From Roseibium sp. TrichSKD4 (lineage in GTDB: Bacteria; Pseudomonadota; Alphaproteobacteria; Rhizobiales; Stappiaceae), in the NCBI RefSeq assembly GCF_000148725.1, contig NZ_GL476319.1, positions 763,923 through 827,922 on the forward strand: 64,000 nucleotides of DNA, written 5' to 3'. This document shows positions 1-64,000 of this stretch, piece after piece (the stretch's first letter is position 1; each line of letters begins with the position of its first letter). The notes below the pieces were generated by a model, which saw only the letters and a program-made list of their open reading frames with translations, did no database searches and was not told the DNA's origin. A program made the translations under genes and the position numbers.

Positions 1-459
1 GCCGGAAGTGGCGACATAAAACGCCTCGTGCAGAATACGCGGCAAATCCTCAACGTCTTTGACCAGCCAGTTGTGCTTGGTGCAAGGCCGGGTGATGCCA
101 ACCGTGTCACACTCTTGAAACGCGTCAGACCCAATCAACTGGGTTGGAACCTGCCCCGTGATGCAGACCAGCGGAATGGAGTCCAGCAAGGCATCCGTCA
201 ACGCCGTAACCATGTTGGTCGCACCGGGGCCGGAGGTAACCAGAACAACGCCCGGTTTGCCGGTAGAGCGCGCATAGCCTTCAGCGGCATGTCCTGCGCC
301 CTGCTCATGACGCACCAAAATGTGCTCAAGGCCTTCCTGCTGAATGATTTCGTCGTAAATCGGAAGCACAGCGCCGCCCGGATATCCAAAAATGGTGTCA
401 ACACCTTGATCCTTCAGCGCCTGGATGACCATTTCTGCGCCGGTCATTTCGCGTGTCAT
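1..459 (-). CDS. ilvB: Acetolactate synthase large subunit, N-terminal 153 residues (runs off window)
   Basis: Thiamine-diphosphate enzyme that joins two pyruvates, or pyruvate and 2-oxobutyrate, at the first common step of valine, leucine and isoleucine synthesis. The visible part starts [20 protein letters not shown] and contains the family's [14 protein letters not shown] block, the catalytic glutamate stretch [17 protein letters not shown] and the [13 protein letters not shown] segment. The ATG at 459 follows a GAAGGA ribosome site. The reading frame is open to base 1, so the C-terminal FAD and ThDP parts lie outside. The leader and terminator 150-250 bases upstream point to attenuation control. 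Confidence 0.95.
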
Positions 460-603
460 TTCGTGCTTCCTTCGGGTTTGCCCGTTTCTTGTTGGGCGTT
501 TTACTCGTTCAACTGTCCTCATGAGCCGATGGCAGCCAAGCGCCGGTCGGACGGGAGAAAACGTGCTGCAAGGTGGAGAGATCAGACAGTTCGGGGCTGA
601 GCT

Positions 604-629
604 ACAAAAAAAGGCTCCTGAGGAGCCTT
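604..629 (-). terminator. Attenuator terminator of the ilvB leader
   Basis: On the minus strand an 8-bp perfect stem (AAGGCTCC, loop TCA, GGAGCCTT) is followed at once by seven T. It lies between the leader peptide and ilvB, the position of a transcription attenuator and not of a gene-end terminator. Confidence 0.85.
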
Positions 630-656
630 GTCATGCGCGCCAGCGATCCGAACGGG

Positions 657-710
657 TCATCCCGCTCCGATGGAGCGCTTTCCTACCACTAGAAGAATAG
701 ACATCGGCAT
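657..710 (-). CDS. ilv leader peptide (attenuation)
   Basis: A 17-codon ORF reads MPMSILLVVGKRSIGAG. The run Ile-Leu-Leu-Val-Val, with a further Ile, is the hallmark of leader peptides that sense charged branched-chain tRNAs. The second in-frame ATG at 704 could also start it. A small stem (CGCTCC/GGAGCG, about 663-678) overlaps its 3' part and could act as pause or antiterminator arm. The rho-independent terminator 28 bases downstream and ilvB 200 bases further complete the arrangement. No ribosome site stronger than AGGA about 12 bases upstream is seen. Function is inferred from composition and position. Confidence 0.75.
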   Translation of the reverse strand: MPMSILLVVGKRSIGAG

Positions 711-1058
711 GGCGACGTTTCATCCTGTCCGGCCAGATACTTAAGCTCAGGCGCCACTCTTCAGCGAGGTCGCCGATCGAAGGCAGCGGCCCACCACCCT
801 TCGATGCGCTGCACACTAGTCAGCGGGCGCAACAGGGTCAAGACCCAAAATTTCAATTATTGCGCCGAATTTGCTCCATCTTTTTGATTATTGCTCGACG
901 TATCGTTTCTCAACGGCTTTTCATGGTGTCTCCCGGCAAGGGACTCACAATTTCCAACGCCCTTTAGATTTGATGCCAAACGAAACCAAACGGATTCATG
1001 ACATCCACTCACAGCCTGAGTTCAAGGCCGTGCAAGCATTAGAGCCAAAAACCACGAA

Positions 1059-1673
1059 CTAGCCCGCTTCAACGGGATCCAGAACAAGCAGAAGACGCGT
1101 CAAATCTCCGTCCCCCATGACCGGTGAGCGATGCAGCAAGCCGCAGCTTTCCGGCGCCGGGAAGTCCAACCCGCGCAACAAGGCAACCTGGCCCGTTTTC
1201 ACTTGCCGGTGCCGAGATGCAATATCCGCGTGGATATCGCGAACATACTCAGTTCCCTGCCCCCTGTATGTGCACAAGAGACGCGCTTTCACCTTGTCGA
1301 TGTGGAATTTCGGGCAGGTCGTTAGAGAGGCCGTTTCAAGCCGCATTCGAACAAATTCACCGCCCATGAGCTTTGAAAAAGCGCGTGCCAAATAGGCCAG
1401 ATCAGCCACCAGTGCCTTTTGGAAATCCGAAGCCTCCAAACCTGATTTTTCGCAGGCAGCTGTTAGGGCATTTTCCAACTGCTCAACATGCACAATTGCG
1501 CGCATCTCCGGCAATTGGCTGTGGGGAATACCCGCCAGCCAATCGGCAAAGGCGGGACCCAAAGTGCGTTGCCAAATAACTGCGGCAACGCCAGGGTCGC
1601 CAATAGCATTCAAAATCGAAAGCTCATTGCCGCGGACGACATCGCACGCCGCAGCATCTGCCTGCATCAGCAT
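1059..1673 (-). CDS. DUF1826 protein, partner of zinc GTPase
   Basis: A 204-residue protein of the DUF1826 family, which is repeatedly found beside COG0523 GTPases in alphaproteobacteria; no reaction is known for it. Conserved-looking points include TCPKFHIDKVKARLLCTYRG and a late LLHRSPVMG segment; the His/Asp/Cys pattern of the first could bind metal. Its ATG overlaps the stop of the GTPase gene (TAATG) with AGGAGG just upstream, so the two genes are translationally coupled. Likely Zur controlled with its neighbour. Confidence 0.8.
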   Translation of the reverse strand: MLMQADAAACDVVRGNELSILNAIGDPGVAAVIWQRTLGPAFADWLAGIPHSQLPEMRAIVHVEQLENALTAACEKSGLEASDFQKALVADLAYLARAFSKLMGGEFVRMRLETASLTTCPKFHIDKVKARLLCTYRGQGTEYVRDIHADIASRHRQVKTGQVALLRGLDFPAPESCGLLHRSPVMGDGDLTRLLLVLDPVEAG

Positions 1674-2899
1674 TATGCCGCCTCCTGATGGCGTTTCCAG
1701 ATCGGGAAGGGATCCGGCATGGACGCAAAGCTTGAGAGATCACTTCCAGCCAGTTCCGGCACAAGGCAGCTGTTGAGTTGGCCAGTGAGCCAAGCCAAAT
1801 CAATCCCTGTTCCAATAAAGACAATTTCCTGCCTGCGATCCCCAAAGGGTTCTGCCCAATTCGACTTTGCATATTCCCGGGCGCGCGGGTCCTGTGGCCA
1901 TTGTTCTTCCGGCACAGAAGCCCACCACGTGCCCAGAGGGCTAACACTGGACAGCGCCCCGGCAAGCGAGAACTCGGCCACAAAATCCGGACGTGTTGCG
2001 ATCCAGAAATGCCCTTTTGCACGAATGACACCGGGAAGCGGCCCATTTAAAAGGGCATGGATCTTTGTTGGGTCAAAGGGACGCCGCGCCCGATAAACAA
2101 AAGACTGCACTCCGTATTCCTCGGTTTCCGGAACATGGTCCGCAAAACCATAAAGCTCCTTGGCCCATTGCGGATGGGTGTGTGCCTTGTCAAAATCGAA
2201 CAGGCCGGTATCCAGAACACGCTTCGGCTCAACTTGACCAAAGTCCGTTTCGATGATCTTCGCATCCGAATTCAGACTGCGAACGATTTTGCGGGAGGCA
2301 TCCAGTTGAGATGGGCTCGCTGCGCTGACCTTGTTGAGGATCACAATATCCGCAAACTCCATTTGATCGGTCAGCAAGTGGACGAGGGTCCGCTCGTCTT
2401 CTTCGCCCAGCGTCTCCCCGCGATCAGACAGAAAGTCATGACTGGAATAGTCTTGCAGAAGGTTCACTGTATCGACCACGGTCACCATCGTATCCAGCCG
2501 GGCAACATCCGATAGACTTTGGCCGTTCTCATCCCGAAACTCAAAGGTCGCTGCAACAGGCAGCGGTTCGGCAATACCTGTGGATTCAATGAGCAGATAA
2601 TCAAAGCGCTGCTCTACGGCGAGCCGGCGCACTTCCACTAACAGATCATCCCGCAAAGTGCAGCAAATGCAGCCGTTGGACATTTCAACCAGCGTTTCAT
2701 CCGTCTGGCTGAATTCCGCCCCACCTGCTCTCACCAGGTCCGCATCAATATTCACCTCAGACATGTCATTGACGATGATGGCAACACGCAGACCTTCGCG
2801 GTTGTTCAATATCTGGTTTAAAAGAGTTGTTTTCCCGGCACCCAAAAATCCGGAAAGGACGGTCACTGGCAAACGGCGATCAACCACGGCTGGCTCCAT
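1673..2899 (-). CDS. COG0523 (CobW/ZigA-type) zinc-linked GTPase
   Basis: P-loop metallochaperone GTPase of 408 residues. Visible motifs are Walker [16 protein letters not shown] (about residues 18-32), the metal-binding CXCC motif in [13 protein letters not shown] (about 75), ESTGIAEP and the base-recognition NKVS. The C-terminal third is the CobW_C domain. Family members deliver zinc to client enzymes when zinc is short. I chose the ATG at 2899 over an upstream in-frame TTG at 2902. A Zur-like operator lies 13-31 bases upstream, which supports a zinc role over cobalamin. Confidence 0.85.
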
Positions 2900-2911
2900 C
2901 AATTTTTATGT

Positions 2912-2930
2912 TATGTTATTTAGTAACGTT
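2912..2930 (-). promoter_or_regulatory. Candidate Zur box
   Basis: The minus strand reads AACGTTACTAAATAACATA, centred on the perfect palindrome GTTACTAAATAAC (2915-2927), 13-31 bases before the GTPase start. It resembles alphaproteobacterial Zur sites, which are A/T-rich inverted repeats with GTTA...TAAC arms. Position and downstream gene fit zinc repression. Confidence 0.55.
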
Positions 2931-3174
2931 TTTAGTTTTGAAGCACAAGAGAACAATCGGATCTTCCACATGAGCTAGGGTCGGGCCAATTAGTTTGGAT
3001 GGAGGGCAACGAACACCAGAAAGTCTCGCAAAGGGACGCCCCTCAAATGTGCGCCATCGGTGAAACGGTGAGAAAACCGTCATTGATAAAAAAATGTCAT
3101 ACTAGGGATTGCACGCCCGATGAGCGCACTATATACACCCCGATCTGACCAGCGGCCCAGAAGCCGTTCGGCAT

Positions 3175-3250
3175 GGGTGTATAGCTCAGTTGGTAGAGCA
3201 TCTGACTCTTAATCAGACGGTCCCGGGTTCGAATCCCTGTGCACCCACCA
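3175..3250 (+). tRNA. tRNA-Lys (anticodon CTT)
   Basis: A 76-base cloverleaf with encoded CCA. The acceptor arm GGGTGTA pairs with TGCACCC, the D-loop is AGCTCAGTTGGTAGAGC, the anticodon stem-loop is CTGACTCTTAATCAG with CTT, and the T arm is CCGGGTTCGAATCCC. Its 3' half is repeated 55.5 kb away, so it served as an integration site and its 3' end now doubles as attL. Confidence 0.97.
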
Positions 3251-3252
3251 TT
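3206..3252 (+). repeat. attL: 47-bp direct repeat from tRNA-Lys 3' end
   Basis: Bases 3206-3252 (anticodon to CCA plus TT) recur identically at 58708-58754. A long identical copy of a tRNA 3' end is the signature of tyrosine-recombinase integration. Confidence 0.9.
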
Positions 3253-3416
3253 ATCTTATTGATATAAAAAGGTAATTTGACCTCCCACAACCCTGAAAGT
3301 AGGATCGGAAAATTTCAGGGTATGCCTGCGGGTGTGTCAATTTTCGGCTGTTTCGACATTGCTTGGGCCTGTGAATCCTCTCCAGAGGGCGCTCAATTGA
3401 ACACGAGAGTGTGAAA

Positions 3417-4343
3417 TTAGACCGACCCAAACCAGCCCGAGTCGATGGCAACCTCTTCGATCATGCGGGTTCGAACACCCAGTTCGTACTGTTTGAGAAG
3501 GTCGCAAAGTCGATCTCCGTCTATGAGATCGATTGCTATAGCGCCATCACGGGTGGCTTCTTCAGAGGCTTGGCTGGTGAAGGTTCCGGTGGTGATGAAC
3601 AGCCCCTTGTCTGCTCGGCCTTGCAGAGCTCCGCGAAAATCCCGAATCTCTTTTGAACCTACGCTGCCTTTCCAACGCTTGCATTGGAAATAGACCTGAA
3701 ATGAAACCAGATTGACGCGCAGAACACCCACACCATCAATCCCGCCATCACCTGTCTTGCCTCGCACCTCCACCTTTATAAAACCGGCTTCCCTCAATAG
3801 CCGCTGAGACAGACGTTCAAACGCGGATGGGTCCATTAAGCGCAGGGTATCAAGAAGGTGAACCTTCCAGTCGCTTGCATCGCCATTGTCATCTTCCTGC
3901 ACCAGTTCTATTTGACCGGTTTCAATTTTCTGCTTTGAATTTTCGGCAGCTTCCTTGGCAAGTTTTTCTCTGCGTTTGGCTTTTTGACGCTCCCGCTCCT
4001 CTTCATTCACTTGTCGATATATGGCTCGTGTTTGTTCAAGGGTCGCGATCGCCTCGCCTTCATCCGTCAGTGCCCAAACTCCACGGGCTGAATTTTCCAA
4101 AGCGCCACCACGCTTCAGGAAGGTTCTTGCCCAACCGAGAAAGTAGGCCACACGAGTGCGATCATCACCTGGTTGAGCATAGGACTGTTCTTCTTCTGAC
4201 AGACCTTCAATCTCAATGACCTTTTCATCCAGCTCGTGAAGCGAAGCGGATCCGCCAATCTGTTTCAAAGCTTCAACCGTAGCCAACATCATGCCGGGAA
4301 GGTCAGGCATCCCGGTTGGTTCAATGGTAAAACGACGTGACAT
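3417..4343 (-). CDS. Mrr-family restriction endonuclease
   Basis: 308 residues. The N-terminal 110 or so form the winged-helix domain typical of Mrr_N, a charged linker (about 115-155) follows, and the C-terminal half is a PD-(D/E)XK nuclease. Within it FERLSQRLLREAGF, GKTGDGGIDGVG (catalytic Asp) and FQCKRWKGSVG (Q-x-K) are clear. Such enzymes cut modified or foreign DNA (type IV). GGAGCG stands 9 bases before the ATG. It follows the nuclease remnant by 25 bases on the same strand and was probably the last gene of a defence operon. Confidence 0.85.
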   Translation of the reverse strand: MSRRFTIEPTGMPDLPGMMLATVEALKQIGGSASLHELDEKVIEIEGLSEEEQSYAQPGDDRTRVAYFLGWARTFLKRGGALENSARGVWALTDEGEAIATLEQTRAIYRQVNEEERERQKAKRREKLAKEAAENSKQKIETGQIELVQEDDNGDASDWKVHLLDTLRLMDPSAFERLSQRLLREAGFIKVEVRGKTGDGGIDGVGVLRVNLVSFQVYFQCKRWKGSVGSKEIRDFRGALQGRADKGLFITTGTFTSQASEEATRDGAIAIDLIDGDRLCDLLKQYELGVRTRMIEEVAIDSGWFGSV

Positions 4344-4368
4344 AAATTATCGCTCCAAATTGATCCAC

Positions 4369-4868
4369 TTAGAATCGGGAAACGCCGGGAACTGACGCAA
4401 ACAAGACTTGGGCGTCCATTTCTCGACCCCAGAAAAACTCGCCACCCAAGCTTTCGAGCTTAACAGCGGTTTTCTTGAAAATAGCCTCGGCATCCTCGGC
4501 CGCCCTTCGCGACGGAAATTGTCCCTGCATGCGCAGTGCCCAGCGCCCAATCGCAGCCGGTGGAATTCCTGCATTCAATTGATGCATTCTTGAAGCCGGG
4601 TCATTTGACACACCGATTTTCATAGCAACTGTCTTGTCGCCAAAATGTGCCGGCTTACCCAACAAAGCGGCCCCGTCCCCTTCAAACACCGCAAGGTAGA
4701 GAACCGTTTCCCCATCGACATAGACAGAATTTCGCTCACCACTTGAACCGGGAAAAGCTTTTGACGGAGAAAAAATCTCTTTTAGCGGCTGAGGAGATGC
4801 AGGCCCTTGGCCAATCGGAGGTTCACCGAAAACGTTAACCTCAGTAGTCCGCCCTGAACAACGTCTAA
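4369..4868 (-). pseudogene. GIY-YIG / T5orf172-like nuclease gene, cut by IS5-family element
   Basis: The frame is open from the IS edge to 4369 and encodes about 165 residues. The part NSVYVDGETVLYLAVFEG followed by AMKIGVSNDPASRMHQLNAG resembles the start of a GIY-YIG-like (T5orf172/Meiosis-type) domain that senses or cuts DNA. It lacks its own start codon. If the IS and one copy of CTAA are removed, the frame joins an ATG at 6262-6260 (MPVRRCSGRTTEV...), which gives a complete gene 35 bases downstream of the EVE-like gene. An alternative is that translation restarts inside at GTG 4689 and yields a short protein. Domain call is tentative. Confidence 0.55.
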
Positions 4869-6214
4869 GCCATTGATGTTGCGCGTGGCCGAAGCAATAC
4901 GCAAATATTCGATTTGACCGGTTTGGGGATGGGGTTTGTGATCCAGAGCAGCAAAATGATCAGTGCATTGAGGATCAGACGCAGGTTATGACCGGCTGCG
5001 GCCAGCAGGGCGTTGATGGCATCGCCATTTTTGCCATTGAGGAAGTTCCGGTCAAGTCGTCCATCTGTTTTCATGTGGCCGATGGTGGCCTCGATCGCTG
5101 ATCGTCGTTTCAGCTCACGCTTCATCTGTGCCGTCAGCCCGCGCTTCTGGCCGGAGATCATGACCTTGGCGTCGCCCTCATAATCATGCCCCCGATAGCC
5201 ACGGTCCACATAGACACGCTCAGCTTTGGTGCCGCAGACTTTCTCAGCCTGACTGATGGTGTCATTCAAGGTGTGCCCATCATAGGGATTGCCCTCAAAA
5301 GCCCTCGCCGCAAGAACCAATCCTTCCCGATTGGTCGTGGCAATGCCAACCTTGGCCCCGAACTCGTAAGGTGTTCGCGCCTTGCCCTTGGCAATACAGG
5401 CCACTTCCGGCGCATGCATGGAATAAATCTTGTTTTTGTCCTTGGGGGTCTGGGCCAGAAGCCGCTCCACCAGTCCCAGCAGACGGGAGAACCGGTGCTC
5501 AAGACCTTCGTTGCCTGCGATCTTGCGGGAGATGTCGCGATAGACCCGGCCCAGATAGGTCTTCAGCTTTTTGAGTTCCCGGCGCATCCGCTTGAACTGT
5601 TTGGCATGGGCATAACGGCCCGCCATCAAGGCCGCCTTTTTGGCAACTCTGGTATGGCTGCGACGCAAGATGATGCCGGCCCTCTTGGCCTGGCGCACCA
5701 GAAGCTGCAAGGCCTTGTGATAAAGACGGCTATCGGTGGGATGGGCAATGGCTTTGGGTTGAACGGTCGTATCAACCAAGACCCGCTCAAGGCTGCTCTT
5801 CTTGATCGTCCCGCTCTCAATCGCAACACCTACCGTAGCAGAAAGAAGCTTTTCCATTCCCTCAGGACCAATCCGTTTGCGCCAGCGGGTCATGGTTGAG
5901 GGATCAATGGGGAATTGGTGCTGGAAAAACTCAAAACCGCAGAAAGACTGCCAGTAGGGGTTTTCAACCCAACGCTCAACCGTCTCTTCATCGGAAAGAT
6001 CGTACATGTGCTTGAGAAAGTGCAGCCCGGCCATCAGACGCGTTGGTTTGGCCGGTCGTCCCAAGGGGCGATAATGCCTGCCGAACTCCGCATCAAATTC
6101 ATCCCAAGGCATCAGACCAGACAGCCGCACCAACGAATGGTTCATATCGATGATTGCGGCCAGGCGTTCCTTGAACAGATCGCCACACCGTTTGTTGCGT
6201 TTTGAAGGTCTCAT
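4865..6214 (-). CDS. IS5-family transposase
   Basis: 449-residue DDE transposase. N-terminal DUF772-type region with DETVERWVENPYWQSFCG and DPSTMTRWRKRIG is followed by the catalytic core: LVDTTVQPKAI (first Asp), VYVDRGYRGHDYEG (second Asp) and RRSAIEATIGHMKTDGRL (Glu). Length and motifs match the IS5 family, probably the IS1478-like group. The stop codon TAG is built from the flanking target base duplication TTAG, so the gene uses the whole left end of the element. Confidence 0.9.
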   Translation of the reverse strand: MRPSKRNKRCGDLFKERLAAIIDMNHSLVRLSGLMPWDEFDAEFGRHYRPLGRPAKPTRLMAGLHFLKHMYDLSDEETVERWVENPYWQSFCGFEFFQHQFPIDPSTMTRWRKRIGPEGMEKLLSATVGVAIESGTIKKSSLERVLVDTTVQPKAIAHPTDSRLYHKALQLLVRQAKRAGIILRRSHTRVAKKAALMAGRYAHAKQFKRMRRELKKLKTYLGRVYRDISRKIAGNEGLEHRFSRLLGLVERLLAQTPKDKNKIYSMHAPEVACIAKGKARTPYEFGAKVGIATTNREGLVLAARAFEGNPYDGHTLNDTISQAEKVCGTKAERVYVDRGYRGHDYEGDAKVMISGQKRGLTAQMKRELKRRSAIEATIGHMKTDGRLDRNFLNGKNGDAINALLAAAGHNLRLILNALIILLLWITNPIPKPVKSNICVLLRPRATSMA

Positions 6215-6248
6215 GAGAATATGCCAGAAAATGCGTGCTTCGGATCAA
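4869..6248 (-). mobile_element. IS5-family insertion sequence (about 1380 bp)
   Basis: Contains one transposase gene. I place the ends from the 4-bp repeats CTAA at 4865-4868 and 6249-6252, which match the YTAR target duplication of the IS5 group and restore a disrupted reading frame when one is removed. The inner ends are poorly matched: the right end reads inward TTGATCCGAAGCACGCA, and the left has TTGAT, then CCGAAGCA after 11 extra bases. The exact left edge is therefore uncertain by a few bases. Confidence 0.6.
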
Positions 6249-6296
6249 CTAACCGGCATATTCACACATCCAAAACCCAATGGGTATCCATACTCT

Positions 6297-6794
6297 TCAA
6301 TCAGTTAAGGGGTTTTTCAGCGCGAACTCAGTAACCTTGATCTTGAGTGCAGTTGCAATCTCATCTGGTGTAAGAGGCTGCCCCCAAACACCAATCCCCT
6401 GTCCAGCTGCTCTGTTGTAGGTAACTGGGGCAATGCGTTCGATAGATAATTTGTCAAGTGCCCGCCATGCCCTGTGTATAGGCAATGCATATGTCCAAAG
6501 ATTAGCTTCACCCGAGTTCTTTTTTTCAAGCTGAGATGCTTCAGAAGCCTTTTCGAAGTCCCGAATTGGACGCGCCTCGATTTCCACGAATCCGAGAACG
6601 TGCGATCGCATATGTTTTTTTGTTTGAGCCGACGACGCTCCATAGATCAACATCAGGTCGCCATCATTTAGCTCGCGCAAAGCCCGCACCTGACCGCTTT
6701 CGTTTGTCCAACCGACATATCCAGCTTCTTCAGGATTGAAGTCATAAAAAGCACGGATCCACATGTTGCGCCCATCGGGTAAAACGGAGCTCAT
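6297..6794 (-). CDS. EVE/PUA-like protein of a restriction-modification operon (tentative)
   Basis: 165 residues, with MWIRAFYDFNPEEAGYVGW near the start, DGDLMLIYG in the middle and VLGFVEIEARPIRDF. The pattern (a beta strand, then a need-to-be-read small barrel with DGDLMLIYGA) resembles EVE/PUA-like modules that bind modified bases, but I cannot assign it firmly. A strong site GAAGGAG lies 9 bases before the ATG. It starts 18 bases after the methyltransferase ends, so it is the second gene of that unit. Confidence 0.45.
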   Translation of the reverse strand: MSSVLPDGRNMWIRAFYDFNPEEAGYVGWTNESGQVRALRELNDGDLMLIYGASSAQTKKHMRSHVLGFVEIEARPIRDFEKASEASQLEKKNSGEANLWTYALPIHRAWRALDKLSIERIAPVTYNRAAGQGIGVWGQPLTPDEIATALKIKVTEFALKNPLTD

Positions 6795-6812
6795 TGCAGA
6801 ATACTCCTTCCC

Positions 6813-8462
6813 TTACGCGGCATACCGGCCGTCTTCAGTAACCTGAGCTTGACCGAGGGCCGCCAAGCTGGCGAGCAGCGGTTCGATCGCAGTGGTACGA
6901 GCACGCTGGAATCGACGGGCAATCTGTTCCGGACTCGCCTCGCCCAGTTCTTCAAGCACTTCCCGAACAGCCGCGATCTGTTCTGGCAGAACCTTTAGCC
7001 AAGGTGCCTTTTCGATCTTGATCACAGCACCAACATCCAGTTCCGTCTGTTTGCCCTTGGCTTCAGCTTTTTTGCCTTCCTGGTTTTGATAGTCGGGGCG
7101 CAACCAGCGAATATGACCGGCGGCCTCTTCCGCCGCACGTTCCTTGTTGAGATCGACCAGCTTGAACAGGATCTCCTCGTCGGTGAGATCCACCGGCCAG
7201 CCATAGGCATCGGCGACGGCAGCGTCGATCCGGTCGTGAATGTCCTTCAGGATCCCGATCAGCCCCTGATCGTAGATTTCCTTGTCCTTGCCCTCGATGG
7301 TCTCGCCCGCGCGCAGTTTTTCCAGAACGTTGTACATCTGGGTCAGCGTCAGCTTGGGATGCGCCGACTGTTGCCGCTTGCGATGGGCGTCCAGCTCTTC
7401 GCCGAGTGTGCGGAGGGCTTGTTTTTCTGCTTCATTGAGTTTTGGGAAGGGAAACGGATCGAAGCAACGCGTCTTGTTGTAACGAGGTGTAGCACCCAAG
7501 TCGCCGCCTTGAGCAAGCGCCCAAACATCATGAACGCGACCAGATAGAATTGCGACGAAGTGCGCATCAGACAGACCTATCCCATAGGCACCATGTTCAA
7601 CATCGGTATTCGGCCCTTCAAAGAAAAAAAGGCGATGCTTTGATGTTTCTGGGGCGACGATGAATCTGTCTAAACCGGATTTAAGTGCCCTGTAGTCCTG
7701 ATTAGATCGCCTAAATCGCCACCACTCGCGCCGCAGTTTTGGGTCATTATTTTCTGCGCGCTTAGGGAATACTTTCTCAAGTAATCTTTGGCAAACCCAA
7801 GGTGCAGTTTCCCGAAGTTCATTCTCCGATTCAATATCCCATGCATCTATGACGAAGCGCTGTTTTCGCTGTTTCGTAATCTCATGTGCAGAGAGGATTT
7901 GGCGGAGGAAGCGCTTTTCGTCTTTAGGCATCGATGATGCTTCCGCTGGGCTCAGAAAGAAGCCTCTAGAGCCAGTGGCAAATCCCATCGAACAAAGGTC
8001 CTGGTTCGAACGAAGTGGTTTTGCTGAGAGCACGTCTGCTCCAAGTCGTAGATTGGGACGAACTTTCCCAATATCGGTCTGAAATGCAACGTCCCAACCA
8101 TCATTCGAATTCAGTGCTCGGACTTCGGAACTGGTCGTAACGAGGCTGCCATTTCGATTTCCAGGCGCTACGACACTCATTGCTATTCGAACTTTTGCGG
8201 CGAAGACCGTATCTACCCATGGATGGTCGGGAACTGCATAAACGATAGAAACGGGGTGCTTAGGGTCAACAGTATATGCTTGAATGACGCGGACATTGAA
8301 AGTTTGCTTTGCAGCCCTGGTAGTGATCAGTCCAAATCTTCTAGTACCGCTATTTCGCGAACTTCCGCGTTTCTGAACAGACTGTGCTGCCTTGTGCCAC
8401 CAATACATTACGAAGTCGGCGCTTTCGGGCACCGTCGGATAGGCTTTTCTGAGGGCATGGAC
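6813..8462 (-). pseudogene. DNA methyltransferase (MmeI/class I type), N-terminus removed at IS21 junction
   Basis: About 550 codons remain in one open frame that enters directly from the IS21 end. It begins VHALRKAYPTVPESADFVMY, the region just after the NPPF catalytic motif in MmeI-like methyltransferases; RRFGLITTRAAKQTFNVRV, the target-recognition half and a C-terminal helical tail follow. The SAM-binding and NPPF motifs and any N-terminal nuclease are absent. The sequence beyond the IS21 is an IS3 remnant and not the missing half, so it was lost in a rearrangement. A GTG at 8432 could start a truncated protein without catalytic ability. Confidence 0.75.
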
Positions 8463-8575
8463 TGTTGATTTTCACTGAGAACTGACCCGGTGGCCCCATA
8501 AATTGTCACTGAGAACTGACCCATGTGAACACACTACCCCGACGTTTTTGGCTCGGGGGATATGGAGTGATCGAC

Positions 8576-10105
8576 ATGGGATTTTTGAGTGTCATTCGAC
8601 GCTGGGCATTGCGTGACAAAATGCCAATCAGAGAGATTTCCCGTCGCACGGGTTTATCTCGCAACACGGTGAAGAAGTATCTGCGCGAGGGCATTGTTGA
8701 GCCGAAGTTCAAAACCCCGCCGCGACCAACCAAACTTGATCCGTATGCGGACCGTTTGTCTTCTTGGCTTGTGGCCCAGACGCGCAAGTCGCGCAAAGAG
8801 CGTCGAACCGTCAAACAGATGCACGTGGATCTGGTGCAGTTAGGGTATGATGGCTCCTATGAACGTGTGGCGGCCTTTGTCCGTGCGTGGCGTGCGGACC
8901 GGCAGCGGGCGGAACAGACGACAGGGCGCGGCACATTTGTGCCTCTGATCTTCCAGCCCGGCGAAGCTTTCCAGTTTGATTGGAGTGAAGACTGGGCCAA
9001 TATTGGCGGCGAGCGACTGAAGCTTCAGGTCGCGCATATCAAGTTGTCACACAGTCGGGCGTTTTTGGTCCGGGCTTACCTGCTGCAAACGCACGAGATG
9101 CTGTTTGACGCCCATTGGCACGCGTTCCGCGTGTTTGGCGGCGTTCCTGGCCGAGGGATCTATGACAATATGAAGACAGCGGTTGATCGCGTCGGCAAAG
9201 GCAAGCAGCGGGACATCAACGTCCGTTTCAAGGCGATGGCTAGCCACTACGTCTTTGAGCCTGAGTTCTGCAATCCGGCTTCAGGTTGGGAGAAAGGCCA
9301 GGTCGAGAAGAACGTCCAGGACGCGCGCAATCGGCTTTGGCAGGTCATGCCCGTCCTTGCAGATCTGGCTGAACTGAACCAATGGCTTGAAGATCGGTGC
9401 ATCGCCCTTTGGGCGGAGACGCCGCACAAAGCCTTGCCGGGGTCTCTCGCCGATGTGTGGAAAGCTGAGAAGCCAATGCTGATGGCTCTGCCGCCGGCCT
9501 TCGATGGATTTATCGAACATAGCAAGCGAGTGTCTCCCACATGCCTGATCACATTCGAACGCAACAGGTATAGCGTGCCCGCCAGCTTTGCGAACCGCCG
9601 TGTCAGCCTGCATGTCTACCCTGACCGACTGGTCGTTGTGGCCGAAGGGCAAACAGTTTGTGAACATGCACGGCTCATTGATCGGTCCTGCCGCAAATCA
9701 GGCAAGGTTGTTTATGACTGGCGGCACTATCTTGCTGTCATTCAGCGCAAACCTGGCGCCCTTCGCAATGGCGCGCCCTTCACCGAGATGCCGGAAGCCT
9801 TCCAACGGCTGCAGGAACGCATGTTACGCAAGGAGGGGGGTGACAGGGAAATGGTCGACATCCTCTCATTGGTTCTGCAGCATAACGAAGAGGACGTGTT
9901 ACGCGCCGTGGACAAGGCGCTGGAAGCGGGTGTGCCAACCAAGACGCATATCCTGAACCTTCTACACCGGTTGATCGACCGTAAGCCGACGGAACATCCA
10001 GAAGTCGACCCACCGGACGCCTTGGCATTGCAAACCACGCCCGAGGCAAATCTAAATCGTTACGATGGCCTGAGACAGGCTGGGGAGAAGCGCCATGCGT
10101 CATGA
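8576..10105 (+). CDS. istA: IS21-family transposase IstA
   Basis: 509 residues from the ATG at 8576 (GGAG 9 bases upstream). Helix-turn-helix [20 protein letters not shown] at the N-terminus, rve/DDE core with [10 protein letters not shown] (Asp), [18 protein letters not shown] (Asp) and [20 protein letters not shown] (Glu), and a C-terminal beta domain with [15 protein letters not shown]. Acts with IstB in transposition. Confidence 0.93.
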
Positions 10106-10886
10106 CCCAGCCGGAGCCTCTATCGTCATCATGCTGCGCAGCCTCAAGCTCTATGGCATGGCAAATGCCGTCGAAGACCTGGTCGCCCAAGGTGCCCCAG
10201 CCTTTGAAGCCGCGACCCCGATGTTATCACAGCTGCTCAAGGCTGAAATGGCGGAACGAGAGGTTCGATCCATCGCTTACCACACAAAGGTCGCCCGCTT
10301 CCCTGCATACAAAGACCTCACCGGCTTTGATTTTGCGTCCAGTGAAATTAACGAAGCGAAAGTCCGGCAGTTACACCGGTGTGAGTTCATCGAAAACACC
10401 GAGAATGTCGTTCTGATCGGTGGGCCCGGCACGGGCAAAAGCCACACCGCCACAGCAATCGGCGTTCAGGCGATCGAACACCACAGGCGCAAGGTTCGGT
10501 TCTTCTCAACAGTGGAGCTGGTCAATGCACTGGAGCAAGAAAAAGCGATTGGCAAGGCTGGGAAAATCGCTGATATGCTGACCAAAGTCGACTTGGTCAT
10601 CCTGGATGAGCTCGGTTACCTGCCGTTCAGTTCATCAGGTGGGGCACTGCTCTTTCACCTGCTCAGCAAGCTCTACGAGCGCACAAGCGTCATCATCACA
10701 ACCAACCGTAGCTTCTCAGAATGGGCGCAGGTCTTCACAGATGCAAAGATGACCACCGCTCTCTTAGACCGCCTCACGCACCGCTGCCACATCTTGGAAA
10801 CAGGCAACGACAGCTACCGCTTCAAAGCCAGTTCCAAGGATACAAAGAAAACTAGAAAGGAGACCCCAACATTGACCGCGTCATAG
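10095..10886 (+). CDS. istB: IS21-family helper ATPase IstB
   Basis: 263 residues, AAA+ ATPase of the DnaC/IstB family. Walker A is [19 protein letters not shown], Walker B is [14 protein letters not shown], and sensor 1 is [13 protein letters not shown]. It overlaps the istA stop by 11 bases, the usual coupled arrangement, and selects and remodels target DNA for IstA. Confidence 0.94.
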
Positions 10887-10958
10887 ACCACGACGCATAA
10901 CTAAAGGTGGGTCAATTCTCGGTGAAAATACCGGGTCAGTTCTCAGTGAAAATCAACA

Positions 10959-11208
10959 AGAGTTCCGGTTCTTCCAGGGCCAGATCAATGACCTGTTGGC
11001 GGATATCATCGGGGATCCGGTTCCAGACCCGTGCAGGCATGGGGGCCGTGTCCTGCAAGGCATCTATGCCACCGGTTTGATATTTGTCATACCAGACGTA
11101 GAAGGTTGACCTTGGAATACCCAGCCGATCCAGCGTCTGTCTGACTGGAAGATGGGACTGCTCCACCAGTCGAATGATTTCAAGTTTCTCGGAGGCGGGA
11201 TATCTCAT
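10959..11208 (-). pseudogene. IS3-family OrfB, N-terminal fragment cut by IS21
   Basis: About 83 residues from MRYPASEKLEIIRLVEQS to LALEEPEL, where the IS21 end begins. Contains the helix-turn-helix LPVRQTLDRLGIPRSTFYVW; the entire catalytic DDE core is missing. Its start overlaps the OrfA stop (ATGA). Confidence 0.8.
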
Positions 11209-11582
11209 TCGTCGTCGACCCCATCCCCGATCATGCTTTTTTTGAGAAGGCGAAGTTCCAGAGCCTGTTCTGCAACCACTTCCTTCAAGTCCCTCGTCTC
11301 TTTGCGAAGAGACTTTACTTCATCAGAACTGGCTTCACGAGCTGCGTCCCCAGCAAGCCGTTTCTTGCCCGCTTCCATGAAGTCCTTGGACCAGGAATAA
11401 TACTGGCTCTGGGCGATACCTTCCTGGCGGCAAAGTTCTGCAATGCTGTCTTCGCCTCGAAGACCAGAAACCACTATGCGGATCTTCTCTTCAGCGGAAA
11501 ACCGACGGCGGGTCTGGCGTTTGATGTCTTTTACGATCCAATCCGCATCGTCGGTCACTCGGTCCTTCTTTCGTCTCATCAT
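11205..11582 (-). CDS. IS3-family transposase OrfA
   Basis: 125 residues from the ATG pair at 11582. HTH_Tnp_1 domain (RRRFSAEEKIRIVVSGLRGE, IAELCRQEGIAQSQYYSWSKDF) and a C-terminal leucine-rich coiled coil (SLRKETRDLKEVVAEQALEL). In IS3 elements OrfA is made alone or fused to OrfB by frameshifting; here OrfB is truncated so the element is dead. The outer end probably lies within about 11600-11645 but I cannot fix its terminal repeat. Confidence 0.85.
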   Translation of the reverse strand: MMRRKKDRVTDDADWIVKDIKRQTRRRFSAEEKIRIVVSGLRGEDSIAELCRQEGIAQSQYYSWSKDFMEAGKKRLAGDAAREASSDEVKSLRKETRDLKEVVAEQALELRLLKKSMIGDGVDDE

Positions 11583-11629
11583 TTGCTCCTGAGTTAGCAA
11601 TGATGAGCCAAAATCACTCCCTTACGAAA

Positions 11630-11776
11630 TCAAACCAATTTGTCCATTAGGCGCTGACGGAGGACATCCGTCGTGCAAACCAAACGTTCGCTCCAACGCT
11701 TCGGCTTTTCTACAGGCCTAATATTCTTTGCAATACGAAGGAGTTCCTCCTTCCAATAAAATGACTCTATGGCCAT
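11630..11776 (-). CDS. Small protein of unknown function, probably truncated by IS3
   Basis: 48 residues from the ATG at 11776 (AGGA 7 bases upstream), reading MAIESFYWKEELLRIAKNIR and ending RLMDKLV close to the IS3 remnant. The stop may come from IS sequence, so the native protein was likely longer. A TTG-started version reaches 11821 and would overlap the upstream gene. No family recognised. Confidence 0.4.
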   Translation of the reverse strand: MAIESFYWKEELLRIAKNIRPVEKPKRWSERLVCTTDVLRQRLMDKLV

Positions 11777-11807
11777 GCGAAGTCCTATTCGCCCCTCAAT
11801 AATCAGG

Positions 11808-12056
11808 TCACTTGTAAACAAAATTCAGAACGGCCATCAACGCTATGACGAAACTTGACGCTGTTGCGATTGACGCCAACAACCGCTCTGGCCAAGCCAG
11901 CTTAGATGCTATTTTGAGTTTTTGGCCATCCCAATAAAGCTCCCGGGTTTTCGGATCGATGCCTATCAAATCCATTTGTTCTAAAGATATTATTTGAACG
12001 TTTTCGGGCCACCCTTGTCGGGTCTTACCTATCCCCTTCGGCATGTCGGCCATCAT
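11808..12056 (-). CDS. Small membrane-anchored protein of unknown function
   Basis: 82 residues with one C-terminal transmembrane helix (LLASIATASSFVIALMAVLNFVY), leaving a soluble N-terminal domain on the other side. GAGGAG stands close before the ATG. Co-directional with the short gene after it. No family recognised; a cytoplasmic N-terminus is likely. Confidence 0.55.
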   Translation of the reverse strand: MMADMPKGIGKTRQGWPENVQIISLEQMDLIGIDPKTRELYWDGQKLKIASKLAWPERLLASIATASSFVIALMAVLNFVYK

Positions 12057-12190
12057 CCGCTCCTCAGTTTACATCTGCGAATTTCTGCAACACCGGTTCC
12101 GGCCCGTCGAATGGCCCGCGCATTACCGGGTCTCGTGTCAATAGACCTTGGGCCGCGCGCCACGCCTGCTCTTTATCCGCTCAAGTTCGG

Positions 12191-12940
12191 TCATGCCCGC
12201 TGGCCGGTTATTCGCAACGCTTCGCAATCAATCATAACATCCACACCTGTGACGCGAGTGGCAGAATACCCGGCAGTCTTAACCGGTATACCCGTCATCG
12301 GTGCTGAACCATGAACTTCCTGAATTTCCAAAACGGTATACGGGCGCTGATAGAGCCACTCGCGATTTTTAACAGCCGTCAGATCTGCGCTCGGTGGTGT
12401 GTCCTCAGTGAAGGCAAAGAAGTGCAGTGTAAAACCGTGGCTTTCTACCGATTGAACGGACAAGGGTCTCATACCCCACGTCAGGCATGCGTCCCGTATC
12501 GGATTAATTTCGTGTGTCCGCAACGTCAACAGATTCAGGCTTGCCCCACCTCCAAGGCGCGACGGATCATGATTAATTGAGGGCCTATTTCCTTGAAACC
12601 AATGTTCAATAAGCTCGATTGTGAAGCCTTCAGGATCCTGAAAATGCGCAAGATAGCCAATATCCCGAAACTGATGCGGCACCCCCACTGCGAGCCCTTG
12701 GGTTGTGAGTTGTTCATAGGCCAATTCGATGTTGGGAACAGCAAGTGCAATCTTCCAGTAAACATCACCAGCCGAATGCCGATATGGGTACTCGGCCTTT
12801 TCGAAGATGATGCCCGCTTGGGCGGGTCCGTATGACACCGCTCCATCCTCTCGTTGGTCCATGCCCAAGATATCGATATAGAACCGCCTCATCGCTTCGG
12901 GATTGAGACAGCGCAAGGTAATGGTCTCAATCTTGGGCAT
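12191..12940 (-). CDS. VOC-family protein (glyoxalase/dioxygenase fold), two modules
   Basis: 249 residues from ATG 12940, which has GAAGGA 9 bases upstream; longer ORF starts lack such a site. Residues 1-115 form one VOC module (ITLRCLNPEAMRRFYIDILGM, then AHFQDPEGFTIELIEHW with the metal-ligand type Glu) and residues 130-249 a second, degenerate one. VOC proteins bind a divalent metal and act as lyases, dioxygenases or resistance proteins; the substrate cannot be told. The adjoining 73-aa gene is upstream on the same strand. Confidence 0.75.
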   Translation of the reverse strand: MPKIETITLRCLNPEAMRRFYIDILGMDQREDGAVSYGPAQAGIIFEKAEYPYRHSAGDVYWKIALAVPNIELAYEQLTTQGLAVGVPHQFRDIGYLAHFQDPEGFTIELIEHWFQGNRPSINHDPSRLGGGASLNLLTLRTHEINPIRDACLTWGMRPLSVQSVESHGFTLHFFAFTEDTPPSADLTAVKNREWLYQRPYTVLEIQEVHGSAPMTGIPVKTAGYSATRVTGVDVMIDCEALRITGQRA

Positions 12941-12998
12941 AAGCTTTCCTTCGCTCACGAGTAATGTGCGAAAAATGCATACGGCCCGCTCCTTAGTT

Positions 12999-13220
12999 TT
13001 ATGTATGTTTTCCATCAACAACGCCGCCAAGCTCGGGGAATAGCGCGTCAATCAGGCGAATTCGATCCCAGCAAGATTCAACAATTTCATACTGGGCATT
13101 CCACCAAGGTTCTGGTTTGTCGTTAGGCTCTGCATCAATCTCAGCTTGAGCGAAATCCCGACGCGCAGCCGCAGCATCTCGCCACTCTTTGGCCTTATCC
13201 ATCCGCTCCGCTTCGGTCAT
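12999..13220 (-). CDS. Small hypothetical protein
   Basis: 73 residues, acidic and Trp-rich (EPWWNAQYEIVESCWDRIRL). AAGGAG lies 8 bases before the ATG at 13220. Followed 58 bases later by the VOC gene on the same strand. No family recognised. Confidence 0.5.
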   Translation of the reverse strand: MTEAERMDKAKEWRDAAAARRDFAQAEIDAEPNDKPEPWWNAQYEIVESCWDRIRLIDALFPELGGVVDGKHT

Positions 13221-13400
13221 GCTCGGCTCCTTAATTTTTAGCTGTTTCTGAAACACCGGACGACCACTTCCCCGGACAAAACCTTCCTAATACCCAACAC
13301 CAAATTTCCGCAGGTGCCCCAATCTCCTATCACGCAAGATAGCTAGACTTTCACGCTACAACTTATTTGAATATCGAATAACTTGAAAAGGAACATAAAA

Positions 13401-13751
13401 ATGGGAATTTTCTTTTTAGTTTTGCTGTTTTGGTTTTCTGCCCTGTTGTTGTTCATTGTCCACGGTGTGACGAGATCGAGGCGATCTTTCAAACAAAAAT
13501 ACAATGACCCTCTAATCGGGCGCGATGTCGCATTTGAATATAAACTCACTCATGACCAACGACGACAATATGAAGGAGTTATAACTGGAACCTACATCAG
13601 CGACATTGGTAAATACATTGTTTGTGAAATAGAGCCCGACCGAACCGAGTTGACCTTTAATATTTCTAACGTAGTAAGTATTGAGGACTTCAAGTATGAC
13701 GCAAGTTATAGTGCCGAGAAAGCACGGCGGTGGCTCGACAGTCAGATTTAG
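13401..13751 (+). CDS. Single-pass membrane protein of unknown function
   Basis: 116 residues. The N-terminus is one transmembrane helix (MGIFFLVLLFWFSALLLFIV); the rest is a soluble beta-rich domain with many acidic residues. AAGGA precedes the ATG at 13401 by 9 bases, which I prefer to an upstream TTG. Base composition is more A/T-rich than the surrounding backbone. No family recognised. Confidence 0.6.
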   Translation: MGIFFLVLLFWFSALLLFIVHGVTRSRRSFKQKYNDPLIGRDVAFEYKLTHDQRRQYEGVITGTYISDIGKYIVCEIEPDRTELTFNISNVVSIEDFKYDASYSAEKARRWLDSQI

Positions 13752-13966
13752 CTGCTTCCTGCACCAGAGTTACCAGCTTTCATGGCTCGAAAGGTCCGAG
13801 CTGCGATCAGTGCAAGCGCTGGATCATACCCGGCAGCGATTGCTGCACTCTGCTGCGTATTGACGGCAAGCCTACGGCCTTTGCGAATGGCGAATATGCC
13901 CACGGTTTTTTTGCTTTTTCATACCTCGGTTTTAATTCGATCTCGAACTTACGGCAATATTTTTAA
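13730..13966 (+). CDS. Possible small Cys-rich protein
   Basis: 78 codons with a GTG start overlapping the preceding gene by 22 bases. The middle reads SCDQCKRWIIPGSDCC, which could hold a metal, with GC-biased third positions; the C-terminal third is A/T-rich and looks random. It may be the head of a truncated gene. Weakly supported. Confidence 0.25.
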   Translation: MARQSDLAASCTRVTSFHGSKGPSCDQCKRWIIPGSDCCTLLRIDGKPTAFANGEYAHGFFAFSYLGFNSISNLRQYF

Positions 13967-14058
13967 AAATACATATTCGGTTTATTGAATAGGCAAACTA
14001 GCCGTGTGAATCTCTGGTTCAGATATTCGTTTTGAGTTTATGAACAGAGGCCCGATTG

Positions 14059-14310
14059 ATGGATATCCAAGGCTGCAAACTAGTTCAGACCTGCTCTACT
14101 TATCCAGAACAGTATGATGTCTTTAAGGGCAAAGTGCAGATTGGATATCTGCGACTGCGATATGGCGAGTTCACGGCGGAGTATCCCGACTGCGACGGCG
14201 AAACTGTCTACACAGCAGAGCCGGAGGGCGACGGCTATTTCATGGATAGCGAGCGTGACTTTTATTTGGAGAAGGCCGTCTGCGCCCTTCTCAGCAAGTG
14301 TGAACATTAG
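14059..14310 (+). CDS. Small acidic hypothetical protein
   Basis: 83 residues, rich in Tyr, Asp and Glu, with RLRYGEFTAEYPDCDGETVY. Strand-loop repeats suggest a small beta fold. The leader AGAGGCCCGATTGATGG around its start is almost repeated 262 bases later before the next ORF. No family recognised; first gene of the plus-strand phage module. Confidence 0.5.
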   Translation: MDIQGCKLVQTCSTYPEQYDVFKGKVQIGYLRLRYGEFTAEYPDCDGETVYTAEPEGDGYFMDSERDFYLEKAVCALLSKCEH

Positions 14311-14321
14311 AGGCCCGATAG

Positions 14322-14378
14322 ATGGCTGGTGACTACATGATCCATGCGCAAGGTAAAGCGCCATCGGTCGCGTCATGA
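14322..14378 (+). CDS. 18-residue ORF, possible coupling leader
   Basis: ATG 14322 follows the same AGAGGCCCGAT leader as the previous gene, and the stop overlaps the next start as ATGA. It may exist only to couple translation of the following 54-aa gene. Confidence 0.3.
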   Translation: MAGDYMIHAQGKAPSVAS

Positions 14379-14539
14379 AACTCGCAGGCAAACCACGATC
14401 ACGGCAGTGGGTCGCGCTTGCGCGTAGGCAACAATGGTCCGGTCCGGATAACAAAGCGCAGTTTGCGACCAAAAGAGAAGCTGAGACCTGGCTACTCGAA
14501 CAAGCAGAGGCTGCGAATTTCCATTTCGCAGAAAGCTGA
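14375..14539 (+). CDS. Small basic hypothetical protein
   Basis: 54 residues starting MKLAGKPRSRQWVALARRQQ and ending in an amphipathic helix (REAETWLLEQAEAANFHF). Too short to classify. Coupled to the upstream 18-codon ORF. Confidence 0.4.
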   Translation: MKLAGKPRSRQWVALARRQQWSGPDNKAQFATKREAETWLLEQAEAANFHFAES

Positions 14540-14633
14540 TAACAAAAAACAGAAAGTAGAGGCCCCTCGCCTTTCCCACATTTAACCCCGCTCCAGCTCC
14601 AGCATCCTGTTTGGGTAAGATTGGAGCCGGGTT

Positions 14634-15824
14634 ATGTCAGATCCTCATTTGCTTGAACGCAGCGCGCGCCAAAGCGCACCGACCTCCTTTGATGGTGTTA
14701 CACGAGCCTTCGGGCCGTTTGACTTCCAGATCTATGATCCGGCTGATGTGGCCGTGGAAACGCGGGAAATTGGCGCTGTGAACTGGTTGCCGGCAACCGG
14801 TGTGACAATCCAAAAAGGCGCGGCGGATCCGGACTATTTTTCTATTCGTTTCGATGACGCGCAGCCGGCAACCCACGAGTTTCGCGTGCGCGGCAAGCGG
14901 GTGCATGAGCGCTCTGCCAGCCTCTACAGCGGCAAGGGATTGAGCGTTGCAGCGCTTTCCCGAGAGCTGCAACAATCGGCCATGGTCATGCAGGAAGTGC
15001 GCCGGGATGTTAATAGCGTCAACTTGGAAGAAGCTGCGGAAATAGTCTTTCTTGCGCGGCAAGAAGCACAGGCGGCGCAGGAACATGCCTCTGATGCCTT
15101 GGAGGCCAGGCAAGGCATTGAAACTGCCCGCGACACGGCGAAAGCCTACGCGAACGCCCCCGAAGATACCGAAGTCGAGCCCGAGCCATACTCCAGCAAT
15201 CATTATGCAGCCAAGGCGCAGAAGGCGGCAGGTGAAGTCGCAGGTGTTACGCAGGAAGTTGCGTCGCTGGTAGGTGAGACAGAAAAGCTAAAGCTGGCCG
15301 CGCCGTCGATTATCAAGACCATACCTGAAAACGACCGCTATCTTATCATTCCGATTGAGGATTACTTGCAGGGCAATTTGGCCGACATCGAGTTGGCGCT
15401 TTATGGATGGCTGCCCTCGATCAATAACCCGGAGATTGTGTTTCAGGTCAGCACGGACGGCGGTGCGAGCTGGGTCGCGTCAACGAGCTACACGAGTGCG
15501 TCCCTCTACGGCGCAAGCAATACAACGAACGCTAATACCCAACCAAACACGACTACATCAGGCCGCGTTTCGTACCGAGGGACCACATCGAGTTCAGCCA
15601 AGTGGGGTACTTTCGGGCACCTTAGGATTTTCCGAGATCTAAACCTGTTCACCATTCAGGGGCAGGTCGGGGAGTTTGATGAAACGGGGGTTTTGCGGGC
15701 GTGGCACCCTAACGTCCGTATCAGGGAACACACTGTAACGCATTGTCGGTTCTACTACGGAAGCAACGCTCTGTTTAGCGGGGCCAGCCGTTACTCCATC
15801 AAAAACAATCTGAGGCAGGTCTGA
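14634..15824 (+). CDS. Phage tail fibre protein, T7 gp17-like N-terminus
   Basis: 396 residues. The first 95 resemble the podovirus tail-fibre attachment domain (FGPFDFQIYDPADVAV, then ATGVTIQKGAADPDYFSIRF). A long helical, Ala-rich stretch follows (about 120-225, typical trimeric coiled-coil shaft) and then a beta-rich Ser/Thr/Asn tip (about 235-396) for receptor binding. GGAG lies upstream of the ATG. It binds the host surface at the virion tail. Part of a tail-fibre/lysis module with no head genes nearby. Confidence 0.75.
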   Translation: MSDPHLLERSARQSAPTSFDGVTRAFGPFDFQIYDPADVAVETREIGAVNWLPATGVTIQKGAADPDYFSIRFDDAQPATHEFRVRGKRVHERSASLYSGKGLSVAALSRELQQSAMVMQEVRRDVNSVNLEEAAEIVFLARQEAQAAQEHASDALEARQGIETARDTAKAYANAPEDTEVEPEPYSSNHYAAKAQKAAGEVAGVTQEVASLVGETEKLKLAAPSIIKTIPENDRYLIIPIEDYLQGNLADIELALYGWLPSINNPEIVFQVSTDGGASWVASTSYTSASLYGASNTTNANTQPNTTTSGRVSYRGTTSSSAKWGTFGHLRIFRDLNLFTIQGQVGEFDETGVLRAWHPNVRIREHTVTHCRFYYGSNALFSGASRYSIKNNLRQV

Positions 15825-16351
15825 TGCACAGTTTTGAGCTTCCAAATGGTGACCGGCGCACTGTGGACACCCTAGAGGTTTTGGGCGGCAACAAGTACCG
15901 CACGGCCAATCTCAAAGGTGAGCCGGTCGTTATCGACCCCGCCGATCCTGAAAGCCCGTACTTCGGCGCGATGTATCTGCCCGATGGGTTCCCGCCCGAG
16001 CCAGAACCAGCGCCAACAGAAGCGGATATTCGGACCAGTGCCGACGCCCGTGCACTTGCGCTTGCTGGCCAATATTCCGATGCAGAGCGGGAAACATGTC
16101 CGGTGCAAATTGCGGAAGCCGAAGCACTTGCGGCAAACCCAGAAGCCTACACGCCATTTTTGAACATGCGAGCTGAGAAGCGCGGCATGGATGCAGCGTC
16201 ATTGGCAGAAATTGTTCGCCAAAGGCAGTCAGCCTACGCGGCAGCAATGGGGGCTATCTATGGGGCAATGAATCAAATCCTAGCCAATCCGCCCGCCACG
16301 GTTTTAGAAATGGAAGCCGATCCGCGCTGGCCAACTTTTCCGACCACCTGA
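15824..16351 (+). CDS. Probable tail fibre chaperone or accessory protein
   Basis: 175 residues; the N-terminal half has short strands and a Pro-rich joint (PDGFPPEPEPAPTEAD), the C-terminal half is helical (AASLAEIVRQRQSAYAAAMG), the shape of many phage fibre assembly (Tfa-like) proteins. Its ATG overlaps the fibre stop (TGATG), so it is made in step with the fibre. Function inferred from context. Confidence 0.5.
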   Translation: MHSFELPNGDRRTVDTLEVLGGNKYRTANLKGEPVVIDPADPESPYFGAMYLPDGFPPEPEPAPTEADIRTSADARALALAGQYSDAERETCPVQIAEAEALAANPEAYTPFLNMRAEKRGMDAASLAEIVRQRQSAYAAAMGAIYGAMNQILANPPATVLEMEADPRWPTFPTT

Positions 16352-16415
16352 CACCTCGCAGTTAACCCCAGCGCCAGCCGCCTAGACTTGTGATCAAACA
16401 ACCGGAGATCGCAAG

Positions 16416-17228
16416 ATGGCGCTGAAAACTTTATTTTTTTCCTTGAGCATGTGCTGTTTCAGAGGGCGGGTATGTCATCACCCCAAAGACCCGGCGGGCA
16501 ACAACCGGGGTGTCATCCAGCGCACCTATGACGCTCATCGTCGGCGCATGGGCTTGCCCGTCCAAAGCGTACGGCACATCACAGATGATGAAGTACGGGC
16601 CATCTACCGCGAGCAATATTGGAATGCGGTAGCGGGCGATCAACTCCCCGCCGGGGTTGATTATGCCGTGTTTGACTATGCGGTGAACTCCGGCCCACGG
16701 CGGGCCATCAAGGAATTGCAGCGGGTGGTTGGTGCCAAACCAGACGGGATTATCGGCAATGAAACCCTGAGCAAGGTTGGTGAAGCGGTAGAGGCGACTG
16801 TCATCGTCAACCTTTGCGAACAGCGGATGCGGTTTGTGCGTGGTCTGCGCCATTGGCCAATATTTGGCAAGGGATGGACAAGGCGCATCGTTGGGCAATT
16901 TGAGGGCGCGCAAGACGACGATACAGGCGTTCTGGATCGTGCGACACTTATGGCAAGGCGCGCGTTGCCAGCCAACAAGAATGTGCCTATCCCTGCGCCC
17001 AAGGCGGCTGCTCCCGGCAAGGCTCTAGAAGAAGATATCAGCGCCGTTACGGTTGCCTCCGAAGTTGCCAAGGATCCCAAGTGGCTCGGCATCCTTGGGG
17101 CTTTTGGATCCACGCTTGCGACGGTCGCAACAAGTTCTGGTCCCATCGCCTGGGCGGTGGCTGCGGTGCTGATCGGTGGCGGGATCTATCTTGTCTATCG
17201 CACTGAGCGCGGGCAGCTCACTACATGA
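16416..17228 (+). CDS. GH108-type endolysin with C-terminal TM helix; N-terminus damaged
   Basis: 270 residues in the open frame. Family GH108 muramidases cut peptidoglycan with the Glu of an EGGY motif near residue 20. Here that motif is only readable in another frame: LEHVLF, then EGGYVITPK (16462-16488), then KDPAGNNRGVIQ occur in three successive frames, so the annotated frame replaces the catalytic Glu by unrelated residues. Downstream the family features are intact (YDAHRRRMGLPVQSVRHIT, AGVDYAVFDYAVNSGPRRAI, peptidoglycan-binding AKPDGIIGNETL) and a C-terminal transmembrane helix (WAVAAVLIGGGIYLVY) is present. Either the gene has decayed or the sequence has base-call errors in homopolymers. 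As read it should be inactive. Confidence 0.75.
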   Translation: MALKTLFFSLSMCCFRGRVCHHPKDPAGNNRGVIQRTYDAHRRRMGLPVQSVRHITDDEVRAIYREQYWNAVAGDQLPAGVDYAVFDYAVNSGPRRAIKELQRVVGAKPDGIIGNETLSKVGEAVEATVIVNLCEQRMRFVRGLRHWPIFGKGWTRRIVGQFEGAQDDDTGVLDRATLMARRALPANKNVPIPAPKAAAPGKALEEDISAVTVASEVAKDPKWLGILGAFGSTLATVATSSGPIAWAVAAVLIGGGIYLVYRTERGQLTT

Positions 17229-17476
17229 TTGCTCGGCTCGTTTCCTTCTTCACCGGTTGGAAAGCCAAGCTCTTGGCTCTCAGTGCCATTCTGGCGGCTC
17301 TGGGGGCGGTTTTGGCGCGTGTCTACCTTTTGGGAAAGGCAGCTACTCAGCAGGCGGCAGAAAGGACTGCAATCAAAGCCATGCGCAGACGCAAGGAAGT
17401 GGATGATGAAGTTTCCGCCATGGATCACTCCGATCTTGATGAGCACTTTTCTAAGTACATGCGCGACCGCGAGTAA
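17225..17476 (+). CDS. Inner-membrane spanin-like (Rz-type) protein
   Basis: 83 residues with an N-terminal transmembrane helix (LLALSAILAALGAVLARVYLL) and a charged periplasmic helix. Overlaps the endolysin stop by 4 bases. Its 3' part encloses the start of the lipoprotein gene in another frame, the Rz/Rz1 layout. Together such pairs fuse inner and outer membranes in the last step of lysis. Confidence 0.6.
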   Translation: MIARLVSFFTGWKAKLLALSAILAALGAVLARVYLLGKAATQQAAERTAIKAMRRRKEVDDEVSAMDHSDLDEHFSKYMRDRE

Positions 17477-17597
17477 CTTCTGCGATTTTGCAAATCCCAT
17501 TCGGCCATCTGTGCATGATGTTGTGACGGATGGGACCAAGCGGCAAATCGTCAAGCTAAACGAATTTGGTATCCGCGAATGCGGTTGGGAGTTTTAA
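17403..17597 (+). CDS. Outer-membrane spanin-like (Rz1-type) lipoprotein
   Basis: 64 residues embedded at its 5' end in the Rz-type gene in another frame (74-base overlap). The signal sequence ends in a lipobox LSTC; after it comes CDFANPIRPSVHDVVTDGTK, RQIV and CGW, a pattern common in small o-spanin-like proteins of alphaproteobacterial phages. Start at 17403/17406, or at the internal ATG 17436. Confidence 0.6.
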   Translation: MMKFPPWITPILMSTFLSTCATASNFCDFANPIRPSVHDVVTDGTKRQIVKLNEFGIRECGWEF

Positions 17598-17600
17598 GCA

Positions 17601-17894
17601 ATGGCTGAACAGAAAGCGCGTTTGATCCAGCCGGGGATCTCGGTCGGTAACGTGGTCACAATCCTGATCATGCTGTGTTCGCTGGCTCTCGGGTGGGGCC
17701 GCATGGAAAGCGCTCTCGGAGATCATGAGCGGCGCATTCTGGCAGGCGAAACAGAGCGGAAGGAAATGCGCAAAGCACAGAGCGACTTCTCGACGGGATT
17801 TGCAGAGCTGCGGGCTGACATGCGCCACGTTCTGACAGAGGTTTCCAGAATGCGCCAAACGGTGGAGCGGATTGAGTGTGAGCGGCGTCAATAG
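17601..17894 (+). CDS. Lysis-module membrane protein (holin or coiled-coil accessory)
   Basis: 97 residues with one transmembrane helix (VGNVVTILIMLCSLALGWG) followed by a long coiled coil (HERRILAGETERKEMRKAQ...VERIECERRQ). Position after endolysin and spanins suggests a lysis role; a single-TM coiled-coil protein could be a pinholin-like or accessory factor. The Mu-like prophage inserted 23 bases after its stop. Confidence 0.5.
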   Translation: MAEQKARLIQPGISVGNVVTILIMLCSLALGWGRMESALGDHERRILAGETERKEMRKAQSDFSTGFAELRADMRHVLTEVSRMRQTVERIECERRQ

Positions 17895-17912
17895 GCTTGC
17901 CTGCAATCAGAA

Positions 17913-17917
17913 ATTCT
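17913..17917. repeat. Target-site duplication ATTCT, left copy
   Basis: ATTCT directly precedes the TG of the prophage right end; the identical 5 bases directly follow the CA of the left end at 58633-58637. Five-base duplications are characteristic of Mu transposition. Confidence 0.9.
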
Positions 17918-17923
17918 TGTAGC

Positions 17924-17963
17924 GCGCAAAACCAAATGGCAAATTGCGCAAAACCAAATGGCA
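17924..17963 (+). repeat. Prophage right-end transposase sites R1 and R2
   Basis: Two identical 18-mers GCGCAAAACCAAATGGCA at 17924-17941 and 17946-17963, 22 bases apart, as R1 and R2 are in Mu. The left end has GCGCAATAACAAATGGCA twice in inverted orientation. These are probably MuA binding sites. Confidence 0.85.
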
Positions 17964-18067
17964 TCCGATTACTGACGTATGATTGGAGTGTCTATACGAG
18001 AATAGTAGCTCAGGTAACTCAGATAATGACTTCAGGTTTCATTGCCTTTTTTGAGGTGAGCAAAATG

Positions 18068-19357
18068 TCACTCTTCCCCGTAGTTGAGTATGCTTTTTAG
18101 ATTGTTATAGTCGATTGATTTGAAACCGGTTGTTTCACGCACTTCATCGAGGCTCTGGCGGTTTACTATTGCCGACAGCAATTCCATCTTTGAATTTAAC
18201 TGACGAATTCGTTCAATAACGGCCGCCCTTTTTTCCTTCGTAAGAGATAGCTCTTCCGACTTCATTCCAACCGCGTTTAGTAGTCGGGGCGTATTGTAAG
18301 GGCCTGCTTGACCATAGTAAATCAGATGCTCGAGATCCTCATAGTTTGCCGATATATCAGCGAGGTAGGCTATAGAGTAATTCAATAGCCCGTCTATCAG
18401 GTCTGCTACCTGTTTCGGTATCCGCTCCTTGCCGTAAACGGAACGGAAGAAAACCTCCCAGTTTTTTAGTTCATCAAGCTGCCAAGTGTGAGGATCAAAA
18501 GGGTCCACATGTTCTCGATCGAACCGCTTCAAGACAGCTGAATATACGTTGTCATTTAGTTCACGTTGAACTTGAGCCATATCAACGGCGTTTCGAAACC
18601 GTATTTGTAGTTCCGCAACAGCTCCATTCGGAAACAACTGAGCGTATCTCTTCAGCTCCGACTTAGGAATTGATAGCCCTTTTGACCGCAATTGCAGCGC
18701 AAAGCGTGTTAAAAAAATTGAGGTTTTTGATTTGTTTCCGATAGCAATTTCGGGGGCTTCTAGTATCTGCTCTAAGCAGACTAAGGGGGCCTTATTCGAG
18801 AATCTTCTTATCCATTCCTTTCGCTGATTGCGAAAATAGATCTTCCGTTTGCTTGACAACCTTCCATTGTTTGATGCGGAAGTCACTGCGGCACGAAATT
18901 TCGAAACCCAGTATCTCGAACTCACAGGGATCTCTAAGAAAGCATTATCTACTATTTCTTCGTCTTCCCGCGGATCGTTGTAGGATTTTTTTAGGATACG
19001 TTCTCGAAGTGATAAAAATGCCTTGATTGTATTTTGAGCTAATTTCGGTTCGAATTTCTGTATTTGTTGGACTGACCAATTGGGATCAACGAAGTAAGAG
19101 TTGTTTCCTTCCAGCAACGGTACGCACGCAAAACTCCCAATATCGGTTCGAAGTAAATTTTGGTCCCGAACCTCCCCAATTAATACTTCGTATGCGCCTT
19201 CATCGAGTGAATAAAAATCGAGAATAAGAAATCTTGCATCTGTTTTGGGGACGAACAGCCTGTTGGAGCGATCTCGCTGGTAAACGGGCACAGTTACTGG
19301 GTAGGTAGAGCTTCCAAATTTAAGACAGCCGTAAAGCCGATACTTTTGGTGTACCAT
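18068..19357 (-). CDS. Cargo gene of unknown function (429 aa)
   Basis: A long soluble protein with no domain I recognise. The N-terminal part is beta-rich (YRLYGCLKFGSSTYPVTVPV, then FLILDFYSLDEGAYEVLIGE), the rest mainly helical and charged, ending in a helical segment (RQSLDEVRETTGFKSIDYNN) that looks like a helix-turn-helix or hairpin. No signal peptide or membrane segment. Clearly more A/T-rich than the phage genes. It is the last gene of the cargo unit, 100 bases from the R sites, and its start overlaps the preceding gene (TAATG), so the two proteins are made together. Confidence 0.7.
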   Translation of the reverse strand: MVHQKYRLYGCLKFGSSTYPVTVPVYQRDRSNRLFVPKTDARFLILDFYSLDEGAYEVLIGEVRDQNLLRTDIGSFACVPLLEGNNSYFVDPNWSVQQIQKFEPKLAQNTIKAFLSLRERILKKSYNDPREDEEIVDNAFLEIPVSSRYWVSKFRAAVTSASNNGRLSSKRKIYFRNQRKEWIRRFSNKAPLVCLEQILEAPEIAIGNKSKTSIFLTRFALQLRSKGLSIPKSELKRYAQLFPNGAVAELQIRFRNAVDMAQVQRELNDNVYSAVLKRFDREHVDPFDPHTWQLDELKNWEVFFRSVYGKERIPKQVADLIDGLLNYSIAYLADISANYEDLEHLIYYGQAGPYNTPRLLNAVGMKSEELSLTKEKRAAVIERIRQLNSKMELLSAIVNRQSLDEVRETTGFKSIDYNNLKSILNYGEE

Positions 19358-20136
19358 TACTCAAGACGTCCCAATTTTTTGTAAAGTTCAACCGTCAGTG
19401 AATAGATCTCAGCAACATAGTGTTCTGATTTTAGTGGGTACAAATCGTAGTGCTTTACATCAATTCCTAACTGTTTAAAGCAGCTTTTCACGTCGGCGTC
19501 GTCAAAATAAGGGCGAGGTACTATTGCCCCTATCAAGTTTTCTTGGAGTAGAACATCATTGGAGGTTTGCACCTCGATAGCAGCTGCCCGATCATCGCTT
19601 TTGCGTTCAAAATTTTGTTTGCAAAGTGCTTTAACGCACGCATGTTTAACATCAAGCCGCCTCCTTGCCCGTATTTGTTCTTCTGTTCTTGGCGTATGCG
19701 ACATGTATTCTGCATCGCCTCCGAAGAAGACATCAATCAAGAGATCGAGAGCGTTAGGAACCGAAGAAATTTCGAATTCCTCTCTACCCAACTCAGTTAG
19801 ATATTTGGGGTAGATGCCTCGGTCAAAGGCACCGCTATCAAATGGAAAAATGCGCGTGACCGCCGAAACACACGTACTTTCAAATATAAGCGAAATTGGT
19901 AGCTGCCAATCTTCAGGATCTTCATAAACCCTACGAAAGGCAGGGCGACCATAAAAAAAATAGGCAAGATTCTCTGACGTAAATGTATCACATTCACTAA
20001 CTGAGACCTTACCCTCGTCAAGGATATACAACATTTGATTTGCTGTAGTTGAATGCACGAACGGTAATGATGCGCTGTTATTCGAACTGGATCCGGATAG
20101 AAAATCAGACAGTGATATCGGTCGTAAACTTGACAT
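19357..20136 (-). CDS. Cargo gene of unknown function (259 aa)
   Basis: Protein from MSSLRPISLSDFLSG; an in-frame TTG 27 bases upstream is an alternative start. Distinct motif FVHSTTANQMLYILDEG followed by LAYFFYGRPAFR. The spacing of the HST and Y-FYGRP parts recalls ADP-ribosyltransferase-like folds, but I cannot confirm this. Acidic, soluble, A/T-rich. Coupled by a 1-base overlap to the 429-aa gene. Placed where Mu carries mom, so it may be a phage-borne defence or fitness gene. Confidence 0.65.
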   Translation of the reverse strand: MSSLRPISLSDFLSGSSSNNSASLPFVHSTTANQMLYILDEGKVSVSECDTFTSENLAYFFYGRPAFRRVYEDPEDWQLPISLIFESTCVSAVTRIFPFDSGAFDRGIYPKYLTELGREEFEISSVPNALDLLIDVFFGGDAEYMSHTPRTEEQIRARRRLDVKHACVKALCKQNFERKSDDRAAAIEVQTSNDVLLQENLIGAIVPRPYFDDADVKSCFKQLGIDVKHYDLYPLKSEHYVAEIYSLTVELYKKLGRLE

Positions 20137-20225
20137 TTGTTTGTACCAAAATTTCCAATTCAATCAATTTGTGAAGAGAAGCGACTTAGAAGCAGACGCG
20201 CCGTTTTCCAAGTTGATAAAAATAT

Positions 20226-20351
20226 TCAGAGCCTAAACATGTGCAGTAGTGGTGTCAGTTTTCGAATTGATGACACTAATACAGCAACAATCGTCAACAT
20301 CACAGGGAGCACCCATAGTGAATATTTATTTGACGTGAATTTGCCTGTCAT
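20226..20351 (-). CDS. 41-residue single-TM peptide in the cargo unit
   Basis: ATG 20351 with GAGG 8 bases upstream. MTGKFTSNKY is followed by a hydrophobic helix (LWVLPVMLTIVAVLVSSI) and a basic tail. The size and layout fit small membrane toxins or accessory peptides. It overlaps the DUF5131 remnant by 26 bases and lies 89 bases before the 259-aa gene on the same strand. Confidence 0.45.
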   Translation of the reverse strand: MTGKFTSNKYSLWVLPVMLTIVAVLVSSIRKLTPLLHMFRL

Positions 20352-20472
20352 GGCGGAACCTCGTAAAAGAGATGTTCATTGCACAACAATTTGTACATCC
20401 GGCTGACATGATCGAACAACCCGCTACAGGGTTCCAAGTTGCGTCTGTCCACTCGATCTGTGTTTCGGCCAT
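20326..20472 (-). pseudogene. DUF5131 (phage Gp37/Gp68 family) remnant
   Basis: The first 32 residues (MAETQIEWTDATWNPVAGCS ... AGCTNC) are the typical N-terminus of DUF5131 proteins, normally about 230-300 residues and with a Cys-rich radical-SAM-like motif. The rest is missing and the frame ends after 48 codons in unrelated sequence. The deletion end point coincides with the start of the cargo unit, which suggests cargo exchange at this place. Confidence 0.65.
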
Positions 20473-20534
20473 CTCAATCAATTCCGAGTTAGTGACAATA
20501 GTTGAATCGGCTAACACCTAACTGCTTTTGGTCG

Positions 20535-20590
20535 AAAAACCGTGCCTTCAAATTTCAAAGTACTCATCCATAATAAAATCCTTGAAGGCA
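20535..20590 (-). terminator. Possible terminator of the late tail operon
   Basis: On the minus strand TGCCTTCAA (20590-20582) pairs with TTGAAGGCA (20551-20543), followed by CGGTTTTT. It lies 40-95 bases after the stop of gene D. The loop is long (about 30 bases, itself A/T-rich), so the call is tentative. Confidence 0.35.
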
Positions 20591-20630
20591 AGAAGATACT
20601 CACGGGCTGTTTATCAGGCCACCCGTACTC

Positions 20631-21614
20631 CTATTCCCTGACCCTTTCGCATTCGGCCTCAGTCGTGTAGCCACTCGTGCTGATCTGATGGACCGCCCTT
20701 TGAACGGTCCAGTCTCCACCGATCTCGGGAACAAGCGCCGGGACGGTCAGCTTGCTCTCGGCGAGGATTGCCGTGTTGCCGACATCGGTCACCTTCAGCC
20801 GTTCCCCTGATGCATTGCCATCCTTGAGGGCAGCCTTGGCTGCCCGTTCGGCCTCGTCCTTCGTGGCATAGGATTTGGTGAGCGTTTTTTGCGGCGAGCC
20901 GGACCCAACAACGACTTCCTGTCGCTTGGCAGCCTCCTGATCGTGCCAGGTCGCCTTGACGGATTTGTAATTCTCCCGCTCTCCGGCCTCATATTCATAT
21001 GAGATCGTTCGGGGCAGCTCGATCGCGGGCAGCTGAATGCCGCTGGCCGTCTTGGTGGTTCCTCGATCGACAAAAAGCAGATCCTTGTCCGAGATCTTGA
21101 ACGTTGCCCCGACATCCCCGGCAAGCCGGGTCAGGAAGTTCATGTCGCTTTCCTGTGTCTGGTCGATATGGGGGATCGTGATCGATCCGATCGATCCGGA
21201 GACACGCGGTGTGAGGCCGTTGCGTCCGGCCACCTCCTGGACGATCGCATTGACCGTCTTGCGGTCATAGGATTTCGTGCGCTGTTCTTTTAAGGACCCG
21301 GACATGTCGGCAGCTGTACCGGTCAGGCGCATTGTGTGACCGGATGTCGAGCCGCTGGAGCCCGGCTTGTCCAGGAAGAACATACCAAGGCTTTCCCGGC
21401 CTGTTTCCAAATACCCAAATTCGCCAATGATCTCCGCTCCCACCGGTGGTAGGGCCATGGACGGATCGCGGACGATGGTGAACTCGATGGTGTCAGCTTC
21501 ATTACCGGAATTGTCAGTAATTGTGGCCGAGATCAGCCGCCCGAATCCTGCCTTGTTCAAGGCCGCTGATGAGACAGGTTTACCATCAATGGAGATCAGC
21601 CAATCCGGTGTCAT
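20631..21614 (-). CDS. D: Phage late control/tail hub protein, P2 gpD-like
   Basis: 327 residues. Beta-rich N-terminal domain (DWLISIDGKPV, then NEADTIEFTIVRDP) and a middle domain with EQRTKSYDRKTVNAIVQEVA and ESDMNFLTRLAGDVGATFKI, typical of P2 gpD/VgrG-like baseplate hub proteins. It is the last structural gene, following X and U as in P2. Confidence 0.85.
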   Translation of the reverse strand: MTPDWLISIDGKPVSSAALNKAGFGRLISATITDNSGNEADTIEFTIVRDPSMALPPVGAEIIGEFGYLETGRESLGMFFLDKPGSSGSTSGHTMRLTGTAADMSGSLKEQRTKSYDRKTVNAIVQEVAGRNGLTPRVSGSIGSITIPHIDQTQESDMNFLTRLAGDVGATFKISDKDLLFVDRGTTKTASGIQLPAIELPRTISYEYEAGERENYKSVKATWHDQEAAKRQEVVVGSGSPQKTLTKSYATKDEAERAAKAALKDGNASGERLKVTDVGNTAILAESKLTVPALVPEIGGDWTVQRAVHQISTSGYTTEAECERVRE

Positions 21615-21616
21615 GG

Positions 21617-21853
21617 TCAGTCCCTCAACCGGATCCGGCGCGTCTGATTAACAGGCTCTTTAATGGCCGATAAATCAGGAAGCGTGACGACGGTGCCAAG
21701 TGGCAAGACTTGCCCGTGCGCGGCAAGGCCCTTGTTCTCGGGCAGTTCCAGTGTGGCATCGATAAGACCACGATCCTGCCGCTTGAACACATCGAAGATG
21801 ATGCTCTCGATCGTGTCGCCCTGTTTGGCTCTTACAGTGGTCAGAACGGCCAT
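21617..21853 (-). CDS. X: Tail protein X, LysM-like
   Basis: 78 residues. VRAKQGDTIESIIFDVFKRQ and GQVLPLGTVVTLPDL match the LysM-like fold of P2 gpX, thought to bind the tail hub or peptidoglycan. Overlaps U by 13 bases and ends 2 bases before D. Confidence 0.85.
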   Translation of the reverse strand: MAVLTTVRAKQGDTIESIIFDVFKRQDRGLIDATLELPENKGLAAHGQVLPLGTVVTLPDLSAIKEPVNQTRRIRLRD

Positions 21854-22251
21854 CCGCCTATGCCCCCTGTATATTTGGAAAGGTAGATTTCATATTCGAT
21901 CGCCCCGGGAATACCCCATTCCTCGATGAGGGTGTCGCGCTTGTGGATTTGCTCCACGCACCAAAGGCCGAAAACCGTCCCCGAACCGGAGAGGAAGACC
22001 AGTGGAACGCCGAGACCTGCAACTTTCGCAAGGCGGTCGATCTTCCATGTTCCAGATGGCTGGATTTCAGGCCAAACGCCGCCAATGATGGACAGTTCTT
22101 CGTCCCCTTTGCCCATCCACTGTTTGACAGGCGGGGAGCCAATCGGATCAGGTTTTGCCCATTTGAAATTCCAGGTGTGCTCCAGCTCTTCATAAGAGCC
22201 GATGGACGGGGCAAACAGGAACATGCCAAGGGCAGCAAGCGGCCTACTCAT
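21841..22251 (-). CDS. U: Tail protein U, P2 gpU-like
   Basis: 136 residues. LAALGMFLFAPSIGSYEELE at the start and SIIGGVWPEIQPSG, then the GLGVPLVFLSGSG strand set, are typical of P2 gpU, the tail completion protein. Start overlaps the small gene before it (ATGA). Confidence 0.85.
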   Translation of the reverse strand: MSRPLAALGMFLFAPSIGSYEELEHTWNFKWAKPDPIGSPPVKQWMGKGDEELSIIGGVWPEIQPSGTWKIDRLAKVAGLGVPLVFLSGSGTVFGLWCVEQIHKRDTLIEEWGIPGAIEYEIYLSKYTGGIGGWPF

Positions 22252-22424
22252 TTGCGTCCCCCTTCCAGCCCTTGAAGAAGATCGCCGCCTGAATAATCAC
22301 ATTCACCGGCGCAAATCTCGACGTGAATGTCTGTCAGATCGAGTATTGCCATCAAATGTGCGCCGACAAGTACACCGAACCAGAACGAACGTCTCTTGGT
22401 CTGCTTACAGGTCTCACAGCTCAT
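22248..22424 (-). CDS. Small tail-module protein (58 aa)
   Basis: Starts MSCETCKQTKRRSFWFGVLV with a CxxC, followed by a hydrophobic part and Cys residues (VEICAGECDYSGGDLL). Both ends overlap neighbours: its ATG with the tape-measure stop, its TGA with the U start (ATGA each), good evidence that it is translated. No family known. Confidence 0.6.
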   Translation of the reverse strand: MSCETCKQTKRRSFWFGVLVGAHLMAILDLTDIHVEICAGECDYSGGDLLQGLEGGRK

Positions 22425-25399
22425 GAGTCGCTCAAGCTCCCCTGCAACTTGCGCTCAAGCTCGCGGAAAAGATCGTCTACAACCTGTCGAGCGGATGGAT
22501 TTTGGCCGCTCATATCGAGTTTGATCTCAAACGTCGCTGACTCGATCACCACACCCCGATTTGTCCCGCCTGGTTGCTGGGCACCGGGTGTTGCCGCACC
22601 ACCCCGTGCTCCGGCTGCTTCCAGTTTGGGCAGAAGGGGTGGCGCCGACTTTGCAGCTGCTGCACTGAGCGGAACTGCGGCGACCTTACGGACCTTTGAC
22701 GACAGGCGCGCCATTTCCCGAAGCTGGCCGTGATGGGCGATGAAATCCCCTTTACTGGCATAGTGAAGCTCCGGACCTCGTTCACCAACGAGCTGAAGGC
22801 CGGTTGCCCGAACGGTGCCACCATTGGCATAGGAGCCGACACCAGTGGAGAATTTGGCGGTATTGTCATTTGCGGCCTTTGCAACATCCGACTTTGCAGC
22901 CTCGCCACCACCTCCACCGAGTATGGGCGGCCAGCTGATAATGTCGGTCAAATCGATGTTGCCGATCGCCGAGACAACCCGCGACGGGATGCTCTTCAGG
23001 TAGCCCACGAACTCGTTGAACTTCGCAGCCGCCCCGTCCCATAGAGACTGGATTGCCTGACGGCCCTTGTCTGACAGGCTGACTTCCGGGATCCACGTTG
23101 ACCAGTCGAGAATCGAGAACTTGTCCGACCAGCTGAAGGACGGGATATATTCATCCCAGCCGAGCGGCTTGATCAGCAAATGCCAGAGCAGCTCACCTGC
23201 CAGCAGGGCCCAGCCGATACCGGGGATCAGGCGCGCGGTCCATTTGAGCGGCATGATCAAAAGACGCCACGAGAGCTTGGGCAGGAATGACAGCCATTTG
23301 ATCGCTGTCAGGAATGTGCGCCAGGAGAGTTTGACCAGAACACTGGACCATCTGAAGGCTGACACGATACCGCGCCATGACAGCTTGGTCAGGAAGGCTG
23401 CCCACTTCAAGGGCGTAATGAAGGCGCGCCATGCAAATTTCAGCAGATAGGCTCCCCATTTCAGGGGGAAGATAAACGAGCGCCACAACAGCTTGGGGAT
23501 CAGCCGCGCCCACTTGAGCGGCTTGAGTTTCGACAGGAGACCGAACGCCCGGCCCATGAGACCGATTGACCTGCCTGCCCCAAAGGCGCGGGCCCCGAGC
23601 ATGAACATGCCAAATCTAAGTCCACCGGTCAGGATCGTGGCCGTTCCCAAAAAGGCAAGCAATGTTCCACCAACCAACAAGAGACCGGTGATCGCAATGG
23701 CAGAAAAGCCGATGGCCTTTGTGAGGCTCGGATGATCCTTCAGCCAGGCCGCGACAGATCGGGCTGCATTGGTCAGGTATTGGGTGACGGATCGAAGGAC
23801 CGGATCCAGCTCCTCGCCGATGGTGAGGGCCAGTTCGCTCATGGCAGACTGGAAACTCTTCCAGTCACCCGACAGGTTGTCACCCATTTCGGTGGCGACT
23901 CTTTCCGCCTCTCCGTTGGCAACCGACAAATCACCAAGAAGCTGTTTGAAGATCGCAAATCCTTTTTCATCGGCAAGTGCAGAGAAAGCCGAACCGGCTT
24001 CTACACCGATAATGTCCTTGAAGATCTCCTTCCGATCGGCGGTGCCCATTTTCTCGGTCGCTTTGGCGATCTCCAGAATCAGCTCCGGTACCGGGCGCAG
24101 ATTGCCCTTCAAGTCCTTGGTCTGGACGCCAATCTTCTTGAGGGCCTTTTCCCCGGCTGTGGTTGGAGCGGCCAAGCGCTGATAGATACCGCGCAAGGAT
24201 GTGCCCGCCTGCGAGCCCTGAATACCGACATTGCCGAGAAGTCCAGCCATGGCGGCGGTCTCTTCCAGTGAGACACCAAGCGCCTTGGCTTCCGGTGCAA
24301 CGTATTTCATGCTCTCGCCAAGCATGGTCAGGTCTACATTTGCGCGTGTCGTCGTGGCTGTCAGAACATCTGCAACGCGCAACATGTCAGACGGTTCCAA
24401 CCCAAAGCCACTTAGAATATTGGACGAGATGTCGGATGTTGCCGCCAGATCCGTCTTTGTTGCCTTGGCAAGGTTCAAAATGTCTTTGATCGACGTGTCA
24501 ATTGCAGGTGCCTTAAATCCGGCCATAGCGAGGTACTGCATGCCTTGCCCGACTTCCAAGGCCGAATAACTGGTTGTTGCCCCAAGCTCGCGGGCTTTGC
24601 CGGACAGGGCCTTATACTGGTCGCTGCCCTGTTTGACGCGGGCAACAGCGGCAACGGCGTCCATCTGTTCTTCAAAGGACGCATATTGAGTGATAACGGA
24701 TTCAACGGGCCGTTTCAGCTGGTAGCCAGCGACAGCCGCGCCAGCACCGCCCACAGCCATGGCCCCGCCAATCCCCGCCAATCGGTCTCGCTGATCGCGG
24801 CGTCGTTCCGTCAGCCGGTTTAGTGCCTGTTGGCGGCGCTCCACTCTTTGAAGCTCGGCGCGCTGGCGTGACAATGCTTCAGTGGCCTTGTCAATATTGG
24901 TGCTCGCTGTCCGTTGGGCAGATCCAAGATCCTTTGTCGAGACACCGGCCTGCTTCAGGCTGCGCCTGGCGTTCTCCAGCTGCCTGTTCTGGTTTTGCAA
25001 ACTCGTCTTTAGGTTTTTCGCCTTGCGCTTCAGGGCATCGAATTCCCTGCCACTGGCCTTTCCCTCTTTCGCAAGTGCTGCCAATCTCGATTGGGTTTCC
25101 TTCAGCCCTTCTGCTGTTCGACCGCTTTGCTGTTTGAGGGATCTAAAGCGGCCAATGAGTTCGTTCTGGGAGGTGGCCGTGCGTAGGGTCTGACGCGCAT
25201 GATCAGCAGAAATCTGACTGGTCTTTTGAAGGCTACGGCCAAACTTGTCGGACTCAGCTCCCGATTGCCGGAACGACCGACGCATGCGTCCAGCTTCCCC
25301 TTCAAGATCACGCAAGTCCTTTCGAACCTTACCTGCTGTTCTCGACAGGCGGTTTTTCAGGGCAAGGACCACTTGGGCTCTGAGGTTAGTCGCTGACAT
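22421..25399 (-). CDS. T: Tail tape measure protein
   Basis: 992 residues. Coiled-coil N-terminus (1-210), then the TP901-type core (YASFEEQMDAVAAVARVKQG, then ATTSYSALEVGQGMQYLAMA, then GSQAGTSLRGIYQRLAAPTT). Residues about 625-745 hold a tandem array of 18-residue units with consensus xxPLKWxxxLxKLxWRxF, about six copies (DNA about 23210-23530). A Gly/Lys region and KGDFIAHHGQL follow near the end. It sets tail length and helps DNA entry. Start overlaps the E' frame. Confidence 0.9.
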   Translation of the reverse strand: MSATNLRAQVVLALKNRLSRTAGKVRKDLRDLEGEAGRMRRSFRQSGAESDKFGRSLQKTSQISADHARQTLRTATSQNELIGRFRSLKQQSGRTAEGLKETQSRLAALAKEGKASGREFDALKRKAKNLKTSLQNQNRQLENARRSLKQAGVSTKDLGSAQRTASTNIDKATEALSRQRAELQRVERRQQALNRLTERRRDQRDRLAGIGGAMAVGGAGAAVAGYQLKRPVESVITQYASFEEQMDAVAAVARVKQGSDQYKALSGKARELGATTSYSALEVGQGMQYLAMAGFKAPAIDTSIKDILNLAKATKTDLAATSDISSNILSGFGLEPSDMLRVADVLTATTTRANVDLTMLGESMKYVAPEAKALGVSLEETAAMAGLLGNVGIQGSQAGTSLRGIYQRLAAPTTAGEKALKKIGVQTKDLKGNLRPVPELILEIAKATEKMGTADRKEIFKDIIGVEAGSAFSALADEKGFAIFKQLLGDLSVANGEAERVATEMGDNLSGDWKSFQSAMSELALTIGEELDPVLRSVTQYLTNAARSVAAWLKDHPSLTKAIGFSAIAITGLLLVGGTLLAFLGTATILTGGLRFGMFMLGARAFGAGRSIGLMGRAFGLLSKLKPLKWARLIPKLLWRSFIFPLKWGAYLLKFAWRAFITPLKWAAFLTKLSWRGIVSAFRWSSVLVKLSWRTFLTAIKWLSFLPKLSWRLLIMPLKWTARLIPGIGWALLAGELLWHLLIKPLGWDEYIPSFSWSDKFSILDWSTWIPEVSLSDKGRQAIQSLWDGAAAKFNEFVGYLKSIPSRVVSAIGNIDLTDIISWPPILGGGGGEAAKSDVAKAANDNTAKFSTGVGSYANGGTVRATGLQLVGERGPELHYASKGDFIAHHGQLREMARLSSKVRKVAAVPLSAAAAKSAPPLLPKLEAAGARGGAATPGAQQPGGTNRGVVIESATFEIKLDMSGQNPSARQVVDDLFRELERKLQGSLSDS

Positions 25400-25915
25400 T
25401 GCCTGCCTTCTTCATGGCGTCCAGTCGTTCCTTCAAGAGCTTTCGAGCATCCAGCCAGTGGACATAAAGCTCGGACCAGGGCATCGCCTTCAGATCGCCG
25501 ATCGGCCAGCTGAAGGCAGCCGTGATTTCATAAAAGACCTGATTCAGGTTTTCTGGGCGCTGGCTTTGGAACTCTCCGCCTGCGTCGAGGAAACTGGCGA
25601 GGCTGGTGTGCTCGGTGATGTCTTCACCGTCACCATCTCGTCCACATTCACATGTTCCAAAAAACCGCCGAACCCATTGGCAAGGGCCTGCAAGTTGCTG
25701 AACCCCATCTCCTTGATCTGGGCATCGGAAATATATGGGCTGGCAATGCGGGGTACGACCTGTTGCAGGGCGCGCCGATTACCTTCCATCAGATCCATCG
25801 GCGTGAACCGGCCCAGATCCTTGCCGGTTGGTTCGCGGGTGTAGGTGATGGTTTTGATCTCAGAGCCGTTCACAGGAACAGGAGACGGCAGGGTGATTTC
25901 AACTTGGGTATTCAT
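25386..25915 (-). CDS. Tail assembly chaperone frameshift product (E-E' type)
   Basis: A second frame, -1 relative to E, is open from the slip site to the stop at 25386 and has no start codon of its own. It encodes a helical C-terminus (ENLNQVFYEITAAFSWPIGD, then MPWSELYVHWLDARKLLKER) like P2 E'. The slippery heptamer T TTT TTG (minus strand 25664-25658), in phase with E codons, is the one P2 uses. A -1 slip would fuse the first 86 or so residues of E to about 90 residues of E'. Confidence 0.7.
25544..25915 (-). CDS. E: Tail assembly chaperone E
   Basis: 123 residues, starts MNTQVEITLPSPVPVNGSEI and has LGRFTPMDLMEGNRRALQQV, matching the Phage_TAC_7 (Mu gp41/P2 E) family. Binds the tape measure during tail assembly. 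A fraction of ribosomes should shift into E' at 25658-25664. Confidence 0.85.
   Translation of the reverse strand: MNTQVEITLPSPVPVNGSEIKTITYTREPTGKDLGRFTPMDLMEGNRRALQQVVPRIASPYISDAQIKEMGFSNLQALANGFGGFLEHVNVDEMVTVKTSPSTPASPVSSTQAESSKASAQKT
25658..25664 (-). promoter_or_regulatory. Slippery site T TTT TTG
   Basis: Minus strand TTTTTTG in the E reading phase GGT TTT TTG. After a -1 slip the frame stays open for 90 codons to 25386. Confidence 0.75.
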
Positions 25916-26017
25916 GGCTGAGTGTCCTGATTGTTATGGGCCAATTAACGGCCCGTTATCGGGGAGTAATTGGAAGAACTGCCAGCGGCCATATGCCAGC
26001 CCGGCAGCTCAATTCAG

Positions 26018-26530
26018 TTATGAGCGGCCAAGCGCGGCATTCGCTTCAGCGGTTTCGTCAAAGCCGTTCATGCGCACGATGTTGTTGCGAAGATCGATGT
26101 ATTTGCGCTCTTTCCCGGCATACTCATGGCGGTAAAAGATGAGAGCGAATTCCAGTTTCAGCTCCAGATCCTCACCCGACTTCCACTCTTCATCGAAGTC
26201 CGGATTGAGACAGCGCCCCCGGATTTCGTGGACGACGGTCTCGGTGGTGCCTTCGAACTCATCGATGACGGCACCACGGGCAAAGAGCGCATGCTGACCG
26301 ACCTTCTGTCCGACCAGCATGTCGAACAGCTTCGGTTCCATAGTGTTGAAGGTGAGTTCCATCTTCAGCTCTTCAAAGCCATGGGTTGTCACAAGTGGGC
26401 CGCGTGTCCCGCCCGGCCTGCGGCCCTCGTTCTTGCGCTTGATGGTGGGCTTGACGTTGCTGACGGTTCCCCCGAGATCTGCGTCATCGATCCAGACGGT
26501 GAAGTCAGATAGTTTCTTGCCGAATTCCAT
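26018..26530 (-). CDS. Tail tube protein, P2 FII-like
   Basis: 170 residues: FTVWIDDADLGGTVSNVKPT, then FEELKMELTFNTMEPKLFDM and RHEYAGKERKYIDLRNNIVR match the major tail tube family of contractile tails. Lies 4 bases after the sheath gene as in P2. Confidence 0.9.
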   Translation of the reverse strand: MEFGKKLSDFTVWIDDADLGGTVSNVKPTIKRKNEGRRPGGTRGPLVTTHGFEELKMELTFNTMEPKLFDMLVGQKVGQHALFARGAVIDEFEGTTETVVHEIRGRCLNPDFDEEWKSGEDLELKLEFALIFYRHEYAGKERKYIDLRNNIVRMNGFDETAEANAALGRS

Positions 26531-26534
26531 GGGA

Positions 26535-27764
26535 TCAGGCTCCTACATCAGAAAGACTGGCGGTGAAGGATGTCCGGGCGGCGGCCAGAGACAGGAACTC
26601 TTCATAAAGTTCCGGCGTCCGGTAGCCCCAGATTTCAATGTCGTGGATGGGCGCGGCCTCAATGAACTTCAGCCGGTAGAACAAAATGCCTTCCGCGATC
26701 TGCTGGGGTGTGTTGAGATCTTCCGGCAGCTCAAACACAAATCCGTTGAGCGCACCCTTTTGCATCAACTCCAAACCGAAGTTGTGACCAAGAGAGCCTA
26801 TATGGCGAACAGCCTGCAACTGCATCGGATGACCGATATAAAAGCGCAGGCCCTGTTCCAGGGCATCATAGAGCTTGTCGGCCACCCTGCGTCCGACAAT
26901 GGTGCCGCCCATTTTGCGGGCCGGATCTGTTGAAAGACCGCCCCAGCTCCAAAACCCCTTGTCCCGGTAGAAGGTGGAGACCTGTGAGGCATTGAGGCGG
27001 CTTGCCTCTGCATTGGTGTCGGAGATCCGCCAATCAATCGGACGGGCCAAACCCTCCACTTCCAGGGGCTTGTTGTCATTTGACCACCAAAACCCCTTTT
27101 CCAAATCAAGGCTGGACTGAACACCGGCAATGATCGCCGAGCCTGGAATGGACAGAGTGTCAGCATGATCACTGTCAAATACCAAGCAATGCGGATCAAC
27201 AAGCTGTAACCGATCGGAATTGTAGTTCTGACGGGCCGAGATGGCATCTTCCGTGGTCGTATTTGGTCCATCGGCAAAGACAAAGGATCGGATCCTTTGC
27301 GCAACATCGATGAGACCATTGATCACCGGATCAGCCTGGTCTCCGGGCATGGCATTGGCAAAGCCGGGTGCAATCAAGAGATCCGGTTCAAAATCATGTA
27401 GCGCCCGCACATTCAAGGCTGAATAGACACCGCTCTTGTCGATCGCATCCCCCAGGACAGCAGCCTTTTGTTGTGCTGGATCCTCTTTTTCCTCAACGCG
27501 AACAACAGCAATCTTGCCTGATTGGCGATCATATTGACGCCATGCGGCTTTCAAGGCCGCCTTCAACGTGCCATTGGTACCAAGGCTGTCGACCTTTGAA
27601 ATGTCGCCTGCAATCACCTGAGGCACATTGAGGGGCCACTTTTCGGCGTCCGCATCGGGTGCGGTGCCAATCATGAAAATCTCACCGGCTTCACCAACGC
27701 GGATACGAGGCGTCGGTGCGGTCTGATCTGTGGCGAACACGCCGTGTCTATAATTTGTCGTCAT
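26535..27764 (-). CDS. Tail sheath protein, P2 FI-like
   Basis: 409 residues. DRQSGKIAVVRVEE near the N-terminus, FEPDLLIAPGFAN, RIRSFVFADGPNTT and IDWRISDTNAEASRLNASQV, then FWSWGGLSTDP are sheath signatures; the C-terminus follows the subtilisin-like fold of contractile sheaths. Polymerises around the tube and contracts on infection. Confidence 0.92.
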   Translation of the reverse strand: MTTNYRHGVFATDQTAPTPRIRVGEAGEIFMIGTAPDADAEKWPLNVPQVIAGDISKVDSLGTNGTLKAALKAAWRQYDRQSGKIAVVRVEEKEDPAQQKAAVLGDAIDKSGVYSALNVRALHDFEPDLLIAPGFANAMPGDQADPVINGLIDVAQRIRSFVFADGPNTTTEDAISARQNYNSDRLQLVDPHCLVFDSDHADTLSIPGSAIIAGVQSSLDLEKGFWWSNDNKPLEVEGLARPIDWRISDTNAEASRLNASQVSTFYRDKGFWSWGGLSTDPARKMGGTIVGRRVADKLYDALEQGLRFYIGHPMQLQAVRHIGSLGHNFGLELMQKGALNGFVFELPEDLNTPQQIAEGILFYRLKFIEAAPIHDIEIWGYRTPELYEEFLSLAAARTSFTASLSDVGA

Positions 27765-27768
27765 GACG

Positions 27769-28251
27769 TTAGTCCTCTTTCAGGGCAACAAGGGGAACGT
27801 CCTGATCAAGCCAGGACTGGACGAGGCTGGTCGGAGTGTGAGCGGGGAAGTACGGGATCCGGGCGGTTATGTGCGCCTGGACACGGGCTGCAAATTCAGA
27901 ACAGATGTAACCGCTGTTTGAGGGAGCTATCCCCATCCCGACACGAAGTGCATCCACGTAGGAATAAGGCTTTCCAAGCTTTGACAGAGCGGCGGTTTCT
28001 GCGTTCTCCGTCCAGCCCAGATCGCAATGAAGCCAGTCACATGGCAGACAGGTTGAAAGCGCCCGGATCTGAACGCCGCGTCCTTCCCGCGCTTCCAGTA
28101 AGAACACGCGCCCCCGAAACACCCAAGCAATACCGACATGGGTGTGACGCCCGCCCGTTACATGACGAATGATCCGCGAAACAAACCCTTCGCCCCTGAA
28201 GGCCATGAGGTCTCCTGACTTGATTAAAGGACGGGCGTCGCAATAGCGCAT
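27769..28251 (-). CDS. Permuted papain-like cysteine peptidase/amidase (YiiX/NlpC-like)
   Basis: 160 residues. SGDLMAFRGEGFVSRIIRHV and GGRHTHVGIAWVFRG hold the His, and SGYICSEFAARVQAH holds the catalytic-type Cys of the permuted NlpC/P60 fold. In a tail operon such an enzyme probably trims peptidoglycan or a tail protein. It sits between fibre chaperone and sheath. Confidence 0.7.
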   Translation of the reverse strand: MRYCDARPLIKSGDLMAFRGEGFVSRIIRHVTGGRHTHVGIAWVFRGRVFLLEAREGRGVQIRALSTCLPCDWLHCDLGWTENAETAALSKLGKPYSYVDALRVGMGIAPSNSGYICSEFAARVQAHITARIPYFPAHTPTSLVQSWLDQDVPLVALKED

Positions 28252-28256
28252 GGCCG

Positions 28257-28964
28257 TTACCCGTTATCCAGAGCGGCCTTACGAGCCAGCAAACCGGCGG
28301 CTGTTTCTACCGCCTGTTGTTTCAGCGCGTTCAAGACCTCTGCCAGCGCATCCGCATCAGAAGCCGCTTCAATGCGCTCTTGCGCTTGCTGACGCATATG
28401 TGTGACGGCAACGGTCACATCTTCAAAGAGATCCGAGCGAGATAGAATAACGTCCTTCAGCCCCGCCACCAGAGCAGCATCCCCTCCGGCCAGTTTCATG
28501 AGATAGGTGGCATCTTTGGGCAAAATGGCACCGCTCTGAATTGCGCGCGCTTCATTCTCCCGTTTCACAAACGTACTCTGTTCAGCTTCTGTGTATCCGG
28601 CGACGAATTGCGCTGCCAGCCGATCTGCCTCCGCCAGAACAGATTGAATGGCATCCAGTTTCAGGTCAGCCAGTGGAACTGGAGGAAGTTCGGCGATCAG
28701 GTCCTTTTCAACAGGAGAGCCCAATTGTTTGATAACAACCGGATTGCGTTCAAGGTCGAACCACGTCTCTCCCCGATGATCAGGAACCTCTTTCCATTGT
28801 GTGCCGGTAAAAACACGGGCAAAACCCTCCTTGATAGCGGGCGGCTTCAAGGTGGTCGCATGTTGTGGAACCAGAACCTTGTCCGGTTCCAGCGGGTTTT
28901 GACGCGCATTGGAAGTATGAACGAACTCACCAGTTTCTGGATGATAGTTATGGATATGGGTCAT
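28257..28964 (-). CDS. Probable tail fibre assembly protein
   Basis: 235 residues from ATG 28964. N-terminal part YHPETGEFVHTSNARQNPLE and VFTGTQWKEVPDHRG recalls fibre assembly proteins; the C-terminal half is helical. Follows the collar/fibre genes by 68 bases. Specific chaperone role is inferred. Confidence 0.55.
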   Translation of the reverse strand: MTHIHNYHPETGEFVHTSNARQNPLEPDKVLVPQHATTLKPPAIKEGFARVFTGTQWKEVPDHRGETWFDLERNPVVIKQLGSPVEKDLIAELPPVPLADLKLDAIQSVLAEADRLAAQFVAGYTEAEQSTFVKRENEARAIQSGAILPKDATYLMKLAGGDAALVAGLKDVILSRSDLFEDVTVAVTHMRQQAQERIEAASDADALAEVLNALKQQAVETAAGLLARKAALDNG

Positions 28965-29032
28965 TGCAGCTCTCTTGTTCCATTCACTTCGTTGCAGACA
29001 CAAAATTCGCGCCCACTTGCGTGACAGTTCCC

Positions 29033-29830
29033 TCAGTATTTGATGCAGATCATCACAGCGATATTGCGCGGCCGGGTTTCCGAACCGCCAAATCCACCAG
29101 TGGCGTGACCGGTGTTGTTGCCTGGTCGAACACCCGGCGTTGGTAAACTGGACATGCCGTAAGTAGAGGAATGCGGATAGCCGTAGGGGTGAGTGTGTGC
29201 CTCGATCATGTGGCTTTGAGGTGACCCCAACACCCGGTCTGAATCAACGCCCCGGCCATGATCCCAGCCTCTGAGGAACTCGCCGCGCAAATCGGGGATG
29301 TTGAACGTGTCGGCACCGTCGCCTGCGCCATAAGTCGTGCCGATGGCTGCGAACAAATCTGCATAGGCGGTCCGAGACAAAGCCGATCCGTCACACTCAA
29401 GAGTTCCCGGCGATGGTGTCGATCCTGCGCACAGAACCAGATCGCCTGCCGCCCCTGCATTGGCCTTGATAACTGGAATGAGTTTGTCGGCTGTCACCAG
29501 CACTTCATCACCGTTTACAACTTGCTCGGCGGTTCCAACATCTGGCAGTTTTTCGAACATGTGTGCAGGCAGCTTGTCAGCACAGACAAGAACGTTGTCA
29601 CGTGCTGCAACTTGCTCGGCGGTTCCGATCTCCGGCAATTCAGCCCAAACCCTGTCAGGTAGAACATCTGCTGTTACCAGAACCTTCTGCTTCTGGCTCA
29701 CTTCATCAGCTGTGCCAATTGCAGGCAGTTCTTCCATCTGATCCATCAGCTTTAGCCACTGATCCGTGGCGGCCTGGTGGGCATCGGCAGCAGCTGTCAA
29801 GCGCTCCAGCTGTGTTGCTACATCACTCAT
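29033..29830 (-). CDS. Tail collar domain fibre protein
   Basis: 265 residues. Residues 30-110 contain three copies of LPxIGTAxxVxxxxxVLVxADxLP. A Phage_Collar domain follows (ECDGSALSRTAYADLFAAIG, then GDGADTFNIPDLRGEFLRGW) and the receptor-side C-terminus ends RPRNIAVMICIKY, typical of collar proteins. Start overlaps the preceding fibre gene (ATGA). Confidence 0.85.
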   Translation of the reverse strand: MSDVATQLERLTAAADAHQAATDQWLKLMDQMEELPAIGTADEVSQKQKVLVTADVLPDRVWAELPEIGTAEQVAARDNVLVCADKLPAHMFEKLPDVGTAEQVVNGDEVLVTADKLIPVIKANAGAAGDLVLCAGSTPSPGTLECDGSALSRTAYADLFAAIGTTYGAGDGADTFNIPDLRGEFLRGWDHGRGVDSDRVLGSPQSHMIEAHTHPYGYPHSSTYGMSSLPTPGVRPGNNTGHATGGFGGSETRPRNIAVMICIKY

Positions 29831-30489
29831 AAGGAAGTGCCTCCCGTGTTAAGCCCCATCAATCGGCGTTGGCGATTGTCCAGAACAACCTGATGGGTAA
29901 GGATTTCGGTAACGCGGGCAAAGCCAGCGATCAGCGCATCGCTTTGTGGTCCAAACTCTTCATGGATCTGGCGAATGCGGGGGATGTTGGTTTCATTGGC
30001 TGGATCTGCAAAGTGCTTATCCTGCGCCCAGGGAAGGTGCTGAGACAGGGTTTCTGGCGTCAGCCCTGTGACCGGCGATGTTTCAACCACCACATTCTCG
30101 GTATCGGAAAAGACCACCACGATCCGGAACGTGTTGTCGGAGAGGGACGCACTGTCCGGCCCGAACTTCGGGACCGGTTGGTCAAACCGGGAAAGCGCAT
30201 AAAGAACGCCGTCCTCATCAAAGAGACCAATCTCCTGCGCGTAGAACGTCGCAACATCGGCAGCCACATAAAGATCGAACCAAACCGCGTTCGGCTCACC
30301 TGCCATAACGCCGGAGCCGGTAATCTGGCCCCGGTGGACTTCTGCCTGAAGCGTGGTTTCACCGCCAGCTGGATACCGGTTCCCGGACCCAAGCGCGATC
30401 TCGGTAAAGCGCACTGGCAGGTTCGCTGCCTTTTGGGCAGCTTCCTTGTTGCGTCCGGTAACAGTGACAATGGAATGACGGGCGGCCAT
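29827..30489 (-). CDS. Phage tail-collar fibre protein, DUF3751-like N-terminus
   Basis: 220 residues. IVTVTGRNKEAAQKAANLPV, then RFTEIALGSGNRYPAGGETT and WFDLYVAADVATFYAQEIGL match the N-terminal domain that attaches fibres to P2-type baseplates. Follows gene I by 3 bases. Confidence 0.85.
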   Translation of the reverse strand: MAARHSIVTVTGRNKEAAQKAANLPVRFTEIALGSGNRYPAGGETTLQAEVHRGQITGSGVMAGEPNAVWFDLYVAADVATFYAQEIGLFDEDGVLYALSRFDQPVPKFGPDSASLSDNTFRIVVVFSDTENVVVETSPVTGLTPETLSQHLPWAQDKHFADPANETNIPRIRQIHEEFGPQSDALIAGFARVTEILTHQVVLDNRQRRLMGLNTGGTSL

Positions 30490-30492
30490 GAA

Positions 30493-31149
30493 TTACACCT
30501 CAAGGCTGGCTGTAAAGGTGCCGCCATAAAGACTGGCAATGGCGGGAAGAAGAACGGCTGGAACTGGTTCCGGATCATCGATTGGAAGCGCCGCCGTATA
30601 CCGGGAGCCCGTCTGGACATAGGCTCCGAGATAGCTACCAACCTCGCGTTCAATTCCGAACCGGATGGCATAGTGACGGGATAGGGGTTTGGAACTGTTG
30701 ATGGCGGCAATCACATCCGCCTTGAAGGCAACATCGGGAACCTGGAACACCTCGAACCGGCTGCTGCCCACAAAGGCCACGACATCAAACGTGCCGCGAG
30801 GTGCAGGTGGCTCGGCCTCAAACCACTCCACAATTTCAGGGCGGACAGACAAGGAAGCCATCGCTGTTTCCACCGCCTGAAGTGTGCCCTTGTAGATGTG
30901 AATCTCTTCGGCAAACTCCACGACTAGGCGCTTGGTCTCGATCGGCCACTTGTCGTTCCAATGGTCGACACTTTCCTCCCAGGCAAGGAAGGGCAGCTCC
31001 TCAACTGGACAATTCAAGGGAAGCGTTACAGTGGCAAGCGTTGCGATCGCGGCATCGAGCTGGGCAGAATATCCGACCGATGCAACGCGCCGCTCATGAT
31101 CATCTGCGTAAGGGGGCAAGAGGCCAGCGTGGTTCGATAACTCAACCAT
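30493..31149 (-). CDS. I: Tail protein I (baseplate), P2 gpI-like
   Basis: 218 residues. PVEELPFLAWEESVDHWNDK and PIETKRLVVEFAEEIHIYKG followed by GTLQAVETAM are gpI signatures. Overlaps J by 8 bases. Confidence 0.88.
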   Translation of the reverse strand: MVELSNHAGLLPPYADDHERRVASVGYSAQLDAAIATLATVTLPLNCPVEELPFLAWEESVDHWNDKWPIETKRLVVEFAEEIHIYKGTLQAVETAMASLSVRPEIVEWFEAEPPAPRGTFDVVAFVGSSRFEVFQVPDVAFKADVIAAINSSKPLSRHYAIRFGIEREVGSYLGAYVQTGSRYTAALPIDDPEPVPAVLLPAIASLYGGTFTASLEV

Positions 31150-32053
31150 CGATCACCTCCACCGACAATTCGACATCGATGTGAGCGGCTTCAAATTCGC
31201 CGATCTCGATTCCGGATCCGATCGGATTGCCATCGAGAAGCAGAATGACTTCGTGAACACCTGCCACCTGAAGCGAGGCGTGAAGCGCAGAAACCGGAAG
31301 CGATTTGGCGATCGAGCGGCGGCTTTCAAGATAGGTGTCGATATTCGCCTGTGCGGTCTCCTCGACCAGCTTCCAGGACGGCCCCGGAAACACCCGCAAG
31401 ATGGCACTTAAAACATGATGACGAATGGTAGCCGACTGGACATTCACCCTGTCGGCAAGCGGCCTGCGGTTCTTTGCCGTGGTTGCTTCAACGACCATGG
31501 CGAGCAGCTCTTCAGCGGCAGTGCCATCTCCAGCTTCTGCCAGAATGGTAATCAGGACATCACACGGCTCCGGAGAGACTGCCGTTGCATCCGCAACACC
31601 TGGTACCGACAAGGCCCAAAAGACATAAGCCCCTTCAGGCCCAGCCGTTGAATAGCTTTCAGGGCCGAGCTGGATCCGACGACGATAGTCTTCATCACTT
31701 TCATAAACCGGTTCGCGCGGCGGGTTGGCTGTCGGATCGCCTGCATCCAGAACAAGGCGTTTGATCTTGCGACGGCGCGAAGCCCCGATGATATCGAGAT
31801 CGGACCCGGTGGCGGTGGCAAGACGGGTTGCGCTGGCTGCTTCATTGATCCGTGTCCGGAGCAGACTTTCCACCCAGGCATCAGTGCCGAAATGCGCACG
31901 CACCGGCTCAAACTCGGTTTCATCTTCGAAGTCCGGATAAAGCTCTGCATACTTGTCGCGCTGGCGCTGTTGCAAGACATCGACATGAACCGGCTCAACC
32001 AGCTTGGGAGCCGGTAGCCCCGGCAACTCAATGATGTCGTCAAACCGGCTCAA
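31142..32053 (-). CDS. J: Baseplate protein J, P2 gpJ/Mu gp47-like
   Basis: 303 residues. LRTRINEAASATRLATATGS and DLDIIGASRRRKIKRLV, then YSTAGPEGAYVFWALSVPG are the signature of baseplate J. The start is a TTG at 32053 overlapping the W stop (TTGA), so it depends on translation of W. Confidence 0.9.
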   Translation of the reverse strand: MSRFDDIIELPGLPAPKLVEPVHVDVLQQRQRDKYAELYPDFEDETEFEPVRAHFGTDAWVESLLRTRINEAASATRLATATGSDLDIIGASRRRKIKRLVLDAGDPTANPPREPVYESDEDYRRRIQLGPESYSTAGPEGAYVFWALSVPGVADATAVSPEPCDVLITILAEAGDGTAAEELLAMVVEATTAKNRRPLADRVNVQSATIRHHVLSAILRVFPGPSWKLVEETAQANIDTYLESRRSIAKSLPVSALHASLQVAGVHEVILLLDGNPIGSGIEIGEFEAAHIDVELSVEVIDG

Positions 32054-32385
32054 TGGATCAACTCCGACAGATCAAGAGGTTTCCCGGTTTCCCGGCTGGT
32101 TGCTTCCAGAGACAGTTTTCGGCGCCCGTCCGCGTCCCCATCGACAAAGAAGATCCGGGTCAGCTCACAGCGCTTTTCATGGGTGGTAATTGCCCCGGCG
32201 ATGGCGGCGCAAATGGCAAGCTCGTAAAGCGCGGTGCCGGGAACACCGATGGCCTACGGCAGGGAACAGGCAAGCTCGCGGCGCAAGATCAGGGAATGAC
32301 GGGTCACGATCAGGCGGCGGATTGACTGGACAATCCGTGCATCACCGTAAAGCGGCTTTCCTGTTCTTGCGTCATAACCCGCCAT
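32050..32385 (-). pseudogene. W: Baseplate protein W (gp25-like) with in-frame amber codon
   Basis: 112 codons. MAGYDARTGKPLYGDARIVQ and SIRRLIVTRHSLILRRELAC, then (after a TAG at codon 44, 32254-32256) AIGVPGTALYELAICAAIAG and KRCELTRIFFVDGDADGRRK complete a GPW/gp25-type protein. Both parts are conserved in one frame, so a sense codon such as TAC or CAG has been changed. Without suppression W would be absent and the phage tail-less. A sequencing error is possible. J start is coupled to the end of this gene. Confidence 0.8.
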
Positions 32386-32389
32386 TTAC

Positions 32390-32647
32390 TTATGACCTTG
32401 GCTTTGAGGTTTTGGAGCCAGACGATCGGGACGAACTGTCCGATTTGGGTTCGCCAGCCTTGCTAACGTTCTGGTCAGAACGGCGTTTCAGGATCCCGTT
32501 CAAAACCGCAAACCGCGCCTGGGCCTCCGTCAGCTGAAGGCCGTTTTTCTGGACCTCTTCGTCCTTCGGATCGACCCACACGCCCTTGTGGTTGAATTTC
32601 TTCAAAACGTCATAGGTGTGTGTTTGAGGTTTGGTGGTCTCGCTCAT
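32390..32647 (-). CDS. Small hypothetical phage protein (85 aa)
   Basis: THTYDVLKKFNHKGVWVDPK and EAQARFAVLNGILKRR form a short structured part; a Ser/Lys-rich tail follows. Lies between V and W and overlaps V by 4 bases. No family assigned. Confidence 0.6.
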   Translation of the reverse strand: MSETTKPQTHTYDVLKKFNHKGVWVDPKDEEVQKNGLQLTEAQARFAVLNGILKRRSDQNVSKAGEPKSDSSSRSSGSKTSKPRS

Positions 32648-33153
32648 AACGGAACTCCGGTTGGGGATGGGCCGGGCACAACATCCTTGTGCTTGTGGTC
32701 ATGGCCGACATTCTTGGCGTTGTGGGTGAAGCTTGCGCCGGTCACATCGAACGCACCGTCGATCGTCACGTCGCCGACAAAGGCAAAGCCATTACCATCG
32801 ATCGTGAGGGTCTTTCCTTCAGGAGAAATCAGCTTCAAGATGCCGGTATCGGTGGAGGCTGCGGGATCGGCATCGCTGGGAAGGCCGGGAAAGAACGTGC
32901 CCTGGGCCGGATCGCCGCCTGCGCAAAGGAGAATGCCTTGCGCTCCTGCTCCTGCCGGGGCATCTACCTTCCAGCCACCCGCTGACATGGAGGCTTGGGG
33001 AACTTCTCCGGAGACAAAGCCGGTATCGTCCTCAACGATCAGCTTGCCGTTCCTGTTTTCCTTCACCCGGACCCGGCGCACGACATTCGCCGTAACACGT
33101 TCCAGCTCGACAATGCGGGCGTTCATTTTTCGCAAAAGGTGATCAAGAGGCAT
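32644..33153 (-). CDS. V: Baseplate assembly protein V
   Basis: 169 residues from ATG 33153 (GGAGG 8 bases upstream). N-terminal coiled part (MPLDHLLRKMNARIVELERV), OB-like domain (GAQGILLCAGGDPAQGTFFP) and beta-helix spike stem (LISPEGKTLTIDGNGFAFVG) ending with HDHKH, a metal-binding tip pattern. Punctures the outer membrane. Confidence 0.87.
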   Translation of the reverse strand: MPLDHLLRKMNARIVELERVTANVVRRVRVKENRNGKLIVEDDTGFVSGEVPQASMSAGGWKVDAPAGAGAQGILLCAGGDPAQGTFFPGLPSDADPAASTDTGILKLISPEGKTLTIDGNGFAFVGDVTIDGAFDVTGASFTHNAKNVGHDHKHKDVVPGPSPTGVPL

Positions 33154-33673
33154 CGGCAATCCCTCCCACTTGAGGCCCACCGCGAAGAGCATTGTCGCTG
33201 CCAAAAATATGGAAGCTTTGCGTCCACTCGATCGTCCAGAGGGTCGAACCCTTCCGGTCAAGGCTTTGCGAATAGTTGTTGGCAGCTGTCAGGTTCTTGG
33301 GAACGCTGGCCCCGGATATCCCGAACCGGTTGCCACCTTGCCCGGTAATGAAGTCCACCATCTCAAAGGCCGCGTCTGACAGATGAAGCGCCTGAGTGTT
33401 CCGTTTGTCCGGTGCCGGAATGAGGAACACCCCGAGACGAAGCGTGTGGATCGGGACGCCGTTTGCGTGTCTGGCGACCTCGACCAGGCGGCCAATGGCA
33501 ACCAGTGCGCAGCCCTGATTAGGAACCGTATTGTTCACCAGCCACTGTTCGCTCAAGTGTCCGGGAGCAGCTTTGACCATCGCACCTTTGCGGAACAGGC
33601 CCGCTGCATCGATGGCGGCAACAATTGCGATCTGGATGGCGCTATAGGATCTGGGCTTCAGGAACTCCATCAA
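33143..33673 (-). CDS. Mu gp37-like protein (DUF1834)
   Basis: 176 residues. Position between G and V, and SYSAIQIAIVAAIDAAGLFR, then CALVAIGRLVEVARHANGVP with a C-terminal WTQSFHIFGSDN, fit the Mu gp37/DUF1834 tail-terminator-like family. Overlaps G by 4 bases. Confidence 0.65.
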   Translation of the reverse strand: MMEFLKPRSYSAIQIAIVAAIDAAGLFRKGAMVKAAPGHLSEQWLVNNTVPNQGCALVAIGRLVEVARHANGVPIHTLRLGVFLIPAPDKRNTQALHLSDAAFEMVDFITGQGGNRFGISGASVPKNLTAANNYSQSLDRKGSTLWTIEWTQSFHIFGSDNALRGGPQVGGIADAS

Positions 33674-34146
33674 AGCAGCTCCCCAATAAAGCGAAGCGCC
33701 ATGGCCTCATGTTCACGGCCATCACGATCACTAAGTCCCAGATAGGGCCGCGCCGGGATCGTGACAGACTGGGCAAAGACGGTTGCCCCACCTGCGGTGA
33801 ACACCAGAACCTTGCCCTTTTTCGGCGTGATCGTGCCACCTTCCTGATGGATGGCAGCATAGACCAGCGCTGACCCCCAAGCGACTTCACTGCCGCCTGC
33901 AAGTTGGTGGTCAATGCTGTCGGCAAGCCCGCCTTCGCGAAACAACGTGGACGTGCCTTCCTTGTTCGCCTTCCAGGACGTGCCATCGGGAGCGGCCTTG
34001 TCCTCCTCGATCCGGCGTTTGGTCTGGCTTGCGCCGAGCGCGCCGTGACTGTCCAGCAACTCGCGCTGGTCAAGATCTGCAAGCCGCCCGATCGCTGCGA
34101 TCGGTTGCTCAAAATCGAGTGTGGTGATGAAGTCGATCCCGGACAT
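33670..34146 (-). CDS. G: Virion morphogenesis protein, Mu gpG-like
   Basis: 158 residues. Features of Phage_tail_S: ASQTKRRIEEDKAAPDGTSW, LFREGGLADSIDHQLAGG, VYAAIHQEGGTI and IPARPYLGLSDRD. Needed for joining head and tail. Confidence 0.88.
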   Translation of the reverse strand: MSGIDFITTLDFEQPIAAIGRLADLDQRELLDSHGALGASQTKRRIEEDKAAPDGTSWKANKEGTSTLFREGGLADSIDHQLAGGSEVAWGSALVYAAIHQEGGTITPKKGKVLVFTAGGATVFAQSVTIPARPYLGLSDRDGREHEAMALRFIGELL

Positions 34147-34149
34147 GGC

Positions 34150-34599
34150 TCACCAGTCCTTCAGGCTGTCGCGGGAGAACAGCTTTTCGCTGGACGTGAA
34201 CTGGACATCAGCAGACGAGGCCGGGGATGTGCTGCCAGCCTCGCCGCCGCTGCTTGAAGCCACAGGCATGGGCAGGTCCGCCTTGCCCGCGCCGATGGCT
34301 TTCAGATAGTCGATCGAAGACTTGTAACGTGTCTCGATCTGTTCGCTGACCTGGTTGGCCGTGCGCGCCATATGGTAGGTGCCAATGGCAATGCAATGAA
34401 CCTTCAGAACCCGAAGCGCACCCTCATGGCGAACCGGGATCGTGTAGCGGCTCGCAAGCCAACCATTCATTTCTTCAGAGGCAGCATCAAGCGCGTGGTC
34501 AACCGCAGCAATATCCGTCTCGCCGTCGCCGTCGAGATCGCCAATATAGGACTGGCTGTGTTCAGCCTTCAGCCAGTCGTCTGCCGTTGCATATGCCAT
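34150..34599 (-). CDS. Mu gp36-like protein (DUF1320)
   Basis: 149 residues. AYATADDWLKAEHSQSYIGD, DHALDAASEEMNGWLASRYT and HCIAIGTYHMAR followed by YLKAIGAGKADLPMP are DUF1320 signatures (head-tail connector type). Ends 3 bases before G. Confidence 0.88.
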   Translation of the reverse strand: MAYATADDWLKAEHSQSYIGDLDGDGETDIAAVDHALDAASEEMNGWLASRYTIPVRHEGALRVLKVHCIAIGTYHMARTANQVSEQIETRYKSSIDYLKAIGAGKADLPMPVASSSGGEAGSTSPASSADVQFTSSEKLFSRDSLKDW

Positions 34600-34645
34600 T
34601 TTAAAGTGCCTCGTTGGATTAATGGCCGCTTAAATGCCGGTTAAA

Positions 34646-35089
34646 TCAGCTGTCGTTCTTTGGCGGTGCCCACTTGGCGACAAGCTCGTTGCGCTTATCT
34701 TCCGAAAGCGAACCGAGCGCTGTCGTGACTTCCGCCTTGGTGACATCCCGGCCAAGACGCTTCTTCAATTCGCCAAGGTTCGGACTGCCGTCCTTGTTCA
34801 GATCCTTTTCCGGATCGAGTTCGAAGAACACAGCTTTCAAGGCTGCCTCCAGATGGGCGGCAGCTGCACCTGGTGTCGGTTCCGGCTCTGCCGATGGCTC
34901 CGCACGGCTCACCTTTTCAAAGCGCAGGGACAGGACCGGATCATCTTCCAGCTGCTTCAGCTGGGTTTCAGTCAGATCAGAGATTGCGATCGCAATGTCT
35001 TTTCCAGCCGGGAACTTACGGCCAATGCGCCAACGCTCGCGCGCGGCCTTGACCATGACGATCGAATTGGAAGGCGCGTTATCATCCAT
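34646..35089 (-). CDS. Mu-like HI1506-type head-region protein
   Basis: 147 residues. VMVKAARERWRIGRKFPAGK and SDLTETQLKQLEDDPVLSLR match the FluMu N-terminal domain; the C-terminal 60 residues are a second helical domain (LNKDGSPNLGELKKRLGRDV). Location after the major capsid is standard. Confidence 0.8.
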   Translation of the reverse strand: MDDNAPSNSIVMVKAARERWRIGRKFPAGKDIAIAISDLTETQLKQLEDDPVLSLRFEKVSRAEPSAEPEPTPGAAAAHLEAALKAVFFELDPEKDLNKDGSPNLGELKKRLGRDVTKAEVTTALGSLSEDKRNELVAKWAPPKNDS

Positions 35090-35189
35090 TGGAACTTTTT
35101 CCTTCAGTTCGAAGAGCTGCCCCTGCGGCCCAAACGCCACACATGAAGCCAATGAGGAGGCCGCAGAGGAATGTGAGAAAAACCAGCAT
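35082..35189 (-). CDS. Very small membrane protein (35 aa)
   Basis: ATG 35189 lies 8 bases after the capsid stop; the stop overlaps the start of the HI1506-type gene. One transmembrane helix (MLVFLTFLCGLLIGFMCGVW) and a short tail. Tight packing supports a real gene. Confidence 0.45.
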   Translation of the reverse strand: MLVFLTFLCGLLIGFMCGVWAAGAALRTEGKSSNG

Positions 35190-35197
35190 CAAGGGTC

Positions 35198-36097
35198 TCA
35201 GTCGAGATAGGCGCTGACTTGGAGCTTGACGGCTCCCTTGAGGATGTTGTCGGATCCGTCCTGTTTGCGCGCCGTTTCCAGAAGCTCACGTGCCTTCCAC
35301 TGGTTGGAAGACCCAACGACCAGGAGTGTCGGCCTGATGGCGAGCTTGCCGCCTTCATCGTTCTCAAGGGATGTCATGGCAGAGACAGCGGCCTTGAAGT
35401 TTTCCTCGTTCAGCTCCGCCCTGGAACCAAATGCCATCTGCCAGAAGCTGTAACCGGCATTCGCGCGCGCCTCGACCCCGTAGAGGAACTTGTTCTTCAT
35501 AAAGACACGTTCAGAGCTGTTCGGGTCGATCAGCTGACTGAACTCGGGCTTTAGCCGCAACTGCCACACAATTGGCTTCACGGCCTGGCTGAGATCAAGG
35601 AGGAACCAGGCTGGGCCATTTCCGTCTTGCATGTTGGAAACGGTGCGACGTTTACCAGACTGTTCGGATCCAACCGGGTGGTCGGTGTCAAAGAAGTTCT
35701 GACCATCGTAGCAGGTGGTGGAGAACCCGGCTGAAAGCACCGGCCAGACCACCTCATCCGGCCAGCGGGAGACCGCCCGGCCCATTGCCTTGAAGCGACC
35801 GGCATAGACGCCGATATTGTCGTCCTGGATTTTGTACTTATCCACCTCGACGGTTGATTCAAACGGCTTGTTCCGGATCTTGTAGCTTTCGCCGGAGAGC
35901 TGTTTAATGACACGTTCGCCGATCCACTCACGAAGGGACGGCCAGTCACCCAGCCAACCATATTCGTTTTCCGAAGACGTTGACGGGATCTCGTCGGCGA
36001 TCATGTTCCAGGTTGGCGTGTACTCTGTAAGGCCGTCCTGGTAATTCTTACGGAAGCCAACGCTCAAGGCGTTGAGGTTCTGTGCTGTGATATCCAT
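35198..36097 (-). CDS. T: Major capsid protein, Mu gpT-like
   Basis: 299 residues. LSVGFRKNYQDGLTEYTPTW, EIPSTSSENEYGWLGDWPSL and REWIGERVIKQLSGESYKIR, then YDGQNFFDTDHPVG and RPTLLVVGSSNQWKARELLE are typical of Mu-like major head subunits (HK97 fold). Confidence 0.95.
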   Translation of the reverse strand: MDITAQNLNALSVGFRKNYQDGLTEYTPTWNMIADEIPSTSSENEYGWLGDWPSLREWIGERVIKQLSGESYKIRNKPFESTVEVDKYKIQDDNIGVYAGRFKAMGRAVSRWPDEVVWPVLSAGFSTTCYDGQNFFDTDHPVGSEQSGKRRTVSNMQDGNGPAWFLLDLSQAVKPIVWQLRLKPEFSQLIDPNSSERVFMKNKFLYGVEARANAGYSFWQMAFGSRAELNEENFKAAVSAMTSLENDEGGKLAIRPTLLVVGSSNQWKARELLETARKQDGSDNILKGAVKLQVSAYLD

Positions 36098-36109
36098 GTC
36101 CCGCTTTCC

Positions 36110-36508
36110 TTAAAACTCGATCCAGACGCCGCCGTCCTGGACGTCACGCACGGTTCCCGCCTTCGACCGGGTGCCGCCGCCATCGGTTGCCGCGACCGTT
36201 TCATCGTCAACGATGAAGCAAGGCTGGTTGATTTGGACACGGGTGATCGGATCCGCGTCATCGATGACGAGGAAAAACCAGTCATCGCGCTCAACCAGAA
36301 CACTGGTCTCCCCATCGGCCTTGCCGGAATTGTCGGCAGGCTTCTCGGCAATCCCGATCGCGGTCAGGCCAACGGCCTCATGGCCCGGTTTGGCAAGACC
36401 ATTTTCCAGAACGACCAGAGCGCCACGGTGAATGACGCTTCCAGCTGCAACTGGAGCGGCGAGCTGGCGACCAGCCCGGCGATTGACATTCTTGGATGAA
36501 GACAGCAT
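36110..36508 (-). CDS. Probable capsid decoration protein
   Basis: 132 residues, beta-rich, with GSVIHRGALVVLENGLAKPG and AIGIAEKPADNSGKADGETS, a pattern of small head-decoration (DUF2190-like) proteins. Lies between protease/scaffold and capsid. Confidence 0.65.
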   Translation of the reverse strand: MLSSSKNVNRRAGRQLAAPVAAGSVIHRGALVVLENGLAKPGHEAVGLTAIGIAEKPADNSGKADGETSVLVERDDWFFLVIDDADPITRVQINQPCFIVDDETVAATDGGGTRSKAGTVRDVQDGGVWIEF

Positions 36509-37032
36509 CAGTCAGCCCCTCCATTGTTCGAAGCGGCCTTCAGCTCCTTGGCATACTCCTCTTCGGGTATACCGAGCTGGCTGGCGATCGCCTTTTGATC
36601 TCGGGACAAGGTTGCCTTTTGGGCCGGATCCTTGTCTTCAAGGCCCGAACTGTCGGCAAGACTGGTCGACGCCGTTTTGCCAATAAAGTCCTGGAACGCT
36701 TTCAGGCCATCGGCGCTGGCTCGGCAGGTGGCAAGGTGATAATCCTTGGAGGCTGGTGTGATCTTGCCATCCTTGATGGCCTGATCGACAACGCTTTCGG
36801 CATCTTGAGCAAGGCGTTCCTTTGCAGAATTCTCAGCCTTTTCCAGATCGCCCTTTACCTTGTCGTAGTCCGCGCGCGGCACGAACTTTTGAAGATCGGG
36901 ATGCTCGGCCCTGTTGAGAGCCTTGTCCCGATCTTCGGCAAGGCCGCCAACCTTGTCTAAAATGGCATTGTCGGACGCTTCATCCGCAAGGCCGAGCTTG
37001 CGGCACAGCGCCTTTCGCTGCTCCTTGTCCAT
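36508..37032 (-). CDS. Internal-start scaffold protein, Mu gpZ-like
   Basis: In-frame restart inside the protease gene at ATG 37032 (MDKEQRKALCRKLGL), GAAGGA in good spacing. Mu makes its scaffold Z in the same way. Inferred. Confidence 0.5.
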   Translation of the reverse strand: MDKEQRKALCRKLGLADEASDNAILDKVGGLAEDRDKALNRAEHPDLQKFVPRADYDKVKGDLEKAENSAKERLAQDAESVVDQAIKDGKITPASKDYHLATCRASADGLKAFQDFIGKTASTSLADSSGLEDKDPAQKATLSRDQKAIASQLGIPEEEYAKELKAASNNGGAD

Positions 37033-37542
37033 GGAGGATGTTCCTTCACTGTCGTGGTGGGTGTCTAAGTCGACTGAGCGCTGAGACCGATTGAGCGCCG
37101 TCAGCTTCAGGTTTGGGTCAAGGGTCAGGGCCGCTGACGTCAGTTCCAGAAGATGACCGGACCGATTGAACCAGAATGCAGGTGAGATATGCCGGTACTC
37201 ACGGCCCTCGACCTTGTTGCGACCAAGCTCGCTCCAGTCGGACTTGCCCCAGATCGATCCGCCGTCTCTGATTTCCAGCTCGGTGATGTGACCTGCAACA
37301 TCAATTGCCCGCCCGTCCGGCTCACGTTCACTTGCGTGTTCAAAGTCGATGGGGAGTGGTGACGGGCGGGCGGCGAACCTGTCGATCAGCTTTTGCGGAT
37401 TGTCATTGATCCATGTGCGGCCATCATATCCGACAATGGCCTGACCTGCTGGCAGCAACTCGATCCAGTCAGGAGCCTGACCGGAAGCGGTGCTGTTCAG
37501 GGCAAGACAGAGATTGCCGAGCTGGGTGGATTGATTTGCCAT
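36508..37542 (-). CDS. Prohead protease with scaffold C-terminus, Mu gpI-like
   Basis: 344 residues. Protease domain 1-160: LPIDFEHASEREPDGRAIDV, AGHITELEIRDGG, GREYRHISPAFWF and TSAALTLDPNL. The C-terminal half is a helical scaffold (EDRDKALNRAEHPDLQKF, EKAENSAKERLAQDAES). An internal ATG at 37032 with GAAGGA 9 bases upstream would give the scaffold alone (174 aa), as Mu gpZ is made. An 18-bp palindrome stands 37-54 bases upstream. Confidence 0.85.
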   Translation of the reverse strand: MANQSTQLGNLCLALNSTASGQAPDWIELLPAGQAIVGYDGRTWINDNPQKLIDRFAARPSPLPIDFEHASEREPDGRAIDVAGHITELEIRDGGSIWGKSDWSELGRNKVEGREYRHISPAFWFNRSGHLLELTSAALTLDPNLKLTALNRSQRSVDLDTHHDSEGTSSMDKEQRKALCRKLGLADEASDNAILDKVGGLAEDRDKALNRAEHPDLQKFVPRADYDKVKGDLEKAENSAKERLAQDAESVVDQAIKDGKITPASKDYHLATCRASADGLKAFQDFIGKTASTSLADSSGLEDKDPAQKATLSRDQKAIASQLGIPEEEYAKELKAASNNGGAD

Positions 37543-37975
37543 GAACGGGACTGTGCCCGCTCACCAACCCGCCATCTATGGTGACACATGTCACCAAAGG
37601 GATGAGATCACGATGAAGATATGGATCTGGAAGGCAGGGAAAGTTCAAGCCGTGATCGGCGAATCTTCGTCCAATCTGCCCCAAAAGTGGTCCCGATTGC
37701 AATCGGGCCTCTAACAAACACCATAACAGCGCCAGTTAAGGGGGTAGTAAATAGGCAGAATGCGCGAGAAGGAAAATTTCGGGGCTTCGTAGCCAATTGC
37801 CCTTCGATGCGCCTCAGTGGCCGTTTTTTAAGGTCGCGCTCCCATGTGCAGGATTGGAAGGATAAGCATGCATGTGGCAAAGGGACGATAATCCTGTTAT
37901 AAAGGTCTTGCGGTCGTGCAAATCGATGGTGGCCTCGAAGCCACGGAAGATGTCGTTGTCCTTCCCTCGACCGTC
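37543..37975. other. 433-bp gap between gp30 and protease genes
   Basis: No convincing gene. Open frames here have poor codon character and no ribosome sites. It contains the operator-like palindrome at 37579-37596 and a separate 16-bp palindrome CCCGATTGCAATCGGG at 37692-37707. It is the longest untranslated stretch inside the structural genes and probably a late promoter region. Confidence 0.5.
37579..37596. promoter_or_regulatory. Palindromic operator candidate, head-gene copy
   Basis: TGGTGACACATGTCACCA, 8-bp perfect arms with a 2-bp centre, 37 bases upstream of the protease start. The same palindrome with one centre change is at 45587-45604. Likely site for the phage middle/late activator. 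Confidence 0.65.
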
Positions 37976-39166
37976 TTAATCTCCCTGCCACAATCCGTAT
38001 CTCTTGATGTGCTGCTTCCGTCGTCCAGGGCTTGCCTGGAACAGTGTTGCAACATAGAGGAAGCCGTCTGCGCTCTTTCGGACAACCGCCCGCCATGTCA
38101 GGCCATCAATGCGGGACCAGAAATTGAGCCCGAGATTTTCGGCCCGCCGATCGGTCACCTCTTCACGATCCAGTATCTTCTGCACATGGGCAAAACGGGA
38201 CAAGTCAATGCGATCATGTTTGCCAAGCTTCGCGCGGATCGTATCGCTGGACACAACGACAAGGGCAGATGGCGAACCAAGCTTTTGTGCAAGCTCCGGC
38301 ACAAAAGCCACCGGCAAATGAACCCGTTCCCTCATCTTCGAATAGGCCAAGGGGGCATCGCTCTCCCATAATTCCGATATCACTTGCTGCGCAACGCCAG
38401 GGTCATTGGTGCCTGTTTCGGCAAGGCGGGCATTCAGGTGATTGACCAGGTTGCGGGCACGCGCCTTGCCGGGATTGGAGTTCCAGCCCGGATCAATCCC
38501 CACCGGGACTTTCTCAACTTCGCCGGTCCGGGAATTCGTAACCTCCCGATAGTCAATCTCCAGCTCGTCCGACACGCCGCCAAGTTCTTCAGCTTCTGAT
38601 CCTGTTATCTGCCGGATCCAGCATTTGCAGCCCCAGCCATTTGGCGGAAACCATTCATTCCAGATTGGATCGTCGACCGGGCGGATCGTACCTTCACGCG
38701 CCACATGATGGGGACGGTGCCGCTCACTCGGGCCAAGACGATAGACAAAATAGGGTAACGCCCGTTTGGTCCGCTGTGCCCGTTCCCAATGCCCCGCTGC
38801 TCTGGCAGACCTCAAGTTGGCCCAATAGATGGTCTTAAGACGGCGCGGGCTTCCAAGCTGGACAGGATAAGTCTGACCTGTGCGCGGATCCGTCATGGTC
38901 TTTTTGCCCCACCAACCCTGTTTTTGCAGGATTGGAGTCAGGTTCGCCTGGAATTCCTGAAGGGTCTGACCGGACTTGATCGCGTGATCTACGGCCTCAC
39001 GGATTGAACTCAGGACATCGAGCCTGGTTGCCTTGGCAACCGTCAACGCAAAGGCGTGTTCTTCAGCGCTGATGTCCCGGTAATGAAATGCCGGTTTGAG
39101 AGCCTTTTGATCAAAGTACCGGGAGATCTCCGGTGCAGGCGTGGTTTTGAAGGAGTATCCGGCCAT
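37976..39166 (-). CDS. Head morphogenesis protein, Mu gp30 (F)-like
   Basis: 396 residues. Phage_Mu_F domain: RLKTIYWANLRSARAAGHWE, LPYFVYRLGPSERHRPHHVA, REGTIRPVDDPIWNEWFPPN and GWGCKCWIRQIT. C-terminal 130 residues are a further domain with VTDRRAENLGLNFWSRIDGL. Starts 7 bases after the portal stop. Confidence 0.9.
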   Translation of the reverse strand: MAGYSFKTTPAPEISRYFDQKALKPAFHYRDISAEEHAFALTVAKATRLDVLSSIREAVDHAIKSGQTLQEFQANLTPILQKQGWWGKKTMTDPRTGQTYPVQLGSPRRLKTIYWANLRSARAAGHWERAQRTKRALPYFVYRLGPSERHRPHHVAREGTIRPVDDPIWNEWFPPNGWGCKCWIRQITGSEAEELGGVSDELEIDYREVTNSRTGEVEKVPVGIDPGWNSNPGKARARNLVNHLNARLAETGTNDPGVAQQVISELWESDAPLAYSKMRERVHLPVAFVPELAQKLGSPSALVVVSSDTIRAKLGKHDRIDLSRFAHVQKILDREEVTDRRAENLGLNFWSRIDGLTWRAVVRKSADGFLYVATLFQASPGRRKQHIKRYGLWQGD

Positions 39167-39173
39167 TCACCCG

Positions 39174-40703
39174 TCAATCCACTTGATCGCCCACACCGCG
39201 CGCCTTCATGCGGGCACGGTAAAGGGAAGCGGCAAGCTCAGCGTCATCCATCCGATCCGACATGTGTTCAAGCCCGTCGAGGATCTCCGCATAAGAGCCA
39301 GCTTCGGCAACCAGCTTTCGGATGGGAGCCAGTAGCGGATCCATCTGATCCTCCCAATTGGCCTGCTCATCAACGCCGATCTCGTTAAGCAGCTCATCAG
39401 CTGACTGACGGGTGTTGAGACCCTTTTCGATCGGCACCGTTGCAGCGTTCGTTTGCACCGCAGACAGCAAAACGTCTTTCTCACCAGGAGCCGAAAAACC
39501 AATCCGCTCGCGCACCTCTGCGGCAGAGACCTCAAGGCCAAGCGGGACAAGACGCTCAACCACCTGAGACAGGAGATCAAGATCTTCCGGCTCGGTAACA
39601 GGCAGGCTGCAATGGGGATAGCGCTGTTGCCGCCCGAAATTGATATCCACGAACGGGCGAATAATGTCCTTGTTAATCGTCGCTTCAAGATTGCGGGCAT
39701 CGGCCTGTTTGATATCGAGGCGAACTTCATTGTGAACTTCCGCCTGTGACTTGGACGAGCCATTGTCAGCGGTCATGGTTTGGCCGAGAATGATCTTGGA
39801 GACCTGTTCGTCAAGATATCTGGCGAACTGACCAAAGACCGCTTCGCCGCCGCGCACCTGTGCCTGGACAAGTTCAATATCGGCGTTTTGGGAAACAATC
39901 CCGGCAGCATCGGACGCAATCCCGACCAAGGCCCGCATCAGGGACTTCTTGTCCTCATCGCTGGCTGAAGGATGGAACTTGCCGATCCGGATCGGCATTC
40001 CGAAAGTCTCGCAGAAGGAAGCCCAATCCTTGATCGTGTAGGACTTGAGGACAAACGACCAGACCGCAACACGGGCTAGAGCTGCCCGGATCGGCTTGCC
40101 GCTTTTCAGTTTCGGCATATGGGTGATGAACTTGCCCGGCTGCAACGCCAGACCCTCTTCATGATCGTCCGAGCGCTGCCGCAAACGCCGTCGGTGAATC
40201 TTGTCAAACTGGAAATGGCGCTGATCCTGCCAGATAAAGTCCCGTGGCATCCATGGCGTGGACGAGGTATCCCAGACCATCTCGATGACGGAAAATCCCT
40301 TGCCAAGCCCGTCAAGGGCGTCGTCCAGCATGTCAATAAAGTCAGGCTGGTCGATCAAAGCCTTGCAGGCAGCGGCAATTTCCCGATCACTGTCACTGGT
40401 CGTGCCCGCCTCGATCGTCATGGCGATCGAGGAGACTGCCCGCTTTCGGGTACCAAGCACGGACATGTAATGCGGCTCACGCTCCTCCATCTCTTCAGCC
40501 AAAGTGATGAAGTCCTCAAAATCCCCCTCAGATGCCCGTGACAAAATGCCTGGTAAGGCTTGGGGCTTCAAACCTGATGCCACCGATCCGTCGAACGGTT
40601 TGGAAAGTTGGCGCACCGTCGAAACACTGCTTTCGCTGGAGAGTGCCTTCGGGCTGACCCGCATTGGAACGCCGGTGCTGTCATAGATAACGGGAGCGGC
40701 CAT
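39174..40703 (-). CDS. Portal protein, Mu gp29-like (DUF935)
   Basis: 509 residues from ATG 40703, which overlaps the terminase stop (TAATG). ILSRASEGDFEDFITLAEEM, EREPHYMSVLGTRKRAVSSI, FSVIEMVWD and WASFCETFGMPIRIGKFH, then GQTMTADNGSSKSQAEVHNE are DUF935 signatures. Forms the DNA gate of the head. Confidence 0.93.
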   Translation of the reverse strand: MAAPVIYDSTGVPMRVSPKALSSESSVSTVRQLSKPFDGSVASGLKPQALPGILSRASEGDFEDFITLAEEMEEREPHYMSVLGTRKRAVSSIAMTIEAGTTSDSDREIAAACKALIDQPDFIDMLDDALDGLGKGFSVIEMVWDTSSTPWMPRDFIWQDQRHFQFDKIHRRRLRQRSDDHEEGLALQPGKFITHMPKLKSGKPIRAALARVAVWSFVLKSYTIKDWASFCETFGMPIRIGKFHPSASDEDKKSLMRALVGIASDAAGIVSQNADIELVQAQVRGGEAVFGQFARYLDEQVSKIILGQTMTADNGSSKSQAEVHNEVRLDIKQADARNLEATINKDIIRPFVDINFGRQQRYPHCSLPVTEPEDLDLLSQVVERLVPLGLEVSAAEVRERIGFSAPGEKDVLLSAVQTNAATVPIEKGLNTRQSADELLNEIGVDEQANWEDQMDPLLAPIRKLVAEAGSYAEILDGLEHMSDRMDDAELAASLYRARMKARGVGDQVD

Positions 40704-42346
40704 TACCACAATCCTTCCCTTCGCGTTGGTATGGACCCAAAGCTGATTTCATCATCGTCATCTCGCCCAAGCCCGCTCAGCTGCCGGGTCATCTCGCCGC
40801 TGGAAATAAACTCGTAAGAAGGAAGATCCTGACGGCTGGCAAAATAGGCAAGCGCACCGGCAATGGCCGTGTCGCCGTGCCGGTCAAACCCATCCGATCC
40901 CTTGTTGCGATGATCATCCGGGACTTTGATGATCCCACCGACATAGGCGAGCGCCTGGTGATCGTTCAAAATGTCCTCATCTCGTGGAAGGATGAGGGTC
41001 CGGTCACCAAAAGCCTCGATGTAAGGCGGCATGTTGGTCAGGTACCATGACTGGCTCAGTTTGACTTCGACAATGGTCGCGCCATATCGCTGGGCCGCTT
41101 TTTCGGCAAGATACTGACCATTGCCAGTCGCATCCAGCGCCCCGCCTGAAAGCTTGGGAAGGCGGTCGCCAACATAATAAAGAACCTCGCGCTGCTGGTC
41201 GAACGGCACATTGCGCATCTCGACAATCAGCACACAGCGGCGAACCAGATCCCGGCCAATCTCAAAGACAACAATACTGGTCAGGTCACCCGATCGCGCA
41301 AAGTCTTCACCGAACACATGACGGCGCTCGGGATTGAGTTTTTTAAGGATCGGCAAAAGCTTGTCATTGCAAAAGACAATCTGTTCAGCGCGCCGGATAC
41401 CAGGCGGTGCGCTTTTAAAGGCATCGGCCAATTTCCAGCGCACGACCGGAATGCCGCCTTCCATGCAGCTTTCGATCTGAACCCGTGTCAGGGCAGCCCC
41501 TTCCGCTTCTGCCGGGATCGCATCCAGCTCCTGGTGCATCTTGGATGTTCGGGTGCCATAGGCTTTGCGGATCCCGGCTTCCCAATCTTCTTCGGCCTTT
41601 TTGGACCAGACCCATCCCTTCATCCGGCAAAGACGCTTGTAGAGTCCGTTTTCAACCGCTGCCTTGAAGGGAATATGATGGACCTCAAAGAGGTTCTTTT
41701 TCGCCCGTGCTTCGCGGATCAATTCATTAAAAGGATTGAGAACACCGTTATGGGTGGAGATCACCCGGACCTTGCCGCCCCAGATAAGCAGCGCATTCAC
41801 CGCATCAAGAACCTCGTGAACATCCTTGTGAAAGGCTGCTTCATCAATGACCACGACACCCTGAAGGCCGCGAATATTGGCAGGGCGTGAGGACAGAGCC
41901 TCGACCCGATAGCCTGATTTGAATCGGATACGGAAAGCAGAAACATGCCTTGAAGATCCATCGGCCTGCTGATCTTCAAAAACAAACTCTTCAATCTGAA
42001 CGGCCTGCTTTGCGATCAGCTTGGCGAACTTGGCGACATAGCCGATGAACTCCCGGCCTTTCTCCTTGGTATCGCCAATATAGAGGACGTTATCCCCGCC
42101 ATCTTCCCGGCTGGCAGCTGCAATCAAGGTATCGCCAAGGGCTTCGGCAAAGGTGATCCCGGTGCGCCGACCCTTTTCGGCGATCTTCATCCGGCTTTCA
42201 TCGGCAAGCCAGTCGCGCTGGTGTTTCATCAAAACGCCGTCCGCGAAGGGATCGTCATCGGGAACATCTGCAACACCGGGCAGATCATCCGGCAAGTCGT
42301 CCGGGTTTCTGGAAATGGCCTCAAGGTCTGGGGTATCGTCAACCAT
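40703..42346 (-). CDS. Terminase large subunit, Mu gp28-like
   Basis: 547 residues. ATPase region RMKIAEKGRRTGITFAEALG (Walker-A-like position) and VVVIDEAAFHKDVHEVLDAV (Walker B), then nuclease part FGEDFARSGDLTSIVVFEIG and YLAEKAAQRYGATIVEVKLS. Cuts and packages DNA. Overlaps the small subunit gene by 8 bases. Confidence 0.93.
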   Translation of the reverse strand: MVDDTPDLEAISRNPDDLPDDLPGVADVPDDDPFADGVLMKHQRDWLADESRMKIAEKGRRTGITFAEALGDTLIAAASREDGGDNVLYIGDTKEKGREFIGYVAKFAKLIAKQAVQIEEFVFEDQQADGSSRHVSAFRIRFKSGYRVEALSSRPANIRGLQGVVVIDEAAFHKDVHEVLDAVNALLIWGGKVRVISTHNGVLNPFNELIREARAKKNLFEVHHIPFKAAVENGLYKRLCRMKGWVWSKKAEEDWEAGIRKAYGTRTSKMHQELDAIPAEAEGAALTRVQIESCMEGGIPVVRWKLADAFKSAPPGIRRAEQIVFCNDKLLPILKKLNPERRHVFGEDFARSGDLTSIVVFEIGRDLVRRCVLIVEMRNVPFDQQREVLYYVGDRLPKLSGGALDATGNGQYLAEKAAQRYGATIVEVKLSQSWYLTNMPPYIEAFGDRTLILPRDEDILNDHQALAYVGGIIKVPDDHRNKGSDGFDRHGDTAIAGALAYFASRQDLPSYEFISSGEMTRQLSGLGRDDDDEISFGSIPTRREGLW

Positions 42347-42965
42347 TGTCCGGCAAGCCCAAAAACTCGGTTTTCAGTTCCTTGATCCGATTGGCACCCA
42401 GATTGAGTTCCTTGCCAACGGCCTCAATCATCTTCTTGCCCTTCTTGAACCCGGTGTCGGTACGGGCAAGACGCACTGTATGGGACACTTTCTCCGCAGC
42501 ATTGGCCGAGCGCAGGGTTTCAGCCAGGTGTTTCAGATCCTTCGCATCCAGATTGCCCTTTTCAAGCGCGGTTAAAGCTGCGCTTTTCAGCGCATTGGAG
42601 ATCAGGATCGTGGTGTTGTCCGGCTCGTCCGGATCAAGGCGCTCGGTAAAGGCAGCTGCAATGGCGCGCGTCCGCTCCAGCTCGCGGCTCAGCTTGGCAA
42701 GGCGAATGGAATAGCGGTTAAACACACCGTAACTGACAGGTTCAATGTCCCGCTCTTCAAGCCTTTCATTAAACTCGCGGTGGATGTCCGTCAGGTGCCG
42801 CTTGTGCGCGGCCATCTCTTCAGCTGCCCAGGCAACAATGTCATCGGCATCTTCCGGTAACAGATCGATCTTCGTCAGCCGACCACGGGCCGAGCGCCTG
42901 CGAAACCGCTTCGTGGTCTCGATCTCGCCGGAAGCATCAATGTCACCTTGCGCAGGGGTCGCCAT
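42339..42965 (-). CDS. DUF3486, Mu gp27-like terminase small subunit
   Basis: 208 residues. RGRLTKIDLLPEDADDIVAW, FNERLEERDIEPVSYGVFNR and YSIRLAKLSRELERTR are DUF3486 signatures, a DNA-binding N-terminal part followed by helices. Confidence 0.9.
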   Translation of the reverse strand: MATPAQGDIDASGEIETTKRFRRRSARGRLTKIDLLPEDADDIVAWAAEEMAAHKRHLTDIHREFNERLEERDIEPVSYGVFNRYSIRLAKLSRELERTRAIAAAFTERLDPDEPDNTTILISNALKSAALTALEKGNLDAKDLKHLAETLRSANAAEKVSHTVRLARTDTGFKKGKKMIEAVGKELNLGANRIKELKTEFLGLPDNG

Positions 42966-42970
42966 TTAAA

Positions 42971-43273
42971 TCAGCCCTCCGGAGATGGCCGCTGGATCCC
43001 CGGAATAACGGTCCGGCGTTCAACATGATCCTGCCCACGGCGGGTCAGGGTCGCAACCACGGTGGACCCTTGTTCCAGAACACGAACGGCACCTGCTTCA
43101 TCCTGTAACCACGACAACTGAGCGCGCAGATAATCGAGGGACTTAAAGTGTCCAAACCGCTCAAGGTTCGCCAAAACCATGTCGCCGTTCAGCGAATAAT
43201 CCGTTTCAGGGGCAAGGGCGCGCAGAATGATCAGTCGGATATTCTGATCGGCAAAATCCTTATAGCTACTCAT
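42971..43273 (-). CDS. VpaChn25_0724-like phage protein
   Basis: 100 residues with a winged-helix pattern: IRLIILRALAPETDYSLNGD, LRAQLSWLQDEAGAVRVLEQ and VVATLTRRGQDHVE. Standard neighbour of DUF2730 in Mu-like phages; DNA-binding likely. Confidence 0.75.
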   Translation of the reverse strand: MSSYKDFADQNIRLIILRALAPETDYSLNGDMVLANLERFGHFKSLDYLRAQLSWLQDEAGAVRVLEQGSTVVATLTRRGQDHVERRTVIPGIQRPSPEG

Positions 43274-43584
43274 TTGGACTTCTCCATCAGGTAGTCTTCA
43301 ATACGCTTGTTTGTTCGCTGGATGCTTTTGATCTGTTCCAGAACCGTTGAAAGCTCGCCGCTCATTTTCGCCAGACTGAGTTCCAGTTTATGGACCGCAT
43401 CGGCATCCGGCATATGCCGGAATTCCGTCTCGATGATTTGAACCCGGTTCGACAGATCCTCGACCTTCTTGGAATTGTCTCTGGATCTGTGCGTGAGGTG
43501 GTTCCAGATCGCTGTTCCAAGGGCAAAGACGGACGCAGTGATCGCAATCCATCCCTTGAGCGTGTCCATGTCCATCAATTCCAT
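43270..43584 (-). CDS. DUF2730, Mu gp25-like
   Basis: 104 residues, N-terminal transmembrane helix (GWIAITASVFALGTAIW) followed by a coiled coil (KKVEDLSNRVQIIETEFRHM). Overlaps both neighbours. Confidence 0.8.
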   Translation of the reverse strand: MELMDMDTLKGWIAITASVFALGTAIWNHLTHRSRDNSKKVEDLSNRVQIIETEFRHMPDADAVHKLELSLAKMSGELSTVLEQIKSIQRTNKRIEDYLMEKSK

Positions 43585-43790
43585 CCCTGTTCATGATCCT
43601 GCTGGCACGGGGCACAACGCACAGCGCCTGCAACAAGTTCGCGGCGGCGAAGAGGAATCGGATCTCCGCAATCAACGCAGGTTGTTCGTGCACTGACCGT
43701 TTCCATGCCGCTGGTCACATGGCGAATGCCAGCTTCCCGTTCCCGCTCTGCAAGGGCATTGGCACGGTCAACGTCATCGAATTCACTCAT
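43575..43790 (-). CDS. TraR/DksA-type zinc finger protein
   Basis: 71 residues from ATG 43790. Helical hairpin followed by TTCVDCGDPIPLRRRELVAG and VRCAPCQQ, a C4 zinc finger. TraR-like proteins bind RNA polymerase in its secondary channel and change host promoter use. Placed after the spanins. Confidence 0.85.
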   Translation of the reverse strand: MSEFDDVDRANALAEREREAGIRHVTSGMETVSARTTCVDCGDPIPLRRRELVAGAVRCAPCQQDHEQGWN

Positions 43791-43797
43791 CGCCCGG

Positions 43798-44100
43798 TCA
43801 GCCCTCTGCACTGGCCGGTTTTCGGCGAGGGACAGGAATGATGGCTGGCACAATCTCCCGGTCTGATTTTGGAACCCGGCCCTGGACCTTTTCCCGATTA
43901 GGGGGAACCCAGCCGCACTCCGCCCGGCCTGTTTCAAGATTGGCAAGAAGGCCGTCGACAGTTTGCTGGGAGAGCTGGGACACCTCGCGCTCGGTTGGAT
44001 AGACAGGGGTGAAACCACCACAGGCATCAACCATCTGCCCGGGCCCACTCGCGCAGGCGGCGACGACGCTCATCAGCGCCAAGGCGATCAAGTTCCGCAT
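43798..44100 (-). CDS. Outer-membrane spanin lipoprotein
   Basis: 100 residues. Signal peptide MRNLIALALMSVVAAC with lipobox VAAC; after it come Gly/Pro-rich parts and the CGW motif. Overlaps the i-spanin gene by 74 bases in another frame. Confidence 0.75.
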   Translation of the reverse strand: MRNLIALALMSVVAACASGPGQMVDACGGFTPVYPTEREVSQLSQQTVDGLLANLETGRAECGWVPPNREKVQGRVPKSDREIVPAIIPVPRRKPASAEG

Positions 44101-44278
44101 CTCGGATCATCCTTCGTTTCAAGGTATCAAGGGATTGGGCTTTTCTGCGCAGTCGCTCAGAGCGCGCCCCGCGCTCCATGATCTGGCGGACAATTACCCA
44201 AAAAAGGAAAAGGCCCACCAGAAAGGCCGCGAACCGCCGCCCGATTTTTGAGCCGGTAATGAGGCCAAGAAACCACAT
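44027..44278 (-). CDS. Inner-membrane spanin
   Basis: 83 residues with one N-terminal transmembrane helix (FAAFLVGLFLFWVIVRQIM) and a charged periplasmic helix. Overlaps the endolysin stop by 1 base and the o-spanin start by 74 bases. Confidence 0.7.
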   Translation of the reverse strand: MWFLGLITGSKIGRRFAAFLVGLFLFWVIVRQIMERGARSERLRRKAQSLDTLKRRMIRDAELDRLGADERRRRLREWARADG

Positions 44279-45501
44279 CAGACCGTCTTGCCCCGCCTGT
44301 GGTCCTCAACGCGCGCCGATCCGGCCCGCCAATGCTGGAAGGTCATAAACGCAACGACAGCCAGAAGGGCAAAAAGAGCAATGCGGGACAAACCGCCAAA
44401 GGGGGCAATCATGGGCTCGATCGCAGCTATCGCATCCTGGAACGTTGCCGAGACCTCAGACAGGAGAACAAGCCCGCCAAGGCCGATGCCAGCTGCCCCG
44501 GTGCCGGTTCCTTTCACCGATGCATCGGCAATGCGTGAACCTTCTTTTTGCAAGGAAACAAGCGTCTCGGTGGTCCGCTTGGCCGGAACCGCCACAAGAT
44601 CACCTTCCGGAGTATGTTCAACGGTTACATCGTCTTGAATGGGAACGGCGCTTATAAGCGCGTCCTGTGTCTGCTGCCCAACAATGCCGTCCGGCTTCAA
44701 GCCGTGATCAGCCTGGAAGGCAACCACCGCCCGTTTGGTCGCTGGCCCGAAGTCCCCATCGACACGAAGAACATAATTAAGGTTGGTCAGCCTTAACTGG
44801 AGCCGCTCAACTTTTTCACCTTCAGAGCCAAGGCGCAAACTGGCCGCTCGTGCCTTGTTGCGGACCGTCAGGGATTGCCGCGTCAAGCGGCTGTATTCCC
44901 TTTTGATAAGGCGGGTGTAATGGTCAATCTGACCAGGGCCATTGTAGCGGCGAACAATCGCCCGAACGTCTCTGTCCCGAAGCTCATCAAAGAGACCGGA
45001 GTTTTCCAGGAACGCAATGAAGGCCGTGTCATGGGCAGCCTCACTTACTCCCAATGCGCGAACAAAGCCCTGGACTGTCGCAAAACCGCATTTGCCGTGG
45101 TTGAAGCCCATGATCTGGGCCTTGCCATAAGAAGCCGACTTGAGGCCCGCGTCCTCATCAAGGTCCACCATCTTGCCAAGGCGATCCCAACGGGAATCGG
45201 ATCCCGATTTCCCAAGGCCGGAATAGTTCTTGCGAGACCATTTGGGGGTGGAAAGCTTCAGTCGCCGCGCCCGAGCGCGCAAGGGTTTCGGCAATAGCCG
45301 GTCAAAGATGTGCTTTTCCGGCAGGATGATCAGCCGGTCTTTATCATCAAAAGCCCGGCCACCACTTTCAACGGCAAGGATCGCCCGAAGGAAATCAGCG
45401 TCACAGCCAATACGATTGGCAGCTTGCCCGATCGCCCTTTTATCGGCATTCCTTTGGCCGGGGCCATAAGCCAGATATTCGAAAGTGCTTGAATGGGTCA
45501 C
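44278..45501 (-). CDS. N-acetylmuramidase endolysin with PG-binding and TM domains
   Basis: 407 residues. N-acetylmuramidase (DUF3380) domain: GCDADFLRAILAVESGGRAF with catalytic-type Glu, LIILPEKHIFDR and KSASYGKAQIMGFNHGKCGF. A peptidoglycan-binding domain follows (KVERLQLRLTNLNYVLRVDG, DFGPATKRAV) and a C-terminal transmembrane helix (LSRIALFALLAVVAFMTF). Start is GTG 45501 with AGGAGG 9 bases upstream. An operator-like palindrome is 86 bases upstream. Confidence 0.87.
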   Translation of the reverse strand: MTHSSTFEYLAYGPGQRNADKRAIGQAANRIGCDADFLRAILAVESGGRAFDDKDRLIILPEKHIFDRLLPKPLRARARRLKLSTPKWSRKNYSGLGKSGSDSRWDRLGKMVDLDEDAGLKSASYGKAQIMGFNHGKCGFATVQGFVRALGVSEAAHDTAFIAFLENSGLFDELRDRDVRAIVRRYNGPGQIDHYTRLIKREYSRLTRQSLTVRNKARAASLRLGSEGEKVERLQLRLTNLNYVLRVDGDFGPATKRAVVAFQADHGLKPDGIVGQQTQDALISAVPIQDDVTVEHTPEGDLVAVPAKRTTETLVSLQKEGSRIADASVKGTGTGAAGIGLGGLVLLSEVSATFQDAIAAIEPMIAPFGGLSRIALFALLAVVAFMTFQHWRAGSARVEDHRRGKTV

Positions 45502-45586
45502 ATCACTTGCCTCCTAAAACCGAAGAAGCCCCGGTCGGGGTGTGGTTCTTGAAAGCAAGGTTAGGTTGAGACGTGGGGAAGGTCTT

Positions 45587-45604
45587 TGGTGACAGATGTC
45601 ACCA
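45587..45604. promoter_or_regulatory. Palindromic operator candidate, lysis-gene copy
   Basis: TGGTGACAGATGTCACCA (plus strand), same arms as the site at 37579-37596. Located between the Mor-like activator gene and the endolysin, where Mu has its middle/late promoters. Confidence 0.65.
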
Positions 45605-45633
45605 TGGGGAGCAAATAACTGGTCAGTTATGGG

Positions 45634-46059
45634 CTAGAAAAGGCGGGCCTGACGATCGTCAATCAGATCATCCGAATTATCAGCCTTGTGCCGGAACACG
45701 GTGCGGCGGCTGATCTTGAGGGCCTTTGCAATCCTATCAGCGCTTTCGCCCTTTGCAAGCCGCTCCTCGATCGCCCGGTGAAGCTCAAATTGACGGGCAT
45801 TAAACCCAAGAGGCAAATCAATGATTTGCTTGGCAAACGTGTCGCAGATCAGACGCGCGGTTTCAACGTCAAGGATCTGCGCAAGCCAGTGTCGTTCCGT
45901 GATCGCCTTTGGATCGGGAAAATAGACACGTGATCCACCGCGCGCCGTTGTCAGCTTGTGGGCAGCTTCCAGCCCGGCACATTCGACCAGGGCACGCATG
46001 ACGGGCGAGAGTGCCCCCAGCGCCCGCAAAGTCTCCTGTGACGGGGTGGCATCAGTCAC
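45634..46059 (-). CDS. Mor-like transcription activator
   Basis: 141 residues from GTG 46059 (GGGGAG upstream). LTTARGGSRVYFPDPK recalls the Mor/C dimerisation part, and the C-terminus has a helix-turn-helix (ADRIAKALKISRRTVFRHKA). Mu Mor/C switch on middle and late genes. It lies directly before the palindrome and the lysis genes, so it probably binds there. Confidence 0.65.
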   Translation of the reverse strand: MTDATPSQETLRALGALSPVMRALVECAGLEAAHKLTTARGGSRVYFPDPKAITERHWLAQILDVETARLICDTFAKQIIDLPLGFNARQFELHRAIEERLAKGESADRIAKALKISRRTVFRHKADNSDDLIDDRQARLF

Positions 46060-46246
46060 GGCGATCTCCCCATTTGGCAAGCTCGCCGTCAATGTGATCT
46101 GCAAGGTCTCCCGCGATCTTGCCGAGCTGGAACCGCATGCGGCCATCCATATCGGCGACAAGGCGTTTTTCTTCGATCTGCCGCCTGGTCGCAATCAGGA
46201 TTCGCAATGTGTGCGGATGGGTGGTGCCCTGATTAAAGCCGCTCAT
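46052..46246 (-). CDS. Small early phage protein (64 aa)
   Basis: Mostly helical and charged: HTLRILIATRRQIEEKRLVA, then MRFQLGKIAGDLADHIDGEL. Overlaps GemA by 4 bases and the Mor-like gene by 8. No family. Confidence 0.6.
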   Translation of the reverse strand: MSGFNQGTTHPHTLRILIATRRQIEEKRLVADMDGRMRFQLGKIAGDLADHIDGELAKWGDRRD

Positions 46247-46884
46247 TGCTTCACCTGCCGGACCAGCTTGCCCAGCCCGTTCATGACGGCAAACCAGTCA
46301 TTGCGGGAGAACTCGGAGAACTCCCGATTGCCGACGGTGCCATTCACAAATTCTGCGAGGGTACCGTTCATTGCGACCGGATGATCACAGGCCAGCAGGA
46401 TTGCCCACTGGCAGGCCACAATCTGGAACCGTTGGTCATTGAGCAGCTGCGGGCGGTTCTTGTCGAAGGTGAAAAGATCGATAGCACTATGGCCCAAACC
46501 CTTCGCCGTCATCTCCCGCAGGATCCAACCCTTCAATGCCTCGATGACCTTTCTGGCGTCGTCCCCATGATGCAGGAACCGGGAGTGATCAATTCCCGTC
46601 TGGCGCTTGAGGAAGGACATCATGGCCTTGTCCGTCTTTTGCCGAAACACACCAAGGTTCCAACCGGCTATCCAGAGCGCCTGAAGTTTGGGGGCATATT
46701 TGCCGGTGGCCCGATCCGAGCGAGGCTCCGCCTTGCCCATCTTGGTCAGGATTCGGCTATAGGTTTGCGGCGAATGTCCCTTGAGACTGGGAGATCCCGT
46801 TACCCCTTCCGCAACAACGCGGAGCTGGTCCTCGTTCATGCTGAGTTCGCGGGCGCGGCCAAATAGAGCGCGGATGCTGGTCAT
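46243..46884 (-). CDS. GemA/Gp16-like regulatory protein
   Basis: 213 residues. The N-terminal 120 match DUF1018 (Mu gp16): MNEDQLRVVAEGVTGSPSLK, YAPKLQALWIAGWNLGVFRQ, then DKAMMSFLKRQTGIDHSRFL. GemA alters host gyrase and host gene expression in Mu. A C-terminal extension of 90 residues follows. Confidence 0.8.
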   Translation of the reverse strand: MTSIRALFGRARELSMNEDQLRVVAEGVTGSPSLKGHSPQTYSRILTKMGKAEPRSDRATGKYAPKLQALWIAGWNLGVFRQKTDKAMMSFLKRQTGIDHSRFLHHGDDARKVIEALKGWILREMTAKGLGHSAIDLFTFDKNRPQLLNDQRFQIVACQWAILLACDHPVAMNGTLAEFVNGTVGNREFSEFSRNDWFAVMNGLGKLVRQVKQ

Positions 46885-47141
46885 GACACATTGCCCTCCA
46901 GCAGCTGGCGTCGCTCTTCGACAATCTGGTTCACTTCCAAAATGGCAGCATCCGCAAGCCGCAAATACCCCTCCCGGTTGAACTCCCAATCAAGTGCCAG
47001 ATTGCATTCCATCGTCACGCCATCGCCCATTGGCCGCTTGACGATCGGCAGGTTGTCGAGGCTCATTTCCTCACAAATATGCTGCGGGTAGTCATGCCGA
47101 AACATGGAAAAGGCAATTCGTTCCCTGTCTGTATGTGCCAT
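46881..47141 (-). CDS. Early phage protein of unknown function (86 aa)
   Basis: From ATG 47141. RERIAFSMFRHDYPQHICEE and CNLALDWEFNREGYLRLADA. No family recognised. Overlaps GemA by 4 bases. Confidence 0.6.
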   Translation of the reverse strand: MAHTDRERIAFSMFRHDYPQHICEEMSLDNLPIVKRPMGDGVTMECNLALDWEFNREGYLRLADAAILEVNQIVEERRQLLEGNVS

Positions 47142-47145
47142 TGTC

Positions 47146-47400
47146 TCAATCCTTGTAAGGAAGCCTTGGGCTGTTCTGCGCACCAACCGGTCCCGCATCA
47201 CCGAGCGGTTCCGGCTGTGCTCTGGCTTCCAGTTCCAGTCTCAAAAGGTCTTTGGTGATTTCTTCGATCTGGTCATGCAGCTCGCGCTGCCGAGCCTTGC
47301 GAAATCTCAGCTTGTAAGCCCGCGCCAGAAGCTCGTCCCGGCGAAGGCGCAAGTTTGTCACCTCACTCAAACCATCTGCGGTGTTGGCGAGGCGGGACAT
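47146..47400 (-). CDS. Coiled-coil early phage protein (84 aa)
   Basis: Charged helix RLRRDELLARAYKLRFRKAR and QRELHDQIEEITKDLLRLEL, then a Pro-rich tail. Spacing of 1-4 bases to both neighbours. No family. Confidence 0.55.
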   Translation of the reverse strand: MSRLANTADGLSEVTNLRLRRDELLARAYKLRFRKARQRELHDQIEEITKDLLRLELEARAQPEPLGDAGPVGAQNSPRLPYKD

Positions 47401-47401
47401 G

Positions 47402-48085
47402 TCACGTTGTCCCGATCAGGTCCGGGGAATTACCCTGTCCGGCAACACCGTGGGAAAGGTTGACTCTCGCACCGGCTGCATATCCATGAGACGCAGCCTC
47501 GCCATATCGGAATTTCCGATTGCGCCGTTTCACATCCACAAGATTTGGAAACTGTTCGCACAACGCTTGAGCCGCCTGTGCCCGTTCTTCGTCATTGCGA
47601 ATATCTTCGAAGAGTCCCAGCAGCCTGTTACCGAGACGAGCAACCATTCCCGTCTTGAAATCGGAAACCGCTTGCCGTTTGGTCGAAATCGACCGGCGAC
47701 GGCGATAAAAGCTTGTTACCTTGAACACCTGAACTTCTTTTCGGATTGCCCGATCGCAGACAGTCCAAAGGTAAGTCGCAATCTCCGGGCCTGGTTCTTT
47801 ACCGAGGAAACGCACGAACATTCCGTCCTCTTTGTCCAACAGGATTGAAGAGGTGTTGGTGCAGGCCGAAATAACTCTCCACAAATGGCACTCCACCGAT
47901 TGGCCGCGCTTCTGTGTCTGGCTCTCACTTTCGCTCATCTCAAGATCGAGTTCAGAAAGGCCAGCCTTGCGCATAAGTTCCGCTGCTTTGGAAGCCGCTG
48001 CCATGGCTTCGGCTTCCGTGCATCCCTTGGACGTGGTTTTCTCACGCAAGGCGCGTATGCGGTCTCTAAGTTTGGCTTTGTCCAT
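47402..48085 (-). CDS. DUF2786 protein
   Basis: 227 residues from ATG 48085. DUF2786 N-terminus: LREKTTSKGCTEAEAMAAAS, KAAELMRKAGLSELDLEM. The rest matches the extended family with CHLWRVISACTNTSSILLDK and FLGKEPGPEIATYLWTVCDR. Role unknown; common in phage early regions. Overlaps the previous gene by 20 bases. Confidence 0.8.
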   Translation of the reverse strand: MDKAKLRDRIRALREKTTSKGCTEAEAMAAASKAAELMRKAGLSELDLEMSESESQTQKRGQSVECHLWRVISACTNTSSILLDKEDGMFVRFLGKEPGPEIATYLWTVCDRAIRKEVQVFKVTSFYRRRRSISTKRQAVSDFKTGMVARLGNRLLGLFEDIRNDEERAQAAQALCEQFPNLVDVKRRNRKFRYGEAASHGYAAGARVNLSHGVAGQGNSPDLIGTT

Positions 48086-48317
48086 CTCCACCTCCATGTC
48101 TCTTCGGTTGGCGTGTGAAATCCCGAACCATCTGGCTCTGGTATTTGAGAGCCGATCTTCGAAGATCCCGGTTCATTGAGCCGAGCATTGGCGCAAGCAA
48201 GAGCATGAGCGCCGTAACCACCTCGCTGTCTGTCAGATGACGTTTCGCAAACACAGACTGGATATCTTCAGCCGCGTCTGAGATGCGGTGTTGTGATCGG
48301 CGGGGCAAGTCAGGCAT
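48066..48317 (-). CDS. Small early phage protein (83 aa)
   Basis: Helical; DSEVVTALMLLLAPMLGSMN is hydrophobic but interrupted, and the C-terminus is basic. Starts 3 bases after DUF3164. No family. Confidence 0.55.
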   Translation of the reverse strand: MPDLPRRSQHRISDAAEDIQSVFAKRHLTDSEVVTALMLLLAPMLGSMNRDLRRSALKYQSQMVRDFTRQPKRHGGGDGQSQT

Positions 48318-48320
48318 GGC

Positions 48321-49067
48321 TCACGCCTTTCCCAAATCAATGGTGACGGTGACCCATTCATCTTCAGGACCATCGCGGAACTTGAAATACATGTGGGTCT
48401 TGGTGCCGATGACACGGATTGCTTCCTGAAGGGCCTGAATGCCTTGCGTCCAGAGCGGGTCATCGATGTTGCGGCGAAACAGACGGAACAATTCGCTCTT
48501 GTTGATGTTGCCTTCCTGATCCACACGGAAAGCATCGAAGATCAGGGTCTTGAGATTTTCATCATCGATGCCCCCGGATTTGCTGCGGACAAATTCGTCA
48601 AAGAACTGTTTTGCGATTTGTAGCTGTGGTCCGAACTCCTGAACGTTGGATTTCCGGATTTCGATCTTCTGGTTTCCATCGAAGGTCGAAAATGTCCGGT
48701 TGCCCTTCTTGCCGCCGCGCGGTGCCTTTTTCTTTTCCTCCAAAAGAGCATCGTGAATACCCAAATCCTCGTAGGTATGCCCTTTGAGGCGGGAGAGCTG
48801 TGCCGCCATGTCCTTTGCGAAAAACAGACCACGGCGCACGATCTCATCCTCAAGAAGATCTTCTTCGCGGATGGATTTCACAGGGACCAAAGCACCCCGG
48901 CTGTCCTTCAAGTAACGAGCGCCATCCCACTCAACCTGACCGGCTGTTTCTGCCTTGCGAACAGCTTCAGCGCGTTGTTCCGGCGTCATGTGAAAGAGGG
49001 ATGTGGGAGCCTGTGGCAAGCTGTTTTCCATGTCTGTTTCAGGCTCAATCACGTCTGTGTTGCTCAT
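48321..49067 (-). CDS. DUF3164 protein
   Basis: 248 residues. WDGARYLKDSRGALVPVKSI, FDGNQKIEIRKSNVQEFGPQ and IFDAFRVDQEGNINKSELFR match DUF3164, common in Mu-like early regions (Mu gp7-10 area), biochemical role unknown. Confidence 0.85.
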   Translation of the reverse strand: MSNTDVIEPETDMENSLPQAPTSLFHMTPEQRAEAVRKAETAGQVEWDGARYLKDSRGALVPVKSIREEDLLEDEIVRRGLFFAKDMAAQLSRLKGHTYEDLGIHDALLEEKKKAPRGGKKGNRTFSTFDGNQKIEIRKSNVQEFGPQLQIAKQFFDEFVRSKSGGIDDENLKTLIFDAFRVDQEGNINKSELFRLFRRNIDDPLWTQGIQALQEAIRVIGTKTHMYFKFRDGPEDEWVTVTIDLGKA

Positions 49068-49462
49068 GCTCTGTCTCCTGAATTGTCCGTGGTGGTTTGT
49101 TTGGCGGCCCTGATCGCAGCCGTATCGCCATAGTCTTTTCCAGTTACATCCCTCAAAATTCGCCGGGTCAGCTGAAGGTCTTTCAGCCTTGCGCTTTCGC
49201 TCATGGCTTCTTCGCGCTGCTGCTCTGCCGGATCGATCGGCATTTGCACCGGCTTTCCAAACCTTCTCAGCGGGGGACGTTTTTCCGCCTTGGGAGCCTC
49301 TTTGGGCTCGTTGATCAAGGCATGGGCCTTTTCAATCCCCTGAGCGACTTCAAGAGGCTGGCGACCCATTTCAAGTGCGATCTCCTGAGCGGTCTCGCCC
49401 ATACGATCGAAACCGAGCAACATTGCCAGTTCTCGTCTTGTCCAATAACCGGTCGAAGTCAT
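49064..49462 (-). CDS. Early phage protein (132 aa), SANT/Myb-like N-terminus
   Basis: YWTRRELAMLLGFDRMGETA and EIALEMGRQPLEVAQGIEKA look like a small helix-turn-helix; basic linker and helical C-terminus follow. ATGA overlaps at both ends show coupling. Function unknown. Confidence 0.6.
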   Translation of the reverse strand: MTSTGYWTRRELAMLLGFDRMGETAQEIALEMGRQPLEVAQGIEKAHALINEPKEAPKAEKRPPLRRFGKPVQMPIDPAEQQREEAMSESARLKDLQLTRRILRDVTGKDYGDTAAIRAAKQTTTDNSGDRA

Positions 49463-49746
49463 GCTGCACCTCCATTGTCAGGTGATGATGGTGTTGGTTT
49501 GGGCCGATCCTTTCCGGGAAACTGGATCACGACCGCGCCTTCAGTTTCCCGCTCCCATTGGGTTTCCAATTCACGAAGGCGTTCGGGAACCACTGAACGC
49601 TCCAGCTCCAGGCAATCTTCGCAATACTGTTGGAGCAGCTGGGAAAGCCGCATCAAGAAGCGATAAGCATCGCCGTCTTGAGTGGTGCGCCCGGCAACCA
49701 TGTGGACATGGGCGCCAAGGTTGGCGAGGTTTTGACTAAGAGGCAT
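49459..49746 (-). CDS. Early phage protein (95 aa)
   Basis: From ATG 49746 with GGGAGG upstream. Helical: LANLGAHVHMVAGRTTQDGD, LMRLSQLLQQYCEDCLELER. Overlaps the gene before by 11 bases. No family. Confidence 0.6.
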   Translation of the reverse strand: MPLSQNLANLGAHVHMVAGRTTQDGDAYRFLMRLSQLLQQYCEDCLELERSVVPERLRELETQWERETEGAVVIQFPGKDRPKPTPSSPDNGGAA

Positions 49747-50122
49747 TGCCACCTCCCTTGATCCGGGAGTGGGGGCAATTGGCCCGGCAGGCACGGTACA
49801 TGCGCGCAGATAGTGAACTCGTTGCCCGGAACGGTCGGCCCTGCCAGTCAAGGCAGGCTTCGCGGCCAATTATTCCCTGTACGGGACATTGGACCGTCGC
49901 GCCCATCAACTTGGCCCGAACTCTGTCCTCGATATTGGTGCGGTTCGTGCCGTATTTGTTATGGATGATCTGGGAGAGCGCCGGATTAGTGTAGCCCAAA
50001 AGATTGGCAACATATGTGGTTCCATTCGCCTGGATGGCGTCAGCCAGAACCACGACCCATGCTGGCGGGGAGCCGTCATAGGCATCAAATGCCTTTTCCG
50101 GCATTGTGCGGGTGTCTTTCAT
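49736..50122 (-). CDS. HTH regulator with Cys-rich tail (128 aa)
   Basis: VVLADAIQANGTTYVANLLG and YTNPALSQIIHNKYGTN form a Cro-like helix-turn-helix. The C-terminal half has four Cys (VQCPVQGIIGREACLDWQGR, YRACRANCPHS) that may bind a metal. Family seen in Mu-like phages. Confidence 0.6.
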   Translation of the reverse strand: MKDTRTMPEKAFDAYDGSPPAWVVVLADAIQANGTTYVANLLGYTNPALSQIIHNKYGTNRTNIEDRVRAKLMGATVQCPVQGIIGREACLDWQGRPFRATSSLSARMYRACRANCPHSRIKGGGNAS

Positions 50123-50721
50123 GACTGGAGCTCCCGCGCTGATAACAGCCCCATAACCTGCTGTTTATTGGGGTCATAAATACCCTCTGAACGAATGACA
50201 CGCGGGGCACGCGGGCCGGTATTCATGGAAGGTTTGAGGAAGTAGCGGGTCGGTTTTACTTTGCGCGGATCAGCCTGCACCGACAAATAGCCCGACAGTT
50301 TGAGCCGCGTGACGTAACTGGCGATCGACTGTTCCGTTGGCGGTGCATCCGAGTGCTGGGTGAAGATGAAAATATCCTGGACGGTGAACCATTGGCGCTG
50401 CATGCGTATGGCGGCCCAGATGTGATCCTGTTTGACCGGGGCAATCGTGCCGTCACGGCGAACGCGAGGAACAAAGGGTTCGTTCCGCGCGATCATGAAC
50501 CGCTTCGGACTGTCAGCTGACACTTCTGCCAAATGGCCGGACTTCAACAGCCGGGATACCAGATCCCTAATGTTGCGGACCTGATCCTGATCAGATTTTG
50601 CAAGGATATCATCAACCGAAAAACTCTGTCCCTGGCGGTTGAATTCCTGCATGACCTTCCAAAAATGCTCAAAACCACGGCGGGTGTGGATGGCTTTCGC
50701 CTCAAGCTGAACGATCTTCAT
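50119..50721 (-). CDS. Winged-helix protein (200 aa)
   Basis: Two winged-helix-like parts: FSVDDILAKSDQDQVRNIRD, LVSRLLKSGHLAEVS and WFTVQDIFIFTQHSDAPPTE, QSIASYVTRLKLSGYLSVQ. Next to MuB, overlapping by 4 bases. Probably DNA-binding; role unknown. Confidence 0.6.
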   Translation of the reverse strand: MKIVQLEAKAIHTRRGFEHFWKVMQEFNRQGQSFSVDDILAKSDQDQVRNIRDLVSRLLKSGHLAEVSADSPKRFMIARNEPFVPRVRRDGTIAPVKQDHIWAAIRMQRQWFTVQDIFIFTQHSDAPPTEQSIASYVTRLKLSGYLSVQADPRKVKPTRYFLKPSMNTGPRAPRVIRSEGIYDPNKQQVMGLLSARELQS

Positions 50722-51467
50722 TTGCCAAGCGCCCTTCTTTGCGGAAGGGAACCGGTCATGATCGGACCTTCGTAGTTTGCCTTGGTCAGTTCCGTTTCGC
50801 CGTGGGTGTTGGCATATTCGCGCAGGGACAACATGGTCGTTGCGATCCGCCGTGCCCGACCATTCGTTTCCTTCATGATGTGCCCGGCAAGATCTTCACT
50901 GATATTCAGATCAGGGCAGAAATACCGGGCCAGCAACATCGTGTCCTCGATGTCGCAGGGAACCGCGCCAACACGCGCGCCGACCAGGTTGTCGACCTTC
51001 TCTTCCGGGTTGATCTTGTAGGGAAGGTTTTCCTCTCCGATCATGATGATCGTGCAGTCGGACTTCTTTTGAAGCGTGCGCGTCAGATCAAGAAGGTTCT
51101 TTTTGTAAAGATAGTCGGCCTCATCGATGAGGATCGGCAGGTGCCAATATTCGGTAAGCCGCTCGATCACCAGATCCTTCAGCTGAAAGATCGTGCCTTT
51201 CGCGTTCTGGTCTCCAAGCTCGAACAGGATGGCCTTCAGGAACTCCTTTCGGGTCCAGGTATCATCCAGTTCCAACACCGGTGCATCCGGGTATTTGGTT
51301 TTCACATAGCCGCAGGCTTCTGTTTTCCCGAAACCGGACGGGCCATAGAAAATGCCGATACCGGGTTGTTTTTCATGACGATGGACAAGGGTGTTTACAA
51401 GATTGAGGAGCAAACCCAGATTTTTCAGGGGTGCCCGGTCATTGACTTTCTCGTGAGTGCCTGTCAC
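50718..51467 (-). CDS. B: MuB-like transposition target ATPase
   Basis: 249 residues, AAA+ ATPase. Walker A GIFYGPSGFGKTEACGYV, Walker B HLPILIDEADYLYK, sensor 1 CTIIMIGEENLP and sensor 2 region RARRIATTMLS. Binds target DNA and activates MuA. Confidence 0.92.
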   Translation of the reverse strand: MTGTHEKVNDRAPLKNLGLLLNLVNTLVHRHEKQPGIGIFYGPSGFGKTEACGYVKTKYPDAPVLELDDTWTRKEFLKAILFELGDQNAKGTIFQLKDLVIERLTEYWHLPILIDEADYLYKKNLLDLTRTLQKKSDCTIIMIGEENLPYKINPEEKVDNLVGARVGAVPCDIEDTMLLARYFCPDLNISEDLAGHIMKETNGRARRIATTMLSLREYANTHGETELTKANYEGPIMTGSLPQRRALGK

Positions 51468-51510
51468 GTTCTATTCCTCGATTGCATGACTTTCGTCGTT
51501 GGTGGCGGTC

Positions 51511-51543
51511 GCGGGTGAGTGAACTAGTCCTTCGTTCACCCGC
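51511..51543. repeat. Hairpin between MuA and MuB genes
   Basis: GCGGG...CCCGC and GTGAAC...GTTCAC arms flank TAGTCCTTC, right at the MuA stop. No T run. May balance the two genes' expression or protect mRNA. Confidence 0.45.
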
Positions 51544-53806
51544 TCTTCTTTTCGGCACGCAAGAAACTTTCCCCGAAATCTTCTTCCATCGCCCGGTACG
51601 CGGAATACTCTCCACCCCGGCGATACATTTGCAGGAGACGCAAAGCCTCCTCTGCAACTTCTTCTCCAGCTTCAATTCGGGCCTCCAGATCACGGGCGCG
51701 GCGATACCGGTCCATTCCTGTGTCTGGCCCTGCTTCCCGGTCTTTCCCGGCTGGTCGAAGCTGGTGAATCTCTGCCATGGCCGGAACTGGTTCGGCGCTG
51801 GCCTTGGTATTGGCTTGTGCGGCGTTGCCTGAAACAGCGCCGGATTGATCGGCAAACTCGGCGCGGATCTCGGCCATCATGTCTTTGAGATCAGCTGAAG
51901 GCTCGCCTGGCTTGATCGGGGCCGACACCTGCGCTGCCGCATCAAGCGCAGGTGTCGTCCACCGCTCTTCCCGTTGAGGGAAGGCAAGAACCTTGTCCGC
52001 TCTGTCCTGTTCAAGGATGGCATTGACCGCATCGCGCGGCTTGATCCGTTTGGCTTCGGCCTTGATCGGCGCGCTTTGTTCGTCCAGATAGGCTTTTTGC
52101 ATGGCCCGTGTTCTGGCGATCGTCTCGGCCCGGTCATAGCCTGCCAGTTCCGCGCAAACTGCCTGACCAAGATAGGTCTCGCCGGTTTTATCAAAGACCC
52201 AGAGCCGCCCGATATCATGCGGGTCCATGCGGCAGAACACGGTCTCTTCCGGCATCACCACGAAATCATCTGGAAGATAATGTTCGTTATTTGCCCGTAT
52301 GCCTTTTTTGGTGACAATGCGGATGCCGTCGCCTTTCGGGATGGGGGCGAGCAGAACATCAAGAGCACGCTCGTTCACTGTCCGTATCGGGGCTGTGGAC
52401 TGTGCGGCCTTTCCAGCGGGTGACTGCCGCTTCAAGCCCTCGTGGGGTTTATGGGCATAAACGTCCTCGGCCCACCTCGTCGTCATTTCCTGAAGCTCGA
52501 CAGGGGATACTTCCACGGAAAACGCATTGTAATCAGAGACCCCAAGCCGCTGTGCAAAGGCGCGCCGCCCTTCGATAACAGACCGCTCAGCAACATTGTG
52601 TCCGACAAAGCCTGGAAGCAGCTCAATGAAGGAATGCTGGAACGTCCCGATAACCCGCTCAACATGGGGCTTTTGTTCCGGCGAGTAGGCGTCACAAGTG
52701 TGCTGCTCGATCTCAAGGGCTTGCAGAAGGCGCTTCGTTTGTCTGGCAACAAAATCGCTGCCGTTATCGGTTTTCACGGTTTCCGGCACACCCCATTTGA
52801 GGATCGCTTCCCGCAAAAGCAGGCCAACCGCTTCGGCGCGTGGCGTACAGGAGATCGTGAAGATGGTCCGGCGCGACCAGACATCAATGCAGGCATAAAC
52901 GGTCCACCGGCCCTCGGTGGTCAGCATGTCCACCGGGGAGGCGTCGATTTCCCAGAGCTGGTTGAGGCGAACAATCCCGTCCGATGCTCCGCCCGCCATG
53001 ACAAACCGATGGGTATCTTTCCAGCCATCTGGATCCGTGTGACGCTTGATGGTAGCTGCGTATTCTCCCTTCCATTGCTTGATGGAATTCTGGAAGGTTC
53101 TGAGCGACGGCATGTCGTAGCTGGAGCATTCACCCGTTTCCGGGTCGACAACATCAATGGAGTTGCTGAACCTTTTGACAGCCATGTCGCGCAGAGCCGA
53201 TGCCGACAGGTGTGGTGCTTTGAATATGGCTGCCAGAATGTAGATTTTCAGCTGACCGTTTTCGGCAAGTTCCAAAACACCCTTGCCTTTGCGGCAGGCC
53301 GAGCGATCAAATCCAAGGGCTGCCGGTTCATCCCTTTGGGCAGCCTTGCGCCAACGGGCCAGTGTGCGCGTTGAAATCCTCTTGACCTGCTCCTTGATCC
53401 AGTCTGGTAGGGGAATGTCACCGGCATCAAACAGGCGAACAAAAAGGTCATCGGCGCTCAAGATGGTAAGACCAGTATCCTTCCGGAACCGGTCGGCAAT
53501 CCTGAGAACACCCATCCGGGCGACATGGGCTGTCCGCTCCGCGTCCGAGCCACCCAATCCGTCTCCCAGTTCCAGATCCCTATGATCGATCGTCAGAAAA
53601 CTGCGGACATAGGCGCGCCGTTGTGCGAGTGGCAAAAGATCAATGTGATATTCGTAGCCACCGCCTACGCGGCCTTCACGTTTCCGGCATAGCGGGGAGT
53701 TCTGCCAACCTTCGCGATTAATCATTTGCTGTAGGCTGGAGCGAGCATTCGGAAGCCCTTCCAACTTAAGTTCCGCAAGCTCATTGATTGTCAGATAGGT
53801 TTTCAT
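51536..53806 (-). CDS. A: MuA-like transposase
   Basis: 756 residues. N-terminal winged DNA-binding domain (MKTYLTINELAELKLEGLPN, INREGWQNSPLCRKREGRVG), then end-binding and the DDE core: NQLWEIDASPVDMLTTEGRW (Asp), PETVKTDNGSDFVARQTKRL (Asp) and KPHVERVIGTFQHSFIELLP (Glu). C-terminal part is helical and Ala/Glu-rich, fitting the MuB-interacting domain. Joins phage ends to target DNA in integration and replication. Probable binding sites are the L and R repeats. Confidence 0.95.
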   Translation of the reverse strand: MKTYLTINELAELKLEGLPNARSSLQQMINREGWQNSPLCRKREGRVGGGYEYHIDLLPLAQRRAYVRSFLTIDHRDLELGDGLGGSDAERTAHVARMGVLRIADRFRKDTGLTILSADDLFVRLFDAGDIPLPDWIKEQVKRISTRTLARWRKAAQRDEPAALGFDRSACRKGKGVLELAENGQLKIYILAAIFKAPHLSASALRDMAVKRFSNSIDVVDPETGECSSYDMPSLRTFQNSIKQWKGEYAATIKRHTDPDGWKDTHRFVMAGGASDGIVRLNQLWEIDASPVDMLTTEGRWTVYACIDVWSRRTIFTISCTPRAEAVGLLLREAILKWGVPETVKTDNGSDFVARQTKRLLQALEIEQHTCDAYSPEQKPHVERVIGTFQHSFIELLPGFVGHNVAERSVIEGRRAFAQRLGVSDYNAFSVEVSPVELQEMTTRWAEDVYAHKPHEGLKRQSPAGKAAQSTAPIRTVNERALDVLLAPIPKGDGIRIVTKKGIRANNEHYLPDDFVVMPEETVFCRMDPHDIGRLWVFDKTGETYLGQAVCAELAGYDRAETIARTRAMQKAYLDEQSAPIKAEAKRIKPRDAVNAILEQDRADKVLAFPQREERWTTPALDAAAQVSAPIKPGEPSADLKDMMAEIRAEFADQSGAVSGNAAQANTKASAEPVPAMAEIHQLRPAGKDREAGPDTGMDRYRRARDLEARIEAGEEVAEEALRLLQMYRRGGEYSAYRAMEEDFGESFLRAEKKSG

Positions 53807-54273
53807 CGGGTTCCCCCGATCTTCGCCCGCAGGAGTTTCTTGCGGGTTTCGAGTTCCACCTCATGATCTTCCAGAAGCGCCAGCTCGATTACACTTTCAA
53901 ACCGGGCCGGGATCACCTTCATGTCGAAGTCTTCAGCCAGAAAGCCCAAAAGCCGGAGTTGTCCTGTGGCATGGATCAACGCGTGGAACCGTTCCACCGT
54001 AATGTTGTTGCCGGTCTTGCCTTCCGCCGCATAGGCATCAAGCATGGCAAGGGTCACCTTTTGATCCAGGCGCTCACTCATCAGGTGTGCGATCTCTGCC
54101 CGGCCCTTGCCGCAATCTTTCAATGCAAGCCCGAGTGCCCGGCTAATTCTTGATCCGACCCGATTGCCTGGAATGGCTCCGGTCTCATAACCGACCGAGA
54201 CACGCGGCGGTGTCCAGTCGGAGAACATGTCGATCGTATAAAGATCACGGAGGGTTTTACGTCTACCGGCCAT
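53803..54273 (-). CDS. Early phage protein (156 aa)
   Basis: From ATG 54273. YTIDMFSDWTPPRVSVGYET, then IAHLMSERLDQKVTLAMLDA with a helix-turn-helix-like look, and NNITVERFHALIHATGQLRL. Common between ParB-like and MuA in alphaproteobacterial Mu-like phages. Function unknown. Overlaps MuA by 4 bases. Confidence 0.65.
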   Translation of the reverse strand: MAGRRKTLRDLYTIDMFSDWTPPRVSVGYETGAIPGNRVGSRISRALGLALKDCGKGRAEIAHLMSERLDQKVTLAMLDAYAAEGKTGNNITVERFHALIHATGQLRLLGFLAEDFDMKVIPARFESVIELALLEDHEVELETRKKLLRAKIGGTR

Positions 54274-55102
54274 TGAACCAGCCCTCCTCGTCAGCAAGGG
54301 CCATGATTTCGGCCTTGTTGGAGCGATAGATCTCGCGGCGGTTGGTCAGCGGCAGGCGTGGAAGCTTGTCCAGAATGCTCTTGTAGATTTTCTCGGTTGG
54401 CCGTTCCGCCTTGCCGGTTCGGACCAGAGCAATGGCATCGCCAACCGTTCCAGCTTCCGGCTCTTCCGCAAATAGAATGTTTAAAATCTTGTCCTGTTCG
54501 TCAGGCTTACACTCACCCAGGAGCTTCAAGTCAGATTGTTTCTCTGCGAATTTGGTGTTCTTCAGGCGTTCGCGAGTGGCAGGAGAAAGGGCATTGTAGA
54601 TCGTGATTGCAAGACGAATGGAACGATCACTCAAGCCCGTCTTTTCTGAAGCATTTTGGCAAAAGGAAAAAATTGCCACTTGCCTCTTTTGGCCGCCAAT
54701 GTGCTGGTTACCGCGCTTGCCACCGTGTTTGGTGTCCGGGTGAAGCGTCTCATAAATCCGCTTTAAATCGAAAAGAGCTTCGCAGCGTTCCAGCGCATTA
54801 AAATCCAGCCTTGCAAGATTTTCCAAAATCTCGCGGCGGCGCAGCTCATGAGGGTTTTCGCCTAATTCAGGCGACAATACCCGCGCGTCTATTTCTTTCC
54901 ATTTGCACAGTTTCGCAGCTGCCAGGCGGTGAGCGCCGGTCACAAGTTCAAATCGCTTGTCCCGCTGCACCACATCAATTGGTGTCAGTTGGCCGTGTTC
55001 TTTGAAAGAGACGCTAATGAACTCAGCCCAATCAGGGTCTACGTCACGAGACCGTCCGTCGAGCACATCAATCAATCTGAGTTCGATCTTTTTGTCAGTC
55101 AT
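54263..55102 (-). CDS. ParB/Srx-domain protein
   Basis: 279 residues from ATG 55102. ParB N domain: FKEHGQLTPIDVVQRDKRFE, LVTGAHRLAAAKLCKWKEID, HELRRREILENLARLDFNAL. Helix-turn-helix ASEKTGLSDRSIRLAITIYN follows. In Mu-like phages of this class such proteins lie before MuA; they could regulate early genes or transposition, no partition partner (ParA) is present. Confidence 0.8.
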   Translation of the reverse strand: MTDKKIELRLIDVLDGRSRDVDPDWAEFISVSFKEHGQLTPIDVVQRDKRFELVTGAHRLAAAKLCKWKEIDARVLSPELGENPHELRRREILENLARLDFNALERCEALFDLKRIYETLHPDTKHGGKRGNQHIGGQKRQVAIFSFCQNASEKTGLSDRSIRLAITIYNALSPATRERLKNTKFAEKQSDLKLLGECKPDEQDKILNILFAEEPEAGTVGDAIALVRTGKAERPTEKIYKSILDKLPRLPLTNRREIYRSNKAEIMALADEEGWFNGR

Positions 55103-55276
55103 GTAAATGACCTCATTTGTTTCTGATGGGAGAAAAAGACCGGGCGGCAGGTAGCTAGCCTTGTAGGGCCGCCCGGCAAGTTGCTCAGGGAAACGCCAAC
55201 CGCACTTCAAAAGGGGGAGAGGTTGACAAAAGACGGGTAGCCCCGCGACCGCACCACTAACGCAGGTGCCGCTATC

Positions 55277-55570
55277 TTAAAGAGGCTCAGTAAGGGGAAA
55301 TGCCAGCCAGCAAGCACCGCCAATCCCAAGTGTGTTCAGATGAACGGCAATTGCCATGGCTGAGTGTTCATCTTGAAAAACAAAAGCGTCACCAGGCAGG
55401 TATCCAGTCTTTGCAAGGACCCGAAGTCCTTCGGCGGTTTCCGTATCGCTGGTTTCACCCGTAAAGAAATACCGTCGCCCTGACTTTGATATCTTGGTCA
55501 GGATGAATGCATCATTCGGACATTCAGTCGGTGTCAGATGCTCGCTCTTTTTTTGATCAAGCTGTGTCAT
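55277..55570 (-). CDS. Small early phage protein (97 aa)
   Basis: AFILTKISKSGRRYFFTGET, then FQDEHSAMAIAVHLNTLGIG. Looks like a small alpha/beta domain. Overlaps Ner by 1 base. No family. Confidence 0.6.
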   Translation of the reverse strand: MTQLDQKKSEHLTPTECPNDAFILTKISKSGRRYFFTGETSDTETAEGLRVLAKTGYLPGDAFVFQDEHSAMAIAVHLNTLGIGGACWLAFPLTEPL

Positions 55571-55881
55571 CAGGCAGCCTTCCTGTCTGGGGGCTGCGTA
55601 GATTTCTGACTAGCGCGCCTGGTCATTTGTTTGGTAGAAACACGAAGAGAGGTTCGAACCGGATAGCGATCCGGCCAAAGCTCTTGGGCAGGGGTTTCGA
55701 GGAACTCTGAAATGACCGTCTCGGCAGCACGCACAGTGCGTGTCCAGACATGGGCAAAGGCGCGACGGGATATTCCGGCCCGTTCCGCAAGCTCCTTGGT
55801 GGTCATCCCTTGCCGAAGAATTTCGGCATAGATCGAGTGTCGATCCCAGCCATTAACTGGCGGGAACTCGGGCTTGGACAT
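55570..55881 (-). CDS. ner: Ner-like regulator
   Basis: 103 residues from ATG 55881. NGWDRHSIYAEILRQGMTTK, ELAERAGISRRAFAHVWTRT and AQELWPDRYP match the Mu Ner/Nlp helix-turn-helix family. Represses early transcription after transposase is made. A perfect 11-bp hairpin and 11-bp direct repeats lie upstream. Confidence 0.87.
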   Translation of the reverse strand: MSKPEFPPVNGWDRHSIYAEILRQGMTTKELAERAGISRRAFAHVWTRTVRAAETVISEFLETPAQELWPDRYPVRTSLRVSTKQMTRRASQKSTQPPDRKAA

Positions 55882-55900
55882 GAGAAGCCTCTTGGTTGGG

Positions 55901-55928
55901 AAAACGGCTTGCGGCAACAAGCCGTTTT
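55901..55928. terminator. Hairpin in early leader, possible attenuator
   Basis: AAAACGGCTTG and CAAGCCGTTTT form an 11-bp perfect stem with loop CGGCAA. On the plus strand it ends TTTTTC; on the minus strand TTTTCCC. It lies between ner and the divergent promoters. Confidence 0.55.
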
Positions 55929-55950
55929 TCTTGAACGTTATGTGTGGCAA

Positions 55951-55973
55951 ATCGGCCCGACTATCGGCCCGAC
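55951..55973. promoter_or_regulatory. Tandem 11-bp operator candidate
   Basis: ATCGGCCCGAC occurs at 55951-55961 and 55963-55973, one helical turn apart, in the divergent ner/repressor control region. Likely repressor or Ner sites. Confidence 0.5.
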
Positions 55974-56036
55974 AAGAGAAGGATTAAGGGAAGATTCTCT
56001 TTTTGTAAAGGAGTATTTTCTTTTAATGAGAATTCT

Positions 56037-56519
56037 GTGGCTCGACCTGAAAGTGAACCGAAAACTCCGCTAGGCTCTAGATTGCGACAAGTTCGCCGCG
56101 AGCTCGGTGACAACCGTAGGGAAGAATTTGCCGAGCAACTAGAAATCAGCAAGGATTCCTTAGCTTTATATGAGCGCGGAGAAAACGTTCCCTCCGCGAC
56201 TGTCCTAGCCGAATATCATCGGAAGTTTGGTATCAACTTGAATTGGCTAGCTACCGGTCAGGGTGGCATGTTCTTTGGAGATGACGTAAAAGTAGGTAAT
56301 GTCACCCTCGCAGAAATTCGAGAATTCGTTTGGAACATTGCGGCAACCTTCTGGGAACGGCTACCGCGAAGAACAAAATCTGAAGCCTTCGCGGATCAAT
56401 TTGTTGAGATGCTCGACTATCTTCTCAGCCGGGAAGACCTGCAAGAAGGCGCGGCCTCTGAAGTGATCCATTTCGCCGCTGAACAGCGGAAACGCGCATC
56501 CGGTCAAGACGAGACATGA
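56037..56519 (+). CDS. Phage repressor, XRE-type
   Basis: 160 residues from a GTG at 56037. Helix-turn-helix GSRLRQVRRELGDNRREEFA, EQLEISKDSLALYERGENVP; C-terminal half is helical (LAEIREFVWNIAATFWERLP) and has no LexA-type peptidase residues that I can see. Divergent from ner as in Mu. An AAGGAG stands at 56008-56013, but no in-frame start fits it. Its last 95 bases overlap the GNAT gene on the opposite strand. Confidence 0.8.
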   Translation: MARPESEPKTPLGSRLRQVRRELGDNRREEFAEQLEISKDSLALYERGENVPSATVLAEYHRKFGINLNWLATGQGGMFFGDDVKVGNVTLAEIREFVWNIAATFWERLPRRTKSEAFADQFVEMLDYLLSREDLQEGAASEVIHFAAEQRKRASGQDET

Positions 56520-57036
56520 GCTTGTCATAATCAGGCACGATGTACCCGACTTCAGGGATCGGAGCTTCCGCTATTACACGATCCCTGGACACGACGGCTT
56601 TACAGCCAAGCTGCGGGTAAATCCTGCGATATGGATTGTCTTTGAATGCCCATAAGCAGGCGGGCCATAAGCCGCTAGACTTCAGCGTAGACGCCAAAGT
56701 CATCAGGCCCAAAGGTCCGGCGTCCGTTCCTCGATACTCCGGCAGAATGTAACAGGCATGCATTTCACCTTTAGCAATGATTGCTTCATCCATATTACGG
56801 AGCGCTGCCGCAAAACCGGCAATCTCGCCATTAAATAAAATTACAAAAAAGAAACCGTATTCAGGAGGATCAATAACCCAATTCAACCATTGATTACGCC
56901 TATAGCGCAGACTTCTTGCTAGGTGTACTGCGTCTGGCATAAACGAATACACTTCTTTCCAGCAAGCTACATGTATTTTAGCAATTTCTTCAACATCGCA
57001 CAGTTTAACTGTACGTACGGTAGCACCAATAGACAT
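56425..57036 (-). CDS. GNAT-family acetyltransferase (left-end cargo)
   Basis: 203 residues. VRTVKLCDVEEIAKIHVACW at the start, GEIAGFAAALRNMDEAIIAK, GEMHACYILPEYRGTDAGPL (motif A, acetyl-CoA loop in a changed form) and LGCKAVVSRDRVI. Target unknown. Lies between the repressor and the phage end, so it is cargo; its C-terminus overlaps the repressor 3' end. Confidence 0.75.
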   Translation of the reverse strand: MSIGATVRTVKLCDVEEIAKIHVACWKEVYSFMPDAVHLARSLRYRRNQWLNWVIDPPEYGFFFVILFNGEIAGFAAALRNMDEAIIAKGEMHACYILPEYRGTDAGPLGLMTLASTLKSSGLWPACLWAFKDNPYRRIYPQLGCKAVVSRDRVIAEAPIPEVGYIVPDYDKLMSRLDRMRVSAVQRRNGSLQRPRLLAGLPG

Positions 57037-57056
57037 CGCACCTGTTCCTCAATAAG

Positions 57057-57443
57057 ATGGAAAACAGGCGCGCGGGACATACGATGCGCAATCAAAGACT
57101 GAGTGGAATTATAGCAACCCGCGTGTCCGATATCGGCATTGGTAGGGCAATCATATGCTTTATCGGGCTGTCAGTCGGGTTTGCTATGATCCTTTCTGCG
57201 CTATTGTTGTATTTCGTTATCTTACCACTTTCCTATGATGAAATCTCTGAAGATGACCTGGCAAAAATTGCTGAGGTTGCAAGTTGCGCGACTGGTGAGC
57301 CTGCAGCGTCGCTTTGGATACTTGCGGAGCAAGATATTCCTTGGTTTAAGCTACGGCATAATTCTATTGCGGCCCGTTTGTTAGTTGATGTCGACCTCAA
57401 CCGCTGCACTGTCCGTCAATCCTCTCACACTAATGTTGAGTAG
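57057..57443 (+). CDS. Single-pass membrane protein of unknown function (left-end cargo)
   Basis: 128 residues; ATG 57084 is an alternative start. One strong transmembrane helix (AIICFIGLSVGFAMILSALL LYF) and a periplasmic tail with two Cys. Start is only 20 bases from the divergent GNAT start. Overlaps the Cache gene 3' ends by 63 bases. Confidence 0.55.
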   Translation: MENRRAGHTMRNQRLSGIIATRVSDIGIGRAIICFIGLSVGFAMILSALLLYFVILPLSYDEISEDDLAKIAEVASCATGEPAASLWILAEQDIPWFKLRHNSIAARLLVDVDLNRCTVRQSSHTNVE

Positions 57444-58154
57444 GGGAAACTCCGCGCTCTTCGTCCAAACGACCGAGAAAACTGAGTGTTTGTATCTGAC
57501 AACCAACGAGCCAGTGTCTTTATTTTTTAAATAGGGTTTTAATTGCAGAACCAAGCCTGGAACAAGATCGCCTTCCGGCGGAAACATAGTGATAATATTA
57601 TTATCCGATTTACGCACCGCAGATGACCAACAGTCCCCACACTCGTTTTGAAGATCCACGAGCACATAGGGGGAAATTACGACAACAAACGTAAGCTCCC
57701 CAATTCGCTTTGCGATAGGCACAAATGGCGCACCTGAAGTCCGGCCAATAACCTGTTCTCCGATTACGATCCCTTCAGTGGAAAGAGCTTCTTTGAAGTA
57801 ACTCCTGTCAGACAGATCAAGCGGCAATACGGGGTATTTGTAACTGTCATGCAGAAGCTTGCCCTTTTCGTCGATGACCAATAGAGCGCGCGCACCTGGT
57901 ATGCCTTGAACAATGCGGTTTAGTTCAGTGTGTACAAGACGGTTAACTCTGAGGGACGAAGTAATGATCGCGGCAGCGTTAATCGCTTGGTCAGCAGCAA
58001 ACAATGTTCTTTCCGCTAACAACATACTTGCCCGCGCCGTGGTAACATTACGCTCAATACGCAAGCCCACGCTTGCAGCGTGTGCTCCCCATGAGGTTAC
58101 TGACATCAGGCACAAAACAGCGGACACAAATCCTAGTTTAAGAGCATTAAACAT
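57381..58154 (-). CDS. Periplasmic Cache-like (dCache) domain protein (left-end cargo)
   Basis: 257 residues with a signal peptide (LGFVSAVLCLMSVTSWGAHA). The rest looks like the extracellular sensor of diguanylate cyclases and chemoreceptors: IPGARALLVIDEKGKLLHDS, DLSDRSYFKEALSTEGIVIG and FVPIAKRIGELTFVVVISPY, but no second transmembrane helix or output domain follows. A free-standing periplasmic ligand binder is unusual. Confidence 0.65.
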   Translation of the reverse strand: MFNALKLGFVSAVLCLMSVTSWGAHAASVGLRIERNVTTARASMLLAERTLFAADQAINAAAIITSSLRVNRLVHTELNRIVQGIPGARALLVIDEKGKLLHDSYKYPVLPLDLSDRSYFKEALSTEGIVIGEQVIGRTSGAPFVPIAKRIGELTFVVVISPYVLVDLQNECGDCWSSAVRKSDNNIITMFPPEGDLVPGLVLQLKPYLKNKDTGSLVVRYKHSVFSVVWTKSAEFPLLNISVRGLTDSAAVEVDIN

Positions 58155-58608
58155 CGCAGACCAATCACAACGAATACATTAAACCAACTAGCTACTTTGA
58201 GCAGCTGACCTTACGTAATTTTGGGTCGTGAAATTATCGTGATATTTTGCAAGGCGTGAAAATAGCGAGATCATCGCAGGGTTAAACCGGCTACTTAAAA
58301 TTATGTTTGATCAGACTTGGAGGTTCATATTACGCTGATTTCCGCCGTTTTTATTAAGTAGCCGCCATCCATGCTTTTTCCCAAATACCGGCTACTTGAA
58401 TTTCTTCTTGTGTTGTTTTTCTTGATTTTTTCAGAATACTCAGCGCTACGAATTTCTCGAAAATGGCCGAAAGTGCCATTTGTTATTGCGCACCCTAATT
58501 TTATGGGTTTTTCAGTCACGTCGATTGGAGTTGATTTAACTCTATGAAAAGACGACAGATTTCTATCTGTAATCGTCTATTTCTATCCGTATCCAGATTT
58601 ATCCATTC
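58155..58608. other. Prophage left-end noncoding region
   Basis: No gene seen. A/T-rich. Contains L2 and three copies of a GGCTACTT element: ACCGGCTACTT at 58286-58296 and 58387-58397, and an inverted TTAAGTAGCC at 58354-58363 that could pair with GGCTACTTAA at 58289-58298. Confidence 0.55.
58474..58491 (-). repeat. Transposase site L2
   Basis: TGCCATTTGTTATTGCGC, identical to L1, 135 bases further in; Mu L1-L2 are also about 100 bases apart. Confidence 0.75.
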
Positions 58609-58632
58609 TGCCATTTGTTATTGCGCGTCACA
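58609..58632 (-). repeat. Transposase site L1 and terminal CA
   Basis: TGCCATTTGTTATTGCGC at 58609-58626, followed by GTCACA, the end of the element. Inverted match to R1 over most positions. Confidence 0.85.
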
Positions 58633-58637
58633 ATTCT
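58633..58637. repeat. Target-site duplication ATTCT, right copy
   Basis: ATTCT follows the terminal CA and matches 17913-17917. Confidence 0.9.
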
Positions 58638-58707
58638 TACGAGAAAAAGCGTACGGCTAAATTGTGAATTGGTCATAAGTTATTGAAATAATTAAACCCT
58701 GCAATAC

Positions 58708-58754
58708 CTCTTAATCAGACGGTCCCGGGTTCGAATCCCTGTGCACCCACCATT
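58708..58754 (+). repeat. attR: 47-bp copy of tRNA-Lys 3' end
   Basis: Identical to 3206-3252. It lacks the acceptor 5' strand, D arm and first half of the anticodon arm, so it is no functional tRNA. Confidence 0.9.
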
Positions 58755-58949
58755 TTTTCACATAACTTTCCAAATTATTCGGTGACGTAGCGCTGATCCT
58801 GCGAGTACCTTCCTAGACCAGCATTCCAAAATTACACCTACGGAAGTAGCTGGAGTCTCGAGCAATATTACTCACGACCAAAACTCTATATTAACCATGA
58901 ATCTCCATATTCCATTTTCACAATAAATGGTTTTACTGGAGTAATTCAG

Positions 58950-59753
58950 TTGATTAACAAATCACTTACATTAGTCGGACTTACTTTTTTCCTATTTTCC
59001 AATTCCGCAGTTGCGTCAGAAGACAATTCGTTACCTCCTTATTCGAAGAGCACAATCTCCGGCACTCAGCTACGGGGTTCCTTTAGCATCCGAACTTGGT
59101 TCAGTGACGTGGATGCCGAATATGAACTTGCGGGCACACGCATCCTCAGCGCCAAGGACATTCGCAGTGTCGCAACCGAGGCTCATTACCGCCTAGAAAG
59201 CAGTGGGACGCGCTTCTTTTTTCAGGGAACAGCAGGCGTTGGCGCAAATTTCAATGGCGAGTTTGACCAACCCTACGGCACAAATAGAGATTTGGGCACA
59301 ATAGGCTTTGGATATTTTAATGCCGACCTTGGCTTTCGAGCGCTCGATTTTGCATCTCAATCCCTCGGCGCTTTCGCCGGGTTTCAATTCATTCATGACC
59401 GGTTTCAAACGCCGACGGTAAACAACCGGCACTATTACCGAAATCCGGTATGGTCACTCGCCCGTGTAGGCGTGACAGGCCGCGGACAGTTTACTGATAA
59501 ATTTGGTTGGCACGCTGAGTTCGCTTACATCCCGCTCGGGCAAATCGACACCGCAAGCGAGTTCGAAGACGAAAAAGACGCATCGGGTTATCAGGGCGAG
59601 GTTTTCCTCACATTCAATCCAACTGAAACTTGGTCCATCGGACTTGGGGCACGGCACTGGGACCTTGAAGGCAAAGTTGAGCGCTACGGAACTGAAATGA
59701 CGATAGACTACACCCGAACAGGCGCACTTCTGGAGGCATCCTACAAGTTTTGA
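58950..59753 (+). CDS. Outer-membrane beta-barrel protein
   Basis: 267 residues from a TTG with GGAG 8 bases upstream. Signal peptide (LVGLTFFLFSNSAVASEDNS), then alternating strands with aromatic girdle residues and a C-terminal YKF, the outer-membrane insertion signal. Similar in size to eight-to-ten-strand OmpW/OmpA-like or omptin-like barrels. The first backbone gene after attR. Confidence 0.7.
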   Translation: MINKSLTLVGLTFFLFSNSAVASEDNSLPPYSKSTISGTQLRGSFSIRTWFSDVDAEYELAGTRILSAKDIRSVATEAHYRLESSGTRFFFQGTAGVGANFNGEFDQPYGTNRDLGTIGFGYFNADLGFRALDFASQSLGAFAGFQFIHDRFQTPTVNNRHYYRNPVWSLARVGVTGRGQFTDKFGWHAEFAYIPLGQIDTASEFEDEKDASGYQGEVFLTFNPTETWSIGLGARHWDLEGKVERYGTEMTIDYTRTGALLEASYKF

Positions 59754-59792
59754 CTGGTCGGAGTTCCCGGCACTTTCAAGTCCACCCCAAAC

Positions 59793-59819
59793 AAAAAAAG
59801 GAGAGGCAATGCCCCTCCT
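59793..59819 (-). terminator. Terminator after the MCP gene
   Basis: On the minus strand AGGAGGGGCA and TGCCTCTCCT form a stem with one mismatch, followed by seven T. 27 bases after the MCP stop. Confidence 0.75.
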
Positions 59820-59845
59820 CTTAATCTCTCGGTGCTGAAGTAAAC

Positions 59846-61000
59846 TCAAACTACCTTGCGCACCTCGGTCAGGAAGGAGGAGACTTCCAGGCTCATCATT
59901 TCCCCCTTTTGCGCCAATTCACTGGACGCTTCCAGAATATGCCCAGCAGACTGTTGGGTGTCGGCAACAACTTCACTGATCTGACCCATATTCGCGCTAA
60001 CCTCAGACGTACCTTGCGAGGCTTGCTCGATGTTGCGCGCGATCTCGTTGGTCGCCGAGCTCTGCTCTTCAACAGCCGCTGCAATCACGGACGCATACTC
60101 ATACACATTCGAGATTGTCGTGCCGATGCTTTCAACAGAGGTGATTGCCTGCTGGCTTGCAGCCTGAACACCAGCAATCTGGGTCCGGATTTCTTCCGTT
60201 GCCCGGCCGGTCTGGTTCGCAAGTTCCTTCACTTCAGCAGCCACGACGGCGAAGCCTTTGCCAGCTTCACCAGCGCGAGCAGATTCAATCGTTGCGTTAA
60301 GAGCCAGAAGGTTGGTTTGATCGGCAATTTCAGCGATCAGATCAATAACCTTGCCGATCTTCTCAGACGCTTCGGCTAAGCCGGCAATGTCAGCTGTTGT
60401 TTTTTCAACTTCCTTCACAGCTCCAGCCACCACTTGCGAGGACTGAGTGACCTGCGCATTGATTTCCGAGACTGAATTGGTCATCTCCTCAGTCGCAGCA
60501 GCAACAGATCCGACATTGTTGGATGCCTGCTCTGCAGAGGCATTGACCGAAATGGCTTGCTGGCTAGCAGAAGAGGCATTTCCCTCCATGGTCTTTGCTG
60601 ACGCTTCCAACTCTGTCGCGGCTGCGGCAACAGCGCCCACCACTTCACCCATCCGGCCTTCGAAGCTTCCGACAACTTCGCCAAACGCGACAACGCGGTC
60701 TTCCATGACTTGCATCGCACCATTGATCGTGGCAGCGGCTTCCCCAAAAGATCCCGTCATGCCGCGCTCTGAAATTCGGCGGTAGTACTTGTTCTGCGAA
60801 ACATACTCGAGGGCTGCCCGGGTTTCGCGCACATAGGCATCCGTGCGATCGATCATGCGATTGATCGCATGCATCAATTGCTCGGTTTCACCTTTTTCGG
60901 TGATGTTGATAATCCGCGCTTCAAAGTCGCCCTCGGCAACCGCTTCGCAAACAGCCAGCGCCTTCTTGATCGCCGCCTTGTTGCCACCTGAAAACATCAT
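59846..61000 (-). CDS. Soluble methyl-accepting chemotaxis protein
   Basis: 384 residues, no transmembrane segment. HAMP-like N-terminus ([20 protein letters not shown]), second linker helix, and the MCP signalling domain with hairpin tip [20 protein letters not shown] and [20 protein letters not shown]. Signals to CheA/CheW in the cytoplasm. Its sensor is probably the PAS protein encoded upstream. Confidence 0.9.
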
Positions 61001-61041
61001 CTATCGTCCTTAATTTTACAAAACTTGCTGTGATGATCCAC

Positions 61042-61578
61042 TCAAGCGGCGTTTTTCAGCGTCGCCACGAACTTGTCATAGGGCATGCCATGCTCTTCCA
61101 GCATCCGATGAACCATGGCCATGGATTCCTGAAGCCCGAGCTTGCGGTCAGATTGCCGCTGCTCTTCTGCAAGCAGTTTTTGGTAGAGTGGCTGGATGGT
61201 GTTTTCCAAAATGCCACGATCAGGAACACGGCGGTTGGAGTGGTATCCAACAATTTGGCCATTCCGCGCTCGGCTCGGTGTGACGTGCGCGAGAACCCAG
61301 TAGTGATCGCCATTTTTGCAGCGGTTGACCACATAGGCGAAAATTTCATCACCAGCTTCAATATGCTCCCAAAGCAGCTTGAAAACACATCGTGGCATGT
61401 GCGGATGGCGGATCATGCTGTGCGGCTGGCCGACGCATTCCGCTTCCGTATAGCCGGCAATTCTCAGGAAGACATCGTTACAATACATCAGACGACCTTT
61501 CAGGTCGGTCTTGCTGACGATGATCTCGTCTTCTCCGAAAAACTGTTCAACACCGGTTACTGGCAAATCACGAGCCAT
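61042..61578 (-). CDS. PAS-domain sensor, Aer-like
   Basis: 178 residues from ATG 61578. PAS fold of the Aer type: EIIVSKTDLKGRLMYCNDVF, LRIAGYTEAECVGQPHSMIR and HPHMPRCVFKLLWEHIEAGD, then GDHYWVLAHVTPSR. FAD or haem binding is likely but not certain. Followed 41 bases later by the MCP gene, so they probably act as a split aerotaxis receptor. Confidence 0.85.
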   Translation of the reverse strand: MARDLPVTGVEQFFGEDEIIVSKTDLKGRLMYCNDVFLRIAGYTEAECVGQPHSMIRHPHMPRCVFKLLWEHIEAGDEIFAYVVNRCKNGDHYWVLAHVTPSRARNGQIVGYHSNRRVPDRGILENTIQPLYQKLLAEEQRQSDRKLGLQESMAMVHRMLEEHGMPYDKFVATLKNAA

Positions 61579-61904
61579 GTCATACTTTCCTCTAGGCACA
61601 AACCTAACGGGACAACCAGCTCACACTATAAAATAGAAACAGAAGAAGCCCCTTTGAAAGTAGAGTTCCCTTGCGATCTTAATTTTCCCATAATTTTGGA
61701 AGATCGAAGGGCAATATGGCCTTCTTTTTACGAAAAAGTTCCGAAAAGTTTTCTTATCTTGCGCGAATTATACCAAGGTTGGATACAACCGACCTCTTAG
61801 AACTGCAGCAAAAATACGCACAAATGCACCGATACTGCGAAGCATCTCAGCGCAGCTAAAGCATCTTGAAGGCTTGAATGGGTGTCACAAGGCAAGCGAT
61901 GAAA

Positions 61905-62255
61905 TCAGAATAGATCGCCGTAAAGGACCCGGTGCCTTTGCAAGTCAGATAGGCGCTGCTTTCTCATCGCGTCGTTTGCTTTTTCCAGTGCACGATTGAT
62001 TTCTCGAAACAAGGCCTGCTGCGTCATCAAAACCGAATATGAACGATCACCGGCTTCACGCAAAGTTCGGCGAACGCGGTACGAAGTCGCTGCTCGATAC
62101 CAATCGTCAGCCCCGGTCGCAAGCCTTTCAGCATCGCGCTCAAAACGATCCGGAAGGGCTCGAACATGATGAGAGTTTGCGTCATAGGCAATTGCTGCCA
62201 AAAAGACCAAAACAGCGAGAGTTCCCCCCTCAAAAGCCAGTCTAGATATCTTCAT
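61905..62255 (-). CDS. Membrane-anchored hypothetical protein
   Basis: 116 residues from ATG 62255. One N-terminal transmembrane helix (GGTLAVLVFLAAIAYDA) and a charged helical periplasmic domain (RFERDAERLATGADDWYRAA). No family recognised. Confidence 0.55.
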   Translation of the reverse strand: MKISRLAFEGGTLAVLVFLAAIAYDANSHHVRALPDRFERDAERLATGADDWYRAATSYRVRRTLREAGDRSYSVLMTQQALFREINRALEKANDAMRKQRLSDLQRHRVLYGDLF

Positions 62256-62523
62256 CCCAAACACCCACAGTCAAAATTAACAAAGCCTTAAGATGAACAG
62301 AGAATTAACGACGCTACGGTAGTGCGGCAATCAGTTTTCACAACGCACCTACCTAAATCGGCTATTAGAGTTAATATCGACAGCCGCCATTGCACATTGT
62401 CACGGGGGACAATTTCCCGTTTGACTTCAAGCAGCTTTGCAACAATTTTCGCTTATCGGAGAGTGAGAGGCCCAGCCGCATAACTCACCTGTTACATTAA
62501 ATTCTTCAAACGGAACTCAAAGA

Positions 62524-63273
62524 ATGTCCGCCGTTTCTCGCCTTTCGGTCAATGTGAATGCCATCGCGATGCTGCGCAATCGTCGGGACCTACCTTGGCC
62601 CAGCGTGACCGGACTGGCCGCACTAGCGATGGAGGCTGGCGCTAAGGGCATCACCGTTCATCCCCGACCGGATGAGCGCCACATTCGCAAGAGTGATGTC
62701 TTCGAGCTGTCCGAACTGATCGAAGACCGGTTCCCGAACAAGGAACTGTGTCTGGAAGGCTACCCCTCCCCTGATTTCATGAAACTTGTAGAAGACGCCC
62801 GCCCCGATCAGGTTCTGTTCGTACCAGATGAGCCGGAGCAAACCACGTCTGATCACGGATGGGACTTTTCAAAGGACACCTCCCGACTTGCAGACGCCAT
62901 CGCGATGTCGAAGGACTGTGCGGTTACTGTATCGCTCTTTTGTGATCCTGACCCCAGCGCCCCTGCTCATGCCGCCAAAATGGGGGCGGAAAGGATCGAA
63001 ATCTACACCGGGCCCTATGGTGCCTGTTATGATGATCAGGATCGTGCACTGAAAGAGCTGGACAAGGTTGTTGCAACAGCGGAATCAGCGCAAGCTGTGG
63101 GATTAGGTGTAAATGCCGGGCATGACCTCACGGTCGAAAACATTCCACCGCTCCTGGCAAAAGCTCCCTTCATTCGGGAAATGTCCATTGGACACGGCTT
63201 TACTGCCGATGCGTTGATTCACGGTTTCGCGGCAAGCGTCAACCGCTTCCGCTGCGCGATGGGTGAGTTGTAG
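62524..63273 (+). CDS. pdxJ: Pyridoxine 5'-phosphate synthase
   Basis: 249 residues, TIM barrel. Condenses 1-deoxyxylulose 5-phosphate with 3-amino-2-oxopropyl phosphate to form PNP. Signatures: LSVNVNAIAMLRNRRDLPWP, GAKGITVHPRPDERHIRKSD, LVPDE-type VLFVPDEPEQTTSDHGWDF, GAERIEIYTGPYG and LGVNAGHDLTVEN, EMSIGHGFTADAL. Length is normal. Confidence 0.96.
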   Translation: MSAVSRLSVNVNAIAMLRNRRDLPWPSVTGLAALAMEAGAKGITVHPRPDERHIRKSDVFELSELIEDRFPNKELCLEGYPSPDFMKLVEDARPDQVLFVPDEPEQTTSDHGWDFSKDTSRLADAIAMSKDCAVTVSLFCDPDPSAPAHAAKMGAERIEIYTGPYGACYDDQDRALKELDKVVATAESAQAVGLGVNAGHDLTVENIPPLLAKAPFIREMSIGHGFTADALIHGFAASVNRFRCAMGEL

Positions 63274-63292
63274 GCAGGAAGAAGCGATATCA

Positions 63293-63871
63293 ATGCCCCT
63301 TGATACCCAAATTCAGTTTCTCCTCACTGCAGATCGCCTAAAATCCGTCGTCAGAAACAACAAGCTTGTCAGTGGAGAACGATATGAGAATTCTGCCGAA
63401 CACTCCTGGCATGCCTTGCTGCAAACAATGGTCCTCGCAGATCACGCTCCCGGGGAAACAGATCTTGGTCACGTCCTGAAGCTTCTTATCGTCCATGATC
63501 TGGTTGAAATCGAAGCAGGGGATCACTGGGTTACGGAAGAAAACGCTGCCGAAGTTCACGCACTCGAGCAGGCTGCTGCTGAAAAGGTGTTTTCCCTCCT
63601 GCCCGAAGAACAGCGTCGCGAGTTCAAAGCGCTCTGGCATGAGTTTGAAGATGCGACTACGCCAGAAGCAAAATTCGCAAACGCGATGGATGCCCTCCAC
63701 CCCATGTTGATGGTGTTTGGCCCCGGCAGTTCGGGCGAAAGTCACACTGACCTCAGCGCAGCATTCCTTCGAAAGAAAAAAGAACCGAAACTCTCCCCTT
63801 TCCCCACTCTTTGGGACTATGGGCAATCCTTACTGGAAGAGGCCGTCAAGAAGGGCTTTTTAAGCCCTTGA
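63293..63871 (+). CDS. HD-domain hydrolase, YfbR/HDDC2-like nucleotidase
   Basis: 192 residues from ATG 63293 with AGGAAG upstream. HD motif: NSAEHSWHALLQTMVLADHA (His), KLLIVHDLVEIEAGD (HD) and FANAMDALHPMLMVF (Asp). Members dephosphorylate deoxynucleoside 5'-monophosphates. Follows pdxJ by 19 bases, likely one transcript. A hairpin AAGGGCTT/AAGCCCTT spans its stop codon. Confidence 0.85.
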   Translation: MPLDTQIQFLLTADRLKSVVRNNKLVSGERYENSAEHSWHALLQTMVLADHAPGETDLGHVLKLLIVHDLVEIEAGDHWVTEENAAEVHALEQAAAEKVFSLLPEEQRREFKALWHEFEDATTPEAKFANAMDALHPMLMVFGPGSSGESHTDLSAAFLRKKKEPKLSPFPTLWDYGQSLLEEAVKKGFLSP

Positions 63872-63874
63872 GTC

Positions 63875-64000
63875 TCAATGGACCCGGCCGCGTTCGGTTT
63901 CCAAAATGCTGTCTGCATCCAGTTCGGCAATTGGCAGACGCTTGTCACGCGGCACATCGCCTGACAGCTGCAAGGCCAGATACCTCCCACAACACACCCG
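63875..64000 (-). CDS. 3' end of an unidentified gene
   Basis: The last 41 codons are visible, RVCCGRYLALQLSGDVPRDK to GRVH, stop at 63875. The GRYLALQL stretch resembles the end of FAD-dependent oxidoreductases, but too little is present. Convergent with the HD gene, 3 bases apart. Confidence 0.55.
   Translation of the reverse strand, partial: RVCCGRYLALQLSGDVPRDKRLPIAELDADSILETERGRVH

Follow-up and report, generated by a model that had tools for sequence, protein, structure and literature searches.

In the 64,000-nucleotide stretch of Roseibium sp. TrichSKD4 DNA analysed here (the window), a prophage carries two coupled genes, A and B, which we read as a mobile conflict module: A would be an ADP-ribosyltransferase (ART) effector that is restrained by B, and the exchangeable C-terminal part of B would act as a recognition or bait module (probability roughly 0.5). 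What is new is the architecture of the partner, which joins a shared N-terminal domain to widely differing C-termini, in several lineages a near copy of a housekeeping protein of the host; in the literature searched there is no description of the pair, nor of a partner with a constant N-terminus and an often-replaced C-terminus. Present annotation misses both genes, since no curated family covers either.

Gene A (19357..20136, minus strand) encodes 259 aa from an ATG, or 268 aa from an alternative TTG start at 20163, and belongs to a new family of predicted ART-fold enzymes; gene B (18068..19357, minus strand; 429 aa) follows it, with base 19357 common to the stop codon of A and the ATG of B (a TAATG junction). 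With a 41-aa ORF containing one hydrophobic stretch (20226..20351, minus strand), these are the three minus-strand genes of a preliminary description made from the same DNA, which had also noted the one-base overlap of the two larger genes and the absence of recognisable families; all of this is borne out. Pfam, PHROG, NCBIfam and PADLOC contain no accepted family for either protein; at E ≤ 0.01 B is without a Pfam match, and its sole row in the family scans is Pfam DUF2291 at E 0.22, far below the cut-off of that family. Both are real genes, not chance reading frames, because their relatives stand in the same order in many genomes. The 41-aa ORF, which adjoins the pair, has no counterpart in 90 loci of the family (tblastn, best E 0.27); as it is not conserved with the pair, it probably lies, by this sequence comparison, outside the conserved unit. 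Next door, the cut DUF5131 gene of the preliminary description is also found (20326..20517, minus strand; PF07505, E 2.2e-12), truncated to 63 aa that cover profile positions 1-41 of 243 in the Pfam scan; it is not part of the A–B unit, and the presence of a cut gene beside the pair suggests turnover at this site.

The pair is embedded in phage genes on both sides. One flank is the tail operon, with the baseplate hub protein gpD (20631..21614, minus strand; PF05954, E 4e-15; phrog_52, E 3.3e-98); the other, toward the right end of the prophage, is a plus-strand group (14634..17894) of a 396-aa protein that we read as a tail fibre, a phrog_2618 protein, a GH108 endolysin (16416..17228) and an Rz-like spanin. 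The same placement, between structural and lysis genes by ORF reading, recurs in two phage contigs (L072 and L073). The prophage appears to be Mu-like from our reading of a 756-aa and a 249-aa ORF, and an IMG/VR prophage record corresponds to window positions 13401-55881, as derived by arithmetic with the record taken as collinear. The preliminary description had the pair lie between the tail operon and the R sites of the prophage, where Mu carries mom. Its position inside the prophage with the tail operon on one side stands, whereas the tail-fibre-like and lysis genes at 14634-17894 come before the right end; the comparison with mom is thus not supported, since phage genes stand between the pair and the end. 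Nor could the R sites be located: of 15 candidate ends that have the TG..CA form and a 5-bp duplication, not one is convincing. The expected A/T-richness relative to the phage genes is pronounced, GC content being 43.4% in the pair versus 55.8% in the rest of the prophage; when the window is scanned in sliding stretches of 2069 bases (step 100, n=620), only seven have a GC content as low as the pair, and these start at 18001-18601, that is, over the pair itself.

Two other features of the window may be recorded. A 407-aa ORF at 44278-45501 reads like a second lysozyme or peptidoglycan-binding protein of the prophage, beside the GH108 endolysin as its other lysis enzyme. Outside the prophage, two ORFs identified by eye, one restriction-endonuclease-like (3417-4343) and one resembling the C-terminal part of an adenine methylase (6813-8432), lie among several transposase-like ORFs (4865-6214, 8525-10886 and 11205-11600), an assembly that reads as a worn defence or mobile region.

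Relatives of the pair are sparse and widely scattered. By tblastn against 72,556 plasmid records, A is found on 11 (from Rhizobium, Bradyrhizobium, Methylobacterium, Phaeobacter, Caballeronia and Sinorhizobium) and B on 6; neither is found in 50,697 phage records. A profile scan of species genomes yields 56 loci from 71 candidate stretches, mostly in Alphaproteobacteria and also in Burkholderiales, Verrucomicrobia, Planctomycetota and Bacillota, and viral contigs add four loci besides the prophage of the window. In genome samples, each of which includes a centre genome picked because it carries A, carriers of A number 13 among 397 Hyphomicrobiales and 12 among 398 Pseudomonadota genomes (these samples overlap) and, around a Bacillota carrier, 1 among 398 genomes of its phylum and 3 among 394 of its order. 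Altogether 90 loci were compared: 70 from the searches (10 plasmid, 56 genome, 4 viral) and 20 later ones from the genome samples, one of which (L114) repeats an earlier locus (L039). B stands directly behind A in 83 of the 90; the other seven were set aside for lack of a B within 400 nt (L014, L044), a broken A (L030, L048), a contig end (L053, L061) or a displaced B (L064). In the last case (L064:7732-9071) some 1.3 kb separate B from A, which would suit an insertion between the two, and the B-type N-terminus is found further downstream.

Throughout the 83 loci the coupling is tight: B starts before the stop of A in 71, and in the other 12 the gap is 0-60 nt, with the start of B taken as the earliest start codon within 60 nt, a rule that favours overlap in the count of 71. 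The pair thus shares with type II toxin-antitoxin systems a closely coupled two-gene operon that is conserved across genomes. Its settings are plasmids, prophages and other genome contigs, with constant gene order; the possibility raised in the preliminary description, that homologues never occur together or near mobile DNA, is not what is observed. Where the flanks are long enough for a comparison, the pair has the lower GC content in 73 of 77 loci (median difference -8.1 points, Wilcoxon p 2.7e-13), as mobile cargo commonly does. Three of seven annotated plasmid regions have defence or toxin-antitoxin genes within a few kb of the pair; the other four have no such neighbours, apart from a DUF4238 gene in one. 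The initial guess of a phage-borne defence, exclusion or toxin system consequently keeps its support for the two larger genes, from the DarT-like fold of A, their recurrence, their A/T-richness and some defence neighbours, and loses the 41-aa peptide, which the tblastn search of the 90 loci leaves outside the conserved unit. On one plasmid (Bradyrhizobium sp. 155, L004:12607-14428), about 3 kb past the pair, two overlapping hypothetical genes of 705 and 1125 bases, similar in size and on the opposite strand, possibly represent a second, diverged system of the same kind.

Protein A (243-292 aa in 55 rows) is probably an ADP-ribosylating enzyme. AlphaFold gives a confident model (pLDDT 95), and the structural check that the preliminary description had proposed for the 259-aa protein returns an ART fold of DarT type, with DarT nearest and matches that span 162-171 residues. 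In an alignment of 80 A proteins, H28, P98, D100, G102, D181, R183 and E188 are invariant (80 of 80 rows). At position 64, 65 proteins have R, 14 have K and one has I; this residue and E188 may correspond to the catalytic R and E of DarT, with which they were matched by eye, not by residue-level structure alignment. E188 lies within a predicted strand (188-191), and a glutamate in such a place is, we assume, to be expected of transferases of DarT type. At the level of sequence the relationship is distant: no A protein of 55 matches the DarT family PF14487 at E ≤ 0.1, none matches NCBIfam, and against Pfam there are scattered single weak matches (the best, E 5e-4, in one member and to an unrelated cytochrome family), while hhalign of the 80 A against 11 DarT proteins gives a probability of 4.6% and E 0.0087 over 27 columns, with a score of 24.6 versus at most 18.5 in 30 column shuffles. 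That A could be a different enzyme of this fold, 2'-phosphotransferase-like in repair or hydrolysing NAD, and the pair a repair or regulatory module, seems very unlikely: the invariant E188 sits in its predicted strand as in DarT-type transferases, the structural matches to DarT are long, and repair would leave the variety of C-termini described below unexplained.

Protein B consists of two parts of very different conservation. Its first ~100 residues form a beta-rich domain (19028..19357, minus strand) that is common to B proteins: an HMM grown from ten seeds matches 66 of 68 downstream ORFs (training rows included) and 20 of 20 later loci (one a copy of a training row), and in the 4192 ORF segments that the loci contain, its matches are the B proteins and, beyond these, only the displaced B of L064. 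This domain is the probable A-binding or adaptor domain. What follows varies, and the length of B spans 208 to 1134 aa in 85 proteins. When 80 non-redundant pairs are compared with one another (3160 comparisons), homology is seen in 3159 for A but in only 138 for B past residue 125, which forms 34 clusters (blastp, E 1e-3); this number is an upper bound of unrelatedness, since two GcrA types fall into different clusters. The C-terminal part in the window (18071..19012, minus strand) is mostly helical and belongs to no known family; it groups with 12 of the 79 other B proteins, and relatives beyond this family are found neither in that clustering, nor in the Hoeflea genome that carries L013 (no second copy), nor in the PDB (best sequence match E 0.36). 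Other B proteins end in helicases, a STAND NTPase with repeats, an FGE-sulfatase, a RES domain or the C-terminal domain of DarG (L050, by phmmer; 56% identical to a DarT partner), and yet others in ribosomal S9, IF2, MurC, Rel, GcrA, a cold-shock domain or LuxR. In the PADLOC scan of known defence models, in which the A examined was that of the window, A and B of the window have no match; the 65 B proteins scanned match 54 families (25 of the 54 listed), of which 48 come from the helicase-type L046, two from L051, one is DarG and one a candidate model, PDC-S34, with about two outside the matches listed. PDC-S34 matches four B proteins (best E 7e-13) and is not among the matches listed for ten B proteins scanned singly.

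The borrowed C-termini are extra copies: the normal host gene is also present in every genome tested (for S9, Rel, MurC, GcrA and IF2), and identity to this resident copy is 62-81% in seven of the eight cases compared. For S9 the host gene is present in three of three genomes (two Bacillota and a third from the same order), and the fused copies, each a second full-length S9 behind an N-terminal part of ~130 aa (L055, L060, L132), are 75.0, 80.8 and 64.5% identical to it; the two closest fusions are 79.2 and 80.8% identical to a host S9 and only 70.4% to each other. Annotation by family alone would call these proteins ribosomal. Fused IF2 is 76% identical to host IF2, fused Rel 62.6% over 732 columns, and a 470-aa Mur ligase, which reads as MurC, 67.1% over 459 aa; for one GcrA copy the figure is 61.7% of 128 aligned residues, or 48% in a BLAST alignment of 164 columns, and for a second it is 46.7% over 45 aa. 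Fused Rel has HGGSAE where the hydrolase HD motif of the host reads HDTIED, and in the synthetase motif (DIFGFR) an H replaces the conserved aspartate, changes at residues that we take to be catalytic. Such loss of activity is not general, since the fused S9 retains its full domain and C-terminal tail, and the fused MurC its nucleotide-binding loop lysine.

These copies could instead name the targets of A. B would then resemble, through its C-terminus, the host target of A (S9, IF2, MurC, Rel, GcrA or cold-shock domains) and occupy or absorb the enzyme, in an addiction or abortive-infection toxin-antitoxin pair with no separate phage sensor. This is the main rival reading, and a doubtful one. 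It agrees with the order of the genes, a toxin-like one first and its partner right behind as in a darT-darG pair, with the closeness of the copies to the host's own proteins, and with the altered Rel, whose lost active-site motifs would suit a decoy substrate; against this, it is difficult to picture a C-terminus of the STAND NTPase, helicase, FGE-sulfatase or RES type as a substrate. The DarG domain of L050 would also fit, that domain being the DarT2-binding part of DarG according to the portion of the source available to us (PMC11543638), but it may keep its old partner and not bind A, since it is 56% identical to a DarT partner while its own A matches no DarT profile.

The joint evolution of A and the C-terminus is similarly two-sided. 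C-termini are homologous in all 39 A pairs above 50% identity, in 40 of 44 at 45-50%, in 17 of 38 at 40-45% and in only 7 of 2437 at 20-30%; replacement is thus not recent, as all of the closest pairs share their C-terminus. In a tree of the 80 A proteins, a well supported clade unites L031 (IF2), L022 (cold shock) and L117 (no Pfam match), among whose C-termini no similarity is detected, and the Rel-type L052 is sister to L008, whose C-terminus differs. The pattern fits either co-adaptation or slow replacement; joint change speaks for substrate mimicry, but it can also be plain common descent.

A third possibility is that B does not inhibit A at all and that its C-terminus docks A on a complex, where A would modify neighbouring molecules: the ribosome (S9, IF2), DNA (GcrA, LuxR, helicase) or RNA (cold-shock domain). 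Several C-termini do belong to nucleic-acid- or ribosome-binding families, and the intact domain and tail of the fused S9 would serve docking well; MurC, FGE-sulfatase and RES, however, suit no common docking site, and an active effector without a brake would harm its carrier unless induced. We consider such a targeting role unlikely; like the non-transferase role of A, it is a weaker rival than mimicry.

In the reading that we favour, A would be an NAD-using ADP-ribosyltransferase and a harmful effector, and B, translated together with it, would bind and restrain it, most simply through the shared N-terminal domain. In some lineages the C-terminus of B would be a general binding or sensing domain (the STAND NTPase with repeats, the FGE-sulfatase fold, the helicase, the helical domain of the window); in others it would be a bait, an extra host protein of a kind that phages or other elements may attack (S9, IF2, MurC, Rel with its lost active-site motifs, GcrA). 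An invader engaging the bait would cause B to release A, which would modify a cellular or viral molecule and so stop the infection. The pair thus probably acts against phages, and the host-protein copies suggest an anti-virus alarm baited with host look-alikes. Whether as bait or as mimic, the borrowed domain is informative, naming the invader's target in the one case and the enzyme's substrate in the other.

Phage defences in which a partner restrains an ART toxin are already known, and the pair may work like DarTG or CmdTAC, yet it is a member of neither. DarTG combines DarT (PF14487) with the macrodomain antitoxin DarG directly adjoining it; A has no PF14487 match (0 of 55) and only weak profile similarity, and no macrodomain is among the Pfam families listed (25 of 26) for 65 B proteins. 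We know of no counterpart in DarG to the shared N-terminal domain of B or to its non-DarG C-termini. A normal darT (L088:1474-2112) followed by a darG-like macrodomain ORF does occur in a Hyphomicrobiales genome among the DarT sequences collected for comparison, next to an ORF resembling a type I specificity subunit. The diversifying NTP-dependent conflict systems of Kaur et al. (2020; PMC7159879) include FGE-sulfatase and STAND modules, and inactive enzyme domains are proposed there to act as decoys; unlike the A–B pair, these systems have a MoxR-vWA core, and the portion of the paper available to us mentions neither an ART paired with an adaptor nor the borrowing of ribosomal, IF2 or Mur proteins. 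CmdTAC, as far as the accessible part of its account goes (PMC11618068), comprises an ART toxin, an antitoxin and a SecB-like chaperone, and an ART effector held by partners and freed by a phage protein is the very logic proposed here. It differs in having three components versus two genes (no SecB-like gene is among the four ORFs of 18068-20517 in the Pfam scan), in a toxin of the diphtheria-toxin type where A is DarT-like, and in that no variable C-terminus is mentioned in that part of the account.

More tentatively than the reading as a whole, we compare the module, which would serve bacteria and their phages as innate immunity, to a receptor with integrated decoys: a constant ART effector and a constant adaptor would be combined with a bait taken from host proteins or from DarG. 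Plant immune receptors of this kind join a conserved receptor to a domain that derives from a host protein under attack by pathogens; their proteins are unrelated to the pair, and the bacterial decoy role is a hypothesis. If it is true, each bait names a host protein that viruses attack, and the C-termini of B are a readable list of viral targets.
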